The position numbers and the translations under genes are program-made. From contig NZ_CP018082.1 in the NCBI RefSeq assembly GCF_001886715.1, positions 1,240,001-1,304,000 on the forward strand: DNA of 64,000 bases, in the 5' to 3' direction. This document shows positions 1 through 64,000 of the stretch, piece after piece. The DNA comes from Nocardia mangyaensis (lineage in GTDB: Bacteria > Actinomycetota > Actinomycetes > Mycobacteriales > Mycobacteriaceae). The notes beneath the pieces are model-generated. The model was not told where the DNA came from, ran no database searches, and saw only the letters and a program-made list of their open reading frames with translations. Position 1 is the stretch's first letter. The number at the start of each line of letters is the position of its first letter.

Positions 1-404
1 TACAGGTCGCGGCCCGCGGCGCGTTCGGCTTGTTCGAGGGCGGCGGCCAGTTCGGGATCGGTGCGGGCGGCGGCCCAGAGTTCGAGTTCGGCCTGGGCCG
101 AGGGGCGGGTCATGGATTCGTAGAGGGCCGCGAGGGCGCGGTCCAGCGGGTCGGTGTCGGGGCCGAGGCGGTCGGCGGCGGCGCGGGCGGCTAGTTCGTT
201 GCGGTGCACGAGGGTCTCGACCAGTGCTTTCGTCAGGGCGGCGACCGTGGGGAAGTGGTGGAGCAGCGCGCCGCGGCTGAGGTCGGCGGCGTCCTGTACC
301 GCGACGGTGGTCAGCGCCGGGTAGCCGCGGCGGATCAGCAGATCGATCGCCGTGTCGAGGATGCGGGCCCTGGTGGCCTGCCGCTGTGCTTCGCGCGATG
401 TCAC
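1..404 (-). CDS. TetR/AcrR family transcriptional regulator (C-terminus cut by window)
   Basis: DNA-binding repressor, incomplete: about 134 residues are visible and the ligand-binding C-terminus lies beyond position 1. The N-terminus has a TetR-type helix-turn-helix, including ILDTAIDLLIRRG, TTVAVQDAADLSRGALLHHF and a following helix. I chose the GTG at 404 because AGAGAGG lies 6 nt upstream of it. The gene diverges from the crotonase gene at 521, and the 116-bp gap holds a 7+7 bp inverted repeat that it probably binds, so autoregulation and control of the neighbour are likely. The ligand cannot be inferred. The family is clear, the target is inferred. Confidence 0.85.
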   Translation of the reverse strand, partial: MTSREAQRQATRARILDTAIDLLIRRGYPALTTVAVQDAADLSRGALLHHFPTVAALTKALVETLVHRNELAARAAADRLGPDTDPLDRALAALYESMTRPSAQAELELWAAARTDPELAAALEQAERAAGRDL

Positions 405-446
405 TGGCGGCCTCTCTGGTTGGTCGACCGTGCGGCCGAGAATTTC

Positions 447-464
447 ACAGTCACTATTGACTGT
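447..464. promoter_or_regulatory. Palindromic operator in the TetR/crotonase divergent promoter
   Basis: ACAGTCA (447-453) and TGACTGT (458-464) form a perfect inverted repeat around CTAT. The right arm is also part of a second overlapping palindrome, TTGACTGTCAA (457-467). Size and position fit a TetR operator between two divergent genes. Confidence 0.55.
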
Positions 465-520
465 CAATCGTCCGGTCCGTCATGCTCGGTCCATTCCCGG
501 CCGATCCGAAGGGACCCATC

Positions 521-1537
521 GTGTCGAACAGCAGCAACCCCGGCGACCGCCCCGCGGCGTGGTACGAGAACTGGACCGAAGGGCCCGACTCGCCGTGGCG
601 GCACCGTCCGGAACCCGACTTCGACCACGAGTACTCCACGCTGACCTACGAGCGTGACGGTCGGATCGCCCGGATCACCTTCAACCGGCCGGAGCGGGGC
701 AACGCGATCACCCCGCACACTCCGCGCGACCTCGCGCACGCGGTCGAACGCGCCGATCTCGATCCGCGCGTGCACGTCATCCTGGTCTCCGGGCGCGGCA
801 AGGGATTCTGTGGCGGCTACGACCTCGACCTGTTCGCCGAGCAGGGTTTCGGCGGTGTCGACGGGCCGGACGAGGTCGCCGGCACGGTGCTCGATCCGGT
901 CGTCAACGCGGTCAACCACAATCCGCACGGTGTCTGGGATCCGATGATCGACTACGCGATGATGAGCCGGTTCACCAAGGGATTCGCCAGCCTCCTGCAC
1001 GCGAACAAGCCGACCGTCGCCAAACTGCACGGCTTCGCCATCGCCGGCGGCACCGACATCGCCCTGCACGCCGACCAGATCATCTGCGCCGACGACACCA
1101 AGATCGGCTACCCGCCCACCCGGACCTGGGGCGTTCCGGCCGCGGGCCTGTGGGCGCATCGACTGGGCGATCAGCGTGCCAAGCGACTGCTGTTCACCGG
1201 CGACTGCATCAGCGGCGCGCAGGCGGCCGAATGGGGTCTGGCGGTCGAGTCCTGCCCGGCCGCCGAACTCGACGAACGCACCGAGGCTTTGGTCGCGCGG
1301 ATCGCCCGGATGCCGGTGAACCAGTTGATGATGACCAAGCTGGCGCTCAACGCCGCGCTCAACGCCCAGGGCGTCGCCAACTCGGCCATGATCAGCACCG
1401 CCTTCGACGGCGTCTCGCGCCACACCCGCGAGGGGTACGCCTTCCAGACGCGCGCCGCGACGGTCGGTTTCCGCGAGGCGGTGCGGGAGCGCGACGAGCC
1501 CTTCGGGGACCACAAGCGCGCTCAGTTCGAACGCTGA
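521..1537 (+). CDS. Crotonase (enoyl-CoA hydratase/isomerase) family protein
   Basis: A 338-residue crotonase-fold protein expected to act on an acyl-CoA thioester in the cytoplasm. The two oxyanion-hole segments are visible: GRGKGFCGGYDLDLF and HGFAIAGGTDIALHAD. The stretch where true hydratases carry a catalytic glutamate (usually PE..LG..P) reads YPPTRTWGVP here, so simple hydratase activity is doubtful and isomerase, hydrolase or another crotonase reaction is possible. It is longer than the usual 260 residues because of an N-terminal extension and a middle insertion. I chose the GTG at 521, which has GAAGGGA upstream, over an ATG 13 codons earlier. It is probably controlled by the divergent TetR. 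The substrate is unknown. Confidence 0.85.
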   Translation: MSNSSNPGDRPAAWYENWTEGPDSPWRHRPEPDFDHEYSTLTYERDGRIARITFNRPERGNAITPHTPRDLAHAVERADLDPRVHVILVSGRGKGFCGGYDLDLFAEQGFGGVDGPDEVAGTVLDPVVNAVNHNPHGVWDPMIDYAMMSRFTKGFASLLHANKPTVAKLHGFAIAGGTDIALHADQIICADDTKIGYPPTRTWGVPAAGLWAHRLGDQRAKRLLFTGDCISGAQAAEWGLAVESCPAAELDERTEALVARIARMPVNQLMMTKLALNAALNAQGVANSAMISTAFDGVSRHTREGYAFQTRAATVGFREAVRERDEPFGDHKRAQFER

Positions 1538-1539
1538 GG

Positions 1540-2214
1540 TCAGGGCAGCACGTGGGGAATGAGGTGCGGTGCCTGCTGGGCGACCAGCGTCCCGAGGTAG
1601 GCGCCCGTGTAGTACCCGGCGTAGGTGCCGACCACGCCGCCGATGACGCCACCGGCGACCGCGCCGACCGGCACGCTCAGACCTCCGGTGGGCAGGGCCA
1701 GCGGGGTGGCCAGGGCGGTGCCGCCCGCCACACCGAGGGCGACGCCGGTGATGCCGCCGATCACCTGGCCCGCGGTCGAGCCGAGGTAGGTGGCGTTCTC
1801 CTCCGGGCTGGCGATCGGCGCCGCGGCGGCCACCGGCTGGGCGGCCAAGGGGGCGACCGCAGCTGCCGGCCGCGCGACGGGCGCCGTGACGGCGGGCTGC
1901 CATGCGCTGGAGATCGGCTGTGCCGCAAGGTATTCGGCTGAGTCTTCGGTGAAGTCGTCAGCGATCGGAGCGGCCGTCGCGGCGATCGCGCGCTCCGGCG
2001 GGATGACCGCGTGGTCCGGCGCGATGTGCGCGTGCTCCGGCACGGCGGCCGTGGGCTCCTGCGCGTCGGGCGTGTGCGTGACGGTCTGCACCTGCGCGGC
2101 CTGCGCGGCACCGGGGCCCACGCCGAAGGCGATCGCCGCGGGCAGTGCCACCGCGACGGGAAGTCCCTGCAATGCCTTGCGACGCTTGCTCACTGCCCTG
2201 TGTCGTCCTGCCAT
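1540..2214 (-). CDS. Secreted/surface protein with glycine-rich C-terminal repeat, unknown function
   Basis: A 224-residue protein I do not recognise by name. The N-terminus is basic (GRHRAVSKRRK) and followed by an Ala-rich hydrophobic stretch ending AAQAA, a plausible signal peptide cleaved near residue 40. The middle is Ala/Pro-rich and low in complexity. The last 80 residues alternate small residues (GQVIGGITGVALGVAGG, GAVAGGVIGGVVG), a glycine-zipper-like pattern typical of membrane-inserting or oligomerising surface proteins. It ends 2 nt from the convergent crotonase gene with no hairpin between. An envelope location is inferred from sequence character only. Confidence 0.6.
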   Translation of the reverse strand: MAGRHRAVSKRRKALQGLPVAVALPAAIAFGVGPGAAQAAQVQTVTHTPDAQEPTAAVPEHAHIAPDHAVIPPERAIAATAAPIADDFTEDSAEYLAAQPISSAWQPAVTAPVARPAAAVAPLAAQPVAAAAPIASPEENATYLGSTAGQVIGGITGVALGVAGGTALATPLALPTGGLSVPVGAVAGGVIGGVVGTYAGYYTGAYLGTLVAQQAPHLIPHVLP

Positions 2215-2351
2215 CTGAGATGTCCTTCCCGAGTCCAGTCCGTCGCACGGCTCATCGCGGCCGGCGCGTCGAGTGCTACGGCTTGTGATCGGCCTCGCTC
2301 GCCGACGTGTCGGCTATGACGCCGGTCGGGCATTGACAAGTGGCGGTCTGC

Positions 2352-2373
2352 GATGTCCAATTGATAGGACATC
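2352..2373. promoter_or_regulatory. Inverted repeat upstream of mmsA operon (candidate operator)
   Basis: GATGTCC (2352-2358) and GGACATC (2367-2373) are perfect arms around an 8-nt AT-rich spacer, 64 bp before the mmsA start. A smaller palindrome, CCAACTATTGG, follows directly. The AT-richness and symmetry mark the likely promoter/operator of the valine operon. No regulator gene lies next to it. Confidence 0.5.
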
Positions 2374-2436
2374 CAACTATTGGTCTCCCTGTCACCTGTG
2401 CGCTCGGCGTACCGACAGCAACGGAGTAGGACTGGC

Positions 2437-3936
2437 ATGGTTCGCGAACTCACTCACTTCATCGGTGGTCAGCACGTCAAGGGCGCTTCGGGCGCGTTCG
2501 GTGATGTCTTCGATCCCAACATCGGGCAGGTCCAGGCCCGGGTGCCGTTGGCGAACACCGCCGAGGTCGAGGCCGTGATCGCCAACGCGGCCGAAGCTCA
2601 GCTGGTGTGGGCGGCGTTCAATCCGCAGAAGCGGGCTCGGGTGCTGATGAAGTTCCTGAGCTTGGTCAACGACGAGATGGACAGCCTGGCTGCCCTGCTG
2701 TCCTCGGAGCACGGCAAGACGATCGCTGACGCCAAGGGCGACATTCAGCGAGGGCTCGAGGTGATCGAGTTCGCGATCGGTATCCCGCATCTGCTCAAGG
2801 GCGAATACAGCGAGAGCGCTGGTGCCGGCATCGACGTGTACTCGATGCGCCAGCCGCTCGGCGTGGTCGCCGGTATCACGCCGTTCAACTTCCCGGCGAT
2901 GATCCCGCTGTGGAAGGCGGGCCCCGCGCTGGCGTGTGGCAACGCGTTCGTGCTCAAGCCCTCCGAGCGTGACCCGTCGGTGCCGCTGCGGTTGGCTGAG
3001 CTGTTCCTCGAGGCGGGGTTGCCGCCGGGGGTGTTCAACGTGGTCAACGGTGGCAAGGAAGCGGTGGACGCGATCCTGCACGATCCGCGGATCAAGGCCG
3101 TCGGGTTCGTCGGGTCGACCCCGATCGCGCAGTACATCTATGAGACCGCGACCGCCAACGGTAAGCGGGCGCAGTGTTTCGGTGGCGCGAAGAACCACGC
3201 GATCGTGATGCCCGACGCCGATCTCGATGATGTCGCCGATCAGCTCATCGGCGCGGGCTACGGGTCCGCGGGTGAGCGATGCATGGCGATCTCGGTGGCG
3301 GTGCCGGTGGGGGAGGAGACCGCTGATCGGTTGGTCGCCAAGCTGACCGAACGCGTCCACAAGCTCAATGTGGGTCGTTCCGATGATCCCGGCGCCGACT
3401 TCGGTCCGCTGGTCGGGCGTGATGGCGTGGACCGGGTTACCGACTACGTCCAGATCGGTATCGATGAGGGCGCCGAACTGGTTGTCGACGGTCGCGGATT
3501 GACCGTCGATGGTGCCGAGGACGGCTACTTCGTCGGTGCGACCTTGTTCGACCGGGTCACCGCCGACATGCGCGTCTACAAGGAAGAGATCTTCGGCCCC
3601 GTGGTGACCGTGGTCCGCGCCGCCGATTACGAAGCGGCGCTGCGGTTGGCCGATGAACACGAGTACGGCAATGGTGTCGCCATCTTCACCCGCGACGGTG
3701 ACACCGCGCGCGATTTCGCGGCCAGGGTGCAGGTCGGCATGGTCGGCATCAATGTCCCGATCCCGGTGCCGATCGCCTACTACACCTTCGGTGGGTGGAA
3801 GCGTTCGGGCTTCGGCGATCTCAATCAGCACGGCCCGGATTCGATTCGCTTCTACACCAAGACCAAGACGGTGACGCAGCGTTGGCCCGCGGGGCTGAAG
3901 GAGACCAACGCCTTCGTCATCCCGACGATGGACTGA
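2437..3936 (+). CDS. mmsA: CoA-acylating methylmalonate-semialdehyde dehydrogenase
   Basis: Oxidises methylmalonate semialdehyde (and malonate semialdehyde) with NAD+ and CoA to propionyl-CoA (or acetyl-CoA), the last step of valine degradation. At 499 residues it has normal family length. The aldehyde dehydrogenase core is complete, with GITPFNFPAMIPLWK, the nucleotide-binding VGFVGSTPIAQYI and the catalytic cysteine 282 in GSAGERCMAIS, a context characteristic of MmsA rather than generic ALDHs. The C-terminal GGWKRSGFGDLNQHG also fits. I chose the ATG at 2437 because GGAGTAGGA precedes it; an upstream in-frame ATG lacks a ribosome site. First gene of a four-gene operon. Confidence 0.95.
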   Translation: MVRELTHFIGGQHVKGASGAFGDVFDPNIGQVQARVPLANTAEVEAVIANAAEAQLVWAAFNPQKRARVLMKFLSLVNDEMDSLAALLSSEHGKTIADAKGDIQRGLEVIEFAIGIPHLLKGEYSESAGAGIDVYSMRQPLGVVAGITPFNFPAMIPLWKAGPALACGNAFVLKPSERDPSVPLRLAELFLEAGLPPGVFNVVNGGKEAVDAILHDPRIKAVGFVGSTPIAQYIYETATANGKRAQCFGGAKNHAIVMPDADLDDVADQLIGAGYGSAGERCMAISVAVPVGEETADRLVAKLTERVHKLNVGRSDDPGADFGPLVGRDGVDRVTDYVQIGIDEGAELVVDGRGLTVDGAEDGYFVGATLFDRVTADMRVYKEEIFGPVVTVVRAADYEAALRLADEHEYGNGVAIFTRDGDTARDFAARVQVGMVGINVPIPVPIAYYTFGGWKRSGFGDLNQHGPDSIRFYTKTKTVTQRWPAGLKETNAFVIPTMD

Positions 3937-3940
3937 CCCG

Positions 3941-5080
3941 ATGTTCACCCTCAACGACGACGAGCGCGCGATCGGTGCGACCGCGCGCCAGTTCGCCGAC
4001 GAATTCCTCGCGCCGAACGCGTTGGAATGGGATGAGCGCAAACACTTTCCGGTCGACGTCCTGCGCAAGGCGGGACCGGTCGGGTTCGGCGGTATCTGCG
4101 TCGGTGACGATGTCGGCGGCTCCGACCTGCGCAGACTCGACGCGGTCCGGATCTTCGAGCAGCTCGCCACGGGCTGCCCCTCGGTCGCGGCCTACATCTC
4201 CATCCACAACATGGCGACGTGGATGATCGACGAGTACGGCACCGAATGGCAACGCCGTCGGTGGGTGCCCGGGATGGCGTCGATGGAACTGCTCGGCAGT
4301 TACGCGCTCACCGAGCCCGGCGTCGGTTCGGATGCGGCGGCCTTGACCACCAAGGCCGTGCGCGACGGCGACGACTACGTGCTGACCGGTGCCAAGCAGT
4401 TCATCTCCGGTGCGGGTGCCAACGACCTCTACGTGATGATGGTGCGCACCGGTGGCGAAGGGCCACGCGGCATTTCGGCGCTGATCGTGCCGGCCGACAC
4501 ACCGGGTCTGTCGGTGGGGCCGAACGAGAAGAAGATGGGCTGGAACGCGCAGCCGACCCGTCAGGTGATCCTGGAGGACGCGCGCGTCCCGGTGGCCAAC
4601 CGCCTCGGTGCGGAGGGCGACGGCTTCTCGATCGCGATGAACGGCCTCAACAGTGGCCGTCTCAACATCGCGGCGTGCTCGATCGGCGGTGCGCAGGCGG
4701 CTCTGGAGAAGACGGTCGCCTACCTCTCCGAACGCCACGCTTTCGGTCAATCCTTGATCCGCAACGACGCGCTGCGGTTCGACCTCGCGGACATGGCCAC
4801 CGAACTGGAAGCGGCCAGGACACTGCTGTGGCGGGCCGCCGCGGCGCTGGACGAGGGGGCGCCGGACAAGGTGGCCTTGTGCGCGATGGCCAAGCGATTC
4901 GCCACCGACGTGGGTTTCGAGGTGGCCAACAAGGCACTGCAATTGCACGGTGGTTACGGCTATCTGCACGAGTACGGTCTGGAGAAGATCGTGCGTGATC
5001 TACGGGTGCACCAGATTCTCGAGGGCACCAATGAAATCATGCGGGTGGTTGTCGCCCGCGCGCTGACAGGAGCGGCATGA
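3941..5080 (+). CDS. Acyl-CoA dehydrogenase (probable isobutyryl-CoA dehydrogenase)
   Basis: A flavoprotein that introduces the alpha,beta double bond into a short branched acyl-CoA; in this operon the expected substrate is isobutyryl-CoA. The 379-residue protein has all ACAD parts: N-terminal helical domain, the FAD/substrate segment YALTEPGVGSDAAALTT, R/Q-rich flavin contacts, and the C-terminal LHGGYGYLHEY followed by ILEGTNEIMR, whose Glu is the catalytic base position. It starts 4 nt after mmsA and overlaps the next gene by ATGA, so translation is probably coupled. Substrate choice rests on context. Confidence 0.93.
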   Translation: MFTLNDDERAIGATARQFADEFLAPNALEWDERKHFPVDVLRKAGPVGFGGICVGDDVGGSDLRRLDAVRIFEQLATGCPSVAAYISIHNMATWMIDEYGTEWQRRRWVPGMASMELLGSYALTEPGVGSDAAALTTKAVRDGDDYVLTGAKQFISGAGANDLYVMMVRTGGEGPRGISALIVPADTPGLSVGPNEKKMGWNAQPTRQVILEDARVPVANRLGAEGDGFSIAMNGLNSGRLNIAACSIGGAQAALEKTVAYLSERHAFGQSLIRNDALRFDLADMATELEAARTLLWRAAAALDEGAPDKVALCAMAKRFATDVGFEVANKALQLHGGYGYLHEYGLEKIVRDLRVHQILEGTNEIMRVVVARALTGAA

Positions 5081-6147
5081 CCGACGAACCCGAGGTGTTG
5101 ATCGAGCTGCGCGACGGGCTGGGCTCGATCACCTTGAATCGGCCCAAGGCGATCAACGCGCTGAATCATTCGATGACACTGGCCATCACCGACGCGCTGC
5201 GGTCCTGGGCCGAGGACGATGCGGTACGCGCCGTGGTGGTCGCCGGCGCGGGGGAGCGGGGGCTGTGCGCTGGTGGAGACATCGTGGCCATCCACGCCGA
5301 CGCGAAAACCGGCACCGCGGGCGCTGATTCGCCGACCGGACGGTTCTGGCGGGACGAGTACCTGCTCAACGCGCTGATCGGGAACTACCCGAAGCCGTAT
5401 GTGGTGATCATGGACGGCATCGTGATGGGCGGCGGAGTCGGGCTGTCCGCGCACGGCAGCCATCGCATCGTGACCGAGCGGTCCAAGATCGGAATGCCCG
5501 AGGTCGGTATCGGATTCGTGCCCGATGTCGGTGGCACGTATCTGCTCTCGCGCGCGCCGGGTGAACTCGGCACCCACGTCGCGCTGACCACCGCGCGGAT
5601 GAGCGCGGGCGACGCCATCGCCGCAGGCTTCGCCGACTACTACGTGCCCAGCGACGCCATTCCCGAGTTGCTCGACGCATTGCGCACCGCCGACGTAGAC
5701 GAGGCCATCGCGAAGTTCGCCCAGGCCGCACCCGCCTCGGACCTGCTCGCCCAGCAGAGCTGGATCGACGCCTGCTACAGCGCGGACACCGTCGAGGAGA
5801 TCGCCGCCCGGCTGCAGGCCGACAGCGCTTCGAAGGCCGCCGACGCCGCCGGTGACCTGCTCGCGAAATCGCCTGTCTCGCTGAAGGTCACCCTGCGGGC
5901 GCTGCGCGCCGCGCGTGAGCTGCCGAGTCTGGCGGCGGTGCTCGATCAGGAGTACCGGGTCTCGATCGCCACCCTGGCCTCGCACGACCTGGTCGAGGGT
6001 ATCCGCGCCCAGGTGATCGACAAGGACCGCAATCCCCAGTGGCGGCCCGCCACCCTCGCCGAGGTCACCGACGAGCAGGTCGCGGCGTACTTCACCGAGC
6101 TGGGCGCGAAGGAACTGGGTTCGACCACACCGGAGGTACGGCGATGA
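5077..6147 (+). CDS. 3-hydroxyisobutyryl-CoA hydrolase (crotonase fold)
   Basis: A 356-residue crotonase-family enzyme. The pair MPEVGIGFVPDVGGTYLLS carries the Glu and Asp that distinguish 3-hydroxyisobutyryl-CoA hydrolases from hydratases, and length exceeds plain hydratases by about 100 residues, as in that subfamily. Oxyanion segments GERGLCAGGDI and GIVMGGGVGLS are intact. It should release free 3-hydroxyisobutyrate for MmsB. No separate methacrylyl-CoA hydratase is in the operon, so hydration is either done elsewhere or by the crotonase at 521. ATGA overlaps couple it to both neighbours. Confidence 0.9.
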   Translation: MTDEPEVLIELRDGLGSITLNRPKAINALNHSMTLAITDALRSWAEDDAVRAVVVAGAGERGLCAGGDIVAIHADAKTGTAGADSPTGRFWRDEYLLNALIGNYPKPYVVIMDGIVMGGGVGLSAHGSHRIVTERSKIGMPEVGIGFVPDVGGTYLLSRAPGELGTHVALTTARMSAGDAIAAGFADYYVPSDAIPELLDALRTADVDEAIAKFAQAAPASDLLAQQSWIDACYSADTVEEIAARLQADSASKAADAAGDLLAKSPVSLKVTLRALRAARELPSLAAVLDQEYRVSIATLASHDLVEGIRAQVIDKDRNPQWRPATLAEVTDEQVAAYFTELGAKELGSTTPEVRR

Positions 6148-7028
6148 CGAAGAAGATCGGTTTCCTCGGTCTGGGTCACATGGGCGCACCCATGGCGGCC
6201 AACCTGGTCGAGGCGGGCTATGACGTGCTCGCCTTCGATCCCGTGCCCGCCGCGCAAGAGCAGGCGCGGGCCGACGGTGCGACCGTGGTGGCCACCGCGG
6301 CCGAGGCCGCCGTCGGCCGCGACGTGGTGATCACGATGCTGCCCAACGGCAAACTCGTGCTCGACGTCTACGCCGAGCTGCTGCCCGCGGCGGCGCCGGG
6401 CACGCTGTTCATCGACAGTTCCACCATCGACGTCGCCGATGCCAAAGCCGCTGCCGCACTGGCGGTCTCAGCCGGTCATCGCCCGTTGGACGCGCCGGTC
6501 TCCGGTGGTGTCGCCGGAGCCACGGCGGGCACCCTCACCTTCATGGTCGGTGGTGCCGAAGACGACTTCGCCGATGCCGCGGAGATCCTGAACGTTTTGG
6601 GCGGCAAGGTCGTCCACTGCGGTGGTGCCGGTGTGGGACAGGCCGCCAAGATCTGCAACAACATGCTGCTCGGCATCTCGATGATCGGCCTGTCGGAAGC
6701 GCTGGTGCTCGGTGAACGACTCGGGTTGAGTCACCAGTCGTTCTTCGACGTGGTTTCCACCGCCTCGGGCCAGAGCTGGGCGCTGACCAGCTACTGCCCG
6801 GTTCCCGGACCGGTCCCCGCCAGCCCGGCCAACAACGACTATCAGCCCGGTTTCGCCACCGCGCTGATGTCGAAGGACCTGACCCTGGCCGCGAACGCCC
6901 TGCGTGCCAACGGTATCGACGGCCGGCTCGGCGAACTCGCCGCGGCGATCTACCAGCAGTTCAACCAGACCGATACGGGCAAGGATTTCTCCGCGATCAT
7001 CACCGCGATCCGAGACCGTTCCGAGTGA
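6144..7028 (+). CDS. mmsB: 3-hydroxyisobutyrate dehydrogenase
   Basis: NAD+-dependent oxidation of 3-hydroxyisobutyrate to methylmalonate semialdehyde, which MmsA then uses, so the operon closes on itself. The 294-residue protein begins with a Rossmann motif (GFLGLGHMGAPMAANL), has the substrate loop DAPVSGGVAGATAGTL and the catalytic lysine segment AAKICNNMLLG. I chose the ATG at 6144, which overlaps the previous stop (ATGA) and is preceded by CGGAGGT. An in-frame upstream ATG would overlap the previous gene by over 100 nt. Last gene before a strong hairpin. Confidence 0.95.
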   Translation: MTKKIGFLGLGHMGAPMAANLVEAGYDVLAFDPVPAAQEQARADGATVVATAAEAAVGRDVVITMLPNGKLVLDVYAELLPAAAPGTLFIDSSTIDVADAKAAAALAVSAGHRPLDAPVSGGVAGATAGTLTFMVGGAEDDFADAAEILNVLGGKVVHCGGAGVGQAAKICNNMLLGISMIGLSEALVLGERLGLSHQSFFDVVSTASGQSWALTSYCPVPGPVPASPANNDYQPGFATALMSKDLTLAANALRANGIDGRLGELAAAIYQQFNQTDTGKDFSAIITAIRDRSE

Positions 7029-7037
7029 GCCGAGTGG

Positions 7038-7071
7038 ACGGCGGCCGGACACGCGCGTGTCCGGCCGCCGT
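7038..7071. terminator. Perfect 17-bp-arm hairpin ending the valine operon
   Basis: ACGGCGGCCGGACACGC and its exact complement lie back to back at 7038-7071, 9 nt after the mmsB stop, without a long T-tract. Such tractless hairpins are common actinobacterial terminators. Confidence 0.75.
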
Positions 7072-7119
7072 TCCATTCGTCCAAGACCAGACGGCTCGAT
7101 CCGGCCTACCGTCGGATTC

Positions 7120-7515
7120 ATGACAACACGCCCCACTGCCGATCGATCGGTCGACGACCAGCTCGTGACGGTGCTCGACGAGTGGATGGCCGCGATCGTC
7201 GCCAACGACGCCGACCGGATCGGCGCGTTCATGGCCGACGAGTGGGTCATGGTCTCCGAGAACGGCCTCACCACCGCCGAGCGATTCCTTGGATTCGTCC
7301 GCTCGGGCGACCTCACCCACTCGGACATGCAACGGGTCGGCGACCCCAGAATCCGCCGACACGGCGAAGTCGTCCTGCTGACCACGCGGGCCACCAACAC
7401 CGCCCACTACCAGGGCACTCGCTTCGACGCCGACGAATGGACCACCGACGCCTTCACCCGGATCGACGGCCGATGGCAATGCCTGCTGACCCAGATCACC
7501 GCGGCGAGGCCCTGA
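7120..7515 (+). CDS. SnoaL/NTF2-like domain protein (DUF4440 type)
   Basis: A 131-residue single-domain protein with the cone-shaped NTF2-like fold pattern: an N-terminal helix (DQLVTVLDEWMAAIVANDADRIGAFMAD), then EWVMVSENGLTTAERFL and a closing strand RIDGRWQCLLTQITAA. Such proteins act as small ligand-binding or isomerase-like proteins, or stress-related binding proteins; no catalytic residues can be assigned. The start at 7120 follows the terminator, and the reading frame continues upstream without a start that makes sense. It ends convergently with the TetR gene at 7547. Confidence 0.8.
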   Translation: MTTRPTADRSVDDQLVTVLDEWMAAIVANDADRIGAFMADEWVMVSENGLTTAERFLGFVRSGDLTHSDMQRVGDPRIRRHGEVVLLTTRATNTAHYQGTRFDADEWTTDAFTRIDGRWQCLLTQITAARP

Positions 7516-7546
7516 ATCTGAGCGGACCGACCCGTGCGCCGGCCCG

Positions 7547-8254
7547 CTACTCGTGGGTCGTGGACGCGGCGGTGATGGTGGCGAGGGTCGCGGCCACGGA
7601 CATGTCGGGCTTGGTGACGACGCCCTTCTCGCGCAGGAAGCCGTCGACCAGCTGGCAGACGGCATTCGTCGTGCGGTCGACGAAGATCTTCGTCGGCTGC
7701 GGTCGGGGCACGGGGTCGGTGTCGAGCCACAGGTCGGTGACGGCGACGACGAAACCGACGATGCCGCGGAGCAGGTGATCGATACCGTCGGTATCGATGG
7801 CGACCGAGGACAGGACGCTGCGACTGCGCTCGGCGAGGTCGTGCGAGAGGCGTCGGCCGATGTCGAGGGGCCGGGCCGAGGGGTCCGCACCCGATGAGCT
7901 CTGGGTGAGCACGAGAAACCGGAATACGTTCGGATGCGCGGCGATCACCTCGGCGTAGGCGCTGAGGAACCGGTGAATGGTCGCCTGCGGCGGCTGCATG
8001 ATCAGCGACAGGTCCGGCGCGACCGCGGTGTAGATCTGCGCCACCAGCCAGTCCGACACGGCACCGTCGAGGTCGGATTTGTCGGTGAACATGCGGTACA
8101 GGCGTGGCTTGGCCACGCCCATCTCACCGGCCACCGCGCCCATGCTCATCTGCGGTCCGTCGCGGTCGATGCATCGCACCGCGCCCGCGACGACCTGTTC
8201 GCGAGTCAGCGTGCGCGCGGGGGACCGGCGGGTCCGCCCAGACGATGTGGTCAC
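7547..8254 (-). CDS. TetR family transcriptional regulator
   Basis: A 235-residue repressor. The N-terminal HTH is clear: VVAGAVRCIDRDGPQMSMGAVAGEMGVAKPRLYRMF. The C-terminal part is the variable ligand domain. GTG start with GGGAGAA 4 nt upstream. It is transcribed away from the hydrolase/amidohydrolase/reductase set starting at 8478, and paired symmetric sites in the gap make it the likely local regulator of that set. Confidence 0.88.
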   Translation of the reverse strand: MTTSSGRTRRSPARTLTREQVVAGAVRCIDRDGPQMSMGAVAGEMGVAKPRLYRMFTDKSDLDGAVSDWLVAQIYTAVAPDLSLIMQPPQATIHRFLSAYAEVIAAHPNVFRFLVLTQSSSGADPSARPLDIGRRLSHDLAERSRSVLSSVAIDTDGIDHLLRGIVGFVVAVTDLWLDTDPVPRPQPTKIFVDRTTNAVCQLVDGFLREKGVVTKPDMSVAATLATITAASTTHE

Positions 8255-8392
8255 TGTTCTCCCTGATCCCGCGATGGCGCGTAGAGCCAGGATAACGGCG
8301 CCGCGCGCAGGCCCGGCGGGCGTGTGCCGGAGGGCGTCGAGGAATCGGGCCTGCGTGGTTGACAGCGGTGCGGTCGATCACGAAGATATTCG

Positions 8393-8422
8393 CAGTACTA
8401 CCGGTATCAGTAAATAGTACTG
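8393..8422. promoter_or_regulatory. Inverted AGTACTG repeats, candidate operator for TetR 8254
   Basis: CAGTACT (8393-8399) and AGTACTG (8416-8422) are perfect arms. A second nested symmetry (AGTAC...GTACT) extends to 8430. They lie about 55 bp before the hydrolase start, and a TTGACA box is at 8359-8364. Confidence 0.5.
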
Positions 8423-8477
8423 CCGGTACTGTCGAAGGTGGACGGCGCATCGGCGCGCCGTGCTGGAAGGAATCTCG

Positions 8478-9404
8478 ATGACGCGCGAAACCGGTCAGGT
8501 CGCCCCTCGGTCAGTGCCTGACCGAACGCACCGGGTGCACAACGGCGATATCTCGCTCGCGGTATACGAATTCGGTCCCGAAGACGGTGTACCGGTGGTA
8601 CTGGTGCACGGCTGGCCCGACACCCACCACCTCTGGGACGGCGTCGTCCCGCTGCTCTCGGATCGGTACCGGGTGATCGCCTACGACACCCGCGGGTACG
8701 GAGAATCCAGCGCGCCGACTCCGGTGTCGGCCTACCAGCTCAGCCGCCTCGCGACCGACTTCTTCGCCGTGGTCGAGGCCGTCAGCCCCACCGAACCCGT
8801 ACACGTCGTGGCCCACGACTGGGGGTCGGTCCAGGTCTGGGAAGCGGTGTGTGAACCCGGTGCGAGCCAGTACGTCGCGTCGTTCACCTCGATCTCGGGC
8901 CCGAATCTGGACCACCTGAGCACCTGGATGCGCCGCGGCGTGCGGTCGGGGACCCCGCGCGGGCTGTGGGGGACGCTCAGCCAGTGCCTGTCCTCGGCCT
9001 ACACCACCTTTTTCATGCTGCCGGTCCTGCCCGGCCTGTTCTTCCGCCTCGTCGGCACTGAACGGGTGTGGAAACTGTTCCTGCGACTGGTCGAGGGCAT
9101 TCCCGCCGAGCAGATCTCGCTGGCGCCCACCATCAAACAGGACATGATCTCGGGGCTGCGCTTCTACAAGGCCAACATCCTCGCGCGCATGTTCGGCCCT
9201 CGGGAACGGTTCACCACCGTGCCGGTGCAGTTGCTGGTCAACACCCGGGACATCGCCGTGCGCCCGGCCGGTTACGACGACACCGCGCGGTGGGCCGAGC
9301 GGGTCGTGCGCCACGACCTGCCACGCGGGCACTGGCTGCCCTACTCCGATCCCGCCGCGATCGCCGAGCACGCCGACGCGTTCATCCAGGCCCAGCCGAA
9401 GTAA
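8478..9404 (+). CDS. Alpha/beta hydrolase, epoxide hydrolase/dehalogenase-like
   Basis: A 308-residue alpha/beta-hydrolase. The oxyanion motif VHGWPDTHHLW and nucleophile elbow VVAHDWGSVQV place an aspartate, not a serine, at the nucleophile position, which is the signature of epoxide hydrolases and haloalkane dehalogenases. The C-terminal DLPRGHWLPYSDP holds the catalytic histidine. I chose the ATG at 8478 with GAAGGAA upstream. It opens a four-gene rightward set whose other members are an amidohydrolase, a metal-dependent protein and an iron-sulfur reductase, suggesting degradation of a hydrophobic compound. The substrate is not inferable. Confidence 0.85.
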   Translation: MTRETGQVAPRSVPDRTHRVHNGDISLAVYEFGPEDGVPVVLVHGWPDTHHLWDGVVPLLSDRYRVIAYDTRGYGESSAPTPVSAYQLSRLATDFFAVVEAVSPTEPVHVVAHDWGSVQVWEAVCEPGASQYVASFTSISGPNLDHLSTWMRRGVRSGTPRGLWGTLSQCLSSAYTTFFMLPVLPGLFFRLVGTERVWKLFLRLVEGIPAEQISLAPTIKQDMISGLRFYKANILARMFGPRERFTTVPVQLLVNTRDIAVRPAGYDDTARWAERVVRHDLPRGHWLPYSDPAAIAEHADAFIQAQPK

Positions 9405-9425
9405 CGAAGAATGAGAGACGAACCC

Positions 9426-11204
9426 ATGCTCGACTTCGACCTCGTCGTCACCGGCGGCACCTGGTTCGACGGCACCGGCGCCGCACCCGCCCAACGCCAT
9501 ATCGGGATTCGTGACGGCATCGTCGAAGCCGTCACCACCGCCGCACTGCCCATCGGTCCCGACACCGAGGTGATCGACGCGGCGGGCAAATGGGTGCTGC
9601 CCGGCTTCGTCGACGTGCACACCCACTACGACGCCGAGCTGCTGGTCAAACCGGAGCTCTCCGAGTCGCTGCGCCACGGCGTGACCACGGTCGTCGTCGG
9701 CAACTGCTCCCTGTCGACGGTCCTGGCCTCCAACGCCGATTGCGCTGATCTGTTCAGCCGGGTCGAAGCCGTGCCCCGTGCGGCGGTGCACGATGCCCTC
9801 GACGCACGACGCACCTGGTCGAGCCCCGGCGAGTACGCCAAGGCGCTCGACGCGTTGCCGCTGGGCCCCAATGTCGCCGCCTTCCTCGGCCACTCCGATC
9901 TGCGGACCCATGTCCTGGGGCTCGGGCGCGCGGTCACCCGCGACACCACACCGACCGCGGCCGAGATCACGCAGATGACCACGCTGCTCGACGAGGCGAT
10001 CGACGAGGGCTTCCTCGGGCTGTCGTCGATGTCGAACCCGCTCGACAAGATCGATGGCACCGAATACCGGTCGCGCTCACTGCCCTCGACCTACACCCGC
10101 GGCAAGGAAGTGCGCGCGCTCAACCGAGTGCTGCGCAGGCGGGGCCGCATTCTGCAGAGCGCGCCGACGGTGAGCCTGCGGCCCAACATCGCCAAATTCT
10201 TCCTCGCCAGCTCCGGGATCGGCCGTCGCGCACTGCGCACGTCGCTGCTGTCGGCCGCCGACTCCAAGGCGTACCCGCCCCTGGTGTGGTTCATGCTCTA
10301 CGCCGCCCCGCTGCTGAATCGGTTCGCCCGCACCGATTTCCGCTGGCAGCATCTGCCGGTGCCGTTCACCGTGTACGCCGACGGCATCGATCTGGTCGTG
10401 TTCGAGGAGTTCGGCGCCGGGGCGGCGGCATTGCACCTCAAAGACCAGGTCGAACGCAATGAGCTGCTGCGGAGCGAGGACTATCGCCGCTGGTTCCGCA
10501 AGCAGTACGACAACAAGTTCACCCCGCGCATCTGGCACCGCGATTTCTTCGATGCCGAGATCGTCGCCTGCCCTGACGAATCGGTCGTCGGGAAGTCCAT
10601 CGGGCAGGTCGGCAAGGACAGGGGCCTGCATCCCGTCGACGCCTACCTCGACCTGGTCGTCGAGTACGGCGCCGCGCTGCGCTGGCGCACCACCATCGCC
10701 AACGACCGGCCCGGCTACCTGAACAAGCTCGCCGCCAACCCGGGTGTGCAGATGGGATTCGGGGACGCGGGCGCGCACCTGCGCAACATGGCCTTCTACA
10801 ACTTCGGGCTGCGCCTACTCGAACGTGTGCTGCGCGCGCAGGAAGCCGGCACACCGTTCCTGAGCGTCGAGCGCGCGATCCATCGCCTCACCGGGGAACT
10901 CGCCGACTGGTACCAACTCGACGCGGGCCACCTGCGCGAAGGGGACCGTGCCGACCTGGTGGTCATCGATCCCGCCGGACTCGACGACGAGGTGCACCGG
11001 CTGCGGGAAGCGCCGCTGCCGGAATTCGGGCTCGACCGGATGGTCAACCGCAACGACCGGGCGGTCGTCGCCACCGTGGTCAATGGTCGCCGGGTGTTCG
11101 GTGCCGGTGAAGTCACCCCGGGTGTCGGGGCGCGCTGGGGGAGTGGCCGGTTCTTGCGCGCGGGGCGCAACCGCCGCGCTCGCCTCGCGCGGGAGGCACG
11201 ATGA
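9426..11204 (+). CDS. N-acyl-D-amino-acid deacylase-like amidohydrolase
   Basis: A 592-residue amidohydrolase of the D-aminoacylase type, a zinc-dependent TIM-barrel hydrolase of N-acyl or other amide bonds. The N-terminal beta-sandwich FDLVVTGGTWFDGTGAAP leads into the metal motif GFVDVHTHYDAEL (HxH), and the late active-site aspartate sits in GFGDAGAHLRNM. The C-terminal beta part LREGDRADLVVIDP is complete. An in-frame ATG at 9411 is possible; I prefer 9426 because AGAGA lies about 8 nt before it and the fold begins right there. It overlaps the next gene by ATGA. Confidence 0.88.
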   Translation: MLDFDLVVTGGTWFDGTGAAPAQRHIGIRDGIVEAVTTAALPIGPDTEVIDAAGKWVLPGFVDVHTHYDAELLVKPELSESLRHGVTTVVVGNCSLSTVLASNADCADLFSRVEAVPRAAVHDALDARRTWSSPGEYAKALDALPLGPNVAAFLGHSDLRTHVLGLGRAVTRDTTPTAAEITQMTTLLDEAIDEGFLGLSSMSNPLDKIDGTEYRSRSLPSTYTRGKEVRALNRVLRRRGRILQSAPTVSLRPNIAKFFLASSGIGRRALRTSLLSAADSKAYPPLVWFMLYAAPLLNRFARTDFRWQHLPVPFTVYADGIDLVVFEEFGAGAAALHLKDQVERNELLRSEDYRRWFRKQYDNKFTPRIWHRDFFDAEIVACPDESVVGKSIGQVGKDRGLHPVDAYLDLVVEYGAALRWRTTIANDRPGYLNKLAANPGVQMGFGDAGAHLRNMAFYNFGLRLLERVLRAQEAGTPFLSVERAIHRLTGELADWYQLDAGHLREGDRADLVVIDPAGLDDEVHRLREAPLPEFGLDRMVNRNDRAVVATVVNGRRVFGAGEVTPGVGARWGSGRFLRAGRNRRARLAREAR

Positions 11205-12094
11205 AGCGCCCGTTCCGCCGGGCAGTCGCCCCGGCGCCCGATGTCGCCCTGCAAGCGCGCAATGTGGCGTTCGACTGGACCGACGCGCCGCTGCACTGGA
11301 TGCCGTCGGAACCGATCGCCTCCCATGTCGTCAATTCGCTGAATCTCCTGCTGCCAGAAGGTGAGCGGATGTTCTGCGCCGCCTATCGGGACGCCCTGCC
11401 CTACGTGCGGGACGCGAAGGTCCGCGAGGCCATGCTCGGCTTCATCGGCCAGGAATCGATGCACGCCGAAACCCATGCCAAGGTGCTCGACCAGGTCTTG
11501 GCGGCGCACCACATCGACACCGCGCCCTACACCCGCCAGATGGAGTACGTCTTCCGCAACTCCCTCGGTGCGCGCGAACTGGGCCCACGCGAAACGCAGA
11601 CGCGCCTGGTCGAACGGTTGACCTTCATCGCCAGCCTCGAGCACTTCTTCGCCTGGCTCGGTGACTGGATTCTCAACGCCGATCTGGAAAGACACGCTGC
11701 CGAACCACGGGTGCTCGATCTGTTCCGCTGGCACGGCGCCGAAGAGGTCGAACATCGCAGCGTCGCCCATGATGTGGCGGTCTATTTCGGTGCGGGCTAT
11801 GTGCGGCGCGCGGGAATGATGCTCATGGTCATTCCGATTCTGGTGAGCCTGATCTTGCGCGGCACCAAATTCCTGGTCAACCAGGACCCGGCGTTGCCGA
11901 CCATGGGCTACCCCACGCTGATCCGCAAGATCCTGGGCGCGATGTGGCGTGGCGCGCTACCGGGTATCCCAGCCCTGCTGGTGAGTGCGTTGTCCACCTT
12001 CAACCCGCGCTACGACCCGGCCAGGGTCGGTTCGACCGAACAGGCGATCGCCTACCTGGCCAAGTCGCCGGCAGCCAGGGCGGCGGGGCAGTGA
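11201..12094 (+). CDS. Metal-dependent hydrolase-like protein, PF10118 family
   Basis: A 297-residue protein of the family annotated as predicted metal-dependent hydrolase (PF10118). Helical, with ESMHAETHAK and EEVEHRSVAHDV, an E..H/E..H pattern reminiscent of diiron proteins; the biochemical activity is not established. One or two hydrophobic segments (MMLMVIPILVSLIL) suggest membrane contact. ATGA overlap with the amidohydrolase and GTGA overlap with the next reductase gene show translational coupling. A working partnership with that reductase, for example as an electron-fed oxygenase, is inference. Confidence 0.8.
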   Translation: MKRPFRRAVAPAPDVALQARNVAFDWTDAPLHWMPSEPIASHVVNSLNLLLPEGERMFCAAYRDALPYVRDAKVREAMLGFIGQESMHAETHAKVLDQVLAAHHIDTAPYTRQMEYVFRNSLGARELGPRETQTRLVERLTFIASLEHFFAWLGDWILNADLERHAAEPRVLDLFRWHGAEEVEHRSVAHDVAVYFGAGYVRRAGMMLMVIPILVSLILRGTKFLVNQDPALPTMGYPTLIRKILGAMWRGALPGIPALLVSALSTFNPRYDPARVGSTEQAIAYLAKSPAARAAGQ

Positions 12095-13197
12095 GCAGGC
12101 ACCTGGTCCCCACGGTGATCCCGCCGGACCTGTACGGCAAGCACGACCACGACCCGACCACCCGGGTGCTCGACGCTGTCGCCAACCTGCGGGTGCGCTG
12201 GTCGACCTTGATCAACCGCCGTCCGATCGCGACCAGGTCCGACGATGCCCGGTTCCCGGTGGTCGTCACCGACCGGGCGCTGGTGGCCGAGGACCAGGCC
12301 GTGATCACCCTGGGGCTGCGCGCCCCCGATGGCCGTCCGTTGCCCCGCTGGGCACCGGGCGCGCACGTCGACATCGAACTTCCCTCGGGTCGCTTGCGGC
12401 AGTACTCGCTGTGCGGGGACCCGGCCCAGGTCGCGGAGTACCGCATCGCGGTGCGCCGCATCCCGCACGGGGGCGGCGGGTCCATCGAGGTCCATGACGA
12501 GCTGCCGGTCGGCACCGAAGTGGTGTTGCGCGGACCACGCAACGCCTTCCCGTTCGCCCCGCCCGGACACGGCTCACCGGCGAAACGCCTGCACTTCGTC
12601 GCGGGCGGAATCGGCGTCACCCCGATTCTCGCGATGGCCCGCGCCGCCGATCGCCTCGGTATCGCCTGGACCCTGGTCTATTGCGGGCGCAGCCGCGACA
12701 CCCTGCCGTTCCTCGACGAACTCGACGAACTCACCGGACGCGTGCTCGTCCGAACCGACGACGAGCACGGAATACCCGGTGCGGCAGATCTTCTCGACGG
12801 CGTCGACCAAGACACGGCGATCTACTGTTGCGGGCCGACCCCGATGACGGCCACCATCGCCGCGGCCGTGCGCACGATGCCCGGTGTCGAGTTCCATTCC
12901 GAGCGGTTCTCGCCCGCGCCGGTCATCGACGGCACGGCCTTCGAGGTGGCGTTGGCGGGCACCGGTGAGATCATCGCCGTCGACGCCGACCAGACCATGC
13001 TCGACGCACTGCTCGCGGTGCGCCCCGACCAGCCCTACTCGTGTCGTCAGGGGTTCTGCCGCACCTGTGTGGTCCGCGTGCTCGACGGGACACCCGAGCA
13101 CCGGGAGACTGTGCTGACACCCGAGGAACACGCGGCCGGGACGATGCTGGCGTGCGTCTCACGATGCGCGGGCGGTCGACTCACCCTCGACCTGTGA
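12091..13197 (+). CDS. PDR/VanB-type flavin and [2Fe-2S] oxidoreductase
   Basis: A 368-residue phthalate-dioxygenase-reductase type electron-transfer protein. The order is FMN-binding barrel (LRQYSLCGD), NAD(P)H-binding half (FVAGGIGVTPILAMA; IYCCGPTPM) and a C-terminal plant-type ferredoxin (CRQGFCRTC...CVSRC, four ligand cysteines). It carries electrons from NADH to an oxygenase; no Rieske oxygenase is in the window, so the PF10118 partner immediately upstream is the candidate acceptor. GTG start at 12091 overlaps the previous stop. About 70 residues longer than classic VanB at the N-terminus. Confidence 0.9.
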   Translation: MSRHLVPTVIPPDLYGKHDHDPTTRVLDAVANLRVRWSTLINRRPIATRSDDARFPVVVTDRALVAEDQAVITLGLRAPDGRPLPRWAPGAHVDIELPSGRLRQYSLCGDPAQVAEYRIAVRRIPHGGGGSIEVHDELPVGTEVVLRGPRNAFPFAPPGHGSPAKRLHFVAGGIGVTPILAMARAADRLGIAWTLVYCGRSRDTLPFLDELDELTGRVLVRTDDEHGIPGAADLLDGVDQDTAIYCCGPTPMTATIAAAVRTMPGVEFHSERFSPAPVIDGTAFEVALAGTGEIIAVDADQTMLDALLAVRPDQPYSCRQGFCRTCVVRVLDGTPEHRETVLTPEEHAAGTMLACVSRCAGGRLTLDL

Positions 13198-13711
13198 TCC
13201 CCGACGCGGCTCCATCGGGTGCGCCGAAGAAGGGCCCACACAGAACAGTCCCCGGTAGTCTCCATCGACTCCATGAGCCTCAGTCGTCGCTGAGTACTCC
13301 GGTATTCGACTGGCTTGCCGGGGGCTTGGCCAGATCCTGAAGAAATGTCACGGGAGGCGATCGACGTCTCGGTCGACAGCGTGGCACTTTTTCGGTGTTC
13401 CGGTGTCCATCCAGTCTTCTCCGGATTTGCGATCTGTCAATACCCGCGGCCAAGTATTTCGCAACTCAGCGACACGCACCCGGACTTCGCCATCGTGCCC
13501 CCTGAGTCCTGGTTTGCCGCGCGGCGAAGGAGTTCGGCATGCGTAGCGGTAGCCCCGCCTCCGGGCTGCCGCCGGTGTCAGTCCGATGCAGGGCATGGAC
13601 GCGAGGACGGCCGGGCAGTTCTTCGGCGGGCCGCGGTGGGGAAGGGACAGCGTGCCGAATTCACCTGCAACGGATGATCCACCCGTCCGTTTTCGCGGCT
13701 AGTTTGCACCC
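13198..13711. other. 514-bp gap between reductase and DUF389 gene
   Basis: No recognisable gene. Composition is less GC-biased than the flanks around 13380-13460. The only coding candidate is the 58-codon frame at 13539-13715, listed separately at low confidence. No clear hairpin after the reductase. Confidence 0.5.
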
Positions 13712-13715
13712 ATGA
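13539..13715 (+). CDS. Possible small ORF, 58 codons, unknown
   Basis: ATG at 13539 preceded by GAAGGAG at good spacing, and its stop overlaps the start of the DUF389 gene (CCATGA), as coupled genes do. The peptide is Arg/Gly/Ser-rich with no recognisable domain and no hydrophobic segment, which in high-GC DNA is also what chance frames look like. Kept only because of the ribosome site and the overlap. Confidence 0.2.
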   Translation: MRSGSPASGLPPVSVRCRAWTRGRPGSSSAGRGGEGTACRIHLQRMIHPSVFAASLHP

Positions 13716-14686
13716 CCGCGTATCTGGTGCCCGCCGACCAGCGGCGAACGCTCGACGAGCTCACCGACAAGCTGGATCTCTCGGTTGGTTCGGTCACCTC
13801 GAAACGGTCGGCGTTCTGGATCATGTTGGTGCTCTCGGCCGTGATCGCGATCTCCGGCGTGATCGGTGACTCCACCGCCACGGTGATCGGCGCGATGATC
13901 GTGGCGCCGCTCTCGGTGCCGATCCTCGGGGTCGCGCTGGGTGTGGTGACCGGCCGGGGAGCGCTGGTGGCGCGCAGTCTGCTGCTGGTGGGGTGCAGCG
14001 TCCTGGTGGTCGTCGCGCTGGGATTCCTCTTCGCGCAGCTGCTCCCCAATCCGGTCAACGTGCTGTCGAACGCGCAGGTGCTCGGTCGCACCTCGCCGAA
14101 GCTGATGGACCTGACCGCCGCGCTGGCGACCGGCCTGGTCGCGGCGGTCGCGATCACCCGCCGCGATGTCGGTGACGTGCTGCCCGGCGTGGCGATCGCG
14201 ATCTCGCTGGTGCCACCGTTGGGGGTGGTCGGCGTGTGCCTGGGTTCGCAGGCGCCCGCGCTCGCGCTCGGTGCGTTCGTCCTGTTCGCCTGCAATGTCG
14301 TGGCGATGATCCTCACCGCCACGATCGTGCTGGTCGTCGCGGGCTACGCCGTCGACGCCGAAGCGCCGTCCGGGCGTCGGGGCAAGGCCTACCTCGTGCT
14401 GGGGGCGGCGCTGGTGCTGGTCGCCGTGCCGATGGTGATCAACTCGCTGTCGACGCTGTGGGCCGGACAGATCGCCGACGCGACCCGCGACTGGCTGGGT
14501 GACGCGCCGGGCGCTCAGGTCGTCGGCGTCACGCTGCACAGCGATACCGCGACCGTCTCGATCCTGGGCCCCGAACAACTCCCACCGGTCGACGAGCTCC
14601 AGCGGGCGGTGGACGACCTCGTGCCGTGGAACCCGAACGTCGTCATCGTCCACACCGTCGGCGCGCGGCTGCAACAGGGCCGATGA
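13712..14686 (+). CDS. DUF389 family integral membrane protein
   Basis: A 324-residue membrane protein matching the DUF389 pattern: N-terminal soluble piece, then closely spaced hydrophobic segments including WIMLVLSAVIAISGVIG, TATVIGAMIVAPLSVPILG (the typical family signature) and LMDLTAALATGLVAAVA. About six membrane spans, with a soluble C-terminal domain of some 80 residues. Function of the family is unknown. It is followed 43 nt later by another small membrane protein and the two are probably co-transcribed. Confidence 0.87.
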   Translation: MTAYLVPADQRRTLDELTDKLDLSVGSVTSKRSAFWIMLVLSAVIAISGVIGDSTATVIGAMIVAPLSVPILGVALGVVTGRGALVARSLLLVGCSVLVVVALGFLFAQLLPNPVNVLSNAQVLGRTSPKLMDLTAALATGLVAAVAITRRDVGDVLPGVAIAISLVPPLGVVGVCLGSQAPALALGAFVLFACNVVAMILTATIVLVVAGYAVDAEAPSGRRGKAYLVLGAALVLVAVPMVINSLSTLWAGQIADATRDWLGDAPGAQVVGVTLHSDTATVSILGPEQLPPVDELQRAVDDLVPWNPNVVIVHTVGARLQQGR

Positions 14687-14729
14687 CAGATCTCACCCAG
14701 CTCACCGGGCTGGGCCGAAAGGAGCGCAC

Positions 14730-15356
14730 ATGAACGGCATCATCGTGGCCCTGGTCGGGGCGCTGCTGTGTTTCTACGGTGTGCGGTCGGTGCACCTGGG
14801 GATCCTGGCGATCGGCTTCGGTCTGGGCTGGCTGATCGCCGACCTGTTCAACGCCTCGTTCTGGTGGCTGCTGCTGATCGCGCTGATCGGCGCGGTGTCC
14901 TCGTGGGTGGTGACCTCGCTGATCTTCCGGTTCGCGTCCTACTTCATCGGCGGGCTCACCGGCGCGATGATCGGCACGAAACTGGCCACCGTGCTCCAGC
15001 CCGGCGACAAGAACTGGGCGCTGAGCATGATCGTCGCCCTCGCCGTCTGCGTGGCGGGCGCGTTCCTCGCCCAGAAGTTCCGTGCCCGCGCGCTGCTGTG
15101 GCTCACCTCGATCGGCGGCGCCAGCATGGTCCTCACCGGTGTTGCCGGGATGAACGACTCCCTCACCTTCCTGCGCTCGCCCGAACCCGGGTGGCAGCAG
15201 GTCACGGCCACCCTGGCCTGGATCGGACTGTCGGTCCTCGGCTGGATCACCCAGCGTCACCTGTTCGCCGAGCGGCTGGGCATCGAACACCTCGCCGGCG
15301 ATGACGACGACAAGATCGATCAGCGCCGCCGCAACGGCGGCTGGCCGACCAGGTAG
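14730..15356 (+). CDS. Small polytopic membrane protein, DUF4203-like
   Basis: A 208-residue protein with about seven hydrophobic helices (IIVALVGALLCFYGV, GILAIGFGLGWLIADLF, WWLLLIALIGAVSSWVVTS, and others) and a short charged C-terminal tail DDDDKIDQRRR. Resembles DUF4203/TM7S3-like proteins in helix spacing; the assignment is by pattern only. I chose the ATG at 14730 because AAAGGAG precedes it. Downstream partner of the DUF389 gene. No transport or enzymatic motif seen. Confidence 0.75.
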   Translation: MNGIIVALVGALLCFYGVRSVHLGILAIGFGLGWLIADLFNASFWWLLLIALIGAVSSWVVTSLIFRFASYFIGGLTGAMIGTKLATVLQPGDKNWALSMIVALAVCVAGAFLAQKFRARALLWLTSIGGASMVLTGVAGMNDSLTFLRSPEPGWQQVTATLAWIGLSVLGWITQRHLFAERLGIEHLAGDDDDKIDQRRRNGGWPTR

Positions 15357-15365
15357 GCCGTCCGA

Positions 15366-15395
15366 GCTCCGCTCCACACTCGGGTGGTGCGGAGC
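15366..15395. terminator. Hairpin between convergent membrane-protein and GH3 genes
   Basis: GCTCCGC (15366-15372) pairs with GCGGAGC (15389-15395), and an inner CCAC/GTGG continues the stem across one T-T mismatch. It lies 9 nt after one stop and 9 nt before the other, so it can end both transcripts. Confidence 0.6.
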
Positions 15396-15403
15396 GGGGC
15401 CGA

Positions 15404-17791
15404 TCAGCGTGAGATGTGCGCGGTGTGGGGGAGATCGGTGACCGAGGTGCCCACGTGCACGGTGAACTCGCCAGGTTCGGTTTCCCAGCCGGTGGGCCCC
15501 CAGTGCTGGAAGGCGCGGTCGAGCAGGGGGATCGAGACGGTGGCGGTGTCGCCGGGGGCCAGGGTGACGGTGGTGAATCCAGCCAGCCAGCGGACCGGGC
15601 GATCCACCGCGCTGTCGGGCCGGGACAGGTAGACCTGGATGACCTGCTTGCCTTCGCGATCGCCGGTGTTGGTGACCGTGATCGAGGCGGCGCGGTCGTC
15701 GATGACGAGATCGTCGGTGGACCAGGTCGTGTAGCCGAGGCCGTGGCCGAAGGGATAGGCGGGTTCGGTGCCTGCCCGCAGCCACGCGCGGTAGCCGATG
15801 TGGATGCCTTCGGTGTAGTCGAGGGCGCCGTCGACCGGAGTGGTGTTCAGGACCGGTACCTCGGCCATGGTCTTGGGCCAGGTGGTCGGCAGGCGGCCGC
15901 CGGGTTCGGCGGTGCCGGTGAGCACGTCGGCCAGGGCCGCGCCGAACTCCTGGCCGGGGAACCAGGCCAGCAGCACCGCGGCGACCTCGTCGCGCCACGG
16001 CATCTCCACCGGCGCGCCGGAATTCACCACCACGACGGTGCGCGGGTTCACCGCAGCGACCGCGGCGACGAGCTGGTCCTGACGGCCGGGCAGGCGCAGG
16101 GACGTGCGGTCGACACCCTCGCTCTCGATCTGCTCGGTGGTGCCGACCACGACCACGGCGACCTCCGCCGCGCGCGCCAGCTCGACCGCGGCGGTGAATT
16201 CCTCGTCGTCGTCGCGTTGCGGACGGCGGATGCCCAGGGTCGCGCCGAGAATGATGCCGAGGCCGGGCATGGCCTCCCCGATGCCGGTCACCAGTCGCAC
16301 GTCGACCTCCTCGCCGACAGCGAGCGTGCGGGTGACGTGACGCTGGGGCGGGTTGAGCAGCGCCGCCGCCGGATCGCCGGAATCGAGGGCGACGTTCTCG
16401 TCGAGGGCGTTCTCGCCGTCGATGTCGAGGCGGATGTGGCCGACGCCGCCGAACCCGATCTGCCACTCACCGGCCGTGTCGGCCCGCAAGCGGGTGTGCA
16501 TCTCGATGGTGTTCGACTGTGCGGCAAGCGGTTCGCCGAGCAGCACGAGGCGGCTCGTGGCGCGGTGCTGGGTGCCGAGCACGGCGTCGTCTTTCAGGTA
16601 CCGCGCCGACAGTCCCGGTTCGCCGGTCTCGGGATCGGTCATGAGCGACAGCGGGGCCGGGATCAGGTCCTCGGACAGGTGGACCCCGGCGGTGTGGGTC
16701 AGCGGGAGCCGACCGGTCAGACCTGCCACCGGGGTGGTGGTGTGGCCGGGGATCACGGTCGCGCTGCCGCCGCCGAGAAAGCGGGGATCGCCCGCCGACG
16801 GGCCGAGCAAGGCGATGGTCGTGTCCGGCGCGAGGGGCAGGACACCGTCGTTGCGGACGAGCACCATCGCCTGCGCGGCGACCCGGCGGACCAGATCCTG
16901 AGCCTGCTCATCGCTGAAAGTCGGGGTGGGCTGGGGCTTGCCGTCCAGCGCGCCGACGCGCTGGGCGAAGCGCAGGATCCGGCGCACCTTGTCGTCGATG
17001 GCCGACTCGGGGATCTCGCCCGCGCGGATGGCGGTGGCCAGCGGCTCACCCCACAGATACGGCGGACCGGGCATGCACAGGTCGGTGCCCTCGGCCGCGC
17101 TCGCGGTGGTCCGCACGGCGGTCCAGTCCGAGACCACGACGCCGTCGAATCCCCAAGTGCCCTTGAGCGGTTCGTCGAGCAGCGGGTTCTCGGTCATGGT
17201 GGTGCCGTTGACCGCGTTGTAGGCATCCATGATCATCCAGGCGCCCGCCTCGACGGTCCGTTCGAACGGGTAGAGGTAGAGCTCGCGCAACGCGCGCTCG
17301 TCCACGCGGACGTCGACGGTGAAGCGGTCGGTCTCGGAATCATTGGCCACGTAGTGCTTCGGGCACGCGCTGACCCCGTGCGCCTGCACGGCCCGCACGT
17401 AAGCATCGGCCATTTCGGCGGTGAGCAGCGGATCCTCGGAGAAGCACTCGAAATGCCTGCCGCCGAGTGGGGATCGGTGCAGGTTGATCGTCGGGCCGAG
17501 CACCGCGTAGACGTCCTTGCGGCGGGCCTCGGCGGCGATCAGCGCGCCGATCTCGGTGAGCAGTTCCGGGTTCCAGGTCGCGGCGACCGCGGTGCCCGAG
17601 GGCAGGCTCACCGACGGATCGCGCTCGTCCCAGTTCTCGCCACGCACGCCGGAGGGGCCGTCCGAGACCGGCATCTCGGCGAGCCCGATCCCGGGGTCAC
17701 CGGCCATCCGGAACAGGCTCGCGCCGGAGATCAGCCGCAGCTTGCCGTCCAGATCCAGCTGGGCGAGGAGTCGCTCGATGTGGTCGTCCAT
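15404..17791 (-). CDS. Glycoside hydrolase family 3 beta-glucosidase
   Basis: A 795-residue cytosolic GH3 enzyme (no signal peptide) that removes terminal beta-linked sugars. Order: (alpha/beta)8 domain with substrate residues GPTINLHRSPLGGRHFE and KHYVANDSET, the nucleophile Asp222 in VVVSDWTAV, a second domain with ALLGPSAGDPRFLGGGS, an inserted PA14-type lectin-like domain around residues 395-530, and a C-terminal fibronectin-III-like domain (ITVTNTGDREGKQVIQVYL). Domain set and length match PA14-containing beta-glucosidases. No sugar transporter is adjacent. The exact sugar is not predictable. Confidence 0.93.
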   Translation of the reverse strand: MDDHIERLLAQLDLDGKLRLISGASLFRMAGDPGIGLAEMPVSDGPSGVRGENWDERDPSVSLPSGTAVAATWNPELLTEIGALIAAEARRKDVYAVLGPTINLHRSPLGGRHFECFSEDPLLTAEMADAYVRAVQAHGVSACPKHYVANDSETDRFTVDVRVDERALRELYLYPFERTVEAGAWMIMDAYNAVNGTTMTENPLLDEPLKGTWGFDGVVVSDWTAVRTTASAAEGTDLCMPGPPYLWGEPLATAIRAGEIPESAIDDKVRRILRFAQRVGALDGKPQPTPTFSDEQAQDLVRRVAAQAMVLVRNDGVLPLAPDTTIALLGPSAGDPRFLGGGSATVIPGHTTTPVAGLTGRLPLTHTAGVHLSEDLIPAPLSLMTDPETGEPGLSARYLKDDAVLGTQHRATSRLVLLGEPLAAQSNTIEMHTRLRADTAGEWQIGFGGVGHIRLDIDGENALDENVALDSGDPAAALLNPPQRHVTRTLAVGEEVDVRLVTGIGEAMPGLGIILGATLGIRRPQRDDDEEFTAAVELARAAEVAVVVVGTTEQIESEGVDRTSLRLPGRQDQLVAAVAAVNPRTVVVVNSGAPVEMPWRDEVAAVLLAWFPGQEFGAALADVLTGTAEPGGRLPTTWPKTMAEVPVLNTTPVDGALDYTEGIHIGYRAWLRAGTEPAYPFGHGLGYTTWSTDDLVIDDRAASITVTNTGDREGKQVIQVYLSRPDSAVDRPVRWLAGFTTVTLAPGDTATVSIPLLDRAFQHWGPTGWETEPGEFTVHVGTSVTDLPHTAHISR

Positions 17792-17888
17792 GAAGAAGGC
17801 AGCCTTTCGTCGTCAGCGGGTGGCGTCGCCGCGGGGGTCGCCGGCTCGTCGAACTGGCCGGATCGCTCCCCCCTTCCGAGCAGGGAAG

Positions 17889-18572
17889 TCAGAGTCGACC
17901 GGCGACGAACTGGGCCGCGGCGACGGCGTGCCAGGCGTAGTGGAGGTGGACGTTCCAGTCGGTGCCACCGGGGTCGCACACGGGATCGTTGGTGTTGCAG
18001 ACATCGTAGGTGCGATCGGCATAGGGGCCGGTGATCGTCTTGCCGATGCCGCGAATCGGGTTGCCGAACAACAACACCGCGGTGATCCGCGGCTGCAGGT
18101 GTGCCGGCAGTGTCGCGGTGATCGGTCCGCCGACCCGGGCGCCCTCGCTGCTGACGCCGAGGGCATTGGCCACCACGTTGGCGCCCTGGGAGTACCCGAC
18201 CAGGACGAAGCGCTGGTGCGGGCAGGCCTGCGCTTGGCGCACGAGGTGTTCGACCAGGTCTCGGTTACCCGCCTGTACCGACGCGGGCTGGTTCCGGCTC
18301 GCGGGATAGTTCACCCGGTACGCGTCCGTCGGCCCCGGCAGCACCGCGTCGAGCACCGCGTACACCGGGTTCCCGACGAGGGCGCCGAGGTTGCGTCCGC
18401 CCAGCCAACCGTCGGGTTCGTCGGTACCGCGAGCCGAAACCACCTGGACATCGGCGCATCCCGCCGCGGACGCGGTTCCGGCACCGAGCACCGTGCCGGT
18501 CGCGGCGCCCACGGTCAGGGCGAGGGAAACGGCGGCCCACACCGCAGGTCTGCGGATTCGTGAAAGCCTCAT
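17889..18572 (-). CDS. Secreted cutinase-family serine esterase
   Basis: A 227-residue secreted esterase of the cutinase/Culp family, which hydrolyses lipid or polyester ester bonds outside the cell. Signal peptide: RLSRIRRPAVWAAVSLALTVGAATG with cleavage after AGTASAAG. Nucleophile serine in VLVGYSQGANV; catalytic Asp region DVCNTNDPVCDP and catalytic His in HLHYAWH, with the disulphide cysteines of the family. I chose the ATG at 18572; a TTG 15 codons upstream would add residues before the signal peptide. Nothing in the neighbourhood defines its substrate. Confidence 0.9.
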   Translation of the reverse strand: MRLSRIRRPAVWAAVSLALTVGAATGTVLGAGTASAAGCADVQVVSARGTDEPDGWLGGRNLGALVGNPVYAVLDAVLPGPTDAYRVNYPASRNQPASVQAGNRDLVEHLVRQAQACPHQRFVLVGYSQGANVVANALGVSSEGARVGGPITATLPAHLQPRITAVLLFGNPIRGIGKTITGPYADRTYDVCNTNDPVCDPGGTDWNVHLHYAWHAVAAAQFVAGRL

Positions 18573-18723
18573 GGGGAAAAAGTAGTTCGGTCCGACCGCT
18601 TTTCCGTGGATCCGCAACTGTGTGTTGTCGGTCTGTGCAGATGCGGTTCACTCCTTGGGGTGATGACAGCGGGCAGGGGTCACCCGCAGACTTCGAGTCC
18701 GATGTGGTCACGGCGAGGGAGAA

Positions 18724-20175
18724 ATGATGGCGAGAGCTGACGGGAGGGGTGTTCTCCGAGCCCTCGGAGTGGTCGTGGTAGTCCTGCTGTGCTGGGGCGC
18801 GCCTGCCGCTGTCGCGAACGCCGACGCCGACGACCCGGCACGCGCGGCCGTGGCGGCCTTGCGAGCGCAACTGCACCGGATCGGAAGTCCGGCCGCCGCC
18901 TATGCGGTGCTCGACGGCGACACGGTCGTCACCGGCGCATCGGGTGACGCCGATCAGGACACGCCTTTCGTCATCGGTTCGCTGAGCAAGTCGTTCACCG
19001 CGGTGGGGGTGATGCGCGCTGTGGACGCCGGACTCGTCGATCTGGACGGGCCGGTCACGACGTACCTGCCCGAGTTCACCACCGCCTCGAGCTCCGAGAT
19101 CACCGTCGCCCAGCTGCTGCATCACACCAGCGGCCTGAGCACCGCGGACGGAATCAGAGACCTGCTCGAGCCGGAGCGAACCCTCGCCCAGCGGGTCGCG
19201 CTGGCCCGCGACTTCGCACCGACGGCACCGCCGGGGGAGAGATTCCAGTACTCCAACATCAACTACGCGATCCTCGGATTGCTGCTCGAGCAGGTCTCGG
19301 GAAAGACCTTCGCCGACTACCTCCGTGAGGAAGTGGTCATTCCCCTCGGCCTTTCGCGCACGATCCTCGACGCCGAGACCGCACGCGATCTGATTCCCGG
19401 CACCGTCCCGTTCTTCGGCTTCGCGATGCCACGACCGGAGAGCGAATTTCCCGGCGCCCTGGCCGACGGCTACATCATCTCGACAGCCCGAGACCTGCTG
19501 ACGTACGCGAAATTCCATCTGAGCGACGGTCGGGGAGTCCTGTCACCGGAGTCCATGGCAGCCCTGCACGAGCCCGGAATCCGTCTGCCCGGAGATCCCG
19601 ATCCTGGCTCGACCGGCTATGCGATGGGTTGGTACACCGGCGAATCCGAGTCCCACCTCGTCCTCCACCACGAGGGCGACAACTTCGGCTATCGCACCGA
19701 CATCGCCCTCTATCCCGATCTCGGCCACGCGATCGTCGTGACGATGGCACGCAATGGCGCGGTGTCGATGGTCGACACCCCGATCAGCGCGGCTCGGCCG
19801 GCGCTCGCGGGTGGTCAGCCCCGGCCGAGCAGCGCCTATACGGTGGCCACCGCGCTCGTCATCGCGCTGGCCGCCGCGCTGATCGTCACGATCGCGTGGA
19901 CAGTCCTGTCCTACCGCCGTCGCACCCGAACCCGACGACCACCGAGCCGCACCCTCGCACTGTCGCTCATCCTGACCGGACCGGTACTCGGCGTAGCAGC
20001 GCTCATATCGGCACTCCTGCTGGTCGGCGGACGAGCATCCGCACTGCCCCTCGCCTGGCTCAGCGCACCCGACGTGACTGTGCTGTTGATCGCCTGGCCC
20101 GTGGTCCTGACCGTCGCCGGGGCAGCGACTGCGGCCCAACGTCGTACCCTTGGCCCGCAGGACGGAATGACCTGA
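18724..20175 (+). CDS. Beta-lactamase-fold serine hydrolase with C-terminal membrane helices
   Basis: A 483-residue class-C beta-lactamase/penicillin-binding-type hydrolase. Signal/anchor at the N-terminus (VVVVVLLCWGAPAAVANA), then the nucleophile motif Ser86-x-x-Lys89 (SLSK), Tyr/Asn motif YSNINY and a HHEGD segment in place of the KTG box. After about residue 375 come three hydrophobic helices (VATALVIALAAALIVTIAWTVL and two more), which tether the protein to the membrane with the catalytic domain outside. Likely a peptidase or esterase, not a resistance enzyme. GAGGGAGAA upstream of the start. The permease gene follows 23 nt later. Confidence 0.85.
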   Translation: MMARADGRGVLRALGVVVVVLLCWGAPAAVANADADDPARAAVAALRAQLHRIGSPAAAYAVLDGDTVVTGASGDADQDTPFVIGSLSKSFTAVGVMRAVDAGLVDLDGPVTTYLPEFTTASSSEITVAQLLHHTSGLSTADGIRDLLEPERTLAQRVALARDFAPTAPPGERFQYSNINYAILGLLLEQVSGKTFADYLREEVVIPLGLSRTILDAETARDLIPGTVPFFGFAMPRPESEFPGALADGYIISTARDLLTYAKFHLSDGRGVLSPESMAALHEPGIRLPGDPDPGSTGYAMGWYTGESESHLVLHHEGDNFGYRTDIALYPDLGHAIVVTMARNGAVSMVDTPISAARPALAGGQPRPSSAYTVATALVIALAAALIVTIAWTVLSYRRRTRTRRPPSRTLALSLILTGPVLGVAALISALLLVGGRASALPLAWLSAPDVTVLLIAWPVVLTVAGAATAAQRRTLGPQDGMT

Positions 20176-20198
20176 ATCCCGTGGAACGAAAGACGAAC

Positions 20199-21470
20199 GT
20201 GAACTCGAATCGGCCGCCGGGGACACCCGATGAACTGCGTCGAAGCTTGGGGCTCACCGATGCGGTCGTGATCGGGCTCGGTGCGATGATCGGGGCGGGG
20301 ATCTTCGCGGCCCTGGCTCCTGCGGCACAGGCGGCGGGGTCGGGACTGTCGATCGGGCTCGCCGTGGCGGCCGTCGTGGCCTACTGCAATGCCACGTCGT
20401 CGGCGCGGTTGGCCGCCCGGTATCCCGCGTCGGGCGGCACGTACGTGTACGGCAGAGAACGCCTCGGCGAGTTCTGGGGGTATCTGGCGGGATGGTGCTT
20501 CGTGATCGGCAAGACCGCGTCGTGCGCGGCGATGGCGTTGACCGTCGGCGCTTACGCGTGGCCCGAGTATTCCCGCGCGGTCGCGGTGGCCGTGGTGGTC
20601 GCGCTGACGGCGGTGAACTATCGCGGGATCCAGAAGTCGGCGTTGCTGACCCGGGTCATCGTCGCGACGGTGCTGGCTGTGCTCACCGGGGTGGTCGTCG
20701 CGGCGGTCACCTCCGGAACCGCCGATGTCGCTCGACTGGAGTTCGGTTCCGATGTCACGGTGACCGGTGTGTTGCAGGCTGCCGGGTTGTTGTTCTTCGC
20801 CTTCGCCGGTTACGCGCGCATCGCCACCCTCGGTGAGGAAGTGCGCGACCCGGCGCGCACCATCCGCCGGGCGATTCCGATGGCGCTCGGCATCACCGTG
20901 CTGGTGTACGCGGCGGTCGTGATCGCGGCGCTGATGGTGCTCGGGGCGCGGGGATTGTCGGAGGCGACTGCTCCGCTGACGGAGGTTGTCCGTGCGGCGG
21001 GTGTCGGGTGGCTGGAACCGGCGGTGCGCGTCGGTGCCGTCGTGGCCGCCGTGGGCTCGCTGCTGGCCTTGATTCTCGGTGTCTCCCGCACGACCTTGGC
21101 GATGGCCCGCGACCGCCATTTACCCCATGCCCTGGCGGCGGTCCACCCCCGATTCGCGGTACCGCACCGTGCCGAGATCACGGTTGGCGTCATCGTCGCC
21201 GTTGCCGCCGCGGTCGCCGACCTCCGGGCCGCGATCGGATTCTCCTCCTTCGGCGTGCTGCTCTATTACGCCGTCGCCAACGCCTCCGCCTGGACTCTCA
21301 CCCCGGCCGAAGGTCGACCCGCACGGGTAATCCCGGCCTTCGGGCTGTTCGGATGCCTCGTCCTCGCCTGCACGCTCCCGATGACGTCGGTGCTCGCCGG
21401 ATCAGCCGTCGTCCTGATCGGTGCGGCGATCTACTTCGCCCGCCGCCGACACCGTGTCTCCGCGTCATGA
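20199..21470 (+). CDS. APC-superfamily amino acid permease
   Basis: A 423-residue secondary transporter for amino acids or related amines in the cytoplasmic membrane. It opens with the family signature LGLTDAVVIGLGAMIGAGIF and runs through about twelve hydrophobic helices, with GGTYVYGRERLGEFWGYLAG in loop/helix 3. I chose the GTG at 20199, with GAAAGA just upstream; a GTG at 20181 is an alternative that adds six residues. Very close behind the serine hydrolase, so possibly one transcript. Substrate unknown. Confidence 0.88.
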   Translation: MNSNRPPGTPDELRRSLGLTDAVVIGLGAMIGAGIFAALAPAAQAAGSGLSIGLAVAAVVAYCNATSSARLAARYPASGGTYVYGRERLGEFWGYLAGWCFVIGKTASCAAMALTVGAYAWPEYSRAVAVAVVVALTAVNYRGIQKSALLTRVIVATVLAVLTGVVVAAVTSGTADVARLEFGSDVTVTGVLQAAGLLFFAFAGYARIATLGEEVRDPARTIRRAIPMALGITVLVYAAVVIAALMVLGARGLSEATAPLTEVVRAAGVGWLEPAVRVGAVVAAVGSLLALILGVSRTTLAMARDRHLPHALAAVHPRFAVPHRAEITVGVIVAVAAAVADLRAAIGFSSFGVLLYYAVANASAWTLTPAEGRPARVIPAFGLFGCLVLACTLPMTSVLAGSAVVLIGAAIYFARRRHRVSAS

Positions 21471-21541
21471 TCAGCACTGGTCCCGCTCGAATCCGCGCCG
21501 CGACCGCGAGAACCACGGCGGTGGGGGTCGCGACCGAATAA

Positions 21542-21563
21542 CATTACAGACTACTATGTAATG
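21542..21563. promoter_or_regulatory. Inverted repeat overlapping a TetR start codon
   Basis: CATTAC (21542-21547) and GTAATG (21558-21563) are perfect arms 10 nt apart. The right arm contains the start codon of the regulator gene, a layout that would let the protein block its own expression. Confidence 0.45.
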
Positions 21564-22157
21564 ATGACCTCGGAGACGTCGCCGCGCCCCGGTCGGCCGC
21601 GTGATGCCGACAAGGACCTCGCCGTGCTCATCGCGGCACGGCAATTGCTGGCCGAAGTGGGATACCCGCAGACCACGATCGTGGCGATCGCCAAGCGCGC
21701 CGGGGTGAACTCGCCGGCGATCTATCGCCGCTGGCCCACCCGGCAAGCGCTGCTGGAGGAGGCCATCCACGGCCCCGGCGCGTACGCGCCCCCGGAGCCG
21801 ACCGGCGACCTCCGCGCCGACCTGGCGACCTGGGTGCGCATCTTCCTCGCGCGTGCGGACAGTCCCGCGGCGCGGGCCGGGGTGCCCGGACTGCTGGCCG
21901 ATTCGCAGACCGAGGAGGCGCGTCGGCGACTGCTCGCGATCGGGGCGCCGATCCGCAAGGCGTTCGCCGAGCTGCTCGGGGGCGCGGTCGACGACGGCCG
22001 GATCCCGCCGGGTGCCGATCCCGAGGTCGTCTTCGAAATTCTCGCGGGGACAACGACATTCCACGCCCTCTCGCGTGGTGGCGAGGAACCCGAGTGGTTC
22101 GTCTCGAACCTGGCGGACGCGCTGCACGTCCTCGTCTCGGCGGGAGCGGATCGATGA
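21561..22157 (+). CDS. TetR family transcriptional regulator
   Basis: A 198-residue repressor with the N-terminal HTH AARQLLAEVGYPQTTIVAIAKRAGVNSPAIYRRWPTRQ and a C-terminal domain of the TetR_C_11 type seen next to lipid and steroid catabolic genes. Two adjacent ATGs at 21561 and 21564 are both possible starts and there is no strong ribosome site. Its stop overlaps the LLM oxidoreductase start (ATGA), so regulator and enzyme are expressed together. A palindrome over the start suggests autoregulation. Confidence 0.88.
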   Translation: MMTSETSPRPGRPRDADKDLAVLIAARQLLAEVGYPQTTIVAIAKRAGVNSPAIYRRWPTRQALLEEAIHGPGAYAPPEPTGDLRADLATWVRIFLARADSPAARAGVPGLLADSQTEEARRRLLAIGAPIRKAFAELLGGAVDDGRIPPGADPEVVFEILAGTTTFHALSRGGEEPEWFVSNLADALHVLVSAGADR

Positions 22158-23167
22158 AGGTCGACCTCCAGCTCGACGGCCGCCCCGACGAAGCCGCTTC
22201 GCGCGCAGCCGAATTGATCGCCTGCGGCGCCGACGGCCTGTTCACCTTCGAGGGCCCCCATGATGTCTTCACGCCGCTGACCGTGGTGTCGACCGGTGCC
22301 GAACCCGTCGACCTGATGACCAATGTCGCCATCGCCCTGCCCCGCAGTCCGATGCACCTCGCGCACGCGGCCTACGATCTGCACCTGCTCAGCCGTGGCC
22401 GGTTCCGGCTGGGGCTCGGTTCGCAGACCCGTGTGCACATCGAGAAGCGCTACGGCGGTGCGTGGTCGCGGCCCGCGGCGCGGATGCGGGAAGTGGTGCT
22501 GGCGGTCAAGGCGGTCCTCGGGTCCTGGCAGACCGGCACCCCGCTGCGCTTCGAGGGCGAATTCACCCGACACACCCTGATGCCGCCGACCTTCGTTCCC
22601 GGCCCCAATCCCTATGGGGTGCCGGAAGTCTGCCTCGGCGCACTGGGTCCGATCATGACCAGGACCGCGGCCGAGGTCGCCGACGGGCTGCTGGTCATGC
22701 CGTTCAACAGTGCCCGGCATTTCGCCGAGCGCACCCGGCCCGCCATCGAGGAAGGACTCGCCCGCGCCGGTCGCGATGCCGCGCAGTTGGCGATCTATCC
22801 GCAGGTGATCGTCGCGATGGGCCGGACCCCGAGTGAACTGGAGGCTGCCGCCGTCGGCGCTCGGCGGTTGCTCGCCTTCTACGGATCGACGCCCGCCTAC
22901 CGGCCGGTCCTCGACGTCGAGGGCTGGGGTGATCTGCAACCGGAACTGAACGCGCTGTCCAAACGCGGCCAGGTCACCGCCATGACCGAGCTGATCGATC
23001 AGCGGATGCTCGAGACGATCGCCGTCCACGGCACACCGGAAGAATGCGCCGCGGCCATCGTGGCGCGCTTCGGCGCGGTCGCCGACCGGATCTGCTGCTA
23101 CTTCCCGGGCTACGCCGTCGACACCGCGCACATCAGGGACCTGGTCCTCGAATTGCAGACCGCGTGA
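22154..23167 (+). CDS. LLM-class F420-dependent oxidoreductase (TIGR03617-like)
   Basis: A 337-residue luciferase-like TIM-barrel oxidoreductase. The N-terminus MKVDLQLDGRPDEAASRAAELIACGADGLFTFEGPHDVF, the ALPRSPMHLAHAAYDLHLLSRGRFRLGLG segment and GAWSRPAARMREVV are characteristic of actinobacterial F420-using LLM proteins. It should transfer hydride between F420 and a hydrophobic or CoA-linked substrate in the cytoplasm. ATGA overlap with the TetR gene upstream and GTGA overlap with a broken crotonase stub downstream, consistent with a former lipid-catabolism operon. Confidence 0.88.
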   Translation: MKVDLQLDGRPDEAASRAAELIACGADGLFTFEGPHDVFTPLTVVSTGAEPVDLMTNVAIALPRSPMHLAHAAYDLHLLSRGRFRLGLGSQTRVHIEKRYGGAWSRPAARMREVVLAVKAVLGSWQTGTPLRFEGEFTRHTLMPPTFVPGPNPYGVPEVCLGALGPIMTRTAAEVADGLLVMPFNSARHFAERTRPAIEEGLARAGRDAAQLAIYPQVIVAMGRTPSELEAAAVGARRLLAFYGSTPAYRPVLDVEGWGDLQPELNALSKRGQVTAMTELIDQRMLETIAVHGTPEECAAAIVARFGAVADRICCYFPGYAVDTAHIRDLVLELQTA

Positions 23168-23241
23168 GCGGCGTGCGGGTCGACCTCGCCGACGGCGCCG
23201 CGGTGGTGAGACTGGATCGCCCGGAACGCCGTCACTGCTGA
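23164..23241 (+). pseudogene. Truncated enoyl-CoA hydratase stub (N-terminal 25 codons)
   Basis: GTG at 23164 overlaps the LLM stop. The frame reads VRVDLADGAAVVRLDRPERRHC and then stops. That is the conserved first strand and LxRPERxNA turn of crotonases, with nothing of the rest of the protein after it. The remaining 230 codons have been lost, and the next gene is on the other strand. It is a remnant of an enzyme that presumably worked with the LLM oxidoreductase. Confidence 0.6.
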
Positions 23242-23258
23242 CCGGGACGGCCCCGGCC

Positions 23259-23744
23259 TCACCGGTCGACCGGAGTCGAACCTCCTGGTTTGCCGGATCG
23301 GTCTTTGAGCCACTGAGTGATGCGCGAAACTCGCTGCGGCGCGAAGACAGCGAGAAGAATCAGCGCGAAGGGAAACCCGAACATGGCGCTGGGAAGCAGC
23401 CACACGAGATCCTCCGCCGCCCGGACGGCGCTGTGATGGACATGCGGCTCAGCGCCGATCTCGATCAACCGCGGCCGCGCGGTGACGGTATCGCCCGCGT
23501 CCACCCCGTAGAGCCGAACAGTCCGGCCGTCGGTCTCCACCAGTCCTTCCCCAGCCCTGCCGTCGCGACCGAAGCTGGAACCCATCGACCCTTTGGTCAC
23601 CTCGACCCGCATGGTTTCCCCATAGCCGAGCCAGTAGGCGACCGCATTGACCGGCTGGGCCAGCGAGAACAGCGTCGCGGCACCGAGGCAGAGGCCGACG
23701 AGGCCGAACAATAGTCCCCAGCCGATGCGCGCCATGATCCCCAC
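23259..23744 (-). CDS. Two-helix membrane protein, unknown function
   Basis: A 161-residue protein with one hydrophobic helix near the N-terminus (IGWGLLFGLVGLCLGAATLF) and a second at about 115-135 (LVWLLPSAMFGFPFALILLAVF). The roughly 80 residues between (VEVTKGSMGSSFGRDGRAGEGLVETDGRTVRLYGVDAGDTV) look like an extracellular beta-rich domain. The C-terminus is basic. I do not recognise a family. Start could also be the ATG three codons in. Monocistronic. Confidence 0.6.
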   Translation of the reverse strand: MGIMARIGWGLLFGLVGLCLGAATLFSLAQPVNAVAYWLGYGETMRVEVTKGSMGSSFGRDGRAGEGLVETDGRTVRLYGVDAGDTVTARPRLIEIGAEPHVHHSAVRAAEDLVWLLPSAMFGFPFALILLAVFAPQRVSRITQWLKDRSGKPGGSTPVDR

Positions 23745-24192
23745 CCTGTCGGAAAGATTGAGTACAACCCCGATGTTTCGGGCTGTCCTCGCTCAACAGA
23801 CACCCGGCGCACCGCCCATGACGATGCAGCAGAGACCGTCGGCATCGCAACTCGAGTCGACGGTTGCCTGGCCGGGTGCGGCTGGCCAACACCCTCGCCT
23901 GCCGGTGAGGCCGGTGTCGGTGAATTCGACGGACCCTGGCGATCGGTATTGATCGGCTGCACAGAAATAGTGGACTGATTATGTGATCTGTCTGCGTTGC
24001 AACGCTTTTGGTGAAATGTCCCAAACGGAGCCCAAAGAAATCTTCCTGTGTGGGGCCATGGTGATCTGTTCCATGCCTTGGTGAGCTGTCCACACCTGAA
24101 CTCGTATCGATGGACCGAGGTATTCGGCGACATACCTTCGGAGCGACTCAATAGTCGAATTCCCTCGAGGCTTCCGGAAAGGCAGATGTTGC
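23745..24192. other. 448-bp gap upstream of secreted lipase
   Basis: No gene supported. The part 23950-24190 is clearly lower in GC than the genes and holds a perfect 12-bp palindrome GCGTTGCAACGC (23994-24005). It is probably the promoter region of the lipase gene. Confidence 0.4.
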
Positions 24193-25395
24193 ATGACCAC
24201 AACCCGTGGCCGCAGACGCTCTGTATGTGCGGCAATAATCTTGGGCGCCAGCGCACTGGCTGTCGCTCTCACCGGGGCGGGGGCGGCAGCTGTTCCGCCA
24301 CCCGCTCCCACCCAGCAGGCTCTCGCCGATCTGATCGCTTCGGGTCGTCAGGTCGCGGGTCCCAGTGGCAGCGCCGGAACGGGTTCGGCGTGCACTTCCG
24401 GTAGCGGCGCGGGTTCGGGCAATGGTTCCGGTGATTGCTACGGCGGTTCGGGGTCGAGCTCGGGTTCTTCGGGTGGTACGTCCACCGATACCGTGGGTGT
24501 GGGTCCGGCGCAGACTTCGTGGCTGGCGGCGTTCGCCTATGGCTTGTCCAATGGTGACGTAGCGCCGCCCGGTGCCAATGACTGGAACTGTAAGCCCACG
24601 GCCGAGCATCCTCGTCCGGTGGTGCTGTTGCACGGTACATGGATGAACGCCTACAACGGCTTCGCCTACATGGGTCAGCCGATCAAGGATGCCGGGTACT
24701 GCACGTTCACCTTCAACTACGGGCGTTCCAACATCATCGAAGGCGGCGGGCTCGGTTCCTTCCTGCCCGGAGTGATGGGTACCGGCTACATCCAGGATTC
24801 GTCCAAGCAGGTCGCGGCGTTCGTGGACAAGGTGCTGGCCGCGACCGGGACCGGCGAGGTCGACATCGTCGCCCATTCCCAGGGTGGTGCGTTGGCGAAC
24901 TGGTACACCAAGTTCGATGGCGGTGCGGAGAAAGTGAAGAACCTGGTCACTTTCGGTGCGACGCATCATGGGACCAGTCTCGTCGGGATCGGCGCGTTGG
25001 GTCGGATGGTCAACAATGCCGGAATCGATGTTCTGGGGTTCGTGGAGATGTTCGTCGGTCATGCCGGAATTCAGCAGACGATCGGTTCGGATTTCGTGAA
25101 CACCCTGAATGCCAACGGTGACACGGTCGCTGGTGTCGATTACACGGTGGTCGGTACGCGGTATGACGAGGTGACCAATCCGTATGATCTGACGTTCTTG
25201 GAGGCGGGTCCGGGGGCGACGGTCGACAACATCACGTTGCAGGACGGTTGCGAGCAGGATGTCTCGGATCACTTGACGATGATGTATTCGCCGCGGGCGT
25301 TGTCGATCGTGTTGCGTGCGCTCGATCCGGTGGGCAGCCCGAATCTGGCTTGCGAGTTCAACCCGTGGCTCGTCGGCGGCGGAGGCTCCCTGTAA
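24193..25395 (+). CDS. Secreted class-2 lipase (EstA/PF01674 type)
   Basis: A 400-residue exported triacylglycerol lipase or esterase. Basic N-terminus and hydrophobic stretch RRRSVCAAIILGASALAVALTGAGA form the signal peptide. Residues about 60-95 are an unusual Gly/Ser-rich linker with two cysteines. Catalytic domain: oxyanion region VVLLHGTWMNAYNGF, nucleophile Ser in VDIVAHSQGGAL, acidic residue near TRYDEVTNPYD and His in DVSDHLTMMYSPRA, a family signature. Normal length apart from the linker. Acts outside the cell on lipids. Confidence 0.9.
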   Translation: MTTTRGRRRSVCAAIILGASALAVALTGAGAAAVPPPAPTQQALADLIASGRQVAGPSGSAGTGSACTSGSGAGSGNGSGDCYGGSGSSSGSSGGTSTDTVGVGPAQTSWLAAFAYGLSNGDVAPPGANDWNCKPTAEHPRPVVLLHGTWMNAYNGFAYMGQPIKDAGYCTFTFNYGRSNIIEGGGLGSFLPGVMGTGYIQDSSKQVAAFVDKVLAATGTGEVDIVAHSQGGALANWYTKFDGGAEKVKNLVTFGATHHGTSLVGIGALGRMVNNAGIDVLGFVEMFVGHAGIQQTIGSDFVNTLNANGDTVAGVDYTVVGTRYDEVTNPYDLTFLEAGPGATVDNITLQDGCEQDVSDHLTMMYSPRALSIVLRALDPVGSPNLACEFNPWLVGGGGSL

Positions 25396-25507
25396 TCGGT
25401 TGTCTGATCCCATTGTGACGGGATGATCGGGTGCGTTCGCGGTACGGCTTGACCGCGGCGCACCCGACTCCGTCGGTCGAGGTGGCGTGTCGGCCCTCGG
25501 ACGTCGC

Positions 25508-26734
25508 TCAGCAGGTGTCCGGCGCCGGCTTCGCGGCGAATCGGTCGGCCAGATAGGTCAGGGCCGTCGGCAATCCCAGCACGGCTTCGGTAGCGTGCTC
25601 GCCGATCGAGTTCTCGACCCGCTGCACCGGAGTGCCGGCCGCGCAGTATTTCCCGGCCAGCGCCCGCGCCCCGTCTACCGGCGCGAACTGGTCACCGACC
25701 GCGTGGTGGATCAGTACCGGCGCGGCGGGTGCGCCCGGGCGGAACAGAGGACTGGCCATCCGCACCACCGTGCTCAATTCAGCGTTGCCGGTGATCGATC
25801 CAGGCCACGCTTCCAGCGCAGCCGCGTCGAGAAAGGGATACGCGAGAGCGGCGTCATGCAGGCAATCGGCTTGACTTGCTGCCAACTTTTCGCGGCCGGA
25901 CTCGTTGAGGTACTGAGCCACATCGGCTTCCGGATAGGACCGGTTCAAACCCGCCAGGCCGACCACCGCCGCACCGCCGGCGATGCCACCGTTGAAGCCG
26001 GACATGGTGGACTCCAGGTCCGCGACGATCCCGCCCAGCGCGACCCCGGACACTCGCAGATCCGGGGCGTAGGTGCTGTGCGCTTGCGCGGCGATGGCGG
26101 TGGCCTGCGCCCCGCCGGAGTATCCCCACATGCCGATCGGTGCCACGGGGTCGACGGCCGCGGGCGCGAACGCTCTGGCGGCGCGAATACCGTCCAGCAC
26201 GCCGTGGACGTAGCCGTCGGCGCCGAACAAATCGGAGTCGGGGCCCTGATAGTCCGGCACGACCAGAGCCCACCCTTGTTCCAGCGCAAGCCGAATCACG
26301 CCGGTCTCGGAAAACGCGTTGCTCGGGCCGCCGTCGATCCCACCGCGCAACGCATAGGAGGGAGCGCATTTCGAGCCGACACCATCTTCGGCCACCTGAT
26401 ACGACAGCAGCGGACGGGGGCCCTCCCCAGTCCATTCCCGATGGGGTACGAGAACTGTCGCGATATAGGCGCGGGGTGCACCATGGTTGTCGATCGTCTT
26501 GTACTGGACCTGCCACGCCTGCGCGGGCAGAGGCTGCAGGAACGACTGCGGCTCGATCGTCCGGGCGGCGAGCACTGTCCCGTTGGCCAGGTCCGCGAGA
26601 CCGGCAGGCTCGGCGTAGAACGAATCCTGTTCCGGCAGTGGCACGGCCACAGCCCAACCCGCGCACGCGGTCACCAGTGCGAAAACCGCACCGACAGCCG
26701 TCGCCCGTACTGTCGCGATCCCCATCGCCCGCAT
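25508..26734 (-). CDS. Secreted LIP-family lipase
   Basis: A 408-residue secretory lipase (PF03583). Signal peptide ATVRATAVGAVFALVTACAGWAVA, then the LIP N-terminal segment PEQDSFYAEPAGLADLANGTVL, substrate lid ALRGGIDGGPSN and nucleophile Ser in MWGYSGGAQATAIA. The charge-relay Asp and His lie in HHAVGDQFAPVDGARAL and ENSIGEHATEAVLG. Such enzymes are plentiful in Nocardia and break down host or environmental triglycerides. A second family member is at 44582; they are not adjacent duplicates. Confidence 0.92.
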   Translation of the reverse strand: MRAMGIATVRATAVGAVFALVTACAGWAVAVPLPEQDSFYAEPAGLADLANGTVLAARTIEPQSFLQPLPAQAWQVQYKTIDNHGAPRAYIATVLVPHREWTGEGPRPLLSYQVAEDGVGSKCAPSYALRGGIDGGPSNAFSETGVIRLALEQGWALVVPDYQGPDSDLFGADGYVHGVLDGIRAARAFAPAAVDPVAPIGMWGYSGGAQATAIAAQAHSTYAPDLRVSGVALGGIVADLESTMSGFNGGIAGGAAVVGLAGLNRSYPEADVAQYLNESGREKLAASQADCLHDAALAYPFLDAAALEAWPGSITGNAELSTVVRMASPLFRPGAPAAPVLIHHAVGDQFAPVDGARALAGKYCAAGTPVQRVENSIGEHATEAVLGLPTALTYLADRFAAKPAPDTC

Positions 26735-27180
26735 CGCAAACCCCCCGCCCCAGGAACGTGTTCTAGTTTCGCGGCCGAGCGTAGTGCACTCGATGGGACC
26801 TCACGCCCGAACAGCAGGGAAAGTCTCGAGCCAGCGGCCGGACCGTGCTCCCAGCGCATCGGACCCCCTTCTCGCCCCGGTATCGTGATGAGCTGGCGGG
26901 GCGCCCGAGTGCAGTGCTGCGCCAGCCGGGCAAGCGCGGATCGCAGGTCGTCGGCTCGTCGCTCGAGCCGACGTCGGTACACGCTCGGCGCCGACGTCCG
27001 ACACTGACACGCCGCTCGGGCTCGGACCTCTGACACCGACTTATGCGGTCGGGTTCCACAACCGGTCTCCAGCTGTTCGGCAGCCGCTCACCGGCCCGTC
27101 GCCCCCGCAGCAGCGGGCAACCACACGCTGTGCTGGTCACCCCAAGGTCCGCCGAATGGCGGAGGAAGTGAACCAGAGGC
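26735..27180. other. 446-bp gap upstream of phnD
   Basis: No gene supported on either strand; open frames here are Arg-rich chance frames. It must contain the promoter of the phn operon. A candidate PHO-box pair is listed at 27075-27096, and GGTTCCACAACC is a small palindrome near 27050. Confidence 0.45.
27075..27096 (+). promoter_or_regulatory. Possible PHO box (two 11-nt direct repeats) before phnD
   Basis: GTTCGGCAGCC (27075-27085) is followed directly by GCTCACCGGCC (27086-27096). The second unit matches 6 of 7 bases of the GTTCACC core known for actinobacterial PhoP sites, the first 5 of 7. Phosphate-starvation control of phosphonate genes is expected, but the match is imperfect. Confidence 0.3.
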
Positions 27181-28104
27181 ATGTTTCGAGAATCAGCAAG
27201 GCGCCTCGGCGCACTCACCGTGTCTGCGGTCGCAGCGCTCGTTCTGTCCGCGTGTGGATCCGAGGGCGGAGCCACCGACGAGCAGGCGTTGGTCTTCGCC
27301 GCGGTGCCCAGTGAGGAATCGACCAGCTTGCAGACCAAGTACGAGCCGATCATCGCGATGCTCGAGAAGGAAACCGGACGCAAGATCACCTTCCAGAACG
27401 CCACCGACTACGCCGCGGTCATCGAAGGCCAGCGGGCAGGCAAGATTCACTTCGCCCAGTACGGTCCGTTCTCCTATGTGCTGGCCAAGAACGCCGGTGT
27501 CGATGCCACCCCGCTCGGTGCTTTCGTCGAGGCGCCTGGTGACGACCCCGGATACCAGTCGTATGCCATCACCAAGGCGGGCTCCTCGGTGACTTCGCTC
27601 GCCGATGTCCGCGGGAAGAGCGTGTGTTTCGTCGACCCCGCGTCGACGTCGGGCTACCTGTACCCCACCGCGGGCCTGCTGGCAGCGGGGGTTGATCCGA
27701 AGAAGGACATCACCGCGGTGATCGCGGGCGGACACGACGCCTCGGTGCTCGCGGTGATGAGTGGCCAGTGTGAGGTCGGCTTCGCCTACGACACGATGGT
27801 GGACGAGCTACTGATCTCGAAGGGCCAGCTCGCCGAGGGCGATGTGACCGTGCTGTGGAAGTCCGAGGTGATTCCCGGCTCGCCGCTGGCTGTCAGCGGT
27901 GACTTGGAGCCCGCGCTGTTGGCGACCATCACCAAGGCCATTCATGAGAAGGGCAATGTCGACTACCTGCTCGCCAACGGCTTCTGCTCCGATCCGTGCG
28001 ATATCGGCGAGGAAGGTCGCTGGGGTTACACCCCGGTCGATGACGCGCTCTACGACGGTGTGCGCAAGGTGTGCGAGACCACCAAAGACGAGAAGTGCCA
28101 GTAG
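27181..28104 (+). CDS. phnD: Phosphonate ABC transporter substrate-binding lipoprotein
   Basis: A 307-residue PhnD: captures phosphonates outside the membrane for the PhnCE transporter. Lipoprotein signal with lipobox LVLSACGSEGG. The family core is clear: FAAVPSEESTSLQTKYEPIIAMLEKETG, FAQYGPFSYVLAKNAGVDATPLG, and the ligand-loop SVCFVDPASTSGYLYPTAGLL. GGAGGAAG lies before the start. First gene of a rightward series phnD-C-E-gntR-G-H-I-JK-L-M-IMP/HD. Confidence 0.95.
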   Translation: MFRESARRLGALTVSAVAALVLSACGSEGGATDEQALVFAAVPSEESTSLQTKYEPIIAMLEKETGRKITFQNATDYAAVIEGQRAGKIHFAQYGPFSYVLAKNAGVDATPLGAFVEAPGDDPGYQSYAITKAGSSVTSLADVRGKSVCFVDPASTSGYLYPTAGLLAAGVDPKKDITAVIAGGHDASVLAVMSGQCEVGFAYDTMVDELLISKGQLAEGDVTVLWKSEVIPGSPLAVSGDLEPALLATITKAIHEKGNVDYLLANGFCSDPCDIGEEGRWGYTPVDDALYDGVRKVCETTKDEKCQ

Positions 28105-28108
28105 CGCC

Positions 28109-28903
28109 ATGTCGAAAGCGACTGATAGCGCCATCGAGTTCAAAGGCGTGACCAGGCAATTCGGTCCTGACGTCCGGGCGCTGGACGACGTCTCCTGCAC
28201 GGTCGGCGCCGGTGAGGTGGTGGTACTGCTCGGGCTGTCGGGCTCGGGCAAGTCCACGCTGCTGCGCCACGTGGACGGGCTGGTCACCCCCAGCACCGGC
28301 ACCGTCACCACGCTGGGTATCGATGTCGGTGCGGCGTCGGCGCGCGAGCTGCGCGCCTTGCGCAAGCAGGTGGGTTTCGTCTTCCAGCAGTTCCACTTGG
28401 TGGGCAGCATGACGTTGCTGGAGAACGTCTGCACCGGAGCGCTGGCCTTGCTGCGGGGACCGCGGTTCGGGTTGATCACCTACCCGAAGTCGATTCGCTT
28501 GCGGGCGTTGGAGAATCTGGACCGGGTGGGGCTGGCCGATCAGGCGTTCCAGCGGGCTGACACATTGTCGGGCGGTCAGCAGCAGCGTGGTGCGGTGGCG
28601 CGGGCGCTGATGCAGCAGCCGCGGATCCTGCTCGCCGACGAACCGGTCGCTTCGCTGGATCCGGAGTCCGCCGACCAGGTGATGCGGTTGATCGCCCGGA
28701 TCAGTGCCGAGGACAACCTGACCGTGGTGTGCAGCCTGCACCAGGTCGAGCTCGCGCTGACCTGGGGCAACCGGGTGATCGGGCTGCGTTCGGGACGCGT
28801 TGTGCTCGATACGCCGACCAGCGGCCTGGCACGCGGGGAAGCCATGTCGGTGTACGCCAAGGTGGCCGCACCGGCGGTGCCACTGTTGGCCAAGACGGGG
28901 TGA
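28109..28903 (+). CDS. phnC: Phosphonate ABC transporter ATP-binding protein
   Basis: A 264-residue ATPase that drives phosphonate import. Walker A GLSGSGKSTLLRHVDGL, Q-loop VFQQFHLVGSMTLLENVCTGAL (typical of PhnC), ABC signature [16 protein letters not shown] and Walker B ILLADEPVASLDPESADQVM. I chose the ATG at 28109, 5 nt after phnD; upstream in-frame ATGs lie within phnD. Followed at once by the permease gene. Distinct from the second PhnC at 41483. Confidence 0.95.
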   Translation: MSKATDSAIEFKGVTRQFGPDVRALDDVSCTVGAGEVVVLLGLSGSGKSTLLRHVDGLVTPSTGTVTTLGIDVGAASARELRALRKQVGFVFQQFHLVGSMTLLENVCTGALALLRGPRFGLITYPKSIRLRALENLDRVGLADQAFQRADTLSGGQQQRGAVARALMQQPRILLADEPVASLDPESADQVMRLIARISAEDNLTVVCSLHQVELALTWGNRVIGLRSGRVVLDTPTSGLARGEAMSVYAKVAAPAVPLLAKTG

Positions 28904-28905
28904 GC

Positions 28906-30537
28906 ATGTCGACTCACACACCGCCGGGACCACCCGCCGCGGTGACCATGAAACGGCCAACCGCACAGTCGTCGGCGGCACTGTTCGTCGTGACCGCGGT
29001 GCTGGTGGCCGGTGTATGGGCCATCGCCGACCTGGGCATCGATCTGTCCACGATCGTGGACAGCGTCCACAATGCGATCGACTTCGGCAGTCGGATGTTC
29101 CCGTTGGACTTCCCGTCGATCGGTGAGCTTGCCGCGCTGACGGGCAAGACCCTGGCGATCGTGCTGTGTGCCACGCTCCTTTCGGTGCTTCTCAGCATTC
29201 CGGTGGCGGTGCTCGCTGCCGGAAACACTTCGAGGTCGGCATCGACACGGTTCGGGGCACGGGCGCTGATCGTCGCGGCGCGCGCGGTGCCCGACGTGGT
29301 GTTGGCGATCGTGTTCTTCCGGGTCTTCGGCTTCGGTGCGCTCGCGGGTGTGCTGGCCATGGGGATTCACTCGGTCGGCATGGTGGCCAAGCTCTACGCC
29401 GACGCGATCGAGCAGATCGATGAGGGACCGCGTTCGGCGGTGCGCGCGACCGGAGCCCGGCGCTGGCAGGAATTGGTATCGGGGGTGCTGCCCCAGGTGG
29501 TGCCCGCTTTCGTGGCGACCGGCCTGCACCGGTTCGACATCAACCTGCGGATCTCGGTACTGCTGGGGTTCGTTGGCGTCGACGGCATCGGCTTGGCGAT
29601 GGCGACGGCCTTTCGCCGCCTGGACTATCAGCGCGGCATGGCGTTGGCACTGACGGTGCTGCTGGTGTGTGTGCTGGTGGAGCTGCTCAGTGGCATGGTC
29701 CGGCGCGGGCTGCTGGCCGCCGCGGATTCCGGTGGCGGCGGTCGAGTGCGGCCGGGGCAGGTGAGTCCGCCCTGGACCACACGGCGGGTCCGACGCACGG
29801 TGTACGCGGGCGTCACGGCGCTGGTCGTGCTGGCCGCGATCTGGGAGGCAGACCTGTCGTTCGGCCAATTGTTCGGTTCGCTGGGCGATCTCGGGCAGAC
29901 CATTGGTCTGTTCTGGCCCCCGGAAACTGGCGGGATCTTCGGGCTGCTGCTCGCGGATCTACTGGTCACGGTGAAAATCGCCCTGGCGGCCACGGTGATC
30001 GGTGCGGTGCTGGCTTTCGTGTGCGGCTCGCTGGCGGCCAGCAATGTCGCGCCGACACCGGGTGTTCGGCAGCTGTTCCGCAACATCATCGTCACCGTGC
30101 GCGGGATGCCGGAGTTGGTACTGGCGATCGTGTTCGTGGTGATCACCGGTCTCGGACCGGTGGCGGGCGCGCTGGCCCTGGCCATCGGCACCATCGGGCT
30201 GCTGGGCAAACTCACCGCCGACTCGCTCGAAGAGGTGGATCCAGAAGTCGAGCACGCGGTCCGCGCCACGGGTGCGGGCCCGTGGCAGGTGTACTTCGCG
30301 GCCACCTTGCCGCAGGCGGCCCCGGCCTTCGTGGGCAACCTGCTCTACCAGCTCGACGTCAACATCAGGGCGGCGACGCTGCTGGGCATCGTCGGCGCCG
30401 GCGGGATCGGGTTTCACCTGCTCAACGCCACGCGTGTCCTGGAATTCGGCGTGGTGACCACGGTGATGATCTTGGTGTTCGGCACGGTACTGCTCGTGGA
30501 GTTGCTGGCACTGTGGATGCGCAGAATCGTGCGGTAG
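28906..30537 (+). CDS. phnE: Phosphonate ABC transporter permease, two PhnE units fused
   Basis: A 543-residue protein built from two tandem PhnE-type permease domains where most bacteria have one permease that dimerises, or two genes. First domain about 1-270 with EAA-like loop EQIDEGPRSAVRATGARRWQE; second about 290-543 with EEVDPEVEHAVRATGAGPWQV. Each has about six hydrophobic helices. The fusion makes a fixed pseudo-dimeric channel for PhnC. I chose the ATG at 28906; GTG at 28900 is a close alternative. The second phn locus has a single-domain PhnE. Confidence 0.92.
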   Translation: MSTHTPPGPPAAVTMKRPTAQSSAALFVVTAVLVAGVWAIADLGIDLSTIVDSVHNAIDFGSRMFPLDFPSIGELAALTGKTLAIVLCATLLSVLLSIPVAVLAAGNTSRSASTRFGARALIVAARAVPDVVLAIVFFRVFGFGALAGVLAMGIHSVGMVAKLYADAIEQIDEGPRSAVRATGARRWQELVSGVLPQVVPAFVATGLHRFDINLRISVLLGFVGVDGIGLAMATAFRRLDYQRGMALALTVLLVCVLVELLSGMVRRGLLAAADSGGGGRVRPGQVSPPWTTRRVRRTVYAGVTALVVLAAIWEADLSFGQLFGSLGDLGQTIGLFWPPETGGIFGLLLADLLVTVKIALAATVIGAVLAFVCGSLAASNVAPTPGVRQLFRNIIVTVRGMPELVLAIVFVVITGLGPVAGALALAIGTIGLLGKLTADSLEEVDPEVEHAVRATGAGPWQVYFAATLPQAAPAFVGNLLYQLDVNIRAATLLGIVGAGGIGFHLLNATRVLEFGVVTTVMILVFGTVLLVELLALWMRRIVR

Positions 30538-30560
30538 CGGCAAAAACAACTTGCGCAGTT

Positions 30561-30589
30561 GTTCACCCACCCCGTTCGCCGCGTTCGCG
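30561..30589 (+). promoter_or_regulatory. GTTCACC-type repeats before the GntR gene (possible PHO box)
   Basis: GTTCACC (30561-30567), GTTCGCC (30574-30580) and GTTCGCG (30583-30589) recur in one direction, with uneven 13- and 9-nt steps instead of the usual 11. One unit matches the PhoP core fully. This could mark a second promoter inside the phn series. Confidence 0.25.
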
Positions 30590-30598
30590 CGAGCGCGG

Positions 30599-30610
30599 TT
30601 GTACGGACAA
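30599..30610. promoter_or_regulatory. TTGTACGGACAA palindrome before GntR gene (candidate operator)
   Basis: TTGT and ACAA arms flank ACGG, giving GT-n-CG-n-AC against the GT-n-TA-n-AC consensus of HutC-type GntR regulators. It lies 23 bp before the regulator start at 30634, so autoregulation is plausible. Confidence 0.35.
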
Positions 30611-30633
30611 GCCAGCGGCGGACCGTAGTACCC

Positions 30634-31401
30634 ATGACGTCGGTGAGATACCTCGCGATCGCCGATCAGCTCGCGGGTGAACTGAAATCCAATGATCCGG
30701 GCAGCCGGGTGCCCAGTGAGAACGAGATCGCGGTGCGGTTCGGTGTGGGCCGCGCTGCGTCTCGATCGGCGTTGCAGGAACTGGAACGGCGGTTGGTGGT
30801 GCGCCGGATTCAAGGCTCGGGCACCTTCGTCAACCGGCGGATCGACTATGTGATCTCCGGCAATCGGCCACCGTCGTGGCACGCCACCGTGACGGCGGCG
30901 GGTGCGCGACCGAGGGCGATCGTGAAAGCGATCGACCAACTGCCGCTGCCCGAGGAGATCGCCGAGTACCTGGGGCATCCGCCTGGCGCGGCGATGTATC
31001 GGGTGACGCGCGAGTTCTATGCCGACGAGCTGCTGGCTTCCTGGGTTACCGAGTGGATTCCGGTCGGCGCGGTCCCGGAGTTGGAAACCGCGCTGCACGT
31101 GGTGGATTCATTGGACCTGGTGTTGCGCCAGACAGGCTCGGTCGCCCCGGTACGGGCATGGTGCCGCGTGGGGGTGGAGCTGCCGCCACCCGAGGTGCTG
31201 GTCGGGCTGGGGATCGCGAGCTGCCAGCTCGCGTGGCGGGTCGAGAGTCTGAGCTGCGACAGGGCGAACGGACGGCCAATCATGTTCAGCTGCACCTGGA
31301 CCCGCCTCGACGCGGTGCGCGTCGTGGTGGAAATGGACAACCGGGCGACCGCGGGTGGTTGCCCGCCGAACGAAAGGTTCGAAGACGATGTTCAGTCGTG
31401 A
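30634..31401 (+). CDS. phnF: GntR/HutC-family regulator of the C-P lyase operon (PhnF-like)
   Basis: A 255-residue regulator with a winged HTH (SRVPSENEIAVRFGVGRAASRSALQELERRLVVRRIQGSGTFV) and a C-terminal UTRA ligand domain. Position between transport and C-P lyase genes, as for phnF in other bacteria, suggests that it represses the operon until a phosphonate or phosphate signal is sensed. I chose the ATG at 30634. It ends inside the start of phnG (14-nt overlap). It is not closely similar to the second GntR at 39986. Confidence 0.9.
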   Translation: MTSVRYLAIADQLAGELKSNDPGSRVPSENEIAVRFGVGRAASRSALQELERRLVVRRIQGSGTFVNRRIDYVISGNRPPSWHATVTAAGARPRAIVKAIDQLPLPEEIAEYLGHPPGAAMYRVTREFYADELLASWVTEWIPVGAVPELETALHVVDSLDLVLRQTGSVAPVRAWCRVGVELPPPEVLVGLGIASCQLAWRVESLSCDRANGRPIMFSCTWTRLDAVRVVVEMDNRATAGGCPPNERFEDDVQS

Positions 31402-31813
31402 GGCACGAGCCGAACTACTGGCCGAGGCTGATCCCGACGCGCTCATCGCGCTGGCCGATCAGTGCCTTGCCGACGGTGCGCCCGTGCGCGTGCTGACCGC
31501 GCCGGAAGTGGGATGTGTGACCGCACAGGTGGTCGATCCTGTTGCGGCCGAACGCTTTCTGCTCGGTGACATCCTGGCCTGTCGAGCCGAGGTCGAACTG
31601 GCCGGGCATCGGGGTTGGGCGATGCGTCTGGGCGATGACCGCGCCGCGGTACTGGCCGCTGCAGTCCTCGACGCGGAGGTACAGGCGGGCCGGTCAGGCG
31701 CGGCGGCGGTGGACGAACTGTGCCGGCGAACCCAGCAGGCTCGCGCGGCCGAAGACGACCGGGAATGGGCCGAAATCGCGCCCACCGTCGTGGAATTCGA
31801 GGAGTTGACATGA
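31388..31813 (+). CDS. phnG: C-P lyase subunit PhnG
   Basis: A 141-residue small subunit of the PhnGHIJ core complex, which builds ribose-1-phosphonate triphosphate from ATP and phosphonate and then cleaves the C-P bond. Family features: ALADQCLADGAPVRVLTAPEVGCVTAQVVDPVAAERFLLGD and a C-terminal DREWAEIAPTVVEFEEL. It starts within the end of the gntR gene and ends in an ATGA overlap with phnH, so the complex subunits are translated together. Confidence 0.93.
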   Translation: MFSREARAELLAEADPDALIALADQCLADGAPVRVLTAPEVGCVTAQVVDPVAAERFLLGDILACRAEVELAGHRGWAMRLGDDRAAVLAAAVLDAEVQAGRSGAAAVDELCRRTQQARAAEDDREWAEIAPTVVEFEELT

Positions 31814-32433
31814 CCACTGCGCAGCGCATCGCGGCCGCGACCTGCACGCCCGAACAGGCGCAGCAGGTGTTCCGCGCGGTCCTGGCGGCCTTTGCCCGTC
31901 CCGGACGGATCGCGACCCTGCCCACCACCGACCTGCCACCGACCCTGCTCGCGGTCACCGCGCTCGCCGACAGCGGCACGGCGCTGTGCGTAGTCGGTGC
32001 CGACGCCACGCTGTGGTCCGACGCGCTGTCGGTCGGCACCGACGCACCCGCGGTCGGGCTGGCGGCGGCGCGGCTGGTCGCGGCGTTGCGACCGCTCACC
32101 GCCGACGAGGTCGGTGTGCTGGCGCGGGGAACCGCCGAGGCGCCCGAGCATGGCGCATTCGTCGCGATCCCGGTGGAGTCGGTGGAAAACGGTGTGCCAC
32201 TGAGACTTACCGGACCAGGCGTGGATGGCGAGGTGATCTTCGCGCCGAGCGGGCTGGATGCGGAGGTGGTGGCAGCGCGAGCCGCCGCCGTCCTCGGCTA
32301 TCCCGCGGGAATCGACCTGCTGTGCGTCGCCGCTGATGGTCGGATCGTCGGCCTGCCCCGCACCACTGTGGTGTCGGCGGCGCGCATCGAATCGGATGGA
32401 CGCGGGAATCCCGCGCGGACACAGGAGAACTGA
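31810..32433 (+). CDS. phnH: C-P lyase subunit PhnH
   Basis: A 207-residue member of the PhnGHIJ complex with no known catalytic role of its own. Family stretches: QQVFRAVLAAFARPGRIATLPT, the glycine-rich LTGPGVDGEVIFAPSGL and the FPAGIDLL-like YPAGIDLLCVAADGRIVGLPRTT. ATG at 31810 overlaps the phnG stop, and its own stop shares a base with the phnI start (TGATG). Slightly longer than the E. coli protein. Confidence 0.93.
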   Translation: MTTAQRIAAATCTPEQAQQVFRAVLAAFARPGRIATLPTTDLPPTLLAVTALADSGTALCVVGADATLWSDALSVGTDAPAVGLAAARLVAALRPLTADEVGVLARGTAEAPEHGAFVAIPVESVENGVPLRLTGPGVDGEVIFAPSGLDAEVVAARAAAVLGYPAGIDLLCVAADGRIVGLPRTTVVSAARIESDGRGNPARTQEN

Positions 32434-33539
32434 TGGGCTACTCAGGTGCTCGCGGCGGGCTCGCCGCGATATTGGCCGCCGAACGTCTGGTCCGCGACAA
32501 GCGTGACGCCGCGGCCGCCGACTTGGCCCCCGCGACGGTGGTGGGCGCTTTCCGGCTCGGCGTCGATCGGGTGATGGGCGAGGCCGGGCTCTACCACGAA
32601 CAGACCGCCGGCGCGGCGTTCCAGCAGGCCGAGGGTGACACGATGGAGGCCACCCACCTGCTGCGCGCGCACCGGTCGCGGTTGCCGCGCTTGGCCACCA
32701 GCGAACCGATCGATCCCGACGAGATGACGGTGCTGCGGCGCATCGTGCCCGCATTCCGCGAGCCAGACGGTCCGCAATTGCTGGGCCGGACCACCGATTA
32801 CACCGCACGCCTGCTGGATACCGCGGTGCGCCATCCCACCGAGCCCGAGCCCGAGCCCGCGCACACGCCGCGGCCCGCGACGGCGGCGATGCGCACGCCA
32901 CGCCGATTCCTGGATCAGCTGCGGAAAATGGACCTGGTCGTGGAACACCGTGGTGAGCACGGCGACGCCGAACCGCACGACCTGGCGCGCTTTCCGGCGC
33001 GCCCGCCCGCGCCCCGCTCAGCGGTGCTGTCAGCGATGTCGCGGGCGGAGACCGGGGGACTGGTCGGCTTGTGGTACCGCTCGATCCTTGGACCCGACGG
33101 CAATATCCACGAGGTGACCCTGGGCGAGGTGCGCCACGGCCACCTGCCGCTGCGGGTCCGGCATCCGCATACCGGAAACCCGGTGACAGTCGGGCGGTTT
33201 CGTGCCACCGAGGCGGAGGCGATCGAGGATCTCGACGGGGCCGAGGAGCAACGCGACAAATTCGACGTGGGTTACGGACTGTGCCTGGGACACAACGAGC
33301 GCAAGGCCATCGCGATGGCCAACCTCGACATCGCCAACCGTCGTTTCGGGCGGTCGAGCCCGCTGGAACAACTGCTGCTCATGACCACTGACGGCCTGGA
33401 CTCGACCGGCTTTCTCGAGCATCTCAAGCTGCCGCACTACGTGACGTTCCGGTCGATGGTCGAACGCAAACAGGCGATGCGCGCCAACACCGAGACCGAG
33501 AGCCGCAGTACCGAACCGTGGGGAAGGACCTGCCGATGA
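32433..33539 (+). CDS. phnI: C-P lyase subunit PhnI
   Basis: A 368-residue nucleosidase-like subunit that couples phosphonate to ATP, giving adenine release, together with PhnG, H and L. Recognised by MGYSGARGGLAAILAAERLVRD, GEAGLYHEQTAGAAFQQAEGD and the C-terminal FDVGYGLCLGHNERKAIAMANLD followed by DGLDSTGFLEHLKLPHYVTF. Full length. Its TGA overlaps the phnJK start (ATGA). The C-terminal tail of about 20 residues is variable. Confidence 0.95.
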   Translation: MGYSGARGGLAAILAAERLVRDKRDAAAADLAPATVVGAFRLGVDRVMGEAGLYHEQTAGAAFQQAEGDTMEATHLLRAHRSRLPRLATSEPIDPDEMTVLRRIVPAFREPDGPQLLGRTTDYTARLLDTAVRHPTEPEPEPAHTPRPATAAMRTPRRFLDQLRKMDLVVEHRGEHGDAEPHDLARFPARPPAPRSAVLSAMSRAETGGLVGLWYRSILGPDGNIHEVTLGEVRHGHLPLRVRHPHTGNPVTVGRFRATEAEAIEDLDGAEEQRDKFDVGYGLCLGHNERKAIAMANLDIANRRFGRSSPLEQLLLMTTDGLDSTGFLEHLKLPHYVTFRSMVERKQAMRANTETESRSTEPWGRTCR

Positions 33540-35341
33540 CCGTGCTCGACATGATGACCGCCGCTGACACCGAGAGCACGCCCGCCGGCCTGCTCGACGA
33601 GGGTGCCAAACGCGAAATTCGCCGGGCCGTGCTGACCGCGATCTGTGTGCCCGGATACCAGGTTCCGTTCGGGTCGCGGGAGATGCCGGTGGCCCGCGGC
33701 TGGGGTTCGGGTGGCCTGCAGGTGACGCTGGGGGTCATCGGCGCGGTCGACACCGTGAAGGTGATCGACCAGGGCGATGACGCCGGGGTGAACGCGACGA
33801 ACCTGCGCCGCCTGATCGCCGATACCACCGGCTGCGCGCAGACCGCGGACACGCGTGAGGCGACCGTGGTGCAGTCGCGCCACCGGGTGCCCGAGGAACA
33901 CCTGGGCCCCGAACACATTCTGGTACTGCAGGTTCCAGTGCCCGAGCCGTTGCGCGGGGTGCAGAAGTCGGTGGTCGAGTGCGGTCGAATGCACGCCGAG
34001 GACGACTACGCCATGATCTGGGTGAGTCTGTACGAGGATCTGGTGCGCAACGGTCTGGTGACTCAGTCGACCGGCTATCCGGTGCTGGTCGGTGGCCGCT
34101 ACGTCATGGCGACCACCCCGATCCCACGCTGGGATGTGCCCCGGCTGCACCGATCCCAGCACCTGACCCTGTTCGGCGCGGGCCGGGAGAAGAAGATCTA
34201 CGCGGTGCCGCCGCACACCGACGTCGAACCGCTGACTTTCGACGACGTGCCCTTCGAAGTCGAATACACACCGGGGGCGGTCTGCGCGCGCTGCGGGCGT
34301 GACGATGCCTTTCTGGTCGAGGCGGGCCCGCACGGCGGGTACGCGTGCAGTGACATCGAATGGTGCAGTCGAGTCCGTGACGGCGACGCCGACAGCACGG
34401 CGCACCGCGAGCGCGCACCGCTGGCCCTGCGGTCCGATCCGACCGGTCGCCTGACCGACCCCGGAGCGCCGCTGCCGGTGCGCGCCCCGATCGCGGTGCG
34501 CGACGCCGAATGGGCGCTGCGCGTGGCGGGCCTCGGCAAGGTCCACGGCCTCGGCGGTGCCGCGGCGGTGCCGGGGACCGGTCCCGAACACGGCACTTCG
34601 ATCAGCCCGGCGACCGGCGCGATCGTGGCGGCCTGGGACGTGGGTTTCGATGTCGCGCCCGGTGAGGCACTGGGCATCATCGGTGAGTCCGGTTCGGGAA
34701 AGTCGACGGTGCTCGGCTGTGTGATCGGTGATCAGCGCGCGACCGCGGGGCAGGTGTTCCTGTTCGGGGTCGATGGCGGTGCCACGGATCTGTCGAGCTT
34801 GTCGCCCATGCGTCGGCGCGCCTTGCGGATCGACCAGATGGCGGTGGTCCATCAGGATCCGGCGGCCGGGCTGAACCTGCGGATCAGCGCGGGCGGCAAC
34901 ATCGCCGAACGGTTGACCGCGGCCGGTTGGCGCGGGTACCACACGATCCGGCGCCGGGCCGCGGAACTCCTCGACCGGGTCGAGGTGCCCTTGCGTCGGA
35001 TGGACGACCCGGTGCACACCTTCTCCGGGGGGATGCGCCAGCGGGTACAGATCGCCAAGGCGCTGGCCACGGAGCCGCCGGTGCTGTTGCTCGATGAGCC
35101 GACCACGGGCCTGGACGCCTCGGTCGCCGCGGGCGTGCTGGATCTGCTGCGCGAACTGCTCGCTGAGCGTGATGTCGCCGCGGTGGTGGTCAGCCATGAC
35201 TTCTCGGTGATCGAGGCGCTCACCGATCGCAGCATCGTCATGCAGTTGGGTCGGGTCGTGGAGACCGGGCTCACCGATCAGCTCGTCAATGATCCCCACC
35301 ATCACTACACGCAGCGCCTCGTCGCGGCTGCCCGGAGGTGA
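33536..35341 (+). CDS. phnJK: Fused C-P lyase PhnJ and ABC-type ATPase PhnK
   Basis: A single 601-residue protein joining two subunits that are normally separate. Residues 1-290 are PhnJ, the radical-SAM enzyme that breaks the C-P bond of 5-phosphoribosyl-1-phosphonate; its four cluster cysteines are C250, C253, C271 and C277 (CARC...C.....C), with the unusual C-terminal placement typical of PhnJ, and MPVARGWGSGGLQVT near the N-terminus. Residues about 325-601 are PhnK, with Walker A Lys389 (GESGSGKST), signature TFSGGMRQRVQIAKAL and VLLLDEPTTGLD. No stop or start divides them. In the known complex PhnK docks onto PhnJ, so the fusion makes structural sense. The linker is Pro/Ala/Gly-rich. Confidence 0.95.
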   Translation: MTVLDMMTAADTESTPAGLLDEGAKREIRRAVLTAICVPGYQVPFGSREMPVARGWGSGGLQVTLGVIGAVDTVKVIDQGDDAGVNATNLRRLIADTTGCAQTADTREATVVQSRHRVPEEHLGPEHILVLQVPVPEPLRGVQKSVVECGRMHAEDDYAMIWVSLYEDLVRNGLVTQSTGYPVLVGGRYVMATTPIPRWDVPRLHRSQHLTLFGAGREKKIYAVPPHTDVEPLTFDDVPFEVEYTPGAVCARCGRDDAFLVEAGPHGGYACSDIEWCSRVRDGDADSTAHRERAPLALRSDPTGRLTDPGAPLPVRAPIAVRDAEWALRVAGLGKVHGLGGAAAVPGTGPEHGTSISPATGAIVAAWDVGFDVAPGEALGIIGESGSGKSTVLGCVIGDQRATAGQVFLFGVDGGATDLSSLSPMRRRALRIDQMAVVHQDPAAGLNLRISAGGNIAERLTAAGWRGYHTIRRRAAELLDRVEVPLRRMDDPVHTFSGGMRQRVQIAKALATEPPVLLLDEPTTGLDASVAAGVLDLLRELLAERDVAAVVVSHDFSVIEALTDRSIVMQLGRVVETGLTDQLVNDPHHHYTQRLVAAARR

Positions 35342-35345
35342 ACCC

Positions 35346-36080
35346 GTGTCCATCCTGACTGTTCGAGATCTACACAAGAGCTTCACACTGCACACGATCG
35401 ACGGCCGCGTGGTGACCTCGCTGCACGGCGTCGACCTCGATGTCGCGGCGGGCGAGCACGTCGCGCTGGCCGGACCGAGCGGTGCGGGGAAATCCTCGCT
35501 GTTGCGCTGCGTCTATCGCACCTATCTCCCCGATTCCGGGTCGGTGCGGTTGCGTACTTCGGACGGGGACGTTGAGCTGACCGAGCTGGCCGACCGTTCG
35601 ATGGCCCGGCTGCGTGGTCGCGAATTCGGTTATGTGGCACAGTTTCTCACCGCGCCACCGCGCACGGGGCCGCTGCGCGTGGTGATGGCCGCGGCCCGGC
35701 GGCGCGGGTTGGCGCCCGGGGCGGCCAGGGAGGCCGCCGAACAGGCACTGGCGCGGCTGAACCTGGACCGGGCGCTCTGGGATGTCGACTGCTGCGTGCT
35801 GTCGGGTGGTGAACGCCAGCGCGTCAACCTCGCGGCGGGCACCGTCGCCCCGCCTCGGCTGCTGTTGCTCGACGAACCGGTCTCGGCGCTGGATCCGGTC
35901 AACCGGGAAGCGGCGTTGGACCTGATCGCCTCGCTGGCCGACCAAGGGGTCGCGGTGCTGGCGGTCTTCCACGACCTCGCCGCGATGCATCGGCTGGCCA
36001 CTCGGGTCCTCGTCCTGCGCGACGGGCGGGTCGAACGCGCGGGCACACCGGAGGAAGTATTGGCAGGAGTGCCGACATGA
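35346..36080 (+). CDS. phnL: C-P lyase ABC-type protein PhnL
   Basis: A 244-residue ATPase-like protein needed for the first step of C-P lyase, not a transporter subunit. Walker A GPSGAGKSSLLRCVYRTY (the CVYRTY is PhnL-typical), signature LSGGERQRVNLAAGTV, Walker B LLLLDEPVSALD. GTG at 35346 with CGGAGGTG before it. Overlaps phnM by ATGA. In the core complex PhnL stacks on PhnK. Confidence 0.93.
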   Translation: MSILTVRDLHKSFTLHTIDGRVVTSLHGVDLDVAAGEHVALAGPSGAGKSSLLRCVYRTYLPDSGSVRLRTSDGDVELTELADRSMARLRGREFGYVAQFLTAPPRTGPLRVVMAAARRRGLAPGAAREAAEQALARLNLDRALWDVDCCVLSGGERQRVNLAAGTVAPPRLLLLDEPVSALDPVNREAALDLIASLADQGVAVLAVFHDLAAMHRLATRVLVLRDGRVERAGTPEEVLAGVPT

Positions 36081-37291
36081 TCATGCCGACCAACCCTCGC
36101 AGCTGGACACCCGCCGCGGTGCCCGCGGATTTCGTCCTCGGGCACGTGCGCGCGGTGCTCACCGACCAGGTGCTCGACGACGCGCTCGTCGCGGTGCGGG
36201 CGGGGCGCATCGAGGCGGTGCAACCGCACCGGCCCGGCGTGCGCGCCGATCTGGACGGCGGCAACCTGCTGTGCGTCCCCGGACTGATCGACATCCACAG
36301 CGACGGACTCGAACGCGAACGCGCCCCACGACCCGGCGCGGAACTGCCGATCGGCTTCGCGCTGCGTTCCTTCGAGGGCAAGCTGCGCGCCGCCGGGATC
36401 ACCACCGTGTTCCACGGCGCGGGCTTCGAAGAGCGTGGCAGTGGCGGCCTGCGCCGGTCGGTCGACGCCGCGCTGCAACTCTGCGGGGCTATCGACGAAT
36501 TCCCCAGTGGCGCAGTGGATCATCGCATTCTCTACCGGCTCGATGTGCGATGCCCGCACGGTTTGGCGGCGCTACGCGATCGGCTCGACCGCGTGGGTGA
36601 CCGTGTCGAACACCTTGTCTCGCACGAGGACCACACTCCCGGGCAAGGTCAGTACGCCGATCGTGCCTACTTCGAGCGTTACATCAGTGGCACCCAGGGC
36701 CTGTCCGCGCAACAGGCGCGCGAGACAGTGGATCAGCTGATCGCCGATCGCGACGACCGACTCGACATTCGCGAGCAGGCCATGTCCTGGCTCGGCGCCC
36801 AGGCGATGGCGGGGCGAATTCGGTTGCTCGGGCACGATCCAGCCACCCCCGAGGAGATCGCGGAGCTGGTTGGTCGCGGCGGCACCGTCGCCGAATTCCC
36901 GACCACCGAGGCGGCGGCCCGCGCGGCACGGGAACAGGGGCTGCCGGTGGTGATGGGTGCGCCCAACGTGCTGCGCGGCGCCTCGCACAACGGCAATGCC
37001 TCCGGCCGCGACTTGGTGGCGCAGGGCCTGGTCACCGCGCTGGCCTCGGACTATCTGCCCTCTGGACTGCTCACCGCGGCGCTGCTGCTGGCCCGCGACG
37101 GCCTGGCGACGTTGCCCGCCGCGATACGCCTGGTGACGGCGGGGCCGGCCGAAGTCGCCGGCCTGACCGACCGCGGGGCCCTACGGCCTGGCCTGCGGCC
37201 CGACCTCGTGCTCGTCGACACCGCACCCCGGTGGCCGTCGGTGCGCACGGTGCTGATCCCGGAATTTCCCGTGCCGATAGGAGCGTCGTAA
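36077..37291 (+). CDS. phnM: Ribose 1-methylphosphonate triphosphate diphosphatase
   Basis: A 404-residue amidohydrolase-fold enzyme that removes pyrophosphate from alpha-D-ribose 1-methylphosphonate 5-triphosphate before PhnJ acts. Conserved parts: LIDIHSDGLE metal site, VSHEDHTPGQGQY, AEFPTTEAAARAAREQG, VMGAPNVLRGASHNGN and SDYLPSGL. The usual SHDD reads LGHDPATPEE here. Coupled to phnL by ATGA and to the next gene by TAATG. A divergent paralogue is at 38791. Confidence 0.93.
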   Translation: MIMPTNPRSWTPAAVPADFVLGHVRAVLTDQVLDDALVAVRAGRIEAVQPHRPGVRADLDGGNLLCVPGLIDIHSDGLERERAPRPGAELPIGFALRSFEGKLRAAGITTVFHGAGFEERGSGGLRRSVDAALQLCGAIDEFPSGAVDHRILYRLDVRCPHGLAALRDRLDRVGDRVEHLVSHEDHTPGQGQYADRAYFERYISGTQGLSAQQARETVDQLIADRDDRLDIREQAMSWLGAQAMAGRIRLLGHDPATPEEIAELVGRGGTVAEFPTTEAAARAAREQGLPVVMGAPNVLRGASHNGNASGRDLVAQGLVTALASDYLPSGLLTAALLLARDGLATLPAAIRLVTAGPAEVAGLTDRGALRPGLRPDLVLVDTAPRWPSVRTVLIPEFPVPIGAS

Positions 37292-38709
37292 TGAACAGTG
37301 CACCAGAAGCATTCGTGCCAAGAAGTGCCGCGATGGACAGCGGCGAATGGCCTGTTCCCGAACCCGCGGTGCCATCCGGCACCGATCCGGTGCTCGCCGA
37401 GGCCGCGCGGGCGGCCGCGGCTGCCTTCCGGGAAGCCCGCGGCCGATACAGCCGCGCCGAACTCGGCGAGAAGGTCGAGATGGGCGCCGACGGTACGGTG
37501 ACGATGCGGCTGGATGTGCTGGTGGACGGCCGCATCGTTGACGTCGCGTCCGCTCATGGGGTGAATGTGCTCAGCGAGGAGATCGGGGTGGTCGACCACG
37601 GGTCGGCCCGTACGCTGGTGGTCGACCCGGTGGACGGCACCGCCAATGCCGTTGCGGGCGTGCCGCTCTCGGCGTTCTCCGCCGCGATTGTCGTGGACGG
37701 CGTCGCGCGCGAAGCCCTGACCTGCTGGCTGGACACCGGACGCTGCTGGCACGCGGTGGCCGGCGCGCCGACGCCCTACCGAACCTCCGGGCGGACGACG
37801 CTCGACGGTGCGGCGGTGAGTCTGCTGCGCCCGCACGCGCGCAATGCCGACGCCTGGTGGCGGGTGACGCGCCGGGCCGAGCGGGTGCGCATTCTGTCGA
37901 GCAGTTGCCTGGAGGCGGCGCTGGTCACCGAGGGGGCTGTGGACGCCTTCGCCGACGCCGGTTCCGACACCCATCGATTGATGGACCTGGTCGCGGCCAT
38001 GGTGTTGGTCCCCGCCGCGGGCGGGGTGGTGTGCGACGCCTTCGGCCGCCCGCTCGAGATTCACCCCGATCTGACCCGGCGCTGGTCCGGTGTGGTGGCC
38101 GCGTCCGCGCCGCTGGCCGAACAGCTCTGTGCCGAAATAGCCGCGGGAACAGCGGAACTCTCCGGTGCGCAACTGACCGAACTGATCGACGGCCTGGCCG
38201 GGCTGCCCTACGGCGGAGAAGCTGTCGACCAGCGCGCCCACGCGCTGCAAGCTGCCTGGCACGCGGTCCAGGCGGGGGCGGACGACGAGCTGATATTGGC
38301 TGCCGCACTGCACGACATCGGCCGCGCGCGGCAGGTGCGCGCGCAGTTTCCCGATGCGGCGCACGAGGAGTCGGGCGCTCGCTTCGCACAGCGCTACATC
38401 AGCGAGCGCACTGGTTGGCTGATCGCCCAACACGTTCCGGCCAAGCGCTACCTCGTCGCCACCGATCCCGGGTACGCCGCGACGCTGAGCCCCGTGTCCG
38501 TCGCGTCCCTGCGCGTCCAGGGCGGCCCCATGTCGCCCGCGGAGATCGCCGACTTCGACGCCCATCCCGACGCCGCCGACGCGGTGCGCCTGCGCCGCTG
38601 GGACGACGCGGCCAAGGACCCCGCCGCGCCGGCCCTGCCGCTGCGGCAAGTGCTCGACGCCTATACGCGGGTGTGCGGCCGGAGAACCGCCCAGGCCTAC
38701 CGCGGCTGA
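37291..38709 (+). CDS. Fused inositol-monophosphatase-like and PhnZ-like HD protein
   Basis: A 472-residue two-domain protein. Residues 1-285 are an IMPase-fold phosphatase with metal motif DPVDGTAN (D112, D115) and C-terminal LMDLVAAMVLVPAAGG. Residues 295-472 are an HD-fold domain like PhnZ, the mixed-valence diiron oxygenase that cleaves C-P bonds: Y307 and E310 match its substrate residues, and H317, H341, D342, H358, H381 and D438 match the six metal ligands, with spacings 10, 24, 1, 17, 23 and 57 close to PhnZ. No PhnY hydroxylase is nearby. It is the last gene of the C-P lyase operon and coupled to phnM. I see no published name for the fusion; a role in processing ribose cyclic phosphate or an oxidised phosphonate is inference. 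Confidence 0.88.
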   Translation: MNSAPEAFVPRSAAMDSGEWPVPEPAVPSGTDPVLAEAARAAAAAFREARGRYSRAELGEKVEMGADGTVTMRLDVLVDGRIVDVASAHGVNVLSEEIGVVDHGSARTLVVDPVDGTANAVAGVPLSAFSAAIVVDGVAREALTCWLDTGRCWHAVAGAPTPYRTSGRTTLDGAAVSLLRPHARNADAWWRVTRRAERVRILSSSCLEAALVTEGAVDAFADAGSDTHRLMDLVAAMVLVPAAGGVVCDAFGRPLEIHPDLTRRWSGVVAASAPLAEQLCAEIAAGTAELSGAQLTELIDGLAGLPYGGEAVDQRAHALQAAWHAVQAGADDELILAAALHDIGRARQVRAQFPDAAHEESGARFAQRYISERTGWLIAQHVPAKRYLVATDPGYAATLSPVSVASLRVQGGPMSPAEIADFDAHPDAADAVRLRRWDDAAKDPAAPALPLRQVLDAYTRVCGRRTAQAYRG

Positions 38710-38732
38710 CCCACCCGGATCGCCCAACGATC

Positions 38733-38768
38733 GCGCCGCCGGTTCGGTACAGACCGAACCGGCGGCGC
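38733..38768. terminator. Perfect hairpin between convergent phosphonate loci
   Basis: GCGCCGCCGGTTCGGT (38733-38748) and its exact complement (38753-38768) enclose a 4-nt loop. It sits 23 nt after one stop and 22 nt before the other and should stop both operons. Confidence 0.85.
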
Positions 38769-38790
38769 TGCCGTTCACTGACTGAAGCTG

Positions 38791-39954
38791 TTATCGCGGA
38801 AGCAATTCCGTGCTCGCCACCGGCGACGGGACGGGCATCCTCGCGAAGGTCTGGCGACCCTGTCGCCACAGCGCCTCGCCGACCAGCGTGGTACCACAGC
38901 GTCGATACAGTGCGGCGGTCAGCGGGGCACCGACGGCGATGCCGGGTTGGGAGACACCCAGAATCGCGGCGGGCCGGGTGGAGATCAGGTCCACCGCGTG
39001 CGCCAGTTCCGCCGCCCCGTTGGCGTCGAGCACCTGCGTGGCCAGGTGCAGTGACGACGGCAGGTAGTCCGAGCACAGGACATCACATACCCCGGCCCGC
39101 ACCGCGTCGGCCACCAGCAGGTTCGCCGAGGAGGTCGACCGGCCGCGCACGGCGTTGGGAGCGCCGAGTACCACCGTCATCCCCAGGTCCCGCGCCTGTT
39201 CGGCGGCGGTCAGGGTGAGCGGGAACTCCGCGACGGTCGCCCCCGCCGCGTGGCCGGCTCGGATGTGTTCGGGTGTGCGGTCGTCATGGCTGGCCAGGGT
39301 GATGCCGTGCGCTCGAGCCAAGTCCGCGACCTCGGTGCGGCGCTGCGCGACCAGGCGGTCCCGCTCCGGGCTCACCCGGAACACGTCCTCGACCTCGGCT
39401 TCGCTGACTCCCCAATCCGCGGAATAGAACTCGCGCAGCTCCGCCAGGGTCGCGAAGCGGCTGCGTGCCAACGTGGTCTCGATCATCGAGATCATCGCGA
39501 CCCGGGTCGATTTCGCCAGCACCGCTCGCAGTGCGGTGAGGGCGCCGTCATCGGTCAGTTCCACTCTGGCGTGCAGACGCCAGTCACAAGCCAGCACCGG
39601 TGCCAACCGCTCGATCGTCTGGGCCAGCACGGGCGCGTCGGCGATGGCGATGCCCTTGCGGGGGGAGTCCTCGCACCGCACCGCGACACAGACCGTGCCG
39701 ATGCCCGCGGCGGCGCACTCGGCGTCCAGTACCGCGAGCACCGTGGCGGGCTCGAGGGCGACCGTCGCGCGAGGGCGGCGGCGTTCGACCAGATTGTCCA
39801 AATGCAGGTCTACGGCCGCGGGGACGAGATAGAGCTCGCCCGGCGGCCCCGCGCCGATCTGGGTGAGGACCCCCTGGTCATCGATGGTCACGGTCGCGTC
39901 GGTGATCACGGGTGCGCCGTAGCCGGGCACGACGGTCACGCCTTCCAATTTCAT
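38791..39954 (-). CDS. Divergent PhnM-like amidohydrolase
   Basis: A 387-residue paralogue of PhnM. It keeps DLHLDNL, LASHDDRTPEHI, AEFPLTLTAAEQARDLG, VVLGAPNAVRGRS and SDYLPSSL, but where canonical PhnM has the DHTPGQ.QF loop it reads SMIETTLARSRFATL. It is the last gene of the second phn locus, which has no C-P lyase core. Changed substrate choice is therefore likely, for example another phosphonate nucleotide or cyclic ester. It starts 31 nt after phnF2. Confidence 0.85.
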   Translation of the reverse strand: MKLEGVTVVPGYGAPVITDATVTIDDQGVLTQIGAGPPGELYLVPAAVDLHLDNLVERRRPRATVALEPATVLAVLDAECAAAGIGTVCVAVRCEDSPRKGIAIADAPVLAQTIERLAPVLACDWRLHARVELTDDGALTALRAVLAKSTRVAMISMIETTLARSRFATLAELREFYSADWGVSEAEVEDVFRVSPERDRLVAQRRTEVADLARAHGITLASHDDRTPEHIRAGHAAGATVAEFPLTLTAAEQARDLGMTVVLGAPNAVRGRSTSSANLLVADAVRAGVCDVLCSDYLPSSLHLATQVLDANGAAELAHAVDLISTRPAAILGVSQPGIAVGAPLTAALYRRCGTTLVGEALWRQGRQTFARMPVPSPVASTELLPR

Positions 39955-39985
39955 GCTGTTTCCTTTGGCTTGCCCTCGGAAGGGC

Positions 39986-40684
39986 TCAGGTCAGATCGAC
40001 CGTGAACTGGATTCGATCGCCGCGGAAGCGGTGCTGCACCGTGGCCACCGGGTTTCCGTGCTGATCGATGTTGAGCCCGCTGACACACAGCAGCGGTGCA
40101 CCGACCGGGATGGACAACAGGGCGGCGTCGTCACGGTCGGCGATCTCCGCGGCGAAGGTGCGGCGGGCGCGGACGGTGTCGATGCCGCGGGTCTCGAGCA
40201 GCATGCGGTGCAGCGAACGCTGGCCGTCCCACCCGTGAGCGAACTCAGCGGCCAACACGGTCACCGTGATCGACCACGCCACGCCGTCGACGCAGCGCAC
40301 ACCCCGATGCCGATGGGCCGGTCCGAGTACTGGATCCACCAGGTGCTCCACCGACAGTGATCGCACCTGGACATCGTGGCCGACCTCGCGCATGGCCGCG
40401 GTGAAGCTGGCCGCCTGCGGGGGCGACACGTCATAGCGAACGATCGGTGGCGCCACGAAAGAGCCCATTCCCTGCCGGGTTTCGATGCGTCCGCGCTGGT
40501 GCAGGCCGGCCAGCGCGCGGCGCACGGTCAGCCGGTTGACGCCGTACTCCGCCGCCAGTTCCGCTTCGCTGGGCAGCCGATCGCCGGGTGCGAATTCGTG
40601 GTCGAGACGCTGCTCCAATCGATCACAGACCTGGCGGTACAGCGGCGCCGCGGCGAATCGGTTCACCACCGGGGCCTCAGCCAT
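39986..40684 (-). CDS. phnF: GntR/HutC-family regulator PhnF2
   Basis: A 232-residue regulator with N-terminal winged HTH (PGDRLPSEAELAAEYGVNRLTVRRALAGLHQRGRIETRQGMGSFV) and UTRA domain (AEFAHGWDGQRSLHRMLL; LLCVSGLNIDQHGNPVATVQHRFRGDRIQFTVD), closely following the PhnF pattern. It overlaps phnE2 by 8 nt. The HutC-type operator before phnD2 at 43222-43235 is its probable target. Confidence 0.93.
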   Translation of the reverse strand: MAEAPVVNRFAAAPLYRQVCDRLEQRLDHEFAPGDRLPSEAELAAEYGVNRLTVRRALAGLHQRGRIETRQGMGSFVAPPIVRYDVSPPQAASFTAAMREVGHDVQVRSLSVEHLVDPVLGPAHRHRGVRCVDGVAWSITVTVLAAEFAHGWDGQRSLHRMLLETRGIDTVRARRTFAAEIADRDDAALLSIPVGAPLLCVSGLNIDQHGNPVATVQHRFRGDRIQFTVDLT

Positions 40685-41483
40685 TGTCGGCTCGCAGGAT
40701 GCGCCGCCGGATCGCCACCGAGATCCGCTCGATGCCGAGGACCACTACGAAGATGGCCATGATGATGGCCAGGGCCTCGTCATAGCGCAGCAGCGTCATC
40801 GACACCGACAGTTCGATCCCGATGCCACCTGCGCCGACCAGACCCAGTACCACCGAGGATCGCGCCGCGGATTCCAGCGCGAACATCGCCGTGGTGACAA
40901 AGGAGGGTAGACAGGTGGGAAATACCGCGCCGAGTAGCACGCTGAGTCCCGATCCGCCGACCGCGCGCATGCTCTCCACGGTGCCCACCGCCACCTCCTC
41001 GATACTCTCGGCGAAGAAGCGACCGCAGAACCCCATCACGTCCACCGCGATCGCCAACACGCCCGCCTCTGGACCGAGTCCGACCGCGATGACGAAGATC
41101 AGCCCCCACACCAGGTCCGGGACCGTGCGGCAGACCGTGATGACGCCCCGCGCGGTCACATAGCCGACCCGGCCCGGAGTGGTGTTGTTCGCCGCGCACA
41201 CGGCCAGCGGAATACTGAGCGCGACGCCGACGAGCGTGCCGAGCAAGGCCATCTGTACGGTGACCAGCAGCGCACCCAGAATCGGACCGGCCCGGCCGAA
41301 ATCCGGGGGAATCGCGTCGGCGAGGAAGTCACCGAGCCGGAAGACGCCGGTGGCCAACGATTCTGGATAGATCGCGGCGCCCTGGGTCCACCCGTGGCCG
41401 AGCAGACCCAATACGACGACCAGCAGCACCACCGTGCCCACGCTGGGTCGGGTGAACCGCGACGGTGGTACGCGGGTGGGCAT
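40677..41483 (-). CDS. phnE: Phosphonate ABC transporter permease PhnE2
   Basis: A 268-residue single-domain PhnE with about six hydrophobic helices, EAA loop ESIEEVAVGTVESMRAVGGSG and C-terminal GLVGAGGIGIELSVSMTLLRYDEALAI. It forms the channel for PhnC2. I chose the ATG at 41483, which overlaps the phnC2 stop (TGATG); an upstream in-frame start would cover 130 codons of phnC2. Unlike phnE at 28906 it is not fused. Confidence 0.93.
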   Translation of the reverse strand: MPTRVPPSRFTRPSVGTVVLLVVVLGLLGHGWTQGAAIYPESLATGVFRLGDFLADAIPPDFGRAGPILGALLVTVQMALLGTLVGVALSIPLAVCAANNTTPGRVGYVTARGVITVCRTVPDLVWGLIFVIAVGLGPEAGVLAIAVDVMGFCGRFFAESIEEVAVGTVESMRAVGGSGLSVLLGAVFPTCLPSFVTTAMFALESAARSSVVLGLVGAGGIGIELSVSMTLLRYDEALAIIMAIFVVVLGIERISVAIRRRILRADNG

Positions 41484-42283
41484 CACGAGGCGGCCTGGGT
41501 GTAGACGGATTCGAAGACCTGCGCGTCGCAGGAGGCGGCCGGTCGGTCCAGCACCACCCGACCCGCGCGCATTCCGACGATCCGGCCGCAGAACGTGCGC
41601 GCGAGCTCGGTGTGATGCAGCGCGAGCAGGACCGTCGCGCCGCACTCGCTCGCGGTGTCGCGCAGCAGCGCCATCACCTGTTCGGCGGTGGTGGGATCCA
41701 AGCCGGCCACCGGCTCGTCGGCCAGGATGAGCGTTGGACGCTGCATCAGCATCCGCGCGACAGCGACACGCTGCTGCTGGCCACCACTGAGCGTGCCGAG
41801 CCGGTGACCGGCACGATCGGCCAGACCCACCCGATCCAGACAGTCCATCGCCTCGGCGCGCACCGCGGCGGGGCACGCCGAGGCGAGCAGACCGCGCACC
41901 CCGATTCGGCCGACCGCGCCTTGCAAGACCACCTCGAACACCCGCATCCGGCTGATCAACGAGGACCGTTGGAACAGGAAACCGGTGTCGCGTCGCACCG
42001 CGCGCAACTGCGTCCGTGACGCCGTCGCGACCTCCACGCCGTGCACGAGTACCGATCCCGCGCTGGGGCGGTGCAGTCCCACCACAGAGCGCAGCAGGGT
42101 GGACTTACCGGCGCCGTTCACGCCGACCAGCGCCACGACCTCGCCGGGGCTGACACGGCAATCGACATCGTGCAGCGCGGTGCGTCCATCGGCGAACCGT
42201 GCGACCAGGCCGCGGATGTCAACCGCCGCGACCGCTGAGTGCGTGCCAGCCGGCCGAGCGCCCAGGGCGGGTGACCGGGTCAT
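41483..42283 (-). CDS. phnC: Phosphonate ABC transporter ATP-binding protein PhnC2
   Basis: A 266-residue ATPase with Walker [22 protein letters not shown]-loop [24 protein letters not shown] (PhnC type), signature [16 protein letters not shown] and Walker [21 protein letters not shown]. It starts 3 nt after phnD2 and shares bases with phnE2. About 20 extra N-terminal residues compared with PhnC at 28109. Confidence 0.94.
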
Positions 42284-42286
42284 CGG

Positions 42287-43183
42287 TCAGTTCCCGACGA
42301 ATTCGGTGAAGTCCTCGACGCCGATCGCCCGGTACATCCGCCGCACCACGTCGTAGTCGCCATCGGTGACCTCGACAACGGTGGCGTTCTCGTACTTGGC
42401 GTTGTCCTTGCCCTCGAGCATCGCGGGAAGCAGTTCGTCGAAGTGCTCGGTGAAGGCGGTCTTGATCTTCTCGCGGACCTGCGGGTCGAGCCCGGCACGC
42501 GCCATGATCACGTCCGCCGGCAACACCGGACCTTCTTGCAGCACAAGGTATTTCGCCGGATCATCGGTCTCCATGTACTCCGCGTAGTCATGGCAGCCCA
42601 CGCCGACCGCCGCGACATCGCCGCGCTCGAGTGCTGCGTGTACCGCGTCACCCACGGTCAAGACCTCGACATCGGTGCGGGGCTGCAGACCGGCGTCGAC
42701 GAGCAGTTGCGAGGGGCCGAGATGTCCACTGGTGGACCCGATATCGCTCATCGCCACGCTCTTGTCCCGCAGTTGCGACACCGTCGTGACACCGCTGTCG
42801 GTCGAGGTGTAGAGGCATGAGCGGTAGCCGTCGCGTTCGATCGCGACCACCGGCTCGGCCTGCGTGCGCTGATGGATCACCACATACTCGGCGGGCCCGG
42901 TGAACACGATGTCCACCCGGTTCGCCTGCAGCGCGGCGGCCGCGGCGGTGCGATTGGTGACCGCGAACAGCTCGATGTCCAGTCCTGTCGTCCGTTCCAG
43001 CACGTCGGTGAACGTTCCGAACTCGCGCTGGAGTTCCTCCAGCCCCTGCAGATCGGTCACCGCGAAGCGCACGGTGTTTCCGGCGTTCTCCGCCGAATCG
43101 GGTTTGCCGCACCCGGTCAGGGTCGCGATGGAGAGCGCGGCGACACTGATGCCGACTCCCAGAACAGATCTTCTCGGCCACAT
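42287..43183 (-). CDS. phnD: Phosphonate-type substrate-binding lipoprotein PhnD2
   Basis: A 298-residue binding protein. The signal combines an arginine pair (MWPRRSVLGVGISVAAL) with lipobox TLTGC, so Tat export is possible. Core: RFAVTDLQGLEELQREFGTFTDVLERTTG, DIVFTGPAEYVVIHQ and SVAMSDIGSTSGHLGPSQLL. It is clearly different in the pocket from PhnD at 27181 (TGPAEYVV against AQYGPFSYV), so it probably binds another ligand. First gene of the leftward five-gene operon. Confidence 0.92.
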   Translation of the reverse strand: MWPRRSVLGVGISVAALSIATLTGCGKPDSAENAGNTVRFAVTDLQGLEELQREFGTFTDVLERTTGLDIELFAVTNRTAAAAALQANRVDIVFTGPAEYVVIHQRTQAEPVVAIERDGYRSCLYTSTDSGVTTVSQLRDKSVAMSDIGSTSGHLGPSQLLVDAGLQPRTDVEVLTVGDAVHAALERGDVAAVGVGCHDYAEYMETDDPAKYLVLQEGPVLPADVIMARAGLDPQVREKIKTAFTEHFDELLPAMLEGKDNAKYENATVVEVTDGDYDVVRRMYRAIGVEDFTEFVGN

Positions 43184-43221
43184 GTCGGTTCACCCTTTGG
43201 ATCGCGTGCCGTTGTCAGCTA

Positions 43222-43235
43222 CATGTGTAGACATG
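43222..43235. promoter_or_regulatory. HutC/PhnF-type operator upstream of phnD2
   Basis: CATGTGTAGACATG (43222-43235) has arms CATGT/ACATG and the exact GT-n-TA-n-AC core (GTGTAGAC) of HutC-subfamily GntR regulators. It lies 38 bp before the phnD2 start. PhnF2, encoded in the same operon, is the natural ligand. Confidence 0.65.
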
Positions 43236-43429
43236 GCAGTTGAACTGGCCGCCAATCACTGCCCACGGTGAGTGCAACGGGCCGTGGCCGACCTCAGCAC
43301 TCCCACGACAAGCGCTGAATCGTCGCCCTCGGGTCGCGGGCCTGCTGGGCGCGGGCGAGCACGGCGATGGCTTGGGTGAGTTCGGTGCGGAATCCAGTTT
43401 TCGATCGCCGTGCCGAAACAGACGATGAC

Positions 43430-43570
43430 GACAGGAGTCGGCACGTAGGCCACCGCGTTCGAGAACGTGCCTGCGCGCCCCGCGCGGCCGATGATCCGCG
43501 CCGCCATTACCGGGCCGATACCGAGAATTCTTCGGAGCGGTGCCGTGCAGGTCACGCTGCCACCGGATCG
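43430..43570 (-). pseudogene. IS110-type transposase fragment
   Basis: The minus strand reads LRRILGIGPVMAARIIGRAG then TFSNAVAYV, matching the helix-hairpin-helix Transposase_20 segment of IS110/IS116 transposases, where a NGTAP motif would follow. Neither the N-terminal DEDD half nor the rest of the C-terminus is present. A shifted frame downstream reads ELTQAIAVLARAQQARDPRATI to a stop at about 43310, which I do not recognise. No ends of an element can be drawn. Confidence 0.4.
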
Positions 43571-43714
43571 TTCAGCAGCCCCGCATTCCAACCGCATCCA
43601 CACACTGCCTTCGCGACTGATGCCGCGGAGACAAGCAAACTGCTCAACCTACTCACCTCGGCAGTTGAGTGCGTTCGGCGGCCGACGCAGCGTCGGCTTG
43701 TCTGCGATGGGTTG

Positions 43715-44476
43715 TCATGTGCCCGAGGCCATGTAGGCGGCGAGGATGTAGTTGGCGTGTCGGTCGAGGTTGGTTCGAGCGCGGTCGTAGCGCATCGTTG
43801 TGCGGGGGTCTGCGTGCCCGTGTCGATCTGTACATCGCGTAGATCGACACCGGCATCGGGCATGGTCGTGGCGAAGGTGTGGCGCAGCATGTGCGGATGC
43901 ATGTGAGGCAGTCGGACCACCGAGACTTCGGCCAAAGCGCGTAGGCGCCGGGTGGCGCAGTGGCGATGTATGCGCCGACCGCGGGTGTTGAGAGGATCGG
44001 TCCGAGGTCACGGTCGGCGATCGCGCGGTCGATACCGCGTCCGACCGCTGGTGGGAGCGGGATCGGCACGATCTTGGAGCCTTTACCGACCACACGCAGA
44101 ACTCGGTGTCGGTGTTCTTCCCCGATGTCGGCGATGTCGGGGTTGCAGGCTTCGAAGATCCGCAGCCCGAGCATGACCACCAAGGCGAAGTCGAACTGAT
44201 TGACCGAGTCGCGGCCGCGGACAACAGTGCTTCGAACTGTAGATGCGAGAGTCCGAGCGTTGGAGACCCGTGGTCGGCGCACGTACTCAGCTGGTGAGTG
44301 TTCCAGGACTCCGGGGACGACGAAGGGGCATCAGCTGTTTCGCAATGCCACTCGATCCACTGAGTACATGTGGTGGCAGTACTGGCAAGGTCAACCCTGG
44401 CATCGAGCCAGCAAATCCGGTCGGACCTGGTGAAATGCACTCGAATTCGGTTGTGCACACGCACTGATATTGGCAT
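43715..44476 (-). pseudogene. Tyrosine recombinase (phage-type integrase), broken by frameshifts
   Basis: Integrase sequence is recognisable but spread over three frames. From about 44240: LGLSHLQFEALLSAA, then a frame change to FDFALVVMLGLRIFEACNPD (catalytic Arg region) and GKGSKIVPIPLPPAVGRGIDRAIADRDLGPIL, then MHPHMLRHTFATTMPDAGVDLRDVQI (HxxR box) in another frame, then DPRTTMRYDRARTNLDRHANYILAAYMASG with the Tyr, back in the first frame. About 25 residues before the HxxR box are deleted. The protein cannot be active. It stands directly beyond the second phn operon. Confidence 0.7.
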
Positions 44477-44581
44477 TCACTGCTGGGATCGTGCCGAAGA
44501 CTCCGCACTGTGTCTTGCGATGTTCTTGTTCGAGGTGCCGGGAGGCTTTCGACACTTCATGGCAATGACGCTGGAGGTTCA

Positions 44582-45916
44582 ATGGGTAAGACATGGCTGC
44601 GACACTGGACTGTCGCGACGCTATCTGCGGCAACTGTGCTGGTCAGTGCCGGTACTGCGGCGGGTGATCCCACCGATATCGCATTCCCTCCAGACCAGAA
44701 CCAACTACCGCAATTGCCGTCCGAACCGCAGATCTACGATCTGCTGCCGATTCCGACACCCTCGGAAGACCCCTGGTACAACGATCCGGACGACCTTGCC
44801 TCCTATGCACCCGGCCAGATCGTGCGCACGCGGGAGGTCCAGACCCGCCTGGTCGGCATCCCGTTCCCGGTTTACACCAAGCAACTGCTGTTCCGATCCA
44901 ACGATGTCCACGACAATCCCATCGTGACAGCCACGACCGTCATCGTCCCGGGCATTCCGTGGCAGGGCAGTACACGGCCGGTGCTGTCGTTCCAGGAGGC
45001 CATCGACTCCACCGATTCCTCCTGCAATCCGTCCTACACGTTGCAGGTCGGCACGATGAAGGAGTCCGCGCTCGCAATCTACTGGCTGATGCAAGGCTTC
45101 GCCCTCAACGTCCCCGACTTCGACGGCAAGTTCAACACGTTCAACACCTACGCCGAGGGCAAGATGGTGCTGGACAGCCTGCGCGCGGTGAAGAACGATG
45201 CGGGACTCGGCCTGGCCGATGCCGGCATCGCGCTGTACGGATACTCCGGTGGCGGCTCGGGATCGATTCGCGCAGCCGAACTGCGCGCCACCTACGCGCC
45301 CGATGTGCGGCTGCTGGGTACGGCCGTGGGTGGCACCCCCGGCAGCCTCACGGGAATCGCGCGATACGCGGTGCAGCCGCAGACCGGACTCGCAGGGATC
45401 GGGAACTTCACCATGTGGCTCGGGCTCGTAGCTTTCGCGCGGGAATACCCAGATGTATTCCGGCCCGAGGAGTTGCTCACTGAGGAAGGCCAGCACCTAC
45501 TCCGCGATTTCCAGTCTCGCTGCGTCATCACCCTCGCACCGTCAGGGATATACCGCCCACTCAGCGCGTACTTCAAACCGGGCAAATCACTGGAAACTGA
45601 ACCCGCAATCATGCAAGTGCTGGAAGACAACAGTCTCGGCAAACACATACCGGACACCCCGATCCTGTGGTGGCACGGTATCTGGGACGAGGTCGTGCCG
45701 CCGTCGACAGTGCTGCCGACAGTGAACAAGTACTGGGACAGCGGCGCGGACCTGCGGTTCATCACCGTTCCCCTTCCTGAGCACGGCGTGAACGCTGTCA
45801 CCGGCTGGATTCCGTCGGTAGCTTGGACCAGCGCGGTGTTGCGCGGCGTGCCTGCGGGCCCGACGTTCAATCTCGGGTTCCCCGCACCGCTGCCCGAAGG
45901 CTTCCCGGGTTCTTGA
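44582..45916 (+). CDS. Secreted LIP-family lipase
   Basis: A 444-residue secretory lipase (PF03583). Signal peptide WTVATLSAATVLVSAGTAAG; then DPWYNDPDDLASYAPGQIVRTREVQ, typical of actinobacterial LIP proteins. Nucleophile Ser in GIALYGYSGGGSGSIRAAE; acid/His regions in WWHGIWDEVVPPSTV and PLPEHGVNAVTGW. Only distantly like the LIP lipase at 25508. The gene lies between integrase remnants and is followed 42 nt later by a PucR regulator, which may control it. Confidence 0.92.
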   Translation: MGKTWLRHWTVATLSAATVLVSAGTAAGDPTDIAFPPDQNQLPQLPSEPQIYDLLPIPTPSEDPWYNDPDDLASYAPGQIVRTREVQTRLVGIPFPVYTKQLLFRSNDVHDNPIVTATTVIVPGIPWQGSTRPVLSFQEAIDSTDSSCNPSYTLQVGTMKESALAIYWLMQGFALNVPDFDGKFNTFNTYAEGKMVLDSLRAVKNDAGLGLADAGIALYGYSGGGSGSIRAAELRATYAPDVRLLGTAVGGTPGSLTGIARYAVQPQTGLAGIGNFTMWLGLVAFAREYPDVFRPEELLTEEGQHLLRDFQSRCVITLAPSGIYRPLSAYFKPGKSLETEPAIMQVLEDNSLGKHIPDTPILWWHGIWDEVVPPSTVLPTVNKYWDSGADLRFITVPLPEHGVNAVTGWIPSVAWTSAVLRGVPAGPTFNLGFPAPLPEGFPGS

Positions 45917-45957
45917 ACCAATAGGTCGACGCGGGTATCGGCGTCTTAGGAAGGCAC

Positions 45958-47178
45958 ATGACCCAGATGTATTCCCCCGAGCCCGGGCTCGCGCGCGACA
46001 AGCGGTGGCAGCAGGTCGTCGAGCGGACGCACGCCAAAGCGGCAGGCTTGGCCACCACCCTCAAGACCGATGATCTGCTGCCCCACTCCATGCTGGACGC
46101 AGACTTCGTCCCCAGCGTCCAACTCAACATCGCGCTGTTCTTCCGGTCGCTCACCGTCGACCACGAGCTGTCCAGACAAGACACCCTCCCGATCGTCGAG
46201 CGGGCGATGCGGCTGGTCCGTGACGGTATGTCCCTCGAGGAGATCCTGACCAACTACCGGGTAGGCACCGCATTCCTGTGGACTCAGTCCATCTCGGCCC
46301 TCGAACCGGACGAGTACCCGCTACTGCCCGAACTCGGGCTGCACCTGACCAACTACCTCAACCTGGTAGTCACACACATCGCCACCGCTCTCATCGAGGA
46401 CAGCCGCCAGCCACGCTGGGACATCCTGGAACGCCAAGGCGAGATCGCCGCGGACCTGCTAGCCGGACGCGAGATCGCCGGCTGGACAGGCGCACCCGAA
46501 ATCCACATCGCGGAATCATTTCTCGTTGCCGCGGTACGGCTCGGCGAACCCGCACCCGGAACCCTCACTTCACTGCGAAACCGGCTCGGGCAGCTCCCGG
46601 GTACCTTCCTCTACCGCGACAACGGCGGCTGGATCGCGCTCGTCCCCCTGCGCCCGGTAGACGAAGGCGATCCGGCGGCGGCGCTGGCCAACCGAATCGG
46701 GTTGTCCAGCAATACTGTTCAGCCCGAATGCTGGATCGGCGTCGCGACCGCCTTCACCCGGGCGGATATCCCCGCAGCCTATACCGAAGCGCACACCGTC
46801 GCCGAGACCGCCCGCGCCCTTGCCCGGCCCGAAACGATCTGCACCCGAAAGCGCATGATGTTCGAATACTCCGTGGCGGCAGGCGGAGCCACCCTCACAG
46901 CCCTGGCCGCGCTGCTCGATCCGCTCGCCGAGCACCCTGCGCTGCTGGAGACACTCGATGCCTTCATAGACAGCGAGTTCAACCACAACGCCGCCGCCCA
47001 GGCACTGTTCATCCACCGCAACACCGTCGCCTACCGGCTCTCCCGCATCACCGAACTGAGCGGTTACGACCCCCTGCTGCCCGGCGGAATTTCCACTCTC
47101 ATGGCCGCGCGAGTCGCCCAGCGCATCGTCACCTACCCCGCTCACACCACGGATACTCATCGGCGCCGCCCTGATTGA
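45958..47178 (+). CDS. PucR/CdaR-family transcriptional regulator
   Basis: A 406-residue regulator. N-terminal part is a helical sensor (DELSRQ-like segment, RAMRLVRDGMSLEEILTNYRVGTAFLW), a middle GGDEF-like domain covers about 170-310, and the C-terminal HTH_30 reads LETLDAFIDSEFNHNAAAQALFIHRNTVAYRLSRITELSG, the family signature. GGAAGG precedes the ATG. Likely works on the lipase gene just before it. Ends with a strong hairpin about 115 nt downstream. Confidence 0.9.
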   Translation: MTQMYSPEPGLARDKRWQQVVERTHAKAAGLATTLKTDDLLPHSMLDADFVPSVQLNIALFFRSLTVDHELSRQDTLPIVERAMRLVRDGMSLEEILTNYRVGTAFLWTQSISALEPDEYPLLPELGLHLTNYLNLVVTHIATALIEDSRQPRWDILERQGEIAADLLAGREIAGWTGAPEIHIAESFLVAAVRLGEPAPGTLTSLRNRLGQLPGTFLYRDNGGWIALVPLRPVDEGDPAAALANRIGLSSNTVQPECWIGVATAFTRADIPAAYTEAHTVAETARALARPETICTRKRMMFEYSVAAGGATLTALAALLDPLAEHPALLETLDAFIDSEFNHNAAAQALFIHRNTVAYRLSRITELSGYDPLLPGGISTLMAARVAQRIVTYPAHTTDTHRRRPD

Positions 47179-47494
47179 TCCCGTGGTCTGAGTTTCGAAG
47201 TTCTCTCGGATGACACCGAGTTCCGAGCGACAGAGCCGACTGTTGGGTTGTCGACGACTCTGACTCCGGTGGCGACGCAGAGCTCGATCCAGAAGAAGAC
47301 GTGCGCATGGCTCGCGCACGTCTTCTTGCTCGGACGGCTGTGCCCAGGTGGATTGAGGTGGTGCGGTTGAGCTGCTTATCCCCACGATGTCAGGCATCGG
47401 TGGTGAAACGGGCGGTTTCGGGGTGGAGTGGCCGCGCGCTGGTTGTCATGCGTAACGGGAGGGCGCGATCGCCGTGTGAGACCTTCGGACGAAC
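47179..47494. other. 316-bp gap with terminator between PucR and integrase remnant
   Basis: No coding sequence supported. It contains the hairpin listed at 47293-47327 and otherwise nothing recognisable. Confidence 0.5.
47293..47327 (+). terminator. 14-bp-arm hairpin downstream of PucR gene
   Basis: AAGAAGACGTGCGC and its exact complement enclose the 7-nt loop ATGGCTC. The right arm ends in TCTTCTT, so it is a reasonable intrinsic terminator on the plus strand. Confidence 0.75.
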
Positions 47495-48004
47495 TCAGTC
47501 GGCGGTGAGGGCTTTCGGGGGTGTGGGAATTCCGGCTCCCCTGGCGAGCGGGTGCGGTTCGCCGGTGAGGACGGCTAGTGCGGCCGCGACTTCGTGCACT
47601 TGGGCTTTGACGTAGGTATCGGTTGTGCCAGTGGTCTTTCCGCGGTGCCCGGCGAAAGCTCGTGCCACGGCGTAGCTGAATGTGCGTTCGACCCATGTCA
47701 GGGTGGTGTGGCGTAGCCAGTGCGTGGTGACACCTTGTGTGGCTACCCAGGGCAGCGATTCGCCGACGCGGCTCCAGATGTAGTCGTATCGGCGCCCGGT
47801 GATCGGGCGTCCGTGGTGGTATCGCAATAGCTGGCCGGTGAACGGGGCGTGTCGGGTGGTCGCGTGGTCGTGCAGGTGCCGCATCAGTGTCGGCGACACG
47901 GGCTGCCAGCGGTCTGAGCCGCCCTTCTCTCGAAGGAACACCAGGCATTGGTCGCGATCGAGATCCTGGGGGCGCATCCCCACAGCTGCCACCCTGAGAA
48001 TCAT
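47495..48004 (-). pseudogene. Tyrosine recombinase, N-terminally truncated
   Basis: A 169-codon frame with all recombinase catalytic boxes: Arg in AAVGMRPQDLDRDQC, His/Arg in THWLRHTTLTWVERTFSYAVARAFAGH and the nucleophile Tyr in GTTDTYVKAQVHEVAAAL. The N-terminal core-binding domain is missing. The frame continues upstream of the ATG at 48004 (VRHQKRLTCAN), and at about 48233-48150 another frame reads PVYDLDLRKHVSPVADVPHFGDD, which looks like the lost N-terminus. It is different from the recombinase at 43715. Probably inactive, though the catalytic half is intact. Confidence 0.7.
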
Positions 48005-48065
48005 GTTCGCGCAGGTCAGGCGCTTCTGGTGCCGAACTTGTGTGTCTACACGGGCACTCGAACAC
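48002..48065. repeat. 64-bp repeat, copy 1, conserved at both ends
   Basis: Read on the minus strand it begins GTGTTCGAGTGC and ends TGACCTGCGCGAACATG. Copy 2 at 48170-48233 has the same length, an identical 12-bp start and a 17-bp end with two changes. The 35-bp middles differ. This copy covers the presumed start of the truncated recombinase. Confidence 0.5.
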
Positions 48066-48577
48066 CCGATAGTGCGCGAGCGCTACTCGCGTTCGAAAAT
48101 CTGGCCTACAGGCCGTTTTCGAGGAACGGCGATCATCGCCGAAATGTGGCACATCTGCCACCGGTGAAACATGTTTACGCAGGTCAAGGTCATACACGGG
48201 TGCTCTCCTGAGTGTGCGAGTGCACTCGAACACTCAGAAGCCCGGAAGTGGCCTGAAAGCCAGGAATCTGTGCGCGAGGGGGGACTTGATCACAGATCCC
48301 GGACAGATGTGACGCAGAACAGTGCTGGAGTGGTATCTAATCTAGATCGCGGCAAGGTAGCTGTCAACACTTGTACTCGCAGAGCATGGTGGAAGTATCT
48401 GTAGCAGAGCAGGTTTCAGTTGATTAAACTGGTTGCTGGGAGTGAGATGTCGGCGGGCGGTTGCTGGACGTCTGTGGAACCTACGTTCCTGATCTCGAAT
48501 GCGTTGCAGGGGGTAGAACATGCGCTGCGAGTAGCGAAGCGACGCTGTCCCGCAAGTGATTCAGTCGGACGTCGACG
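48066..48577. other. Gap with repeat copy 2 and lower-GC DNA
   Basis: The stretch 48150-48233 holds the presumed lost N-terminus of the recombinase. From about 48280 to 48480 the DNA is clearly lower in GC than the flanks and carries no supported gene. Possibly old mobile-element DNA. Confidence 0.4.
48170..48233. repeat. 64-bp repeat, copy 2
   Basis: Minus-strand start GTGTTCGAGTGC and end TGACCTGCGTAAACATG, 168 bp from copy 1, in the same orientation. Could be an attachment-type duplication or a diverged tandem duplication. Confidence 0.5.
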
Positions 48578-49000
48578 CTAGTTGTTGCGGGGCTGGAGGT
48601 TGTTGACGCGCCGGCTGGCGGCGATGGTCGGCTGATGCTCGATGGCCCACTGGGCGAGGGTCGAGATCGGATCCAGGAGTGACCTGCCCAGCGGTGTGAG
48701 GCTGTATTCCACACTGGGCGGGTTGGTGGCGAAGACCTCTCGGTGAACCAGACCGTCTTCCTCCAGCCCGCGCAGCGTGCGGGTAAGCATGCGCTGGCTG
48801 ATGGCCTCGATACCTCGATGAATCTCGTTGAAACGGTGCGAGCGTTGCCCGAGCAGCACCACCACCAACACAGTCCACTTATCGCCGACCCTGCGGAGGG
48901 CATCGGTCACCGGACAGTGGTCGTGCTCCTCGCCCGGCACCGGGCTCGGCAGCGCCGTGTTGAGCAGGGCAGGCACACCGGTGTTCTCTGCTGACATCAA
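48578..49000 (-). CDS. HxlR family transcriptional regulator
   Basis: A 140-residue winged-helix regulator with the HxlR pattern CPVTDALRRVGDKWTVLVVVLLGQRSHRFNEIHRGIEAISQRMLTRTLRGLEEDGLVHREV and C-terminal YSLTPLGRSLLDPI. The conserved cysteine that senses electrophiles in several relatives is present (DHCPV). It diverges from the SDR gene at 49073; HxlR/oxidoreductase pairs are a standard arrangement, so it probably controls that gene. Confidence 0.92.
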   Translation of the reverse strand: MMSAENTGVPALLNTALPSPVPGEEHDHCPVTDALRRVGDKWTVLVVVLLGQRSHRFNEIHRGIEAISQRMLTRTLRGLEEDGLVHREVFATNPPSVEYSLTPLGRSLLDPISTLAQWAIEHQPTIAASRRVNNLQPRNN

Positions 49001-49027
49001 ACTGCCTTCTTCCGGGTTCCCAACCGC

Positions 49028-49059
49028 TTACTGATGATGGGGATACCAACCAACAGTAA
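49028..49059. promoter_or_regulatory. TTACTG/CAGTAA inverted repeat between HxlR and SDR genes
   Basis: TTACTG (49028-49033) and CAGTAA (49054-49059), 20 nt apart, in the 72-bp divergent promoter. Half-site spacing is about two helical turns, as expected for a dimeric winged-helix regulator. Confidence 0.45.
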
Positions 49060-49072
49060 CTAGGGAGGCCCT

Positions 49073-49966
49073 GTGGTCAACCATCAACAGCCCGGTGACA
49101 TCAACGCCGCGCGAGCAAGGATCGTTGTCGTCACGGGCGGGACCGACGGCATGGGCCGAGCGGTCGTCCTGGGTCGGGCCGACCGCGGAGACCAGGTCCT
49201 GGCTGTGGGCAGCCACCCTGCCAAGGGCGACCGGTTGCTCGCCGCAGCCGAGGCGACCGATCTGGGTGACCGTGTCAGGTTTCTCGCAGCCGATCTCAGC
49301 ACGATCAAGGGCACCGAAAAGGTACTCGAATACGTTGCGGCTGAGTACGAAACCATCGACGCCCTGGTGCTGGCAGCCAATCGCCAGTCCCCAAAACGAA
49401 TCGAAACCAGCGACGGTTTCGAGTCGACATTCGCGCTCTACTACCTCAGTCGCTACCTCCTCGGCCACGGGCTCATGCCCACCCTCGTGGCCGGGACGCG
49501 GCGCTCGGTCATTGTCAACATCGCCGGCGTCGGACTCACCTCCGGGCGAATCCACTGGGACGACCTCCAGCTGCGGGACCGCTACCGAACCATCACGGCA
49601 CAGCTCCAGGCCGGTCGTGCCAACGACCTGCTCGGGGTAGCGATGGCAGCGCAGTACGGCCAACAGGTGCCGTATGTCCTCTACCACCCGGGGTTCACCA
49701 GGAGTGGCGACTCCGCGATGGAGCAGATCAATCCCCTGACACGAGCGCTGATCAAGACCATCGCTCGGGTCGCCGCCCGACCTGTCGAAAAGGCCATCAT
49801 GCCAGTCCACGACTTCATCGAAGCGCCACCTACACAGCCACTGACCGCGATCGACCGCGGCAAGCCCGTGCCGCTGGACCTGAAGACTCTCGACCCCGAC
49901 GCGGCTCGACGGCTCGCCGACGTCACGGCCTGTCTGATCAACGACGGCTCTAGGCCCACAACCTGA
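49073..49966 (+). CDS. Short-chain dehydrogenase/reductase with altered active site
   Basis: A 297-residue SDR with a Rossmann start VVVTGGTDGMGRAVVLG (TGxxxGxG) and the LAADLS dinucleotide-specificity segment; NAG is replaced by AAN (LVLAANRQSP). The catalytic YxxxK is not found: the place that usually reads YxQSKxAN reads QLQAGRAN, so Tyr and Lys are both lost. The protein may bind NAD(P) but not reduce by the standard mechanism. GTG start with AGGGAGG before it. Likely controlled by the divergent HxlR. Confidence 0.82.
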   Translation: MVNHQQPGDINAARARIVVVTGGTDGMGRAVVLGRADRGDQVLAVGSHPAKGDRLLAAAEATDLGDRVRFLAADLSTIKGTEKVLEYVAAEYETIDALVLAANRQSPKRIETSDGFESTFALYYLSRYLLGHGLMPTLVAGTRRSVIVNIAGVGLTSGRIHWDDLQLRDRYRTITAQLQAGRANDLLGVAMAAQYGQQVPYVLYHPGFTRSGDSAMEQINPLTRALIKTIARVAARPVEKAIMPVHDFIEAPPTQPLTAIDRGKPVPLDLKTLDPDAARRLADVTACLINDGSRPTT

Positions 49967-49970
49967 CAGC

Positions 49971-50617
49971 GTGAAAGAACTCGCCGCCGAGGGGATTCCC
50001 GTCGTGGTGACGTGCCGGGTATTGAAGCTCGCCTGCCAACCCTATTACCGGTGGCTGGTCCGACCGGTCACCCCGACCGCGATCGTCGAGGCCTACCGGG
50101 CCGACGCTCTGTTCGATGCCCACCGCGACGACCCGGAGTTCGGATACCGGTTCCTGGCCGATGAAGCCGAAGCTGCGGGTGAGTCGATGTCAGGGCGGAC
50201 CGCGTGGCGGATCTGTTCGACGAACAGGTGGTGGAGTGTGTTCGGCAAGCCGCGACGCGGGAAGAACAGCAGACCGGGAGCGCCTGACCATGACGATCTC
50301 GTTCACCGCAAATTCACCGCGGACCGGCCGAACATGTTGCGTCCACCGGTTGAACCTGAGCAGTTTCGCTCTAGGCGGTTCGTGCACGCGCTCAACAGGC
50401 GGCCGGTGACAACGCCGCGATGGAGAGCTTCTTCATTCTCCTGCAACGCAATGTCCTCGACCGCCAGCAATGGGCGACCCGCGAACAACTCCGGATCGCG
50501 ATCGTGACCTGGATCGAACGCACCTACCACCGCCGACGACGTCAATCCCGACTCGGCCGGTTGACCCCGGTCGAGTACGAAGCCATCATGGCCCCAGCGG
50601 CCGTGCAGGCTGCCTAA
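49971..50617 (+). pseudogene. IS3-family transposase OrfB, internally deleted and frameshifted
   Basis: The first 115 codons match the OrfB N-terminus (VTCRVLKLACQPYYRWLVRPVTP; FGYRFLADEAEAAG; then RPGAPDHDDLVHRKFTADRPN). The next recognisable part, from about 50420 in another frame, is the C-terminus: AMESFFILLQRNVLDRQQW, TWIERTYHRRRRQSRLGRLTPVEYE. The integrase core with its DDE residues between them is missing, about 100-120 codons. No OrfA or terminal repeats. It starts 4 nt after the SDR stop, so insertion or deletion may have trimmed the intergenic DNA. Confidence 0.72.
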
Positions 50618-50633
50618 ACCCGTCACCTGCATC

Positions 50634-50963
50634 GTGCAGCAGCCCCTCCAGCGACGACTCATCGACACCGACCGCGCCACGATCATCGCCGCCTACCAAG
50701 CCGGTTCATCTACCAAACAACTCGCCATCGGATGGCAACTCGCCAAGGCCAGCATCCTGACCATCCTCCGCTGCGGCGGCGCCATCATCCGAGAACAACG
50801 ACGACTCACCGACGACGAGATCAACCACGCCGTCACCAGGTACCGCGACGGCGAATCACTTCAGCGCATCGGTGAGCGACTTGGCGTCGCCCACACCACC
50901 ATCCGAACCGCGCTCGAACGCCGCGGTATCACTCGATGTGACACCCACGGCCGACAGCGATAG
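50634..50963 (+). CDS. Small helix-turn-helix protein, resolvase-C-terminus-like
   Basis: A 109-residue protein with two HTH units: TDRATIIAAYQAGSSTKQLAIGWQLAKASILTILR and LTDDEINHAVTRYRDGESLQRIGERLGVAHTTIRTALERRG. These resemble the DNA-binding end of serine resolvases or HTH_38-type transposition proteins, but no catalytic domain is attached. GTG start. It follows the IS3 remnant and was probably part of a mobile element. Whether it is expressed is unclear. Confidence 0.6.
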   Translation: MQQPLQRRLIDTDRATIIAAYQAGSSTKQLAIGWQLAKASILTILRCGGAIIREQRRLTDDEINHAVTRYRDGESLQRIGERLGVAHTTIRTALERRGITRCDTHGRQR

Positions 50964-51079
50964 CTGCCGCGTCAAAGCCGAAGGGCCTGAGACCAGATCT
51001 GCGCTAGTTGACTCGCAAGCGATGGAGAACGCTCGTTCGAACCGGAATTGCCCAGCGACCGTCCCGCTTGATCATGACC

Positions 51080-51712
51080 TCACCCACCGGCCAGCGGCGA
51101 ACGCAGCAGGCCGTTGGCGACGACGTCGGCGGCAGTTTCGAGGAGATCGCGCAGCTCGGACTCATTGCGGCGCAGCTGATCCGGACGCCAATTGAGGCTG
51201 ATGATGCCGTTCCAAGTGGCAAGCAGCACCACCGCGACCTTCTTCGCGTCAACTGGCCGGGCCACCCCCGCATCGATCGCCGCCTGGATGGCCACAACCA
51301 TGCGGTCGTTCTGTGCGTCGATTTGCTTGGCCATCCGTTCGGACAGCTCGCGCCCCGCCGTGTACTGACCCGGTTCAGCAGGGAAAGCCAGCATTCGGAA
51401 GTATTCCGGATACTGCAGATAGAACTGCAAGTACTGCTCAGCGACCGCGTACAACTGCTGGACCGGGGTCCGGTCCGGCGTGAATGCCATGTCGATGAAT
51501 GATCGGTCCACCTCCAGCGCACGTTCGACCACTGCTGCGCGCAGGCCGGCCTTGGACCCGAAGTGGTTGTAGATCGAGCCGACCGCAACCCCGGCGCGCT
51601 CGGCGATCTCTTCCACTGTTACGTCCTCGATCGAACGATCCCGGAAGACTTCCTCCGCCGCACGCAACAGCACGTCCATCGTCCGACGCTTCCTGACATC
51701 CACGTCTTCCAT
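51080..51712 (-). CDS. TetR family transcriptional regulator
   Basis: A 210-residue repressor, HTH at about 10-50 (VLLRAAEEVFRDRSIEDVTVEEIAERAGVAVGSIYNHFGSKAGL) and a ligand domain with YLQFYLQYPEYFRMLAFP. Divergent from the Usp gene at 51792. A 15-bp palindrome lies 5 bp from its start, and a near-identical site lies before the hydrolase at 54726, so it is the probable regulator of this neighbourhood, including the edge of the PKS/NRPS cluster. Confidence 0.9.
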   Translation of the reverse strand: MEDVDVRKRRTMDVLLRAAEEVFRDRSIEDVTVEEIAERAGVAVGSIYNHFGSKAGLRAAVVERALEVDRSFIDMAFTPDRTPVQQLYAVAEQYLQFYLQYPEYFRMLAFPAEPGQYTAGRELSERMAKQIDAQNDRMVVAIQAAIDAGVARPVDAKKVAVVLLATWNGIISLNWRPDQLRRNESELRDLLETAADVVANGLLRSPLAGG

Positions 51713-51716
51713 CCTT

Positions 51717-51731
51717 TTGCATTCATTGCAA
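51717..51731. promoter_or_regulatory. TTGCATTCATTGCAA operator, site 1
   Basis: Perfect TTGCA/TGCAA arms with a 5-nt centre, 5 bp upstream of the TetR start. One base differs from the site at 54748-54762 read on the other strand. Its right half also opens a 10-bp inverted repeat (one mismatch) with 51765-51774. Confidence 0.65.
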
Positions 51732-51768
51732 GAACTCTCTGGAGTGCGCTAGTCTACTGCATACGTTC

Positions 51769-51783
51769 TTGTAACCATTGGAA
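51769..51783. promoter_or_regulatory. Degenerate second operator before usp gene
   Basis: TTGTAACCATTGGAA matches the TTGCAATCATTGCAA pattern at 12 of 15 positions and lies 8 bp before the Usp start, at a distance of 52 bp (about five turns) from site 1. Confidence 0.4.
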
Positions 51784-51791
51784 GAAGTCCG

Positions 51792-52361
51792 ATGCACACG
51801 TACCGAACCATCGTCGTAGACACCGACGGCTTCGAAGGCTCCGACCTCACAGTCGCAACGGCTGCCAGCATCGCTGCGGTCGCCAATGCCCGATTGATCA
51901 TGGTGCGCATCTACAGCGTGCGCCACAGCGCCGACGACGACGCCCTGGCAGACGTTCTCGGCCGAGAAGCTCATCTGCTTCGCGGAATCTATCCGGCCGA
52001 GGACACCCTGCGGGCGGCCGCCGATCGCGCTGCTGCCTGCGGCGCGATCGACATCGTCGGCCGCGCCATCGAAGGCGAGGTCACCGATGCACTCCTCGGG
52101 GTCGCCAACGAAACCGGTGCGGACCTACTCGTCATCCCTGAATACGGCCGACGCTCGGCGTTGGCTCGTCTGCTCGGCACACTCCCTGACGAGCTCGGTC
52201 GACGAACTCGCGCCGCGGTCATCGCTGTCCACCAGGACAACGCCGAATCCCCCCGCAACAACGGTCGCACCAACTCGGCGCGCACGCTACACACCGCACC
52301 GACGATGACCACATCATTGCGGTCGCGTCTGCTCGCCCGGTTCGGCGTTGTCCCCGCATGA
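51792..52361 (+). CDS. Universal stress protein (UspA fold)
   Basis: A 189-residue single-domain Usp: strand MHTYRTIVVDTDGFEGSDLTVATAASIA, later VTDALLGVANETGADLLVIPEYGR. The ATP-binding G-2x-G-9x-G(S/T) motif is not clear, so ATP binding is uncertain. A basic C-terminal tail of about 40 residues is unusual. ATGA overlap with the amidase gene. Under the divergent TetR, with an operator just before its start. Confidence 0.85.
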   Translation: MHTYRTIVVDTDGFEGSDLTVATAASIAAVANARLIMVRIYSVRHSADDDALADVLGREAHLLRGIYPAEDTLRAAADRAAACGAIDIVGRAIEGEVTDALLGVANETGADLLVIPEYGRRSALARLLGTLPDELGRRTRAAVIAVHQDNAESPRNNGRTNSARTLHTAPTMTTSLRSRLLARFGVVPA

Positions 52362-53740
52362 CGCCGAAGACCGGTGCCGGATTGAGCATCCGTGAACTGG
52401 CAAGCGCACTCGCAGACGGACGGTTGACCGCATGTGCAGTCACAGCCGCCGCATTGGACCGCATCGAGGCGAGCCAGTCCACGCTCAACGCGTTTCGTGT
52501 GATCCGGCGGGAACAGGCGCTGGCCGACGCAGCGGCCGCCGAGCGCCGAATCGCGGCGGGCGAACGAGCTCCACTGCTCGGTGTGCCGGTCGCGATCAAG
52601 GACGACACCGACATCACCGGTGAGGCAACATCCTTCGGTTGCAGCGGCACGTTCGTACCCAAACAGGCCGATGCCGAAGCGGTCCGACGGCTCCGTGCGG
52701 CAGGTGCAGTCATCGTTGGTAAGACGAATACCCCCGAGCTCGGCCAGTGGCCGTTCACCAGCGGCGCCGCGTTCGGCTACACCCGAAACCCTTGGGATGC
52801 ACGGCGTTCACCGGGCGGATCATCCGGCGGGAATGCGGCAGCGGTAGCAGCAGAGCTTGTACCCGCAGCCCTCGGATCCGACGGCGGAGGCTCCCTCAGG
52901 ATCCCCGCCGGATGGACCAATCTGGTCGCCATCAAGCCGCAACGCGGGCGGATCCCAACCTTGCCGGATCCCGAACCCTTCCACGGTCTGACCGTCCTCG
53001 GCCCACTGGCCCGCACGGTCGGCGACGCGGCGCTGTTGCTCGACGTGGCCGCGCGAACGACCGTGTCCGCAGCCGTCGGTGCCGATCCAGGAACCCTGCG
53101 GGTAGCGCTGTCGATGAAACCTCCGTTCACCGCCTGCCGGATCCCGCTCGATCCGGAGGTCGAGGAAACTGTCGCATCCGTAGCCGGTGTGCTGCGCGGC
53201 CTCGGCCACATCGTCGTGCCAGGTGAGCCGAATTACCCACTGGCCCTGAGCTTCTCGATGGTCTCGCGAGTGGTGGCCGGCATCCGACAACGACTTGCAG
53301 CGCTACCCGATGTACAAGTGGACGCACGCACCCGCGCAAAGGCCGCGCGGGGAGTGCTTGTCTCCGGACCGGTCCTCAGACGGGCCCGCGCCATCGAACC
53401 GAGGCTTCATCGACATGTCGGCCGAATCTTCGACGACGTCGAGTTGATCCTGGCTCCCACAACGGCTTGCGCGCCGCCCACCATCGACGTGGTCGACGGG
53501 TTGGGCAACCTGGCGACCGATCGCGTCGTCCTGGGAACCATCCAGTACACGTTTCCATGGAACGTGCTCGGTTGGCCGAGTGTGAACATCCCGGCGGGGT
53601 TCACAACCGAAGGCCTACCGATCGGAGCCCAGTTGATGGGTCCACCCGATTCCGAGCCGCTGCTGGTTTCGGTCGCAGCTCAGATCGAATCGGTAGTGCG
53701 GTGGGACTTGCAGCGGCCCGCACCATGGTGGGGCCGCTGA
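52358..53740 (+). CDS. Amidase signature family amidase
   Basis: A 460-residue amidase that hydrolyses a carboxamide or amide-linked compound. Catalytic triad visible: Lys81 (VPVAIKDD), cis-Ser155 (SPGGSSGGN) and Ser179 (GSDGGGSLRIPAG). The C-terminus AGFTTEGLPIGAQLMGPP is the family ending. Full length. Coupled to the Usp gene; convergent, 8 nt apart, with the hydrolase. It could modify or detoxify the neighbouring cluster's product, which is inference. Confidence 0.92.
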   Translation: MTPKTGAGLSIRELASALADGRLTACAVTAAALDRIEASQSTLNAFRVIRREQALADAAAAERRIAAGERAPLLGVPVAIKDDTDITGEATSFGCSGTFVPKQADAEAVRRLRAAGAVIVGKTNTPELGQWPFTSGAAFGYTRNPWDARRSPGGSSGGNAAAVAAELVPAALGSDGGGSLRIPAGWTNLVAIKPQRGRIPTLPDPEPFHGLTVLGPLARTVGDAALLLDVAARTTVSAAVGADPGTLRVALSMKPPFTACRIPLDPEVEETVASVAGVLRGLGHIVVPGEPNYPLALSFSMVSRVVAGIRQRLAALPDVQVDARTRAKAARGVLVSGPVLRRARAIEPRLHRHVGRIFDDVELILAPTTACAPPTIDVVDGLGNLATDRVVLGTIQYTFPWNVLGWPSVNIPAGFTTEGLPIGAQLMGPPDSEPLLVSVAAQIESVVRWDLQRPAPWWGR

Positions 53741-53748
53741 GCTGCGAG

Positions 53749-54726
53749 CTACTTCGCAGTCTCCGCTGTCCCGAGAAACCCGAGAATCAGCGCCACGACC
53801 TCGACGGGACTGTCGACCTGAACGAAATGCGACGAACGTTCCACCCACCGCAGCTGCGCGTCCGGGATGAGTTCGGCCAGCCGCGCCCCGATCGTCGGCG
53901 ACACCAGTGGGTCCTGCCTGGAGTAGATGAGCTGCAGCGGCACGGGGAACGACCTGCCTTGCGCTGCGCGCTGCGCGAGGGCGGAAGCGAAATCGGCGTG
54001 GTCTCGTGGGTCCATCACATCTCGCAGATAGCTTGCGAAGGCGCGCGTTCCGGCAACGGTCTGCAGCGGCGCACCGTATTCGCCTGCTTCCTCGCGTGAT
54101 TTGAGTGTGTCGTCGTAGTAGTGGACGATCTGATGGGCCCACCGTTGCGTGTCGCGGCGAATCCACCAGCCGAACACGTCCTGTGCGCCGGGCACCGACA
54201 GTGCCGCATGCAGCGCGTACAACCTCGCCTGAGCGAACGCGGGTCCGTGGAGGTTGACCACCTTGGCGAACGCGCCCGGGTCGGCCACGGCCTGACGCAT
54301 GACCAGGTACCCCCCGAGCGAGTTGCCGACCACCCGGCAACCCCGGATACCGACCGCAGCCTGGAACTCGCCGATCCAGGCCCCGAGATCCGTGGCCGAA
54401 AAGCGGTGCGCCGGTGGAGCACTGCGGCCGTTGCCGGGTAGATCGGGCATGATCAGCCGATAGTGCGCACCCAACCCGTCGAGTACATACCGCCAGGAGT
54501 AACTGCTGGTCATGAGGCCGTGGACGAGCAGCAGGGGTTCCCCTGCACCGTACTCCCGGTAATGAACCCGCAGCGGGCCCAGCGACGCGGAATCCAACTC
54601 GATGTCGTGGGCGTCCGCGTCGAAGTACGGATGCGGACAGCGCGGAAGCTCTGGTAGTCGGGCGAATGGCTGCTGCTGGAACGGGCGCAGCGGGCGCTGG
54701 TCCGTGCTGCCGGGCTGGATCGGCAT
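53749..54726 (-). CDS. Alpha/beta hydrolase
   Basis: A 325-residue alpha/beta-hydrolase. Oxyanion LLLVHGLMTSSYSWRYV, nucleophile serine in RVVGNSLGGYLVM, acid in LIYSRQDPLVSP and His in SSHFVQVDSPVEV. It follows the MMPL transporter on the same strand 52 nt downstream, but with its own TTGCA operator in the gap. Since the megasynthase lacks a thioesterase domain, a release or editing thioesterase role is conceivable, or product modification. No signal peptide. Confidence 0.85.
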   Translation of the reverse strand: MPIQPGSTDQRPLRPFQQQPFARLPELPRCPHPYFDADAHDIELDSASLGPLRVHYREYGAGEPLLLVHGLMTSSYSWRYVLDGLGAHYRLIMPDLPGNGRSAPPAHRFSATDLGAWIGEFQAAVGIRGCRVVGNSLGGYLVMRQAVADPGAFAKVVNLHGPAFAQARLYALHAALSVPGAQDVFGWWIRRDTQRWAHQIVHYYDDTLKSREEAGEYGAPLQTVAGTRAFASYLRDVMDPRDHADFASALAQRAAQGRSFPVPLQLIYSRQDPLVSPTIGARLAELIPDAQLRWVERSSHFVQVDSPVEVVALILGFLGTAETAK

Positions 54727-54747
54727 GATGCCCTCCGTCAGACACTA

Positions 54748-54762
54748 TTGCAATGATTGCAA
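54748..54762. promoter_or_regulatory. TTGCAATGATTGCAA operator, site 3
   Basis: Perfect TTGCA/TGCAA arms around ATGAT, 22 bp upstream of the hydrolase start. Same motif as at the TetR gene 3 kb away. A separate perfect palindrome TATTCTCCGAGAATA (54764-54778) abuts it. Confidence 0.65.
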
Positions 54763-54763
54763 C

Positions 54764-54778
54764 TATTCTCCGAGAATA
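54764..54778. promoter_or_regulatory. TATTCTCCGAGAATA palindrome beside MMPL stop
   Basis: Perfect 7+7 bp arms around one C, AT-rich, immediately after the MMPL stop and next to the TTGCA site. It could be part of an operator for the hydrolase or a short hairpin. Confidence 0.35.
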
Positions 54779-56869
54779 TCACCGACGCCGTAAAGGTGTC
54801 CACCAGTTGGCATCGCCCATCAGCTTGACCACAGCAGGTACCAGCAGCATGCGCACGACCGTGGCGTCGATGACGATCGCGATGGCCATACCGAGCGCGG
54901 CCACCTTGATCAGCGCGACGTCAGAAAGCGCGGCAGCACCGGTGACGATGACGAACAGCGCTGCCGCGGCGGTGATCACCCGACCGGTTCGCGACACTCC
55001 CGAGACAACCGATTCCTCGGTGCTCGCACCCTGATCGTGGGCTTCCACCATCCGCGACATCAGGAACACCTCGTAGTCGGTCGACAACCCGAACACCGCC
55101 ATGGTGACCACCACCAGCGCGGGGAGCGGAAGCGGCCCCGGCTCGACGCCGAGCAAGTCGGCCCCGTGACCATCCACGAAGATCCAGGTCAACACGCCGA
55201 ACGTGGCGCCGAGGCTGAGCGCGGCCATCGCGACGGCTTTGAGCGGCAGCACGATCGAGCGGAAACCGAGGAACATCAGCAGCAGAGTCGCCACCAGGAT
55301 CACCGCCACGGCAACCGGGATGCCACGCACAATCGCGTCATAGCTGTCGACCCGCTGTGCGTTCATGCCGCCGATCAGCACGGTGGTGTCGGTGGGCACG
55401 GGAATGGCTCGCAGCGCGCGCACGGTGTTCTCCGCGGCAGGCGCGAAATCCGGTGACTTCAGCAGGGCACGTACCAGCACCCGGTCACCGTCCTCGGCGA
55501 GCCGGACGACCAAGCGTACACCGTCGACTCGTCCGGCTTCAGAGATGACCTGAGCCAGCGCCGCGGGGGAGGGCGGTGCGCCGTTCGCGCCACGGACCAC
55601 CATGGTCGCGCCGTCGGTGGCATTCGGGAAATCGTCCGTGACCGTCTGTTGTGCTTGCCTGGCAGGGTCGTCGGCAGGCAGTCCGTTGGGATTCACACCG
55701 CCGGTCACGATCCCGGCAAGCGGCAGGCTCATCGCCAACAGTACGAGCACGACGATGGCGCTGATCGCCACTGGTTTGCGCATTACGCCGGCTGCGAGGC
55801 GACCCCAGAAGCGTTGCGCCCGTTCCTCACCTCGCCGCGCTGCACCGCGCCGCAGGGGTAGTGCGTCGATCCGGCCGCCGAGCAAGGCGAGAGCGGCAGG
55901 CAGTGCAGTCAGCGCGAGGATCGCCGCGATTGAGATCGCCGCGATCGCACCGTAGCCGAGTGAGCGCAACATTGAGATGGGGAACGCCAGCGAGCCCGCG
56001 AAAGCACAGGCGAGCAGGAGCGCGGAGAAGACGATGGTGCGGCCTGCGGTCTCGATCGTGCGCACCGCGGCCGCGGCGGGCGTGCTGCCCGCGCCGAGTT
56101 CTTCCCGGAAGCGGCTGACCACGAACAGGCTGTAGTCGATCGCCAGGCCGAGGCCGATGATCGAGGCGATATTCAGCGAGAACGCACTGACATCGGTGAA
56201 CATGCTGATCAGGCGCAAGGCACCGAGCGCACCGAATACCGCGAGGCCGCCGATGATCACCGGTGCGGCGGCCGCGACCACCCCACCGAAGATCACCACC
56301 AGCAAGATCAGCATCAAGGGAATGGCCACCGATTCAGCCAGTACCACATCGGTGCGCGACTTGATGTTGTAGGCGGCGGTGAGGGCGGTGTAGCCGGCGA
56401 ACTCGGTCTGCACGCCCGGGACTTTCAGCTGCTCGGCCAGGTCGGGATAATTGCGCAGCTTGGCACCGTCGTCGCCGGTGAGTACGAGCGTGGCCAGCGC
56501 CTTGGTCTGATCGCTGGAGCGCAGCGCGATCTGGCGGATGCCCTGCGCGGTCCAGAACGATTCGGCGGGCGCGGCCAGCAGAGCGGGGTCGATGCCGTTG
56601 ATCCGCGCCAGCACGTCGGGACCGATGTCGCTCAACGTCTTTCCCGCCGGTGCGGTGTACACCACGACGATGTCCGGGCGCTGCCCGCCGGGGGTCGTGC
56701 TGATCAGCTGCTCGGCCTCGGACGACTCGCTGGCCGGGTCGTCATACCCGGCCAGGTTCAGGTTCTGCACTACCCCCAGTCCCCAGATCCCGCTGAGCAG
56801 GAAGACCGAAAGTGCGAGGACGAGAACTAGTCTCGCCCGGTTGATCGTCCATCGGGCCCATACAGTCAT
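54779..56869 (-). CDS. MMPL/RND-family transporter
   Basis: A 696-residue membrane exporter of the MMPL class, which in mycolic-acid bacteria moves lipids and lipopeptides to the envelope. First helix LVLVLALSVFLLSGIWGLGV; then the periplasmic domain with RPDIVVVYTAPAGK; the helix 4 motif IIGLGLAIDYSLFVVSRFREEL, and the second half with VFGLSTDYEVFLMSRMVEAHD. About twelve spans. It lies 16 nt after the megasynthase stop, so it is the likely exporter of that product. Confidence 0.93.
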   Translation of the reverse strand: MTVWARWTINRARLVLVLALSVFLLSGIWGLGVVQNLNLAGYDDPASESSEAEQLISTTPGGQRPDIVVVYTAPAGKTLSDIGPDVLARINGIDPALLAAPAESFWTAQGIRQIALRSSDQTKALATLVLTGDDGAKLRNYPDLAEQLKVPGVQTEFAGYTALTAAYNIKSRTDVVLAESVAIPLMLILLVVIFGGVVAAAAPVIIGGLAVFGALGALRLISMFTDVSAFSLNIASIIGLGLAIDYSLFVVSRFREELGAGSTPAAAAVRTIETAGRTIVFSALLLACAFAGSLAFPISMLRSLGYGAIAAISIAAILALTALPAALALLGGRIDALPLRRGAARRGEERAQRFWGRLAAGVMRKPVAISAIVVLVLLAMSLPLAGIVTGGVNPNGLPADDPARQAQQTVTDDFPNATDGATMVVRGANGAPPSPAALAQVISEAGRVDGVRLVVRLAEDGDRVLVRALLKSPDFAPAAENTVRALRAIPVPTDTTVLIGGMNAQRVDSYDAIVRGIPVAVAVILVATLLLMFLGFRSIVLPLKAVAMAALSLGATFGVLTWIFVDGHGADLLGVEPGPLPLPALVVVTMAVFGLSTDYEVFLMSRMVEAHDQGASTEESVVSGVSRTGRVITAAAALFVIVTGAAALSDVALIKVAALGMAIAIVIDATVVRMLLVPAVVKLMGDANWWTPLRRR

Positions 56870-56885
56870 TTCGCCACCGATTCCG

Positions 56886-59800
56886 TCAGAAGTAATAGAG
56901 TGCGCAGCCGACCTGGACGCCTGCGCCGACCGTGATGATCAGACCGAGGTCACCCGGCCCGGCGAGGTTGGCGCCGCGGCAGTGCCGCAGGGTGGCCGGG
57001 ATCGACGAGGTGAAGAGATCGGGTCCGCCGTCGACGACGTCGACTACCCGAGCGTGCGGCACCCCGATCTTGCCGGCCAGTACGGACAGGAAGTTCGATG
57101 AGATCTGCGGCGCCAGGACGACACCGATGTCGGCCGGCGAGACCGACGCGGTGCGCAGCAGCTCGTCCAGCGCCTCCTCGATGATCTTCAGGTAGATGTC
57201 CTCGATTCCCGGGTCCTGTACGAATTCGAGTCCCGAGGTGCTGTGCACCCGCGTGAAACTCGAGATAGCGTCGAGGTATTCGGGATGGGCGGCGAAGTGG
57301 AAGGCGCCGAATCCGCCTTCTTCGGCACCAGCCACGGTCAGGACAGCGGCGGAGCCGATATGGCGGATACCCCGGCGCGCCGCTGACTCGCTCGGCACCT
57401 CGGGATCGGCTTCGGCGGCGACCACGAGCGCGGCGCGGGTCTGACCCGCTGCGATGGCGGCCGCCGCCGCATAGCAGGCCTTGAGGAATCCGGTGCCGCC
57501 GTCGAACAGGTCCAGTGCCAGTGTCGCCTGCTCGAACGGATCGTCGGGGTCCGGATTGATCGCCAGTCGGTCGGCGACGAAGGTCGCCGTGGCCGGTTCG
57601 ACGAGGTACTCGTCGCGGAACACACCTGCGTAGACGACCAGTCCGACTTCTTCAGCGGCGCAGAAGGATTCATCGAGGCACTGCCTACCTGCCATGGTTG
57701 CGAGGTCGACGGCTCTTTCCTCGCCGGTCGGTGTGGCGAGCGCGACGGCCTCGAACCGCACCCTCGGGCCGGTAGCCGCGGGCGGCCTGCGATCCTCGGG
57801 CACTGGCCTGCGCTCGCCACGACGACCGTCTCGCACCCGGTCGGGCAGGTCATCGACGGTGTACAGGGCCGCACCGACGGTTTGCCCGGAACCGGTGATG
57901 CCGAAAAGGATTCGGTCACCCGATTGCAGATCACCGCTGGCGATCAGATCACCGAGGGCAACGAAATGCGTCGTCGACGCAGTATTTCCGCGATGCTCGA
58001 GATTCGACACGATGTTGCCCTGATGAACGGCGGAGCGCCCGATTGCCCGGTTGATCGTCGCCATCGCATCGTTGATCGAAGCCTGCGAGGTTTGGTGCAC
58101 GATGATGCGGTCCACAGCTTCCGGTTGCCAGCCATGGCGTTCGAGCATCCGCATCGCGAACGGGACCGACTTGCGGACCGCGACAGCGGTCTGCTCGACC
58201 GCCTTGGTCCGCATGATCGCGCCCCCATGCGGCTGATCGGTCCGTTTGCCGATGCACAATTCGCTGTAGCGACTCAGCGTGCGCAGGCGCAGATCGTGGA
58301 AGCCGACGCCAGGCGAGATTCCGCGCTCGAGGATCACAGCCGCGCCGGCGTCACCGACAGTGAGACAGGCCAGCCGATCGTCGAGGAAGTCGGTGATCTC
58401 GCGCTGAGCCGTCGAGATGATGTGCGAGACGTACTCGCCGCTGACCACCATCGCCGTGCGGGCGCGGCCGGTTGCCAGGAACGCATCGGCGATCGCGATG
58501 CCGGTGAACATGCCTGCGCAGGCGTTCGAGACATCGAAGCTCACCGCCGAGGACAGTCCCAGTAGTCCCCGCAGCCGCATCGAGGTGCTCGGCTCAGAGA
58601 TCAACCGACCGTCCGGGCCCTCGTTGTTGGAGATGTTGGTGCAGATCAGCAAGTCGATCTCGGTGGCGGAGTACGCGGAGCCGGCCAGGCATCGAGCGGC
58701 CGCCCGCTCGGCGAGATCAATGGTGAACTCGCCCGGCCCAACGACCCGGCGGGTCACGATGCCGGTCAGCTGTTCCAGTGGAATCTGCACCGGTCGATCA
58801 CATCCGGCGAGCACCGCCGAGGTCGGCAGCACCGTGTCCGGCAGATAGACGCCCAGACTCTCGATCACCGTGTTGCCCACCGCCGCCGGCTGGACCGGCG
58901 CGATCATCGGCTGCGGGTTGGGTTGCGCGGCAACCTCCGACACCGCGAGTTCGGGTACTGCTCCATGATCGACCGCATCGGCGAGCGCGGCCACCGACCG
59001 GTGGCGGAACACCAGCTCCGGTGTCACGGCTATTCCCACATCCCGTGCGGCGGCGCATATCTGCATGGTCTGCGTGGATGCGCCGCCCAACTCGAAGAAG
59101 TCGTCGAATACGCCGACGGTGTCCAGCCCGAGAGTCTGCTGCCACAGCCCGGCCAGCGTCGCCTCGAGTTCCGTGCGCGGGGCCTGGTACACCGACGAGA
59201 TATCGGGACGGGCGGTGTCGGGCTCGGGTAAGGCCCGGTTATCCCGCTTACCCGTCGGCGTGGTTGGGATGTGGTCCAGGAAGACGAATTGCGCCGGGAT
59301 CATCGCGTCGGGCAAGCTGCCGCGCAGCCAGGCGCGCAGGTCAGCGATGCTCGGCCGCGCGTCGAGCTCGCTCGCCACAACGTAGGCGATCAGTCGCGGC
59401 TGGGCGTCACCGCGAACGACGACGGCGGCTGCACGCACCTGCGGACTCGCCGCCAATGCCCCTTCGACCTCACCCAGTTCGATCCGCACGCCGCGAATCT
59501 TGACCTGGTCGTCCGCGCGCCCGAGGTACTCGATTGCGCCGTCGGGCCGATAGCGCGCCTGATCGCCGGTGCGGTACAGCACACCGCGCGGTCCCGCGTC
59601 GACGAATCGTTGCGCAGTCAGCTCGGGTCGGTGCAGATAGCCCTGGGCGACACCGATGCCACCGATGTACAACTCGCCGGCAACACCGACAGGCACCGGA
59701 TTCAGTTGCGCGTCCACAACATGGATCTGGGTGTTGGCGATCGGCCTGCCGATCGGAATGACCGGATCGATATCGTCACGGGCGCAGTCGAAATAGGTCA

Positions 59801-62108
59801 CGTCGATCGCGGCCTCGGTCGGCCCGTACAGGTTGTGCAGCTGGGCGGGCAGCGTCGCGAAGAGTGCGTCGCGCAGGTCCGCGGTCAGTGCCTCACCGCT
59901 GGTGATCACCCGGCGCAGGCTCGTGCACCGCCCGGCGCCGGGGTCGTCGAGAAAGACGCGCAGCATCGACGGCACGAAATGGCTGACCGTCACCCCGTAG
60001 CGGGTGATTGCGTCGACGAGATAGCCGCTGTCGCGATGCCGGTCGGGCTCGGCGACCACGACCCGCGCGCCGGCCAGCAACGGCCATAACAGCTCCCATA
60101 CCGAGACATCGAAGTTGGCGGGCGTCTTGTGCAACACCACATCTCGCTCGCCCAGTGGATAGGCGCGCTGCATCCAGAGCAGCCGATTGGCGATGCCGCG
60201 CTGGGTGTTCACCGCGCCCTTGGGCTGACCGGTGGTGCCCGAGGTGAACATGACGTACGCGGCGGAATCCGGCGTCACCGACTCGACGCGGGGAACGAAC
60301 GTGCTGTCGCCGGGGACCACCTCGTCCACCAGCACTGCGACCGCTTGTGCGGGAAGCCGGTGCTGCACGCGGGAATCGGTGATCCAGACGGTGCTGTCGG
60401 CCTCCTTGCTGATCACCCTCAATCGCTGTGCTGGGTGCCGGGGGTCCACCGGCAGGAACGCACAGCCCGCCGTCAGGACTGCCAGTACCGCGATCACCGA
60501 CAGCTCCGATCGTTCGATCGCGATGCCGACCACATCGCCGGGCCTGGCCCCGGCGGCGTGCACCCGCTCCGCCAGACTCCTGGCACGGTCCCACAGTTGC
60601 TGATAGGTGAGGTCGAGGTCGCCGAAGCTGACCGCGATCGCGGTCGGGGTGCGCGCGATCTGGTCGGTGAACAGGTCGAGGAGCCTGCGGTCACGGAATT
60701 CGGGAACCGCGGTGTCGTTCCAGCGCACCCGTTGCCGTTCTTCGTCGTCGGTCAGCAACGGCACCAGGCCGACCGATTCGGCCGGATTCGCCACCGCCGC
60801 ACCCAGGAAACGGCGCAGGTGCTTGGCGAAGCGGTCGATCATGGCGGTGTCGAACAGGTCGCGGTTGTACTGCAGCACGGCCGACAACGTCTGGTCGCGT
60901 TCGACGACCATCAGCATCAGATCGACCGGAGCCCCGCCCTGGCGCAACGACAGCGGTTCGAAAGCGGGCGCTTCGGCGGCCCCGCTCGCCGACGTGGACG
61001 CCACCGACAAACGTGAGGTCTCCCAGGCGAAGAACACCTGGAACACCGGGGCGAACGCGGGATCACGGCCGGGGACCAGTCGTTGCGCGAGCAGCGCGAA
61101 CGGAAGGTCCTGATGCGCCACGGCATCGAGCACCGTCCTGCGCGTCCGGTCCAGTAGCGTCGTGAAGGACGGATTGTCACCGAGATCGGTGCGCAAGGCC
61201 ACCGAGTTCACGAAGTAGCCGACGATGCGTTCCGATCCCGGCATGTTGCGCCCGGCGACCGGCGAGCCGACGATGATGTCGTCCAGGCCGGAATACCGGT
61301 GCAGGACAGCAATATACGCCGACAGCAGTACAACCTGGAGGGTGACTCCGTTGGCCTGTGCAAGCTCGCGCAACGCCGTGGTCAGGCTCGCATCGATGTC
61401 GAAGGACCTGCTAGCTCCGGCGAAGGTCTGGGTCGCGGGTCGCGGCCGCAGGCCGGGCAGTTCGAGCGGGAGCAGCTCGCCGGCGAGCTGCTCCCGCCAG
61501 TGGTCCCATAGTTCCTCGCCGCGGTCGCTGTCGAGCAGGCTGGTCTGCCACTGCACATAGTCGGCGTATCTGCCCTCGATCTCGGGCAGAGCGGCTGCCG
61601 GATCACGGTAGAGCTCCGACAGTTCTGTGAGCACGATGTCCAGCGACCAGAAATCTACGACGAGGTGCGGCACCGTGAGCACCATGAGGTGTTCATCGGG
61701 TGCCCGCCGCAGCACGGTGACCTGAACCACCGGCCCATCAACCAGGTCGATCGGCGCGTCGAGCGCCGCGTCGAGCCAGTCGTCGAGGCGTTGGGCCGAC
61801 CAGCTCGTCGCATCGAGCGCGCGCACCGGAATCTTCGTGTCCGGGTTCGGCACCGCCACCGGCTCTCCCGCAGACAGCCGGAAGATCGACCCGAGGAGTT
61901 CATGGCGGCGTACCAGGATCGCGAGCGCCGACTCGAGTCGTGCGATATCAATCGGCGTCCCCGAACGGCCTTGGTAGAGCAAGTTGTACGATGAGCTGTC
62001 GGGGGCGAGGACGGAATGGAACCACAGGCCGCGCTCACCATGGGAGAGCTCGCGCTCGGCCCTGGCCCGGAGCAACTGTTGGAGCAACTGACGCTTGTCG
62101 TCGATCAC
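56886..62108 (-). CDS. NRPS (C-A-PCP) fused to an active and an inactive KAS III domain
   Basis: A 1740-residue megasynthase. C domain about 1-440, with the HHxxxDG box altered to PHLVVDF (His148 and Asp152 kept). A domain about 465-960 (FTSGTTGQPKGA, YRTGDQARYRPDG); pocket residues D, V, W, H, I, S, L, I, D match the serine code. PCP with carrier Ser1011 in ELGGASTQTM. Residues about 1080-1435 form a KAS III-type thiolase domain with Cys1197 (SNACAGMF), His1338 (VHQTSQ) and Asn1375 (HRGNT). Residues about 1450-1740 form a second thiolase-fold domain in which these become Gly1538, Pro1667 and a non-Asn. There is no thioesterase domain. GTG start overlaps the upstream PKS stop. Joins a PKS chain to Ser and probably releases or extends it through the KAS III pair, which is inference. 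Confidence 0.93.
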   Translation of the reverse strand: MIDDKRQLLQQLLRARAERELSHGERGLWFHSVLAPDSSSYNLLYQGRSGTPIDIARLESALAILVRRHELLGSIFRLSAGEPVAVPNPDTKIPVRALDATSWSAQRLDDWLDAALDAPIDLVDGPVVQVTVLRRAPDEHLMVLTVPHLVVDFWSLDIVLTELSELYRDPAAALPEIEGRYADYVQWQTSLLDSDRGEELWDHWREQLAGELLPLELPGLRPRPATQTFAGASRSFDIDASLTTALRELAQANGVTLQVVLLSAYIAVLHRYSGLDDIIVGSPVAGRNMPGSERIVGYFVNSVALRTDLGDNPSFTTLLDRTRRTVLDAVAHQDLPFALLAQRLVPGRDPAFAPVFQVFFAWETSRLSVASTSASGAAEAPAFEPLSLRQGGAPVDLMLMVVERDQTLSAVLQYNRDLFDTAMIDRFAKHLRRFLGAAVANPAESVGLVPLLTDDEERQRVRWNDTAVPEFRDRRLLDLFTDQIARTPTAIAVSFGDLDLTYQQLWDRARSLAERVHAAGARPGDVVGIAIERSELSVIAVLAVLTAGCAFLPVDPRHPAQRLRVISKEADSTVWITDSRVQHRLPAQAVAVLVDEVVPGDSTFVPRVESVTPDSAAYVMFTSGTTGQPKGAVNTQRGIANRLLWMQRAYPLGERDVVLHKTPANFDVSVWELLWPLLAGARVVVAEPDRHRDSGYLVDAITRYGVTVSHFVPSMLRVFLDDPGAGRCTSLRRVITSGEALTADLRDALFATLPAQLHNLYGPTEAAIDVTYFDCARDDIDPVIPIGRPIANTQIHVVDAQLNPVPVGVAGELYIGGIGVAQGYLHRPELTAQRFVDAGPRGVLYRTGDQARYRPDGAIEYLGRADDQVKIRGVRIELGEVEGALAASPQVRAAAVVVRGDAQPRLIAYVVASELDARPSIADLRAWLRGSLPDAMIPAQFVFLDHIPTTPTGKRDNRALPEPDTARPDISSVYQAPRTELEATLAGLWQQTLGLDTVGVFDDFFELGGASTQTMQICAAARDVGIAVTPELVFRHRSVAALADAVDHGAVPELAVSEVAAQPNPQPMIAPVQPAAVGNTVIESLGVYLPDTVLPTSAVLAGCDRPVQIPLEQLTGIVTRRVVGPGEFTIDLAERAAARCLAGSAYSATEIDLLICTNISNNEGPDGRLISEPSTSMRLRGLLGLSSAVSFDVSNACAGMFTGIAIADAFLATGRARTAMVVSGEYVSHIISTAQREITDFLDDRLACLTVGDAGAAVILERGISPGVGFHDLRLRTLSRYSELCIGKRTDQPHGGAIMRTKAVEQTAVAVRKSVPFAMRMLERHGWQPEAVDRIIVHQTSQASINDAMATINRAIGRSAVHQGNIVSNLEHRGNTASTTHFVALGDLIASGDLQSGDRILFGITGSGQTVGAALYTVDDLPDRVRDGRRGERRPVPEDRRPPAATGPRVRFEAVALATPTGEERAVDLATMAGRQCLDESFCAAEEVGLVVYAGVFRDEYLVEPATATFVADRLAINPDPDDPFEQATLALDLFDGGTGFLKACYAAAAAIAAGQTRAALVVAAEADPEVPSESAARRGIRHIGSAAVLTVAGAEEGGFGAFHFAAHPEYLDAISSFTRVHSTSGLEFVQDPGIEDIYLKIIEEALDELLRTASVSPADIGVVLAPQISSNFLSVLAGKIGVPHARVVDVVDGGPDLFTSSIPATLRHCRGANLAGPGDLGLIITVGAGVQVGCALYYF

Positions 62109-64000
62109 GAGCTTTCTCCCTCGCTGGTGAGCATCTGGGCCAGCAGCTCCTCGACCGCATGGTCGGAGAGTTCGTCCAAGTCGGCCAGCAGTTCGACGGC
62201 ACGCTGATCGTCGATGCCGCCTTGCGGTGTTCTGGCGGCAGGCGCGGCGCCCACCGCCGGTTCGCGATCGAGAACAGTCAGCAGCCAGTCGGCGAACTCG
62301 GTGACGCTCGGTCCTGCCAGCAGCTTGACCACAGGCACGGTGACCGGCAGATCGCGTTCGATACGGGTACGCAGTTCCATCGCGCCAATCGAGTCCAACC
62401 CCAGATATCGCAGCGGCCGATCGCGATCGAAGCTCTCGACGTCGGCGCCCAACCTGCGGGCGATCACCTCGGTGACGTAGCCCGAGAGGACCGCGCCACG
62501 ATCTGCCGGCGCCACGGCCCGCAGTCGGTCGAGCACATCGCTCGATGAGCCTGAATCTACTTCGGCCACAAGAAGGTCCGTGAATCGGGGCAGTGCGGCG
62601 AGACCAGACGGCAATGCTCCGTCGATGGGCAGGACCAGGGCGTGCACCGGGTCGGCCACCATGATCCGATCGAGGGCCGCCAGACCATCAACGGGGGCAA
62701 TGGTGCCGAGGCCGAGGCCACCGACATGGGCGGCGCGCTGCCCGGTGGCGGCCAATCCCACCTCGCGCCACGGACCCCACGCGATGCTCGTGCCGGGTAA
62801 TCCGCGCCCGCGGCGGTAGGCGGCCAGTTCGTCGAGAAAGGCATTCGCCGCGGCGTAGTTGCTCTGGCCCGGGGAACCGAGCACACCGGCCGCCGAGGAG
62901 AAGTAGACCATGAAGTCCAGGGTGTGGTGATGGGTCGCGGTATGTAGGTGCCAGGCTCCGTTGACCTTCGGCCTCAGCACCGCGGCCAGCGAATCCGCGT
63001 CCTGCCGATCGATGATCGCGTCGGCCAGAGTGCCTGCCGCGTGCACGATTCCGCGCAGCGGCGGCCCGTCGGCATCGATCCGCGCCACCAGGGCGGTCAC
63101 GTCGTCACGACGGCCGACATCGGTCGTGCTCGTCGTCACCCGCACGCCGCTCGCGCGGAATCCCGCGATCGCAGCCTCGGCATGTGTGCTGGGCGCACTC
63201 CGGCCCGCCAGCACAAGATGCCTGGCACCACGCCGGATCAACAGTTCCGCGACCGCGAGGCCGAGTCCGCCGAGTCCGCCGGTCACTAGATACTTTGCGT
63301 CACCAGACAAGTGCAGCCGGTCCGCCAAGATGTCGGGCGCGGATTCGGCGGTGATGACCACCTTGCCGATCTGCCCGGCCTTCGCCATGAAGCGGAACGC
63401 GTCCTCGGCCTGCGATATCCGGAATGTCGTCACCGGCAGAGGTGTCAGCTCACCCGTACCGGCGAGCCGGAGGACTTCCCGCAACATCGCGCCAACGGCG
63501 GCAGGCCGCTCGACGGCCATGGCTGCGATGTCGACGGTGAAGTGCGCGATATTGCGTCGCAGCTGCCACAGGTCGATCGAGCGCTTCTCCACGACATCGC
63601 GTTTGCCGATCTCGATGAACCTGCCGTACGGGGCAAGCACGGCGAGACTGCTGCGGATCGCAGCTCCCGACAGTGAGTTCAGGACCACATCGACCCCGGC
63701 CCCGCCGGTGCTCACGCGAATCTGTTCGGCGAAGTCCAGCGACCGCGAGTCCATCACGTGCTCGATACCGAGCGAGCGCAGATAGTCGCGCTTGGCCGGA
63801 CTTCCCGCCGTGGCGTGGATCTCGGCACCGACCCTCTGGGCGAGCGCGACGGCGGCCAGCCCAACACCACCGGTCGCCGCGTGGATGAGTACCCGCTCCC
63901 CCTTGCGCAGCCGGGCCAGCTCGCACAACGCGTGATAGGCGGTCACGTAGGCGATCGGGACGCTGGCCGCCGCGACCGGATCCAGCGACTCGGGCACGGG
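62105..64000 (-). CDS. Reducing type I polyketide synthase, C-terminal end (ER-KR-ACP), cut by window
   Basis: About 630 visible residues; the gene continues beyond 64000. In order: enoylreductase (LIHAATGGVGLAAVALAQRVGA; VLNSLSGAAI), ketoreductase with YLVTGGLGGLGLAVAELL and catalytic Tyr in SSAAGVLGSPGQSNYAAANAFL (the LDD segment reads LAD, suggesting B-type), and an ACP with Ser in YLGLDSIGAMELR. It ends in a docking-like acidic/helical tail (AVELLADLDELSDHAVEELLAQML). ER together with KR means a largely saturated chain unit. GTGA overlap passes the chain to the NRPS protein. Confidence 0.93.
   Translation of the reverse strand, partial: PVPESLDPVAAASVPIAYVTAYHALCELARLRKGERVLIHAATGGVGLAAVALAQRVGAEIHATAGSPAKRDYLRSLGIEHVMDSRSLDFAEQIRVSTGGAGVDVVLNSLSGAAIRSSLAVLAPYGRFIEIGKRDVVEKRSIDLWQLRRNIAHFTVDIAAMAVERPAAVGAMLREVLRLAGTGELTPLPVTTFRISQAEDAFRFMAKAGQIGKVVITAESAPDILADRLHLSGDAKYLVTGGLGGLGLAVAELLIRRGARHLVLAGRSAPSTHAEAAIAGFRASGVRVTTSTTDVGRRDDVTALVARIDADGPPLRGIVHAAGTLADAIIDRQDADSLAAVLRPKVNGAWHLHTATHHHTLDFMVYFSSAAGVLGSPGQSNYAAANAFLDELAAYRRGRGLPGTSIAWGPWREVGLAATGQRAAHVGGLGLGTIAPVDGLAALDRIMVADPVHALVLPIDGALPSGLAALPRFTDLLVAEVDSGSSSDVLDRLRAVAPADRGAVLSGYVTEVIARRLGADVESFDRDRPLRYLGLDSIGAMELRTRIERDLPVTVPVVKLLAGPSVTEFADWLLTVLDREPAVGAAPAARTPQGGIDDQRAVELLADLDELSDHAVEELLAQMLTSEGESS

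Follow-up and report, generated by a model that had tools for sequence, protein, structure and literature searches.

A Nocardia C-A-PCP megasynthase ending in an active and a Cys-less KAS III domain, a tandem resembling the LstA/LstB pair

Anatomy of the megasynthase and its gene cluster

We analysed a 64,000-nucleotide window of Nocardia mangyaensis (bases 1240001–1304000 of a 7.31-Mb genome assembled as one contig), in which a 1,740-residue megasynthase is encoded by one whole gene on the minus strand (56886–62108; all window features given below lie on this strand). Domain calls bore out an earlier, sequence-only reading of this gene as a single frame with C, A and PCP domains followed by two thiolase-fold domains. 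The condensation domain (residues 20–459; 60732–62051) has the active-site motif PHLVVDFWS, which is HHIAVDFWS in 94 of the 120 proteins listed in our family search (see below). It is followed by the adenylation domain, including its C-terminal part (residues 480–954; 59247–60671), and by a PCP (residues 984–1046; 58971–59159) that carries the phosphopantetheine serine in an LGGAS motif. The active, LstA-like KAS III domain 1 (residues 1074–1433; 57810–58889) has Cys1197, His1338 and Asn1375 together with Glu1172-Pro1173. A linker (residues 1434–1447; 57768–57809; mean pLDDT 57 at 1434–1443) connects it to the Cys-less, LstB-like domain 2 (residues 1448–1740; 56889–57767), which keeps Glu1504-Pro1505 and in which, by alignment, Gly1538, Pro1667 and Asp1697 occupy the Cys, His and Asn places. 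The catalytic residues and their replacements had been named correctly beforehand, Asp1697 simply as a non-Asn. The frame ends after the second KAS III fold, and, as had also been noted, no thioesterase was found; the domain search (E 0.001) detected neither a thioesterase nor a reductase family in this NRPS.

Alignment to the GrsA positions gave the adenylation domain the code DVWHISLIDK, which we take to be of the Ser type. Codes could be compared for 115 of the 120 listed proteins: 71 are of the Ser type, 39 resemble DAAHTGEITK and 5 belong to neither group, so that the family as a whole probably uses more than one amino acid. Upstream lies a PKS gene whose 3′ part (62105–64000) encodes ER-KR-ACP within the window; the whole gene extends beyond it and encodes 2,811 residues (locus L009, 105–8540) with a FAAL-type AMP-binding domain, ACP, KS, AT, DH, ER, KR and ACP. 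We read the AMP-binding domain as a probable FAAL from the carrier protein directly after it. The AT has an IASH motif, which would presumably fit methylmalonyl, and the PKS stop codon overlaps the GTG start of the NRPS gene (GTGA).

The next gene after the NRPS encodes a 696-residue MmpL-family transporter (54779–56869), and beyond it lies a 325-residue alpha/beta hydrolase (53749–54726) with the Ser nucleophile elbow GNSLGG. An MmpL gene within 1.6 kb of the NRPS, with the hydrolase beyond, is found in four of the six genomes of the Nocardia group that bear the fusion; the other two, G105 and G112, have their best MmpL match some 13 kb from the NRPS. Hydrolase homologues, 63–70% identical, occur in four of the five other fusion-bearing genomes, adjoining the cluster in three and about 250 kb away in G105; G112 has no hydrolase match. 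We considered the hydrolase as an OleB-like enzyme and rejected this assignment, because the nucleophile differs: OleB is not known to have a nucleophile of the Ser-elbow type found here. The window MmpL has a single other match in the source genome at E ≤ 1e-150 (49%), and that match adjoins a split KAS III pair (L012, described below). The adjacent MmpL, kin to the transporter beside that pair, suggests that the product is an exported lipid. Elsewhere in the genome, a 14,883-residue open frame with many NRPS-type matches lies at about 6443050–6487107 on the minus strand.

Catalytic residues and kinship of the two halves

A search with the tandem returned 390 database matches, its own protein included, and residues were counted in the 120 listed, among them the window protein. 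The Cys-His-Asn triad of domain 1 is invariant in these 120 fused proteins, as is Glu1504-Pro of domain 2. By contrast, the Cys place of domain 2 is filled by Ala (99), Gly (9), Ser (7), Pro (3), Asn (1) or Asp (1) and never by Cys, which sustains the earlier claim that the second half has no full Cys-His-Asn set. The same columns were invariant in an alignment of the window protein with 50 tandems from named contigs (50 of the 80 loci described below; a further alignment held 37 of those 51 sequences). Glu-Pro is present in both halves of the tandem, and Glu1172 of domain 1 is also kept in the 120 listed proteins. This retention is unexplained if the partner's Glu alone matters, and it counts against the reading that we prefer.

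Stand-alone relatives separate the two glutamates. Using the B gene of the source genome's own split pair as the query, we found 218 stand-alone B-type proteins of about 300 residues; all 120 of those listed keep the Glu, at residue 55–58, and none has the Cys. Separate A genes have Cys, His and Asn in all 21 examined, but six of these 21 carry Ala where the A half would have its Glu. The B genes retain their Glu in all 20 examined, including the partners of these six. With the A-half Glu lost in 6 of 21 and the B-half Glu present throughout the 20 examined, the partner's Glu appears to be the indispensable one, an asymmetry that a partner-supplied base would predict. These counts speak against a purely structural role for the dead half, whose Glu never varies although some split pairs can do without the Glu of the other half.

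Two known systems share this arrangement. In lipstatin formation by Streptomyces toxytricini, LstA and LstB are soluble only as a pair, and activity requires C128 and H271 of LstA together with E60 of LstB, the E60A variant being inactive (PMC12141560). As in that account, the tandem combines an active Cys-His-Asn half with a partner that has a Glu, LstB E60 being matched by motif and position alone. LstA and LstB, however, are separate proteins from adjoining genes that use two acyl-CoAs, whereas here the halves are fused in one frame (those of the source genome's split pairs L011 and L012 are adjacent) and the resulting single chain follows a PCP whose predicted load is acyl-Ser. In OleA of Xanthomonas campestris, a head-to-head Claisen thiolase, a Glu of one subunit, followed by Pro, is the general base in the active site of the other (PMC7064751). 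The glutamate segments read RDYLEPSTA(S) in OleA and RDEYLVEPATA in domain 2, and the aligned segment of FabH 2ebd, RFPSTA, has no Glu-Pro. The tandem shares with OleA the motif and probably a base from the partner subunit, but the OleA homodimer has two sites that are alike, whereas one site is dead here, with Gly in the Cys place. Judged from these residues, LstA/LstB is a closer match of the terminal tandem than PqsB/PqsC.

Structure prediction, which had been proposed as a check on the sequence-only reading, gave the tandem a pTM of 0.94. The Glu loop is predicted to be well ordered only within the tandem (88 at 1494–1503 and 95 at 1504–1513) and not in domain 2 folded alone, where residues 1498–1507 have a weak mean of 63. 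In a quick-search tree of 69 rows (20 of the 51 tandems and 12 of the 21 split loci, with LstA, LstB, PqsB and PqsC not among them), domain 1 and the separate A genes form one group (SH-aLRT 99), and domain 2 and the separate B genes form another (SH-aLRT 99). A recent tandem duplication was rejected, because the two domains group with different stand-alone families. OleA joins both halves against FabH (SH-aLRT 100), on a long branch whose fork to the two halves the tree leaves open; domain 2 of L106 and L104, and L093 with domain 2 of L095, are also long branches, and the inner order is unsure. OleA is a fold match to both halves. In plain phmmer searches with domain 1, however, FabHs score higher (best 89 bits) than OleA (61 bits), and by VIA PqsD, OleA and FabH fall within a tie; the FabH lead and the tie count against an OleA/LstAB reading. 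PqsB chains were absent among the 50 matches listed for domain 2, an absence that carries no evidential weight. Domain calls, residues, tandem model and tree agree with the earlier description of a covalent pseudo-heterodimer, in which one KAS III half is active, the other is not, and the two together take the usual place of a thioesterase.

Split, fused and carrier-linked relatives

A neighbourhood search for fused architectures, also proposed earlier, showed that relatives occur split, fused, FAAL-ACP-linked and C-A-PCP-linked. We kept 80 loci from named genomes out of 131 relatives found and sorted their forms by length and motifs; the best named relatives are from Nocardia (58–78% over the tandem). 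More than 900 residues of adenylation and carrier sequence precede the tandem in the same frame at 46 of the 80 loci (four checked with Pfam), the fused tandem stands alone at 26 (L074 among them lies at a contig end), five have split genes and three are cut or partial. Carrier-fused forms occur in Nocardia, Mycobacterium and sister genera, Planctomycetota, Acidobacteriota and one unclassified MAG, and free-standing fused tandems in Bacteroidota, Lentisphaeria, Rhodopirellula and others. One locus (L070) has the order FAAL-ACP-C-A-PCP-KAS-KAS′, and at another (L095) C-A-PCP is encoded by a gene of its own that overlaps that of the tandem. Two planctomycetal proteins (L086 and L090) are arranged as FAAL-ACP-remnant-KAS-KAS′, without a working amino-acid module. 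By eye, the remnant is an adenylation C terminus with a carrier-like stretch in which GGxS has become GGGA. The amino-acid module has apparently been lost from these proteins, and a plain fatty acyl chain would therefore reach the KAS pair.

Of the 46 carrier-fused loci, 41 have a PKS ketosynthase homologue within flanks of up to 10 kb. FAAL homologues occur in the flanks of 36 of the 46, in 34 cases with at least 40% identity; the remaining two FAAL matches (L069 and L105), at 25–26%, are probably matches to the A domain. Within the genus group, the fused form is present in 6 of 148 genomes, the source included (E ≤ 7.4e-260, open frames of at least 1,787 residues). Some match at E 1e-20 is found in 116 of the 148, the non-fused ones scoring far lower, and those inspected, in part of these genomes, are split pairs. 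Across the order the trait is sporadic: only 7 of 397 genomes, again including the source, match at E 1e-100, and they come from 2 of 85 genera. Split, fused and carrier-linked pairs form a natural series. The author of the sequence-only reading knew of no assembly line reported to end in this way, and our search of open papers, with most subscription journals outside its scope, likewise found no account of C-A-PCP-KASIII-KASIII. The architecture is real and widespread and, as far as open papers show, undescribed.

Homologues of OleB, OleC and OleD lie beside the tandem at 3 of the 80 loci (L066, L097 and L110), two of which, L066 and L097, are close relatives. Against NCBIfam, L066 gives 700 bits for PRK09274 (cut-off 478), 416 bits for the OleD model, under its cut-off of 580, and for OleB only a match as haloalkane dehalogenase (171 bits, under the cut-off of 241). 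Neither an OleB-C-D set nor an OleD-like reductase was found at the window locus or at the two Nocardia loci L035 and L041. Short-chain reductase (SDR) matches within 120 nucleotides downstream occur at 24 of the 46 carrier-fused loci, 17 of them in Mycolicibacter, and for the two reductases of mycobacterial type that were checked (L037 and L068) the HpnA-like score exceeds that for OleD. An OleD-like reductase as a constant partner was rejected on these grounds: the bias to Mycolicibacter, the two HpnA-like checks and the three loci without one. L066 also encodes a 491-residue protein near the tandem (8487–9959), 59–65% conserved in L082, L110 and L112 (Bacteroidota), for which neither Pfam (E 1e-5) nor NCBIfam (E 1e-15) gave a match. 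Other Bacteroidota loci (L064, L081 and L094, for example) share a FAAL, a 435-residue luciferase-like protein, PKS, an NRPS-like gene and the tandem, and also carry P450-like and phosphopantetheinyl-transferase-like genes; the luciferase, P450 and transferase names are our reading.

The source genome has two split A/B pairs. One (L012, 9711–17769; contig about 3789710–3797768) comprises split KAS III A and B genes, an OleC-family ligase, an OleD-like reductase, a gap and an MmpL gene, and looks like the nocardiolactone (nlt) type. In contrast to the window protein, this pair has no NRPS fusion, and its predicted product is a beta-lactone. The nocardiolactone cluster is mentioned in PMC7413640. 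The second pair (L011, 8272–13252) lies with an acyl-CoA-synthetase-type gene that is weak as an OleC-family member (143 bits against a cut-off of 478). In L113, two different B-type genes (at 185 and 11062, about 10 kb apart) surround one A gene, and one of them has Lys in place of a conserved Arg.

Proposed release chemistry and its alternatives

From the observed anatomy, residue conservation, kinship and neighbourhood we infer all the chemical steps and the product that follow. The two C-terminal domains probably form a fused pair of the LstA/LstB (OleA-like) type, which works in cis on the chain held by the PCP and releases it by a Claisen condensation. As predicted from the domains, the FAAL-PKS would make one acyl chain and C-A-PCP would couple it to L-Ser. 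Either the acyl-Ser chain or a partner acyl-CoA would then move onto Cys1197 of domain 1. By analogy with OleA and LstAB, Glu1504 of domain 2 would cross the pseudo-dimer interface and take a proton from the second thioester at its alpha carbon, and the carbanion would attack the Cys-bound acyl group with no malonyl carboxyl lost. Once the C–C bond is formed, the chain would leave as a beta-keto acid or the corresponding thioester. With a Ser unit, in either direction of attack, loss of CO2 would give a 2-(acylamino)-1-hydroxy-3-alkanone, that is, a 3-ketoceramide type, which the adjacent MmpL may export.

A mode of action like that of FabH or MxnB, in which acyl-Ser on Cys1197 condenses either with malonyl or with a beta-keto chain for decarboxylative extension or release as a ring (tetramate, pyrone or similar), seems to us unlikely. 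MxnB and CorB are single stand-alone enzymes. They are not known to have an inactive half or a PCP in cis, and the tandem, with its Cys-less half in an NRPS frame, is set apart from them by architecture. What they share with the proposed ending is the joining of two assembly-line chains at release: according to PMC12304814, the KAS III homologues CorB and MxnB fuse two polyketide chains and FabH-like enzymes form tetronates. The triad kept in all 120 listed proteins is also the one needed for malonyl decarboxylation by FabH, according to PMC4807248, and to that extent counts against the LstAB reading; FabHs are, moreover, the best plain-sequence PDB matches of domain 1. The partner's invariant Glu-Pro, however, is a feature of OleA and LstB that the aligned FabH segment lacks, and FabH-type chemistry has no need of a Cys-less partner half.

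Acyl transfer also occurs among KAS III homologues, CerJ and ChlB3 being of this acyltransferase type, and the acyl-Ser chain could pass from the PCP through Cys1197 to an amine or hydroxyl acceptor without C–C bond formation. We consider this improbable, despite a weak PDB match to ChlB3 (7eqi, E 5e-6) and a glycosyltransferase-like gene after the NRPS in L060, because the partner's conserved Glu would have no obvious role in transfer and Cys-His-Asn is complete; in addition, the OleBCD or OleC/OleD-type neighbours at some loci act on Claisen products. The sequence-only reading had assigned the tandem to the PqsBC kind, as a pair that off-loads or extends the PKS-Ser chain; in a pair of that kind the dead half would be a structural partner alone and the active half would condense a beta-keto acid and an acyl chain. 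An active KAS III half beside one without the Cys-His-Asn set is indeed common to both, probably in a FabH-like pseudo-dimer, but this part of the reading did not hold, and we regard it as very improbable. PqsB and PqsC are separate proteins, and according to PMC4807248 PqsC has Val (V299) for Asn and PqsB has no catalytic residue, whereas here Asn1375 and Glu1504, the latter presumably catalytic by analogy with LstB, are invariant in the 120 listed proteins. Kinship with PqsBC, as that source portrays it, is rejected on these two residues.

For the LstA/LstB-type reading, OleBCD neighbours at L066, L097 and L110, the OleC- and OleD-type genes at L012 with the relative of the window MmpL in that stretch, and the two planctomycetal FAAL-ACP-tandem proteins count in favour; that OleBCD is confined to 3 of 80 loci, two of them close relatives, and that OleB and OleD of L066 stay under their NCBIfam cut-offs count against. 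The fused C-A-PCP-KASIII-KASIII′ protein appears to be a variant within the LstAB/OleA kind rather than a separate kind. Its product is possibly a ceramide-like lipid. We tentatively suggest that a PKS acyl chain and Ser, joined by in-line Claisen condensation to a second acyl-CoA with loss of CO2, might give N-acyl-3-ketosphinganine-type lipids in Nocardia and mycobacteria without serine palmitoyltransferase, non-Ser A domains leading to analogous acylamino ketones or acids.

Chain–chain fusion through a C–C bond is a rare assembly-line ending according to PMC12304814. A Cys-less KAS III half with Glu-Pro offers a rule by which such endings may be recognized, and orphan clusters of Nocardia and mycobacteria gain a predicted class of lipid product. 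The series of split, fused and carrier-linked forms would also suit the study of pseudo-enzymes that retain one catalytic residue.
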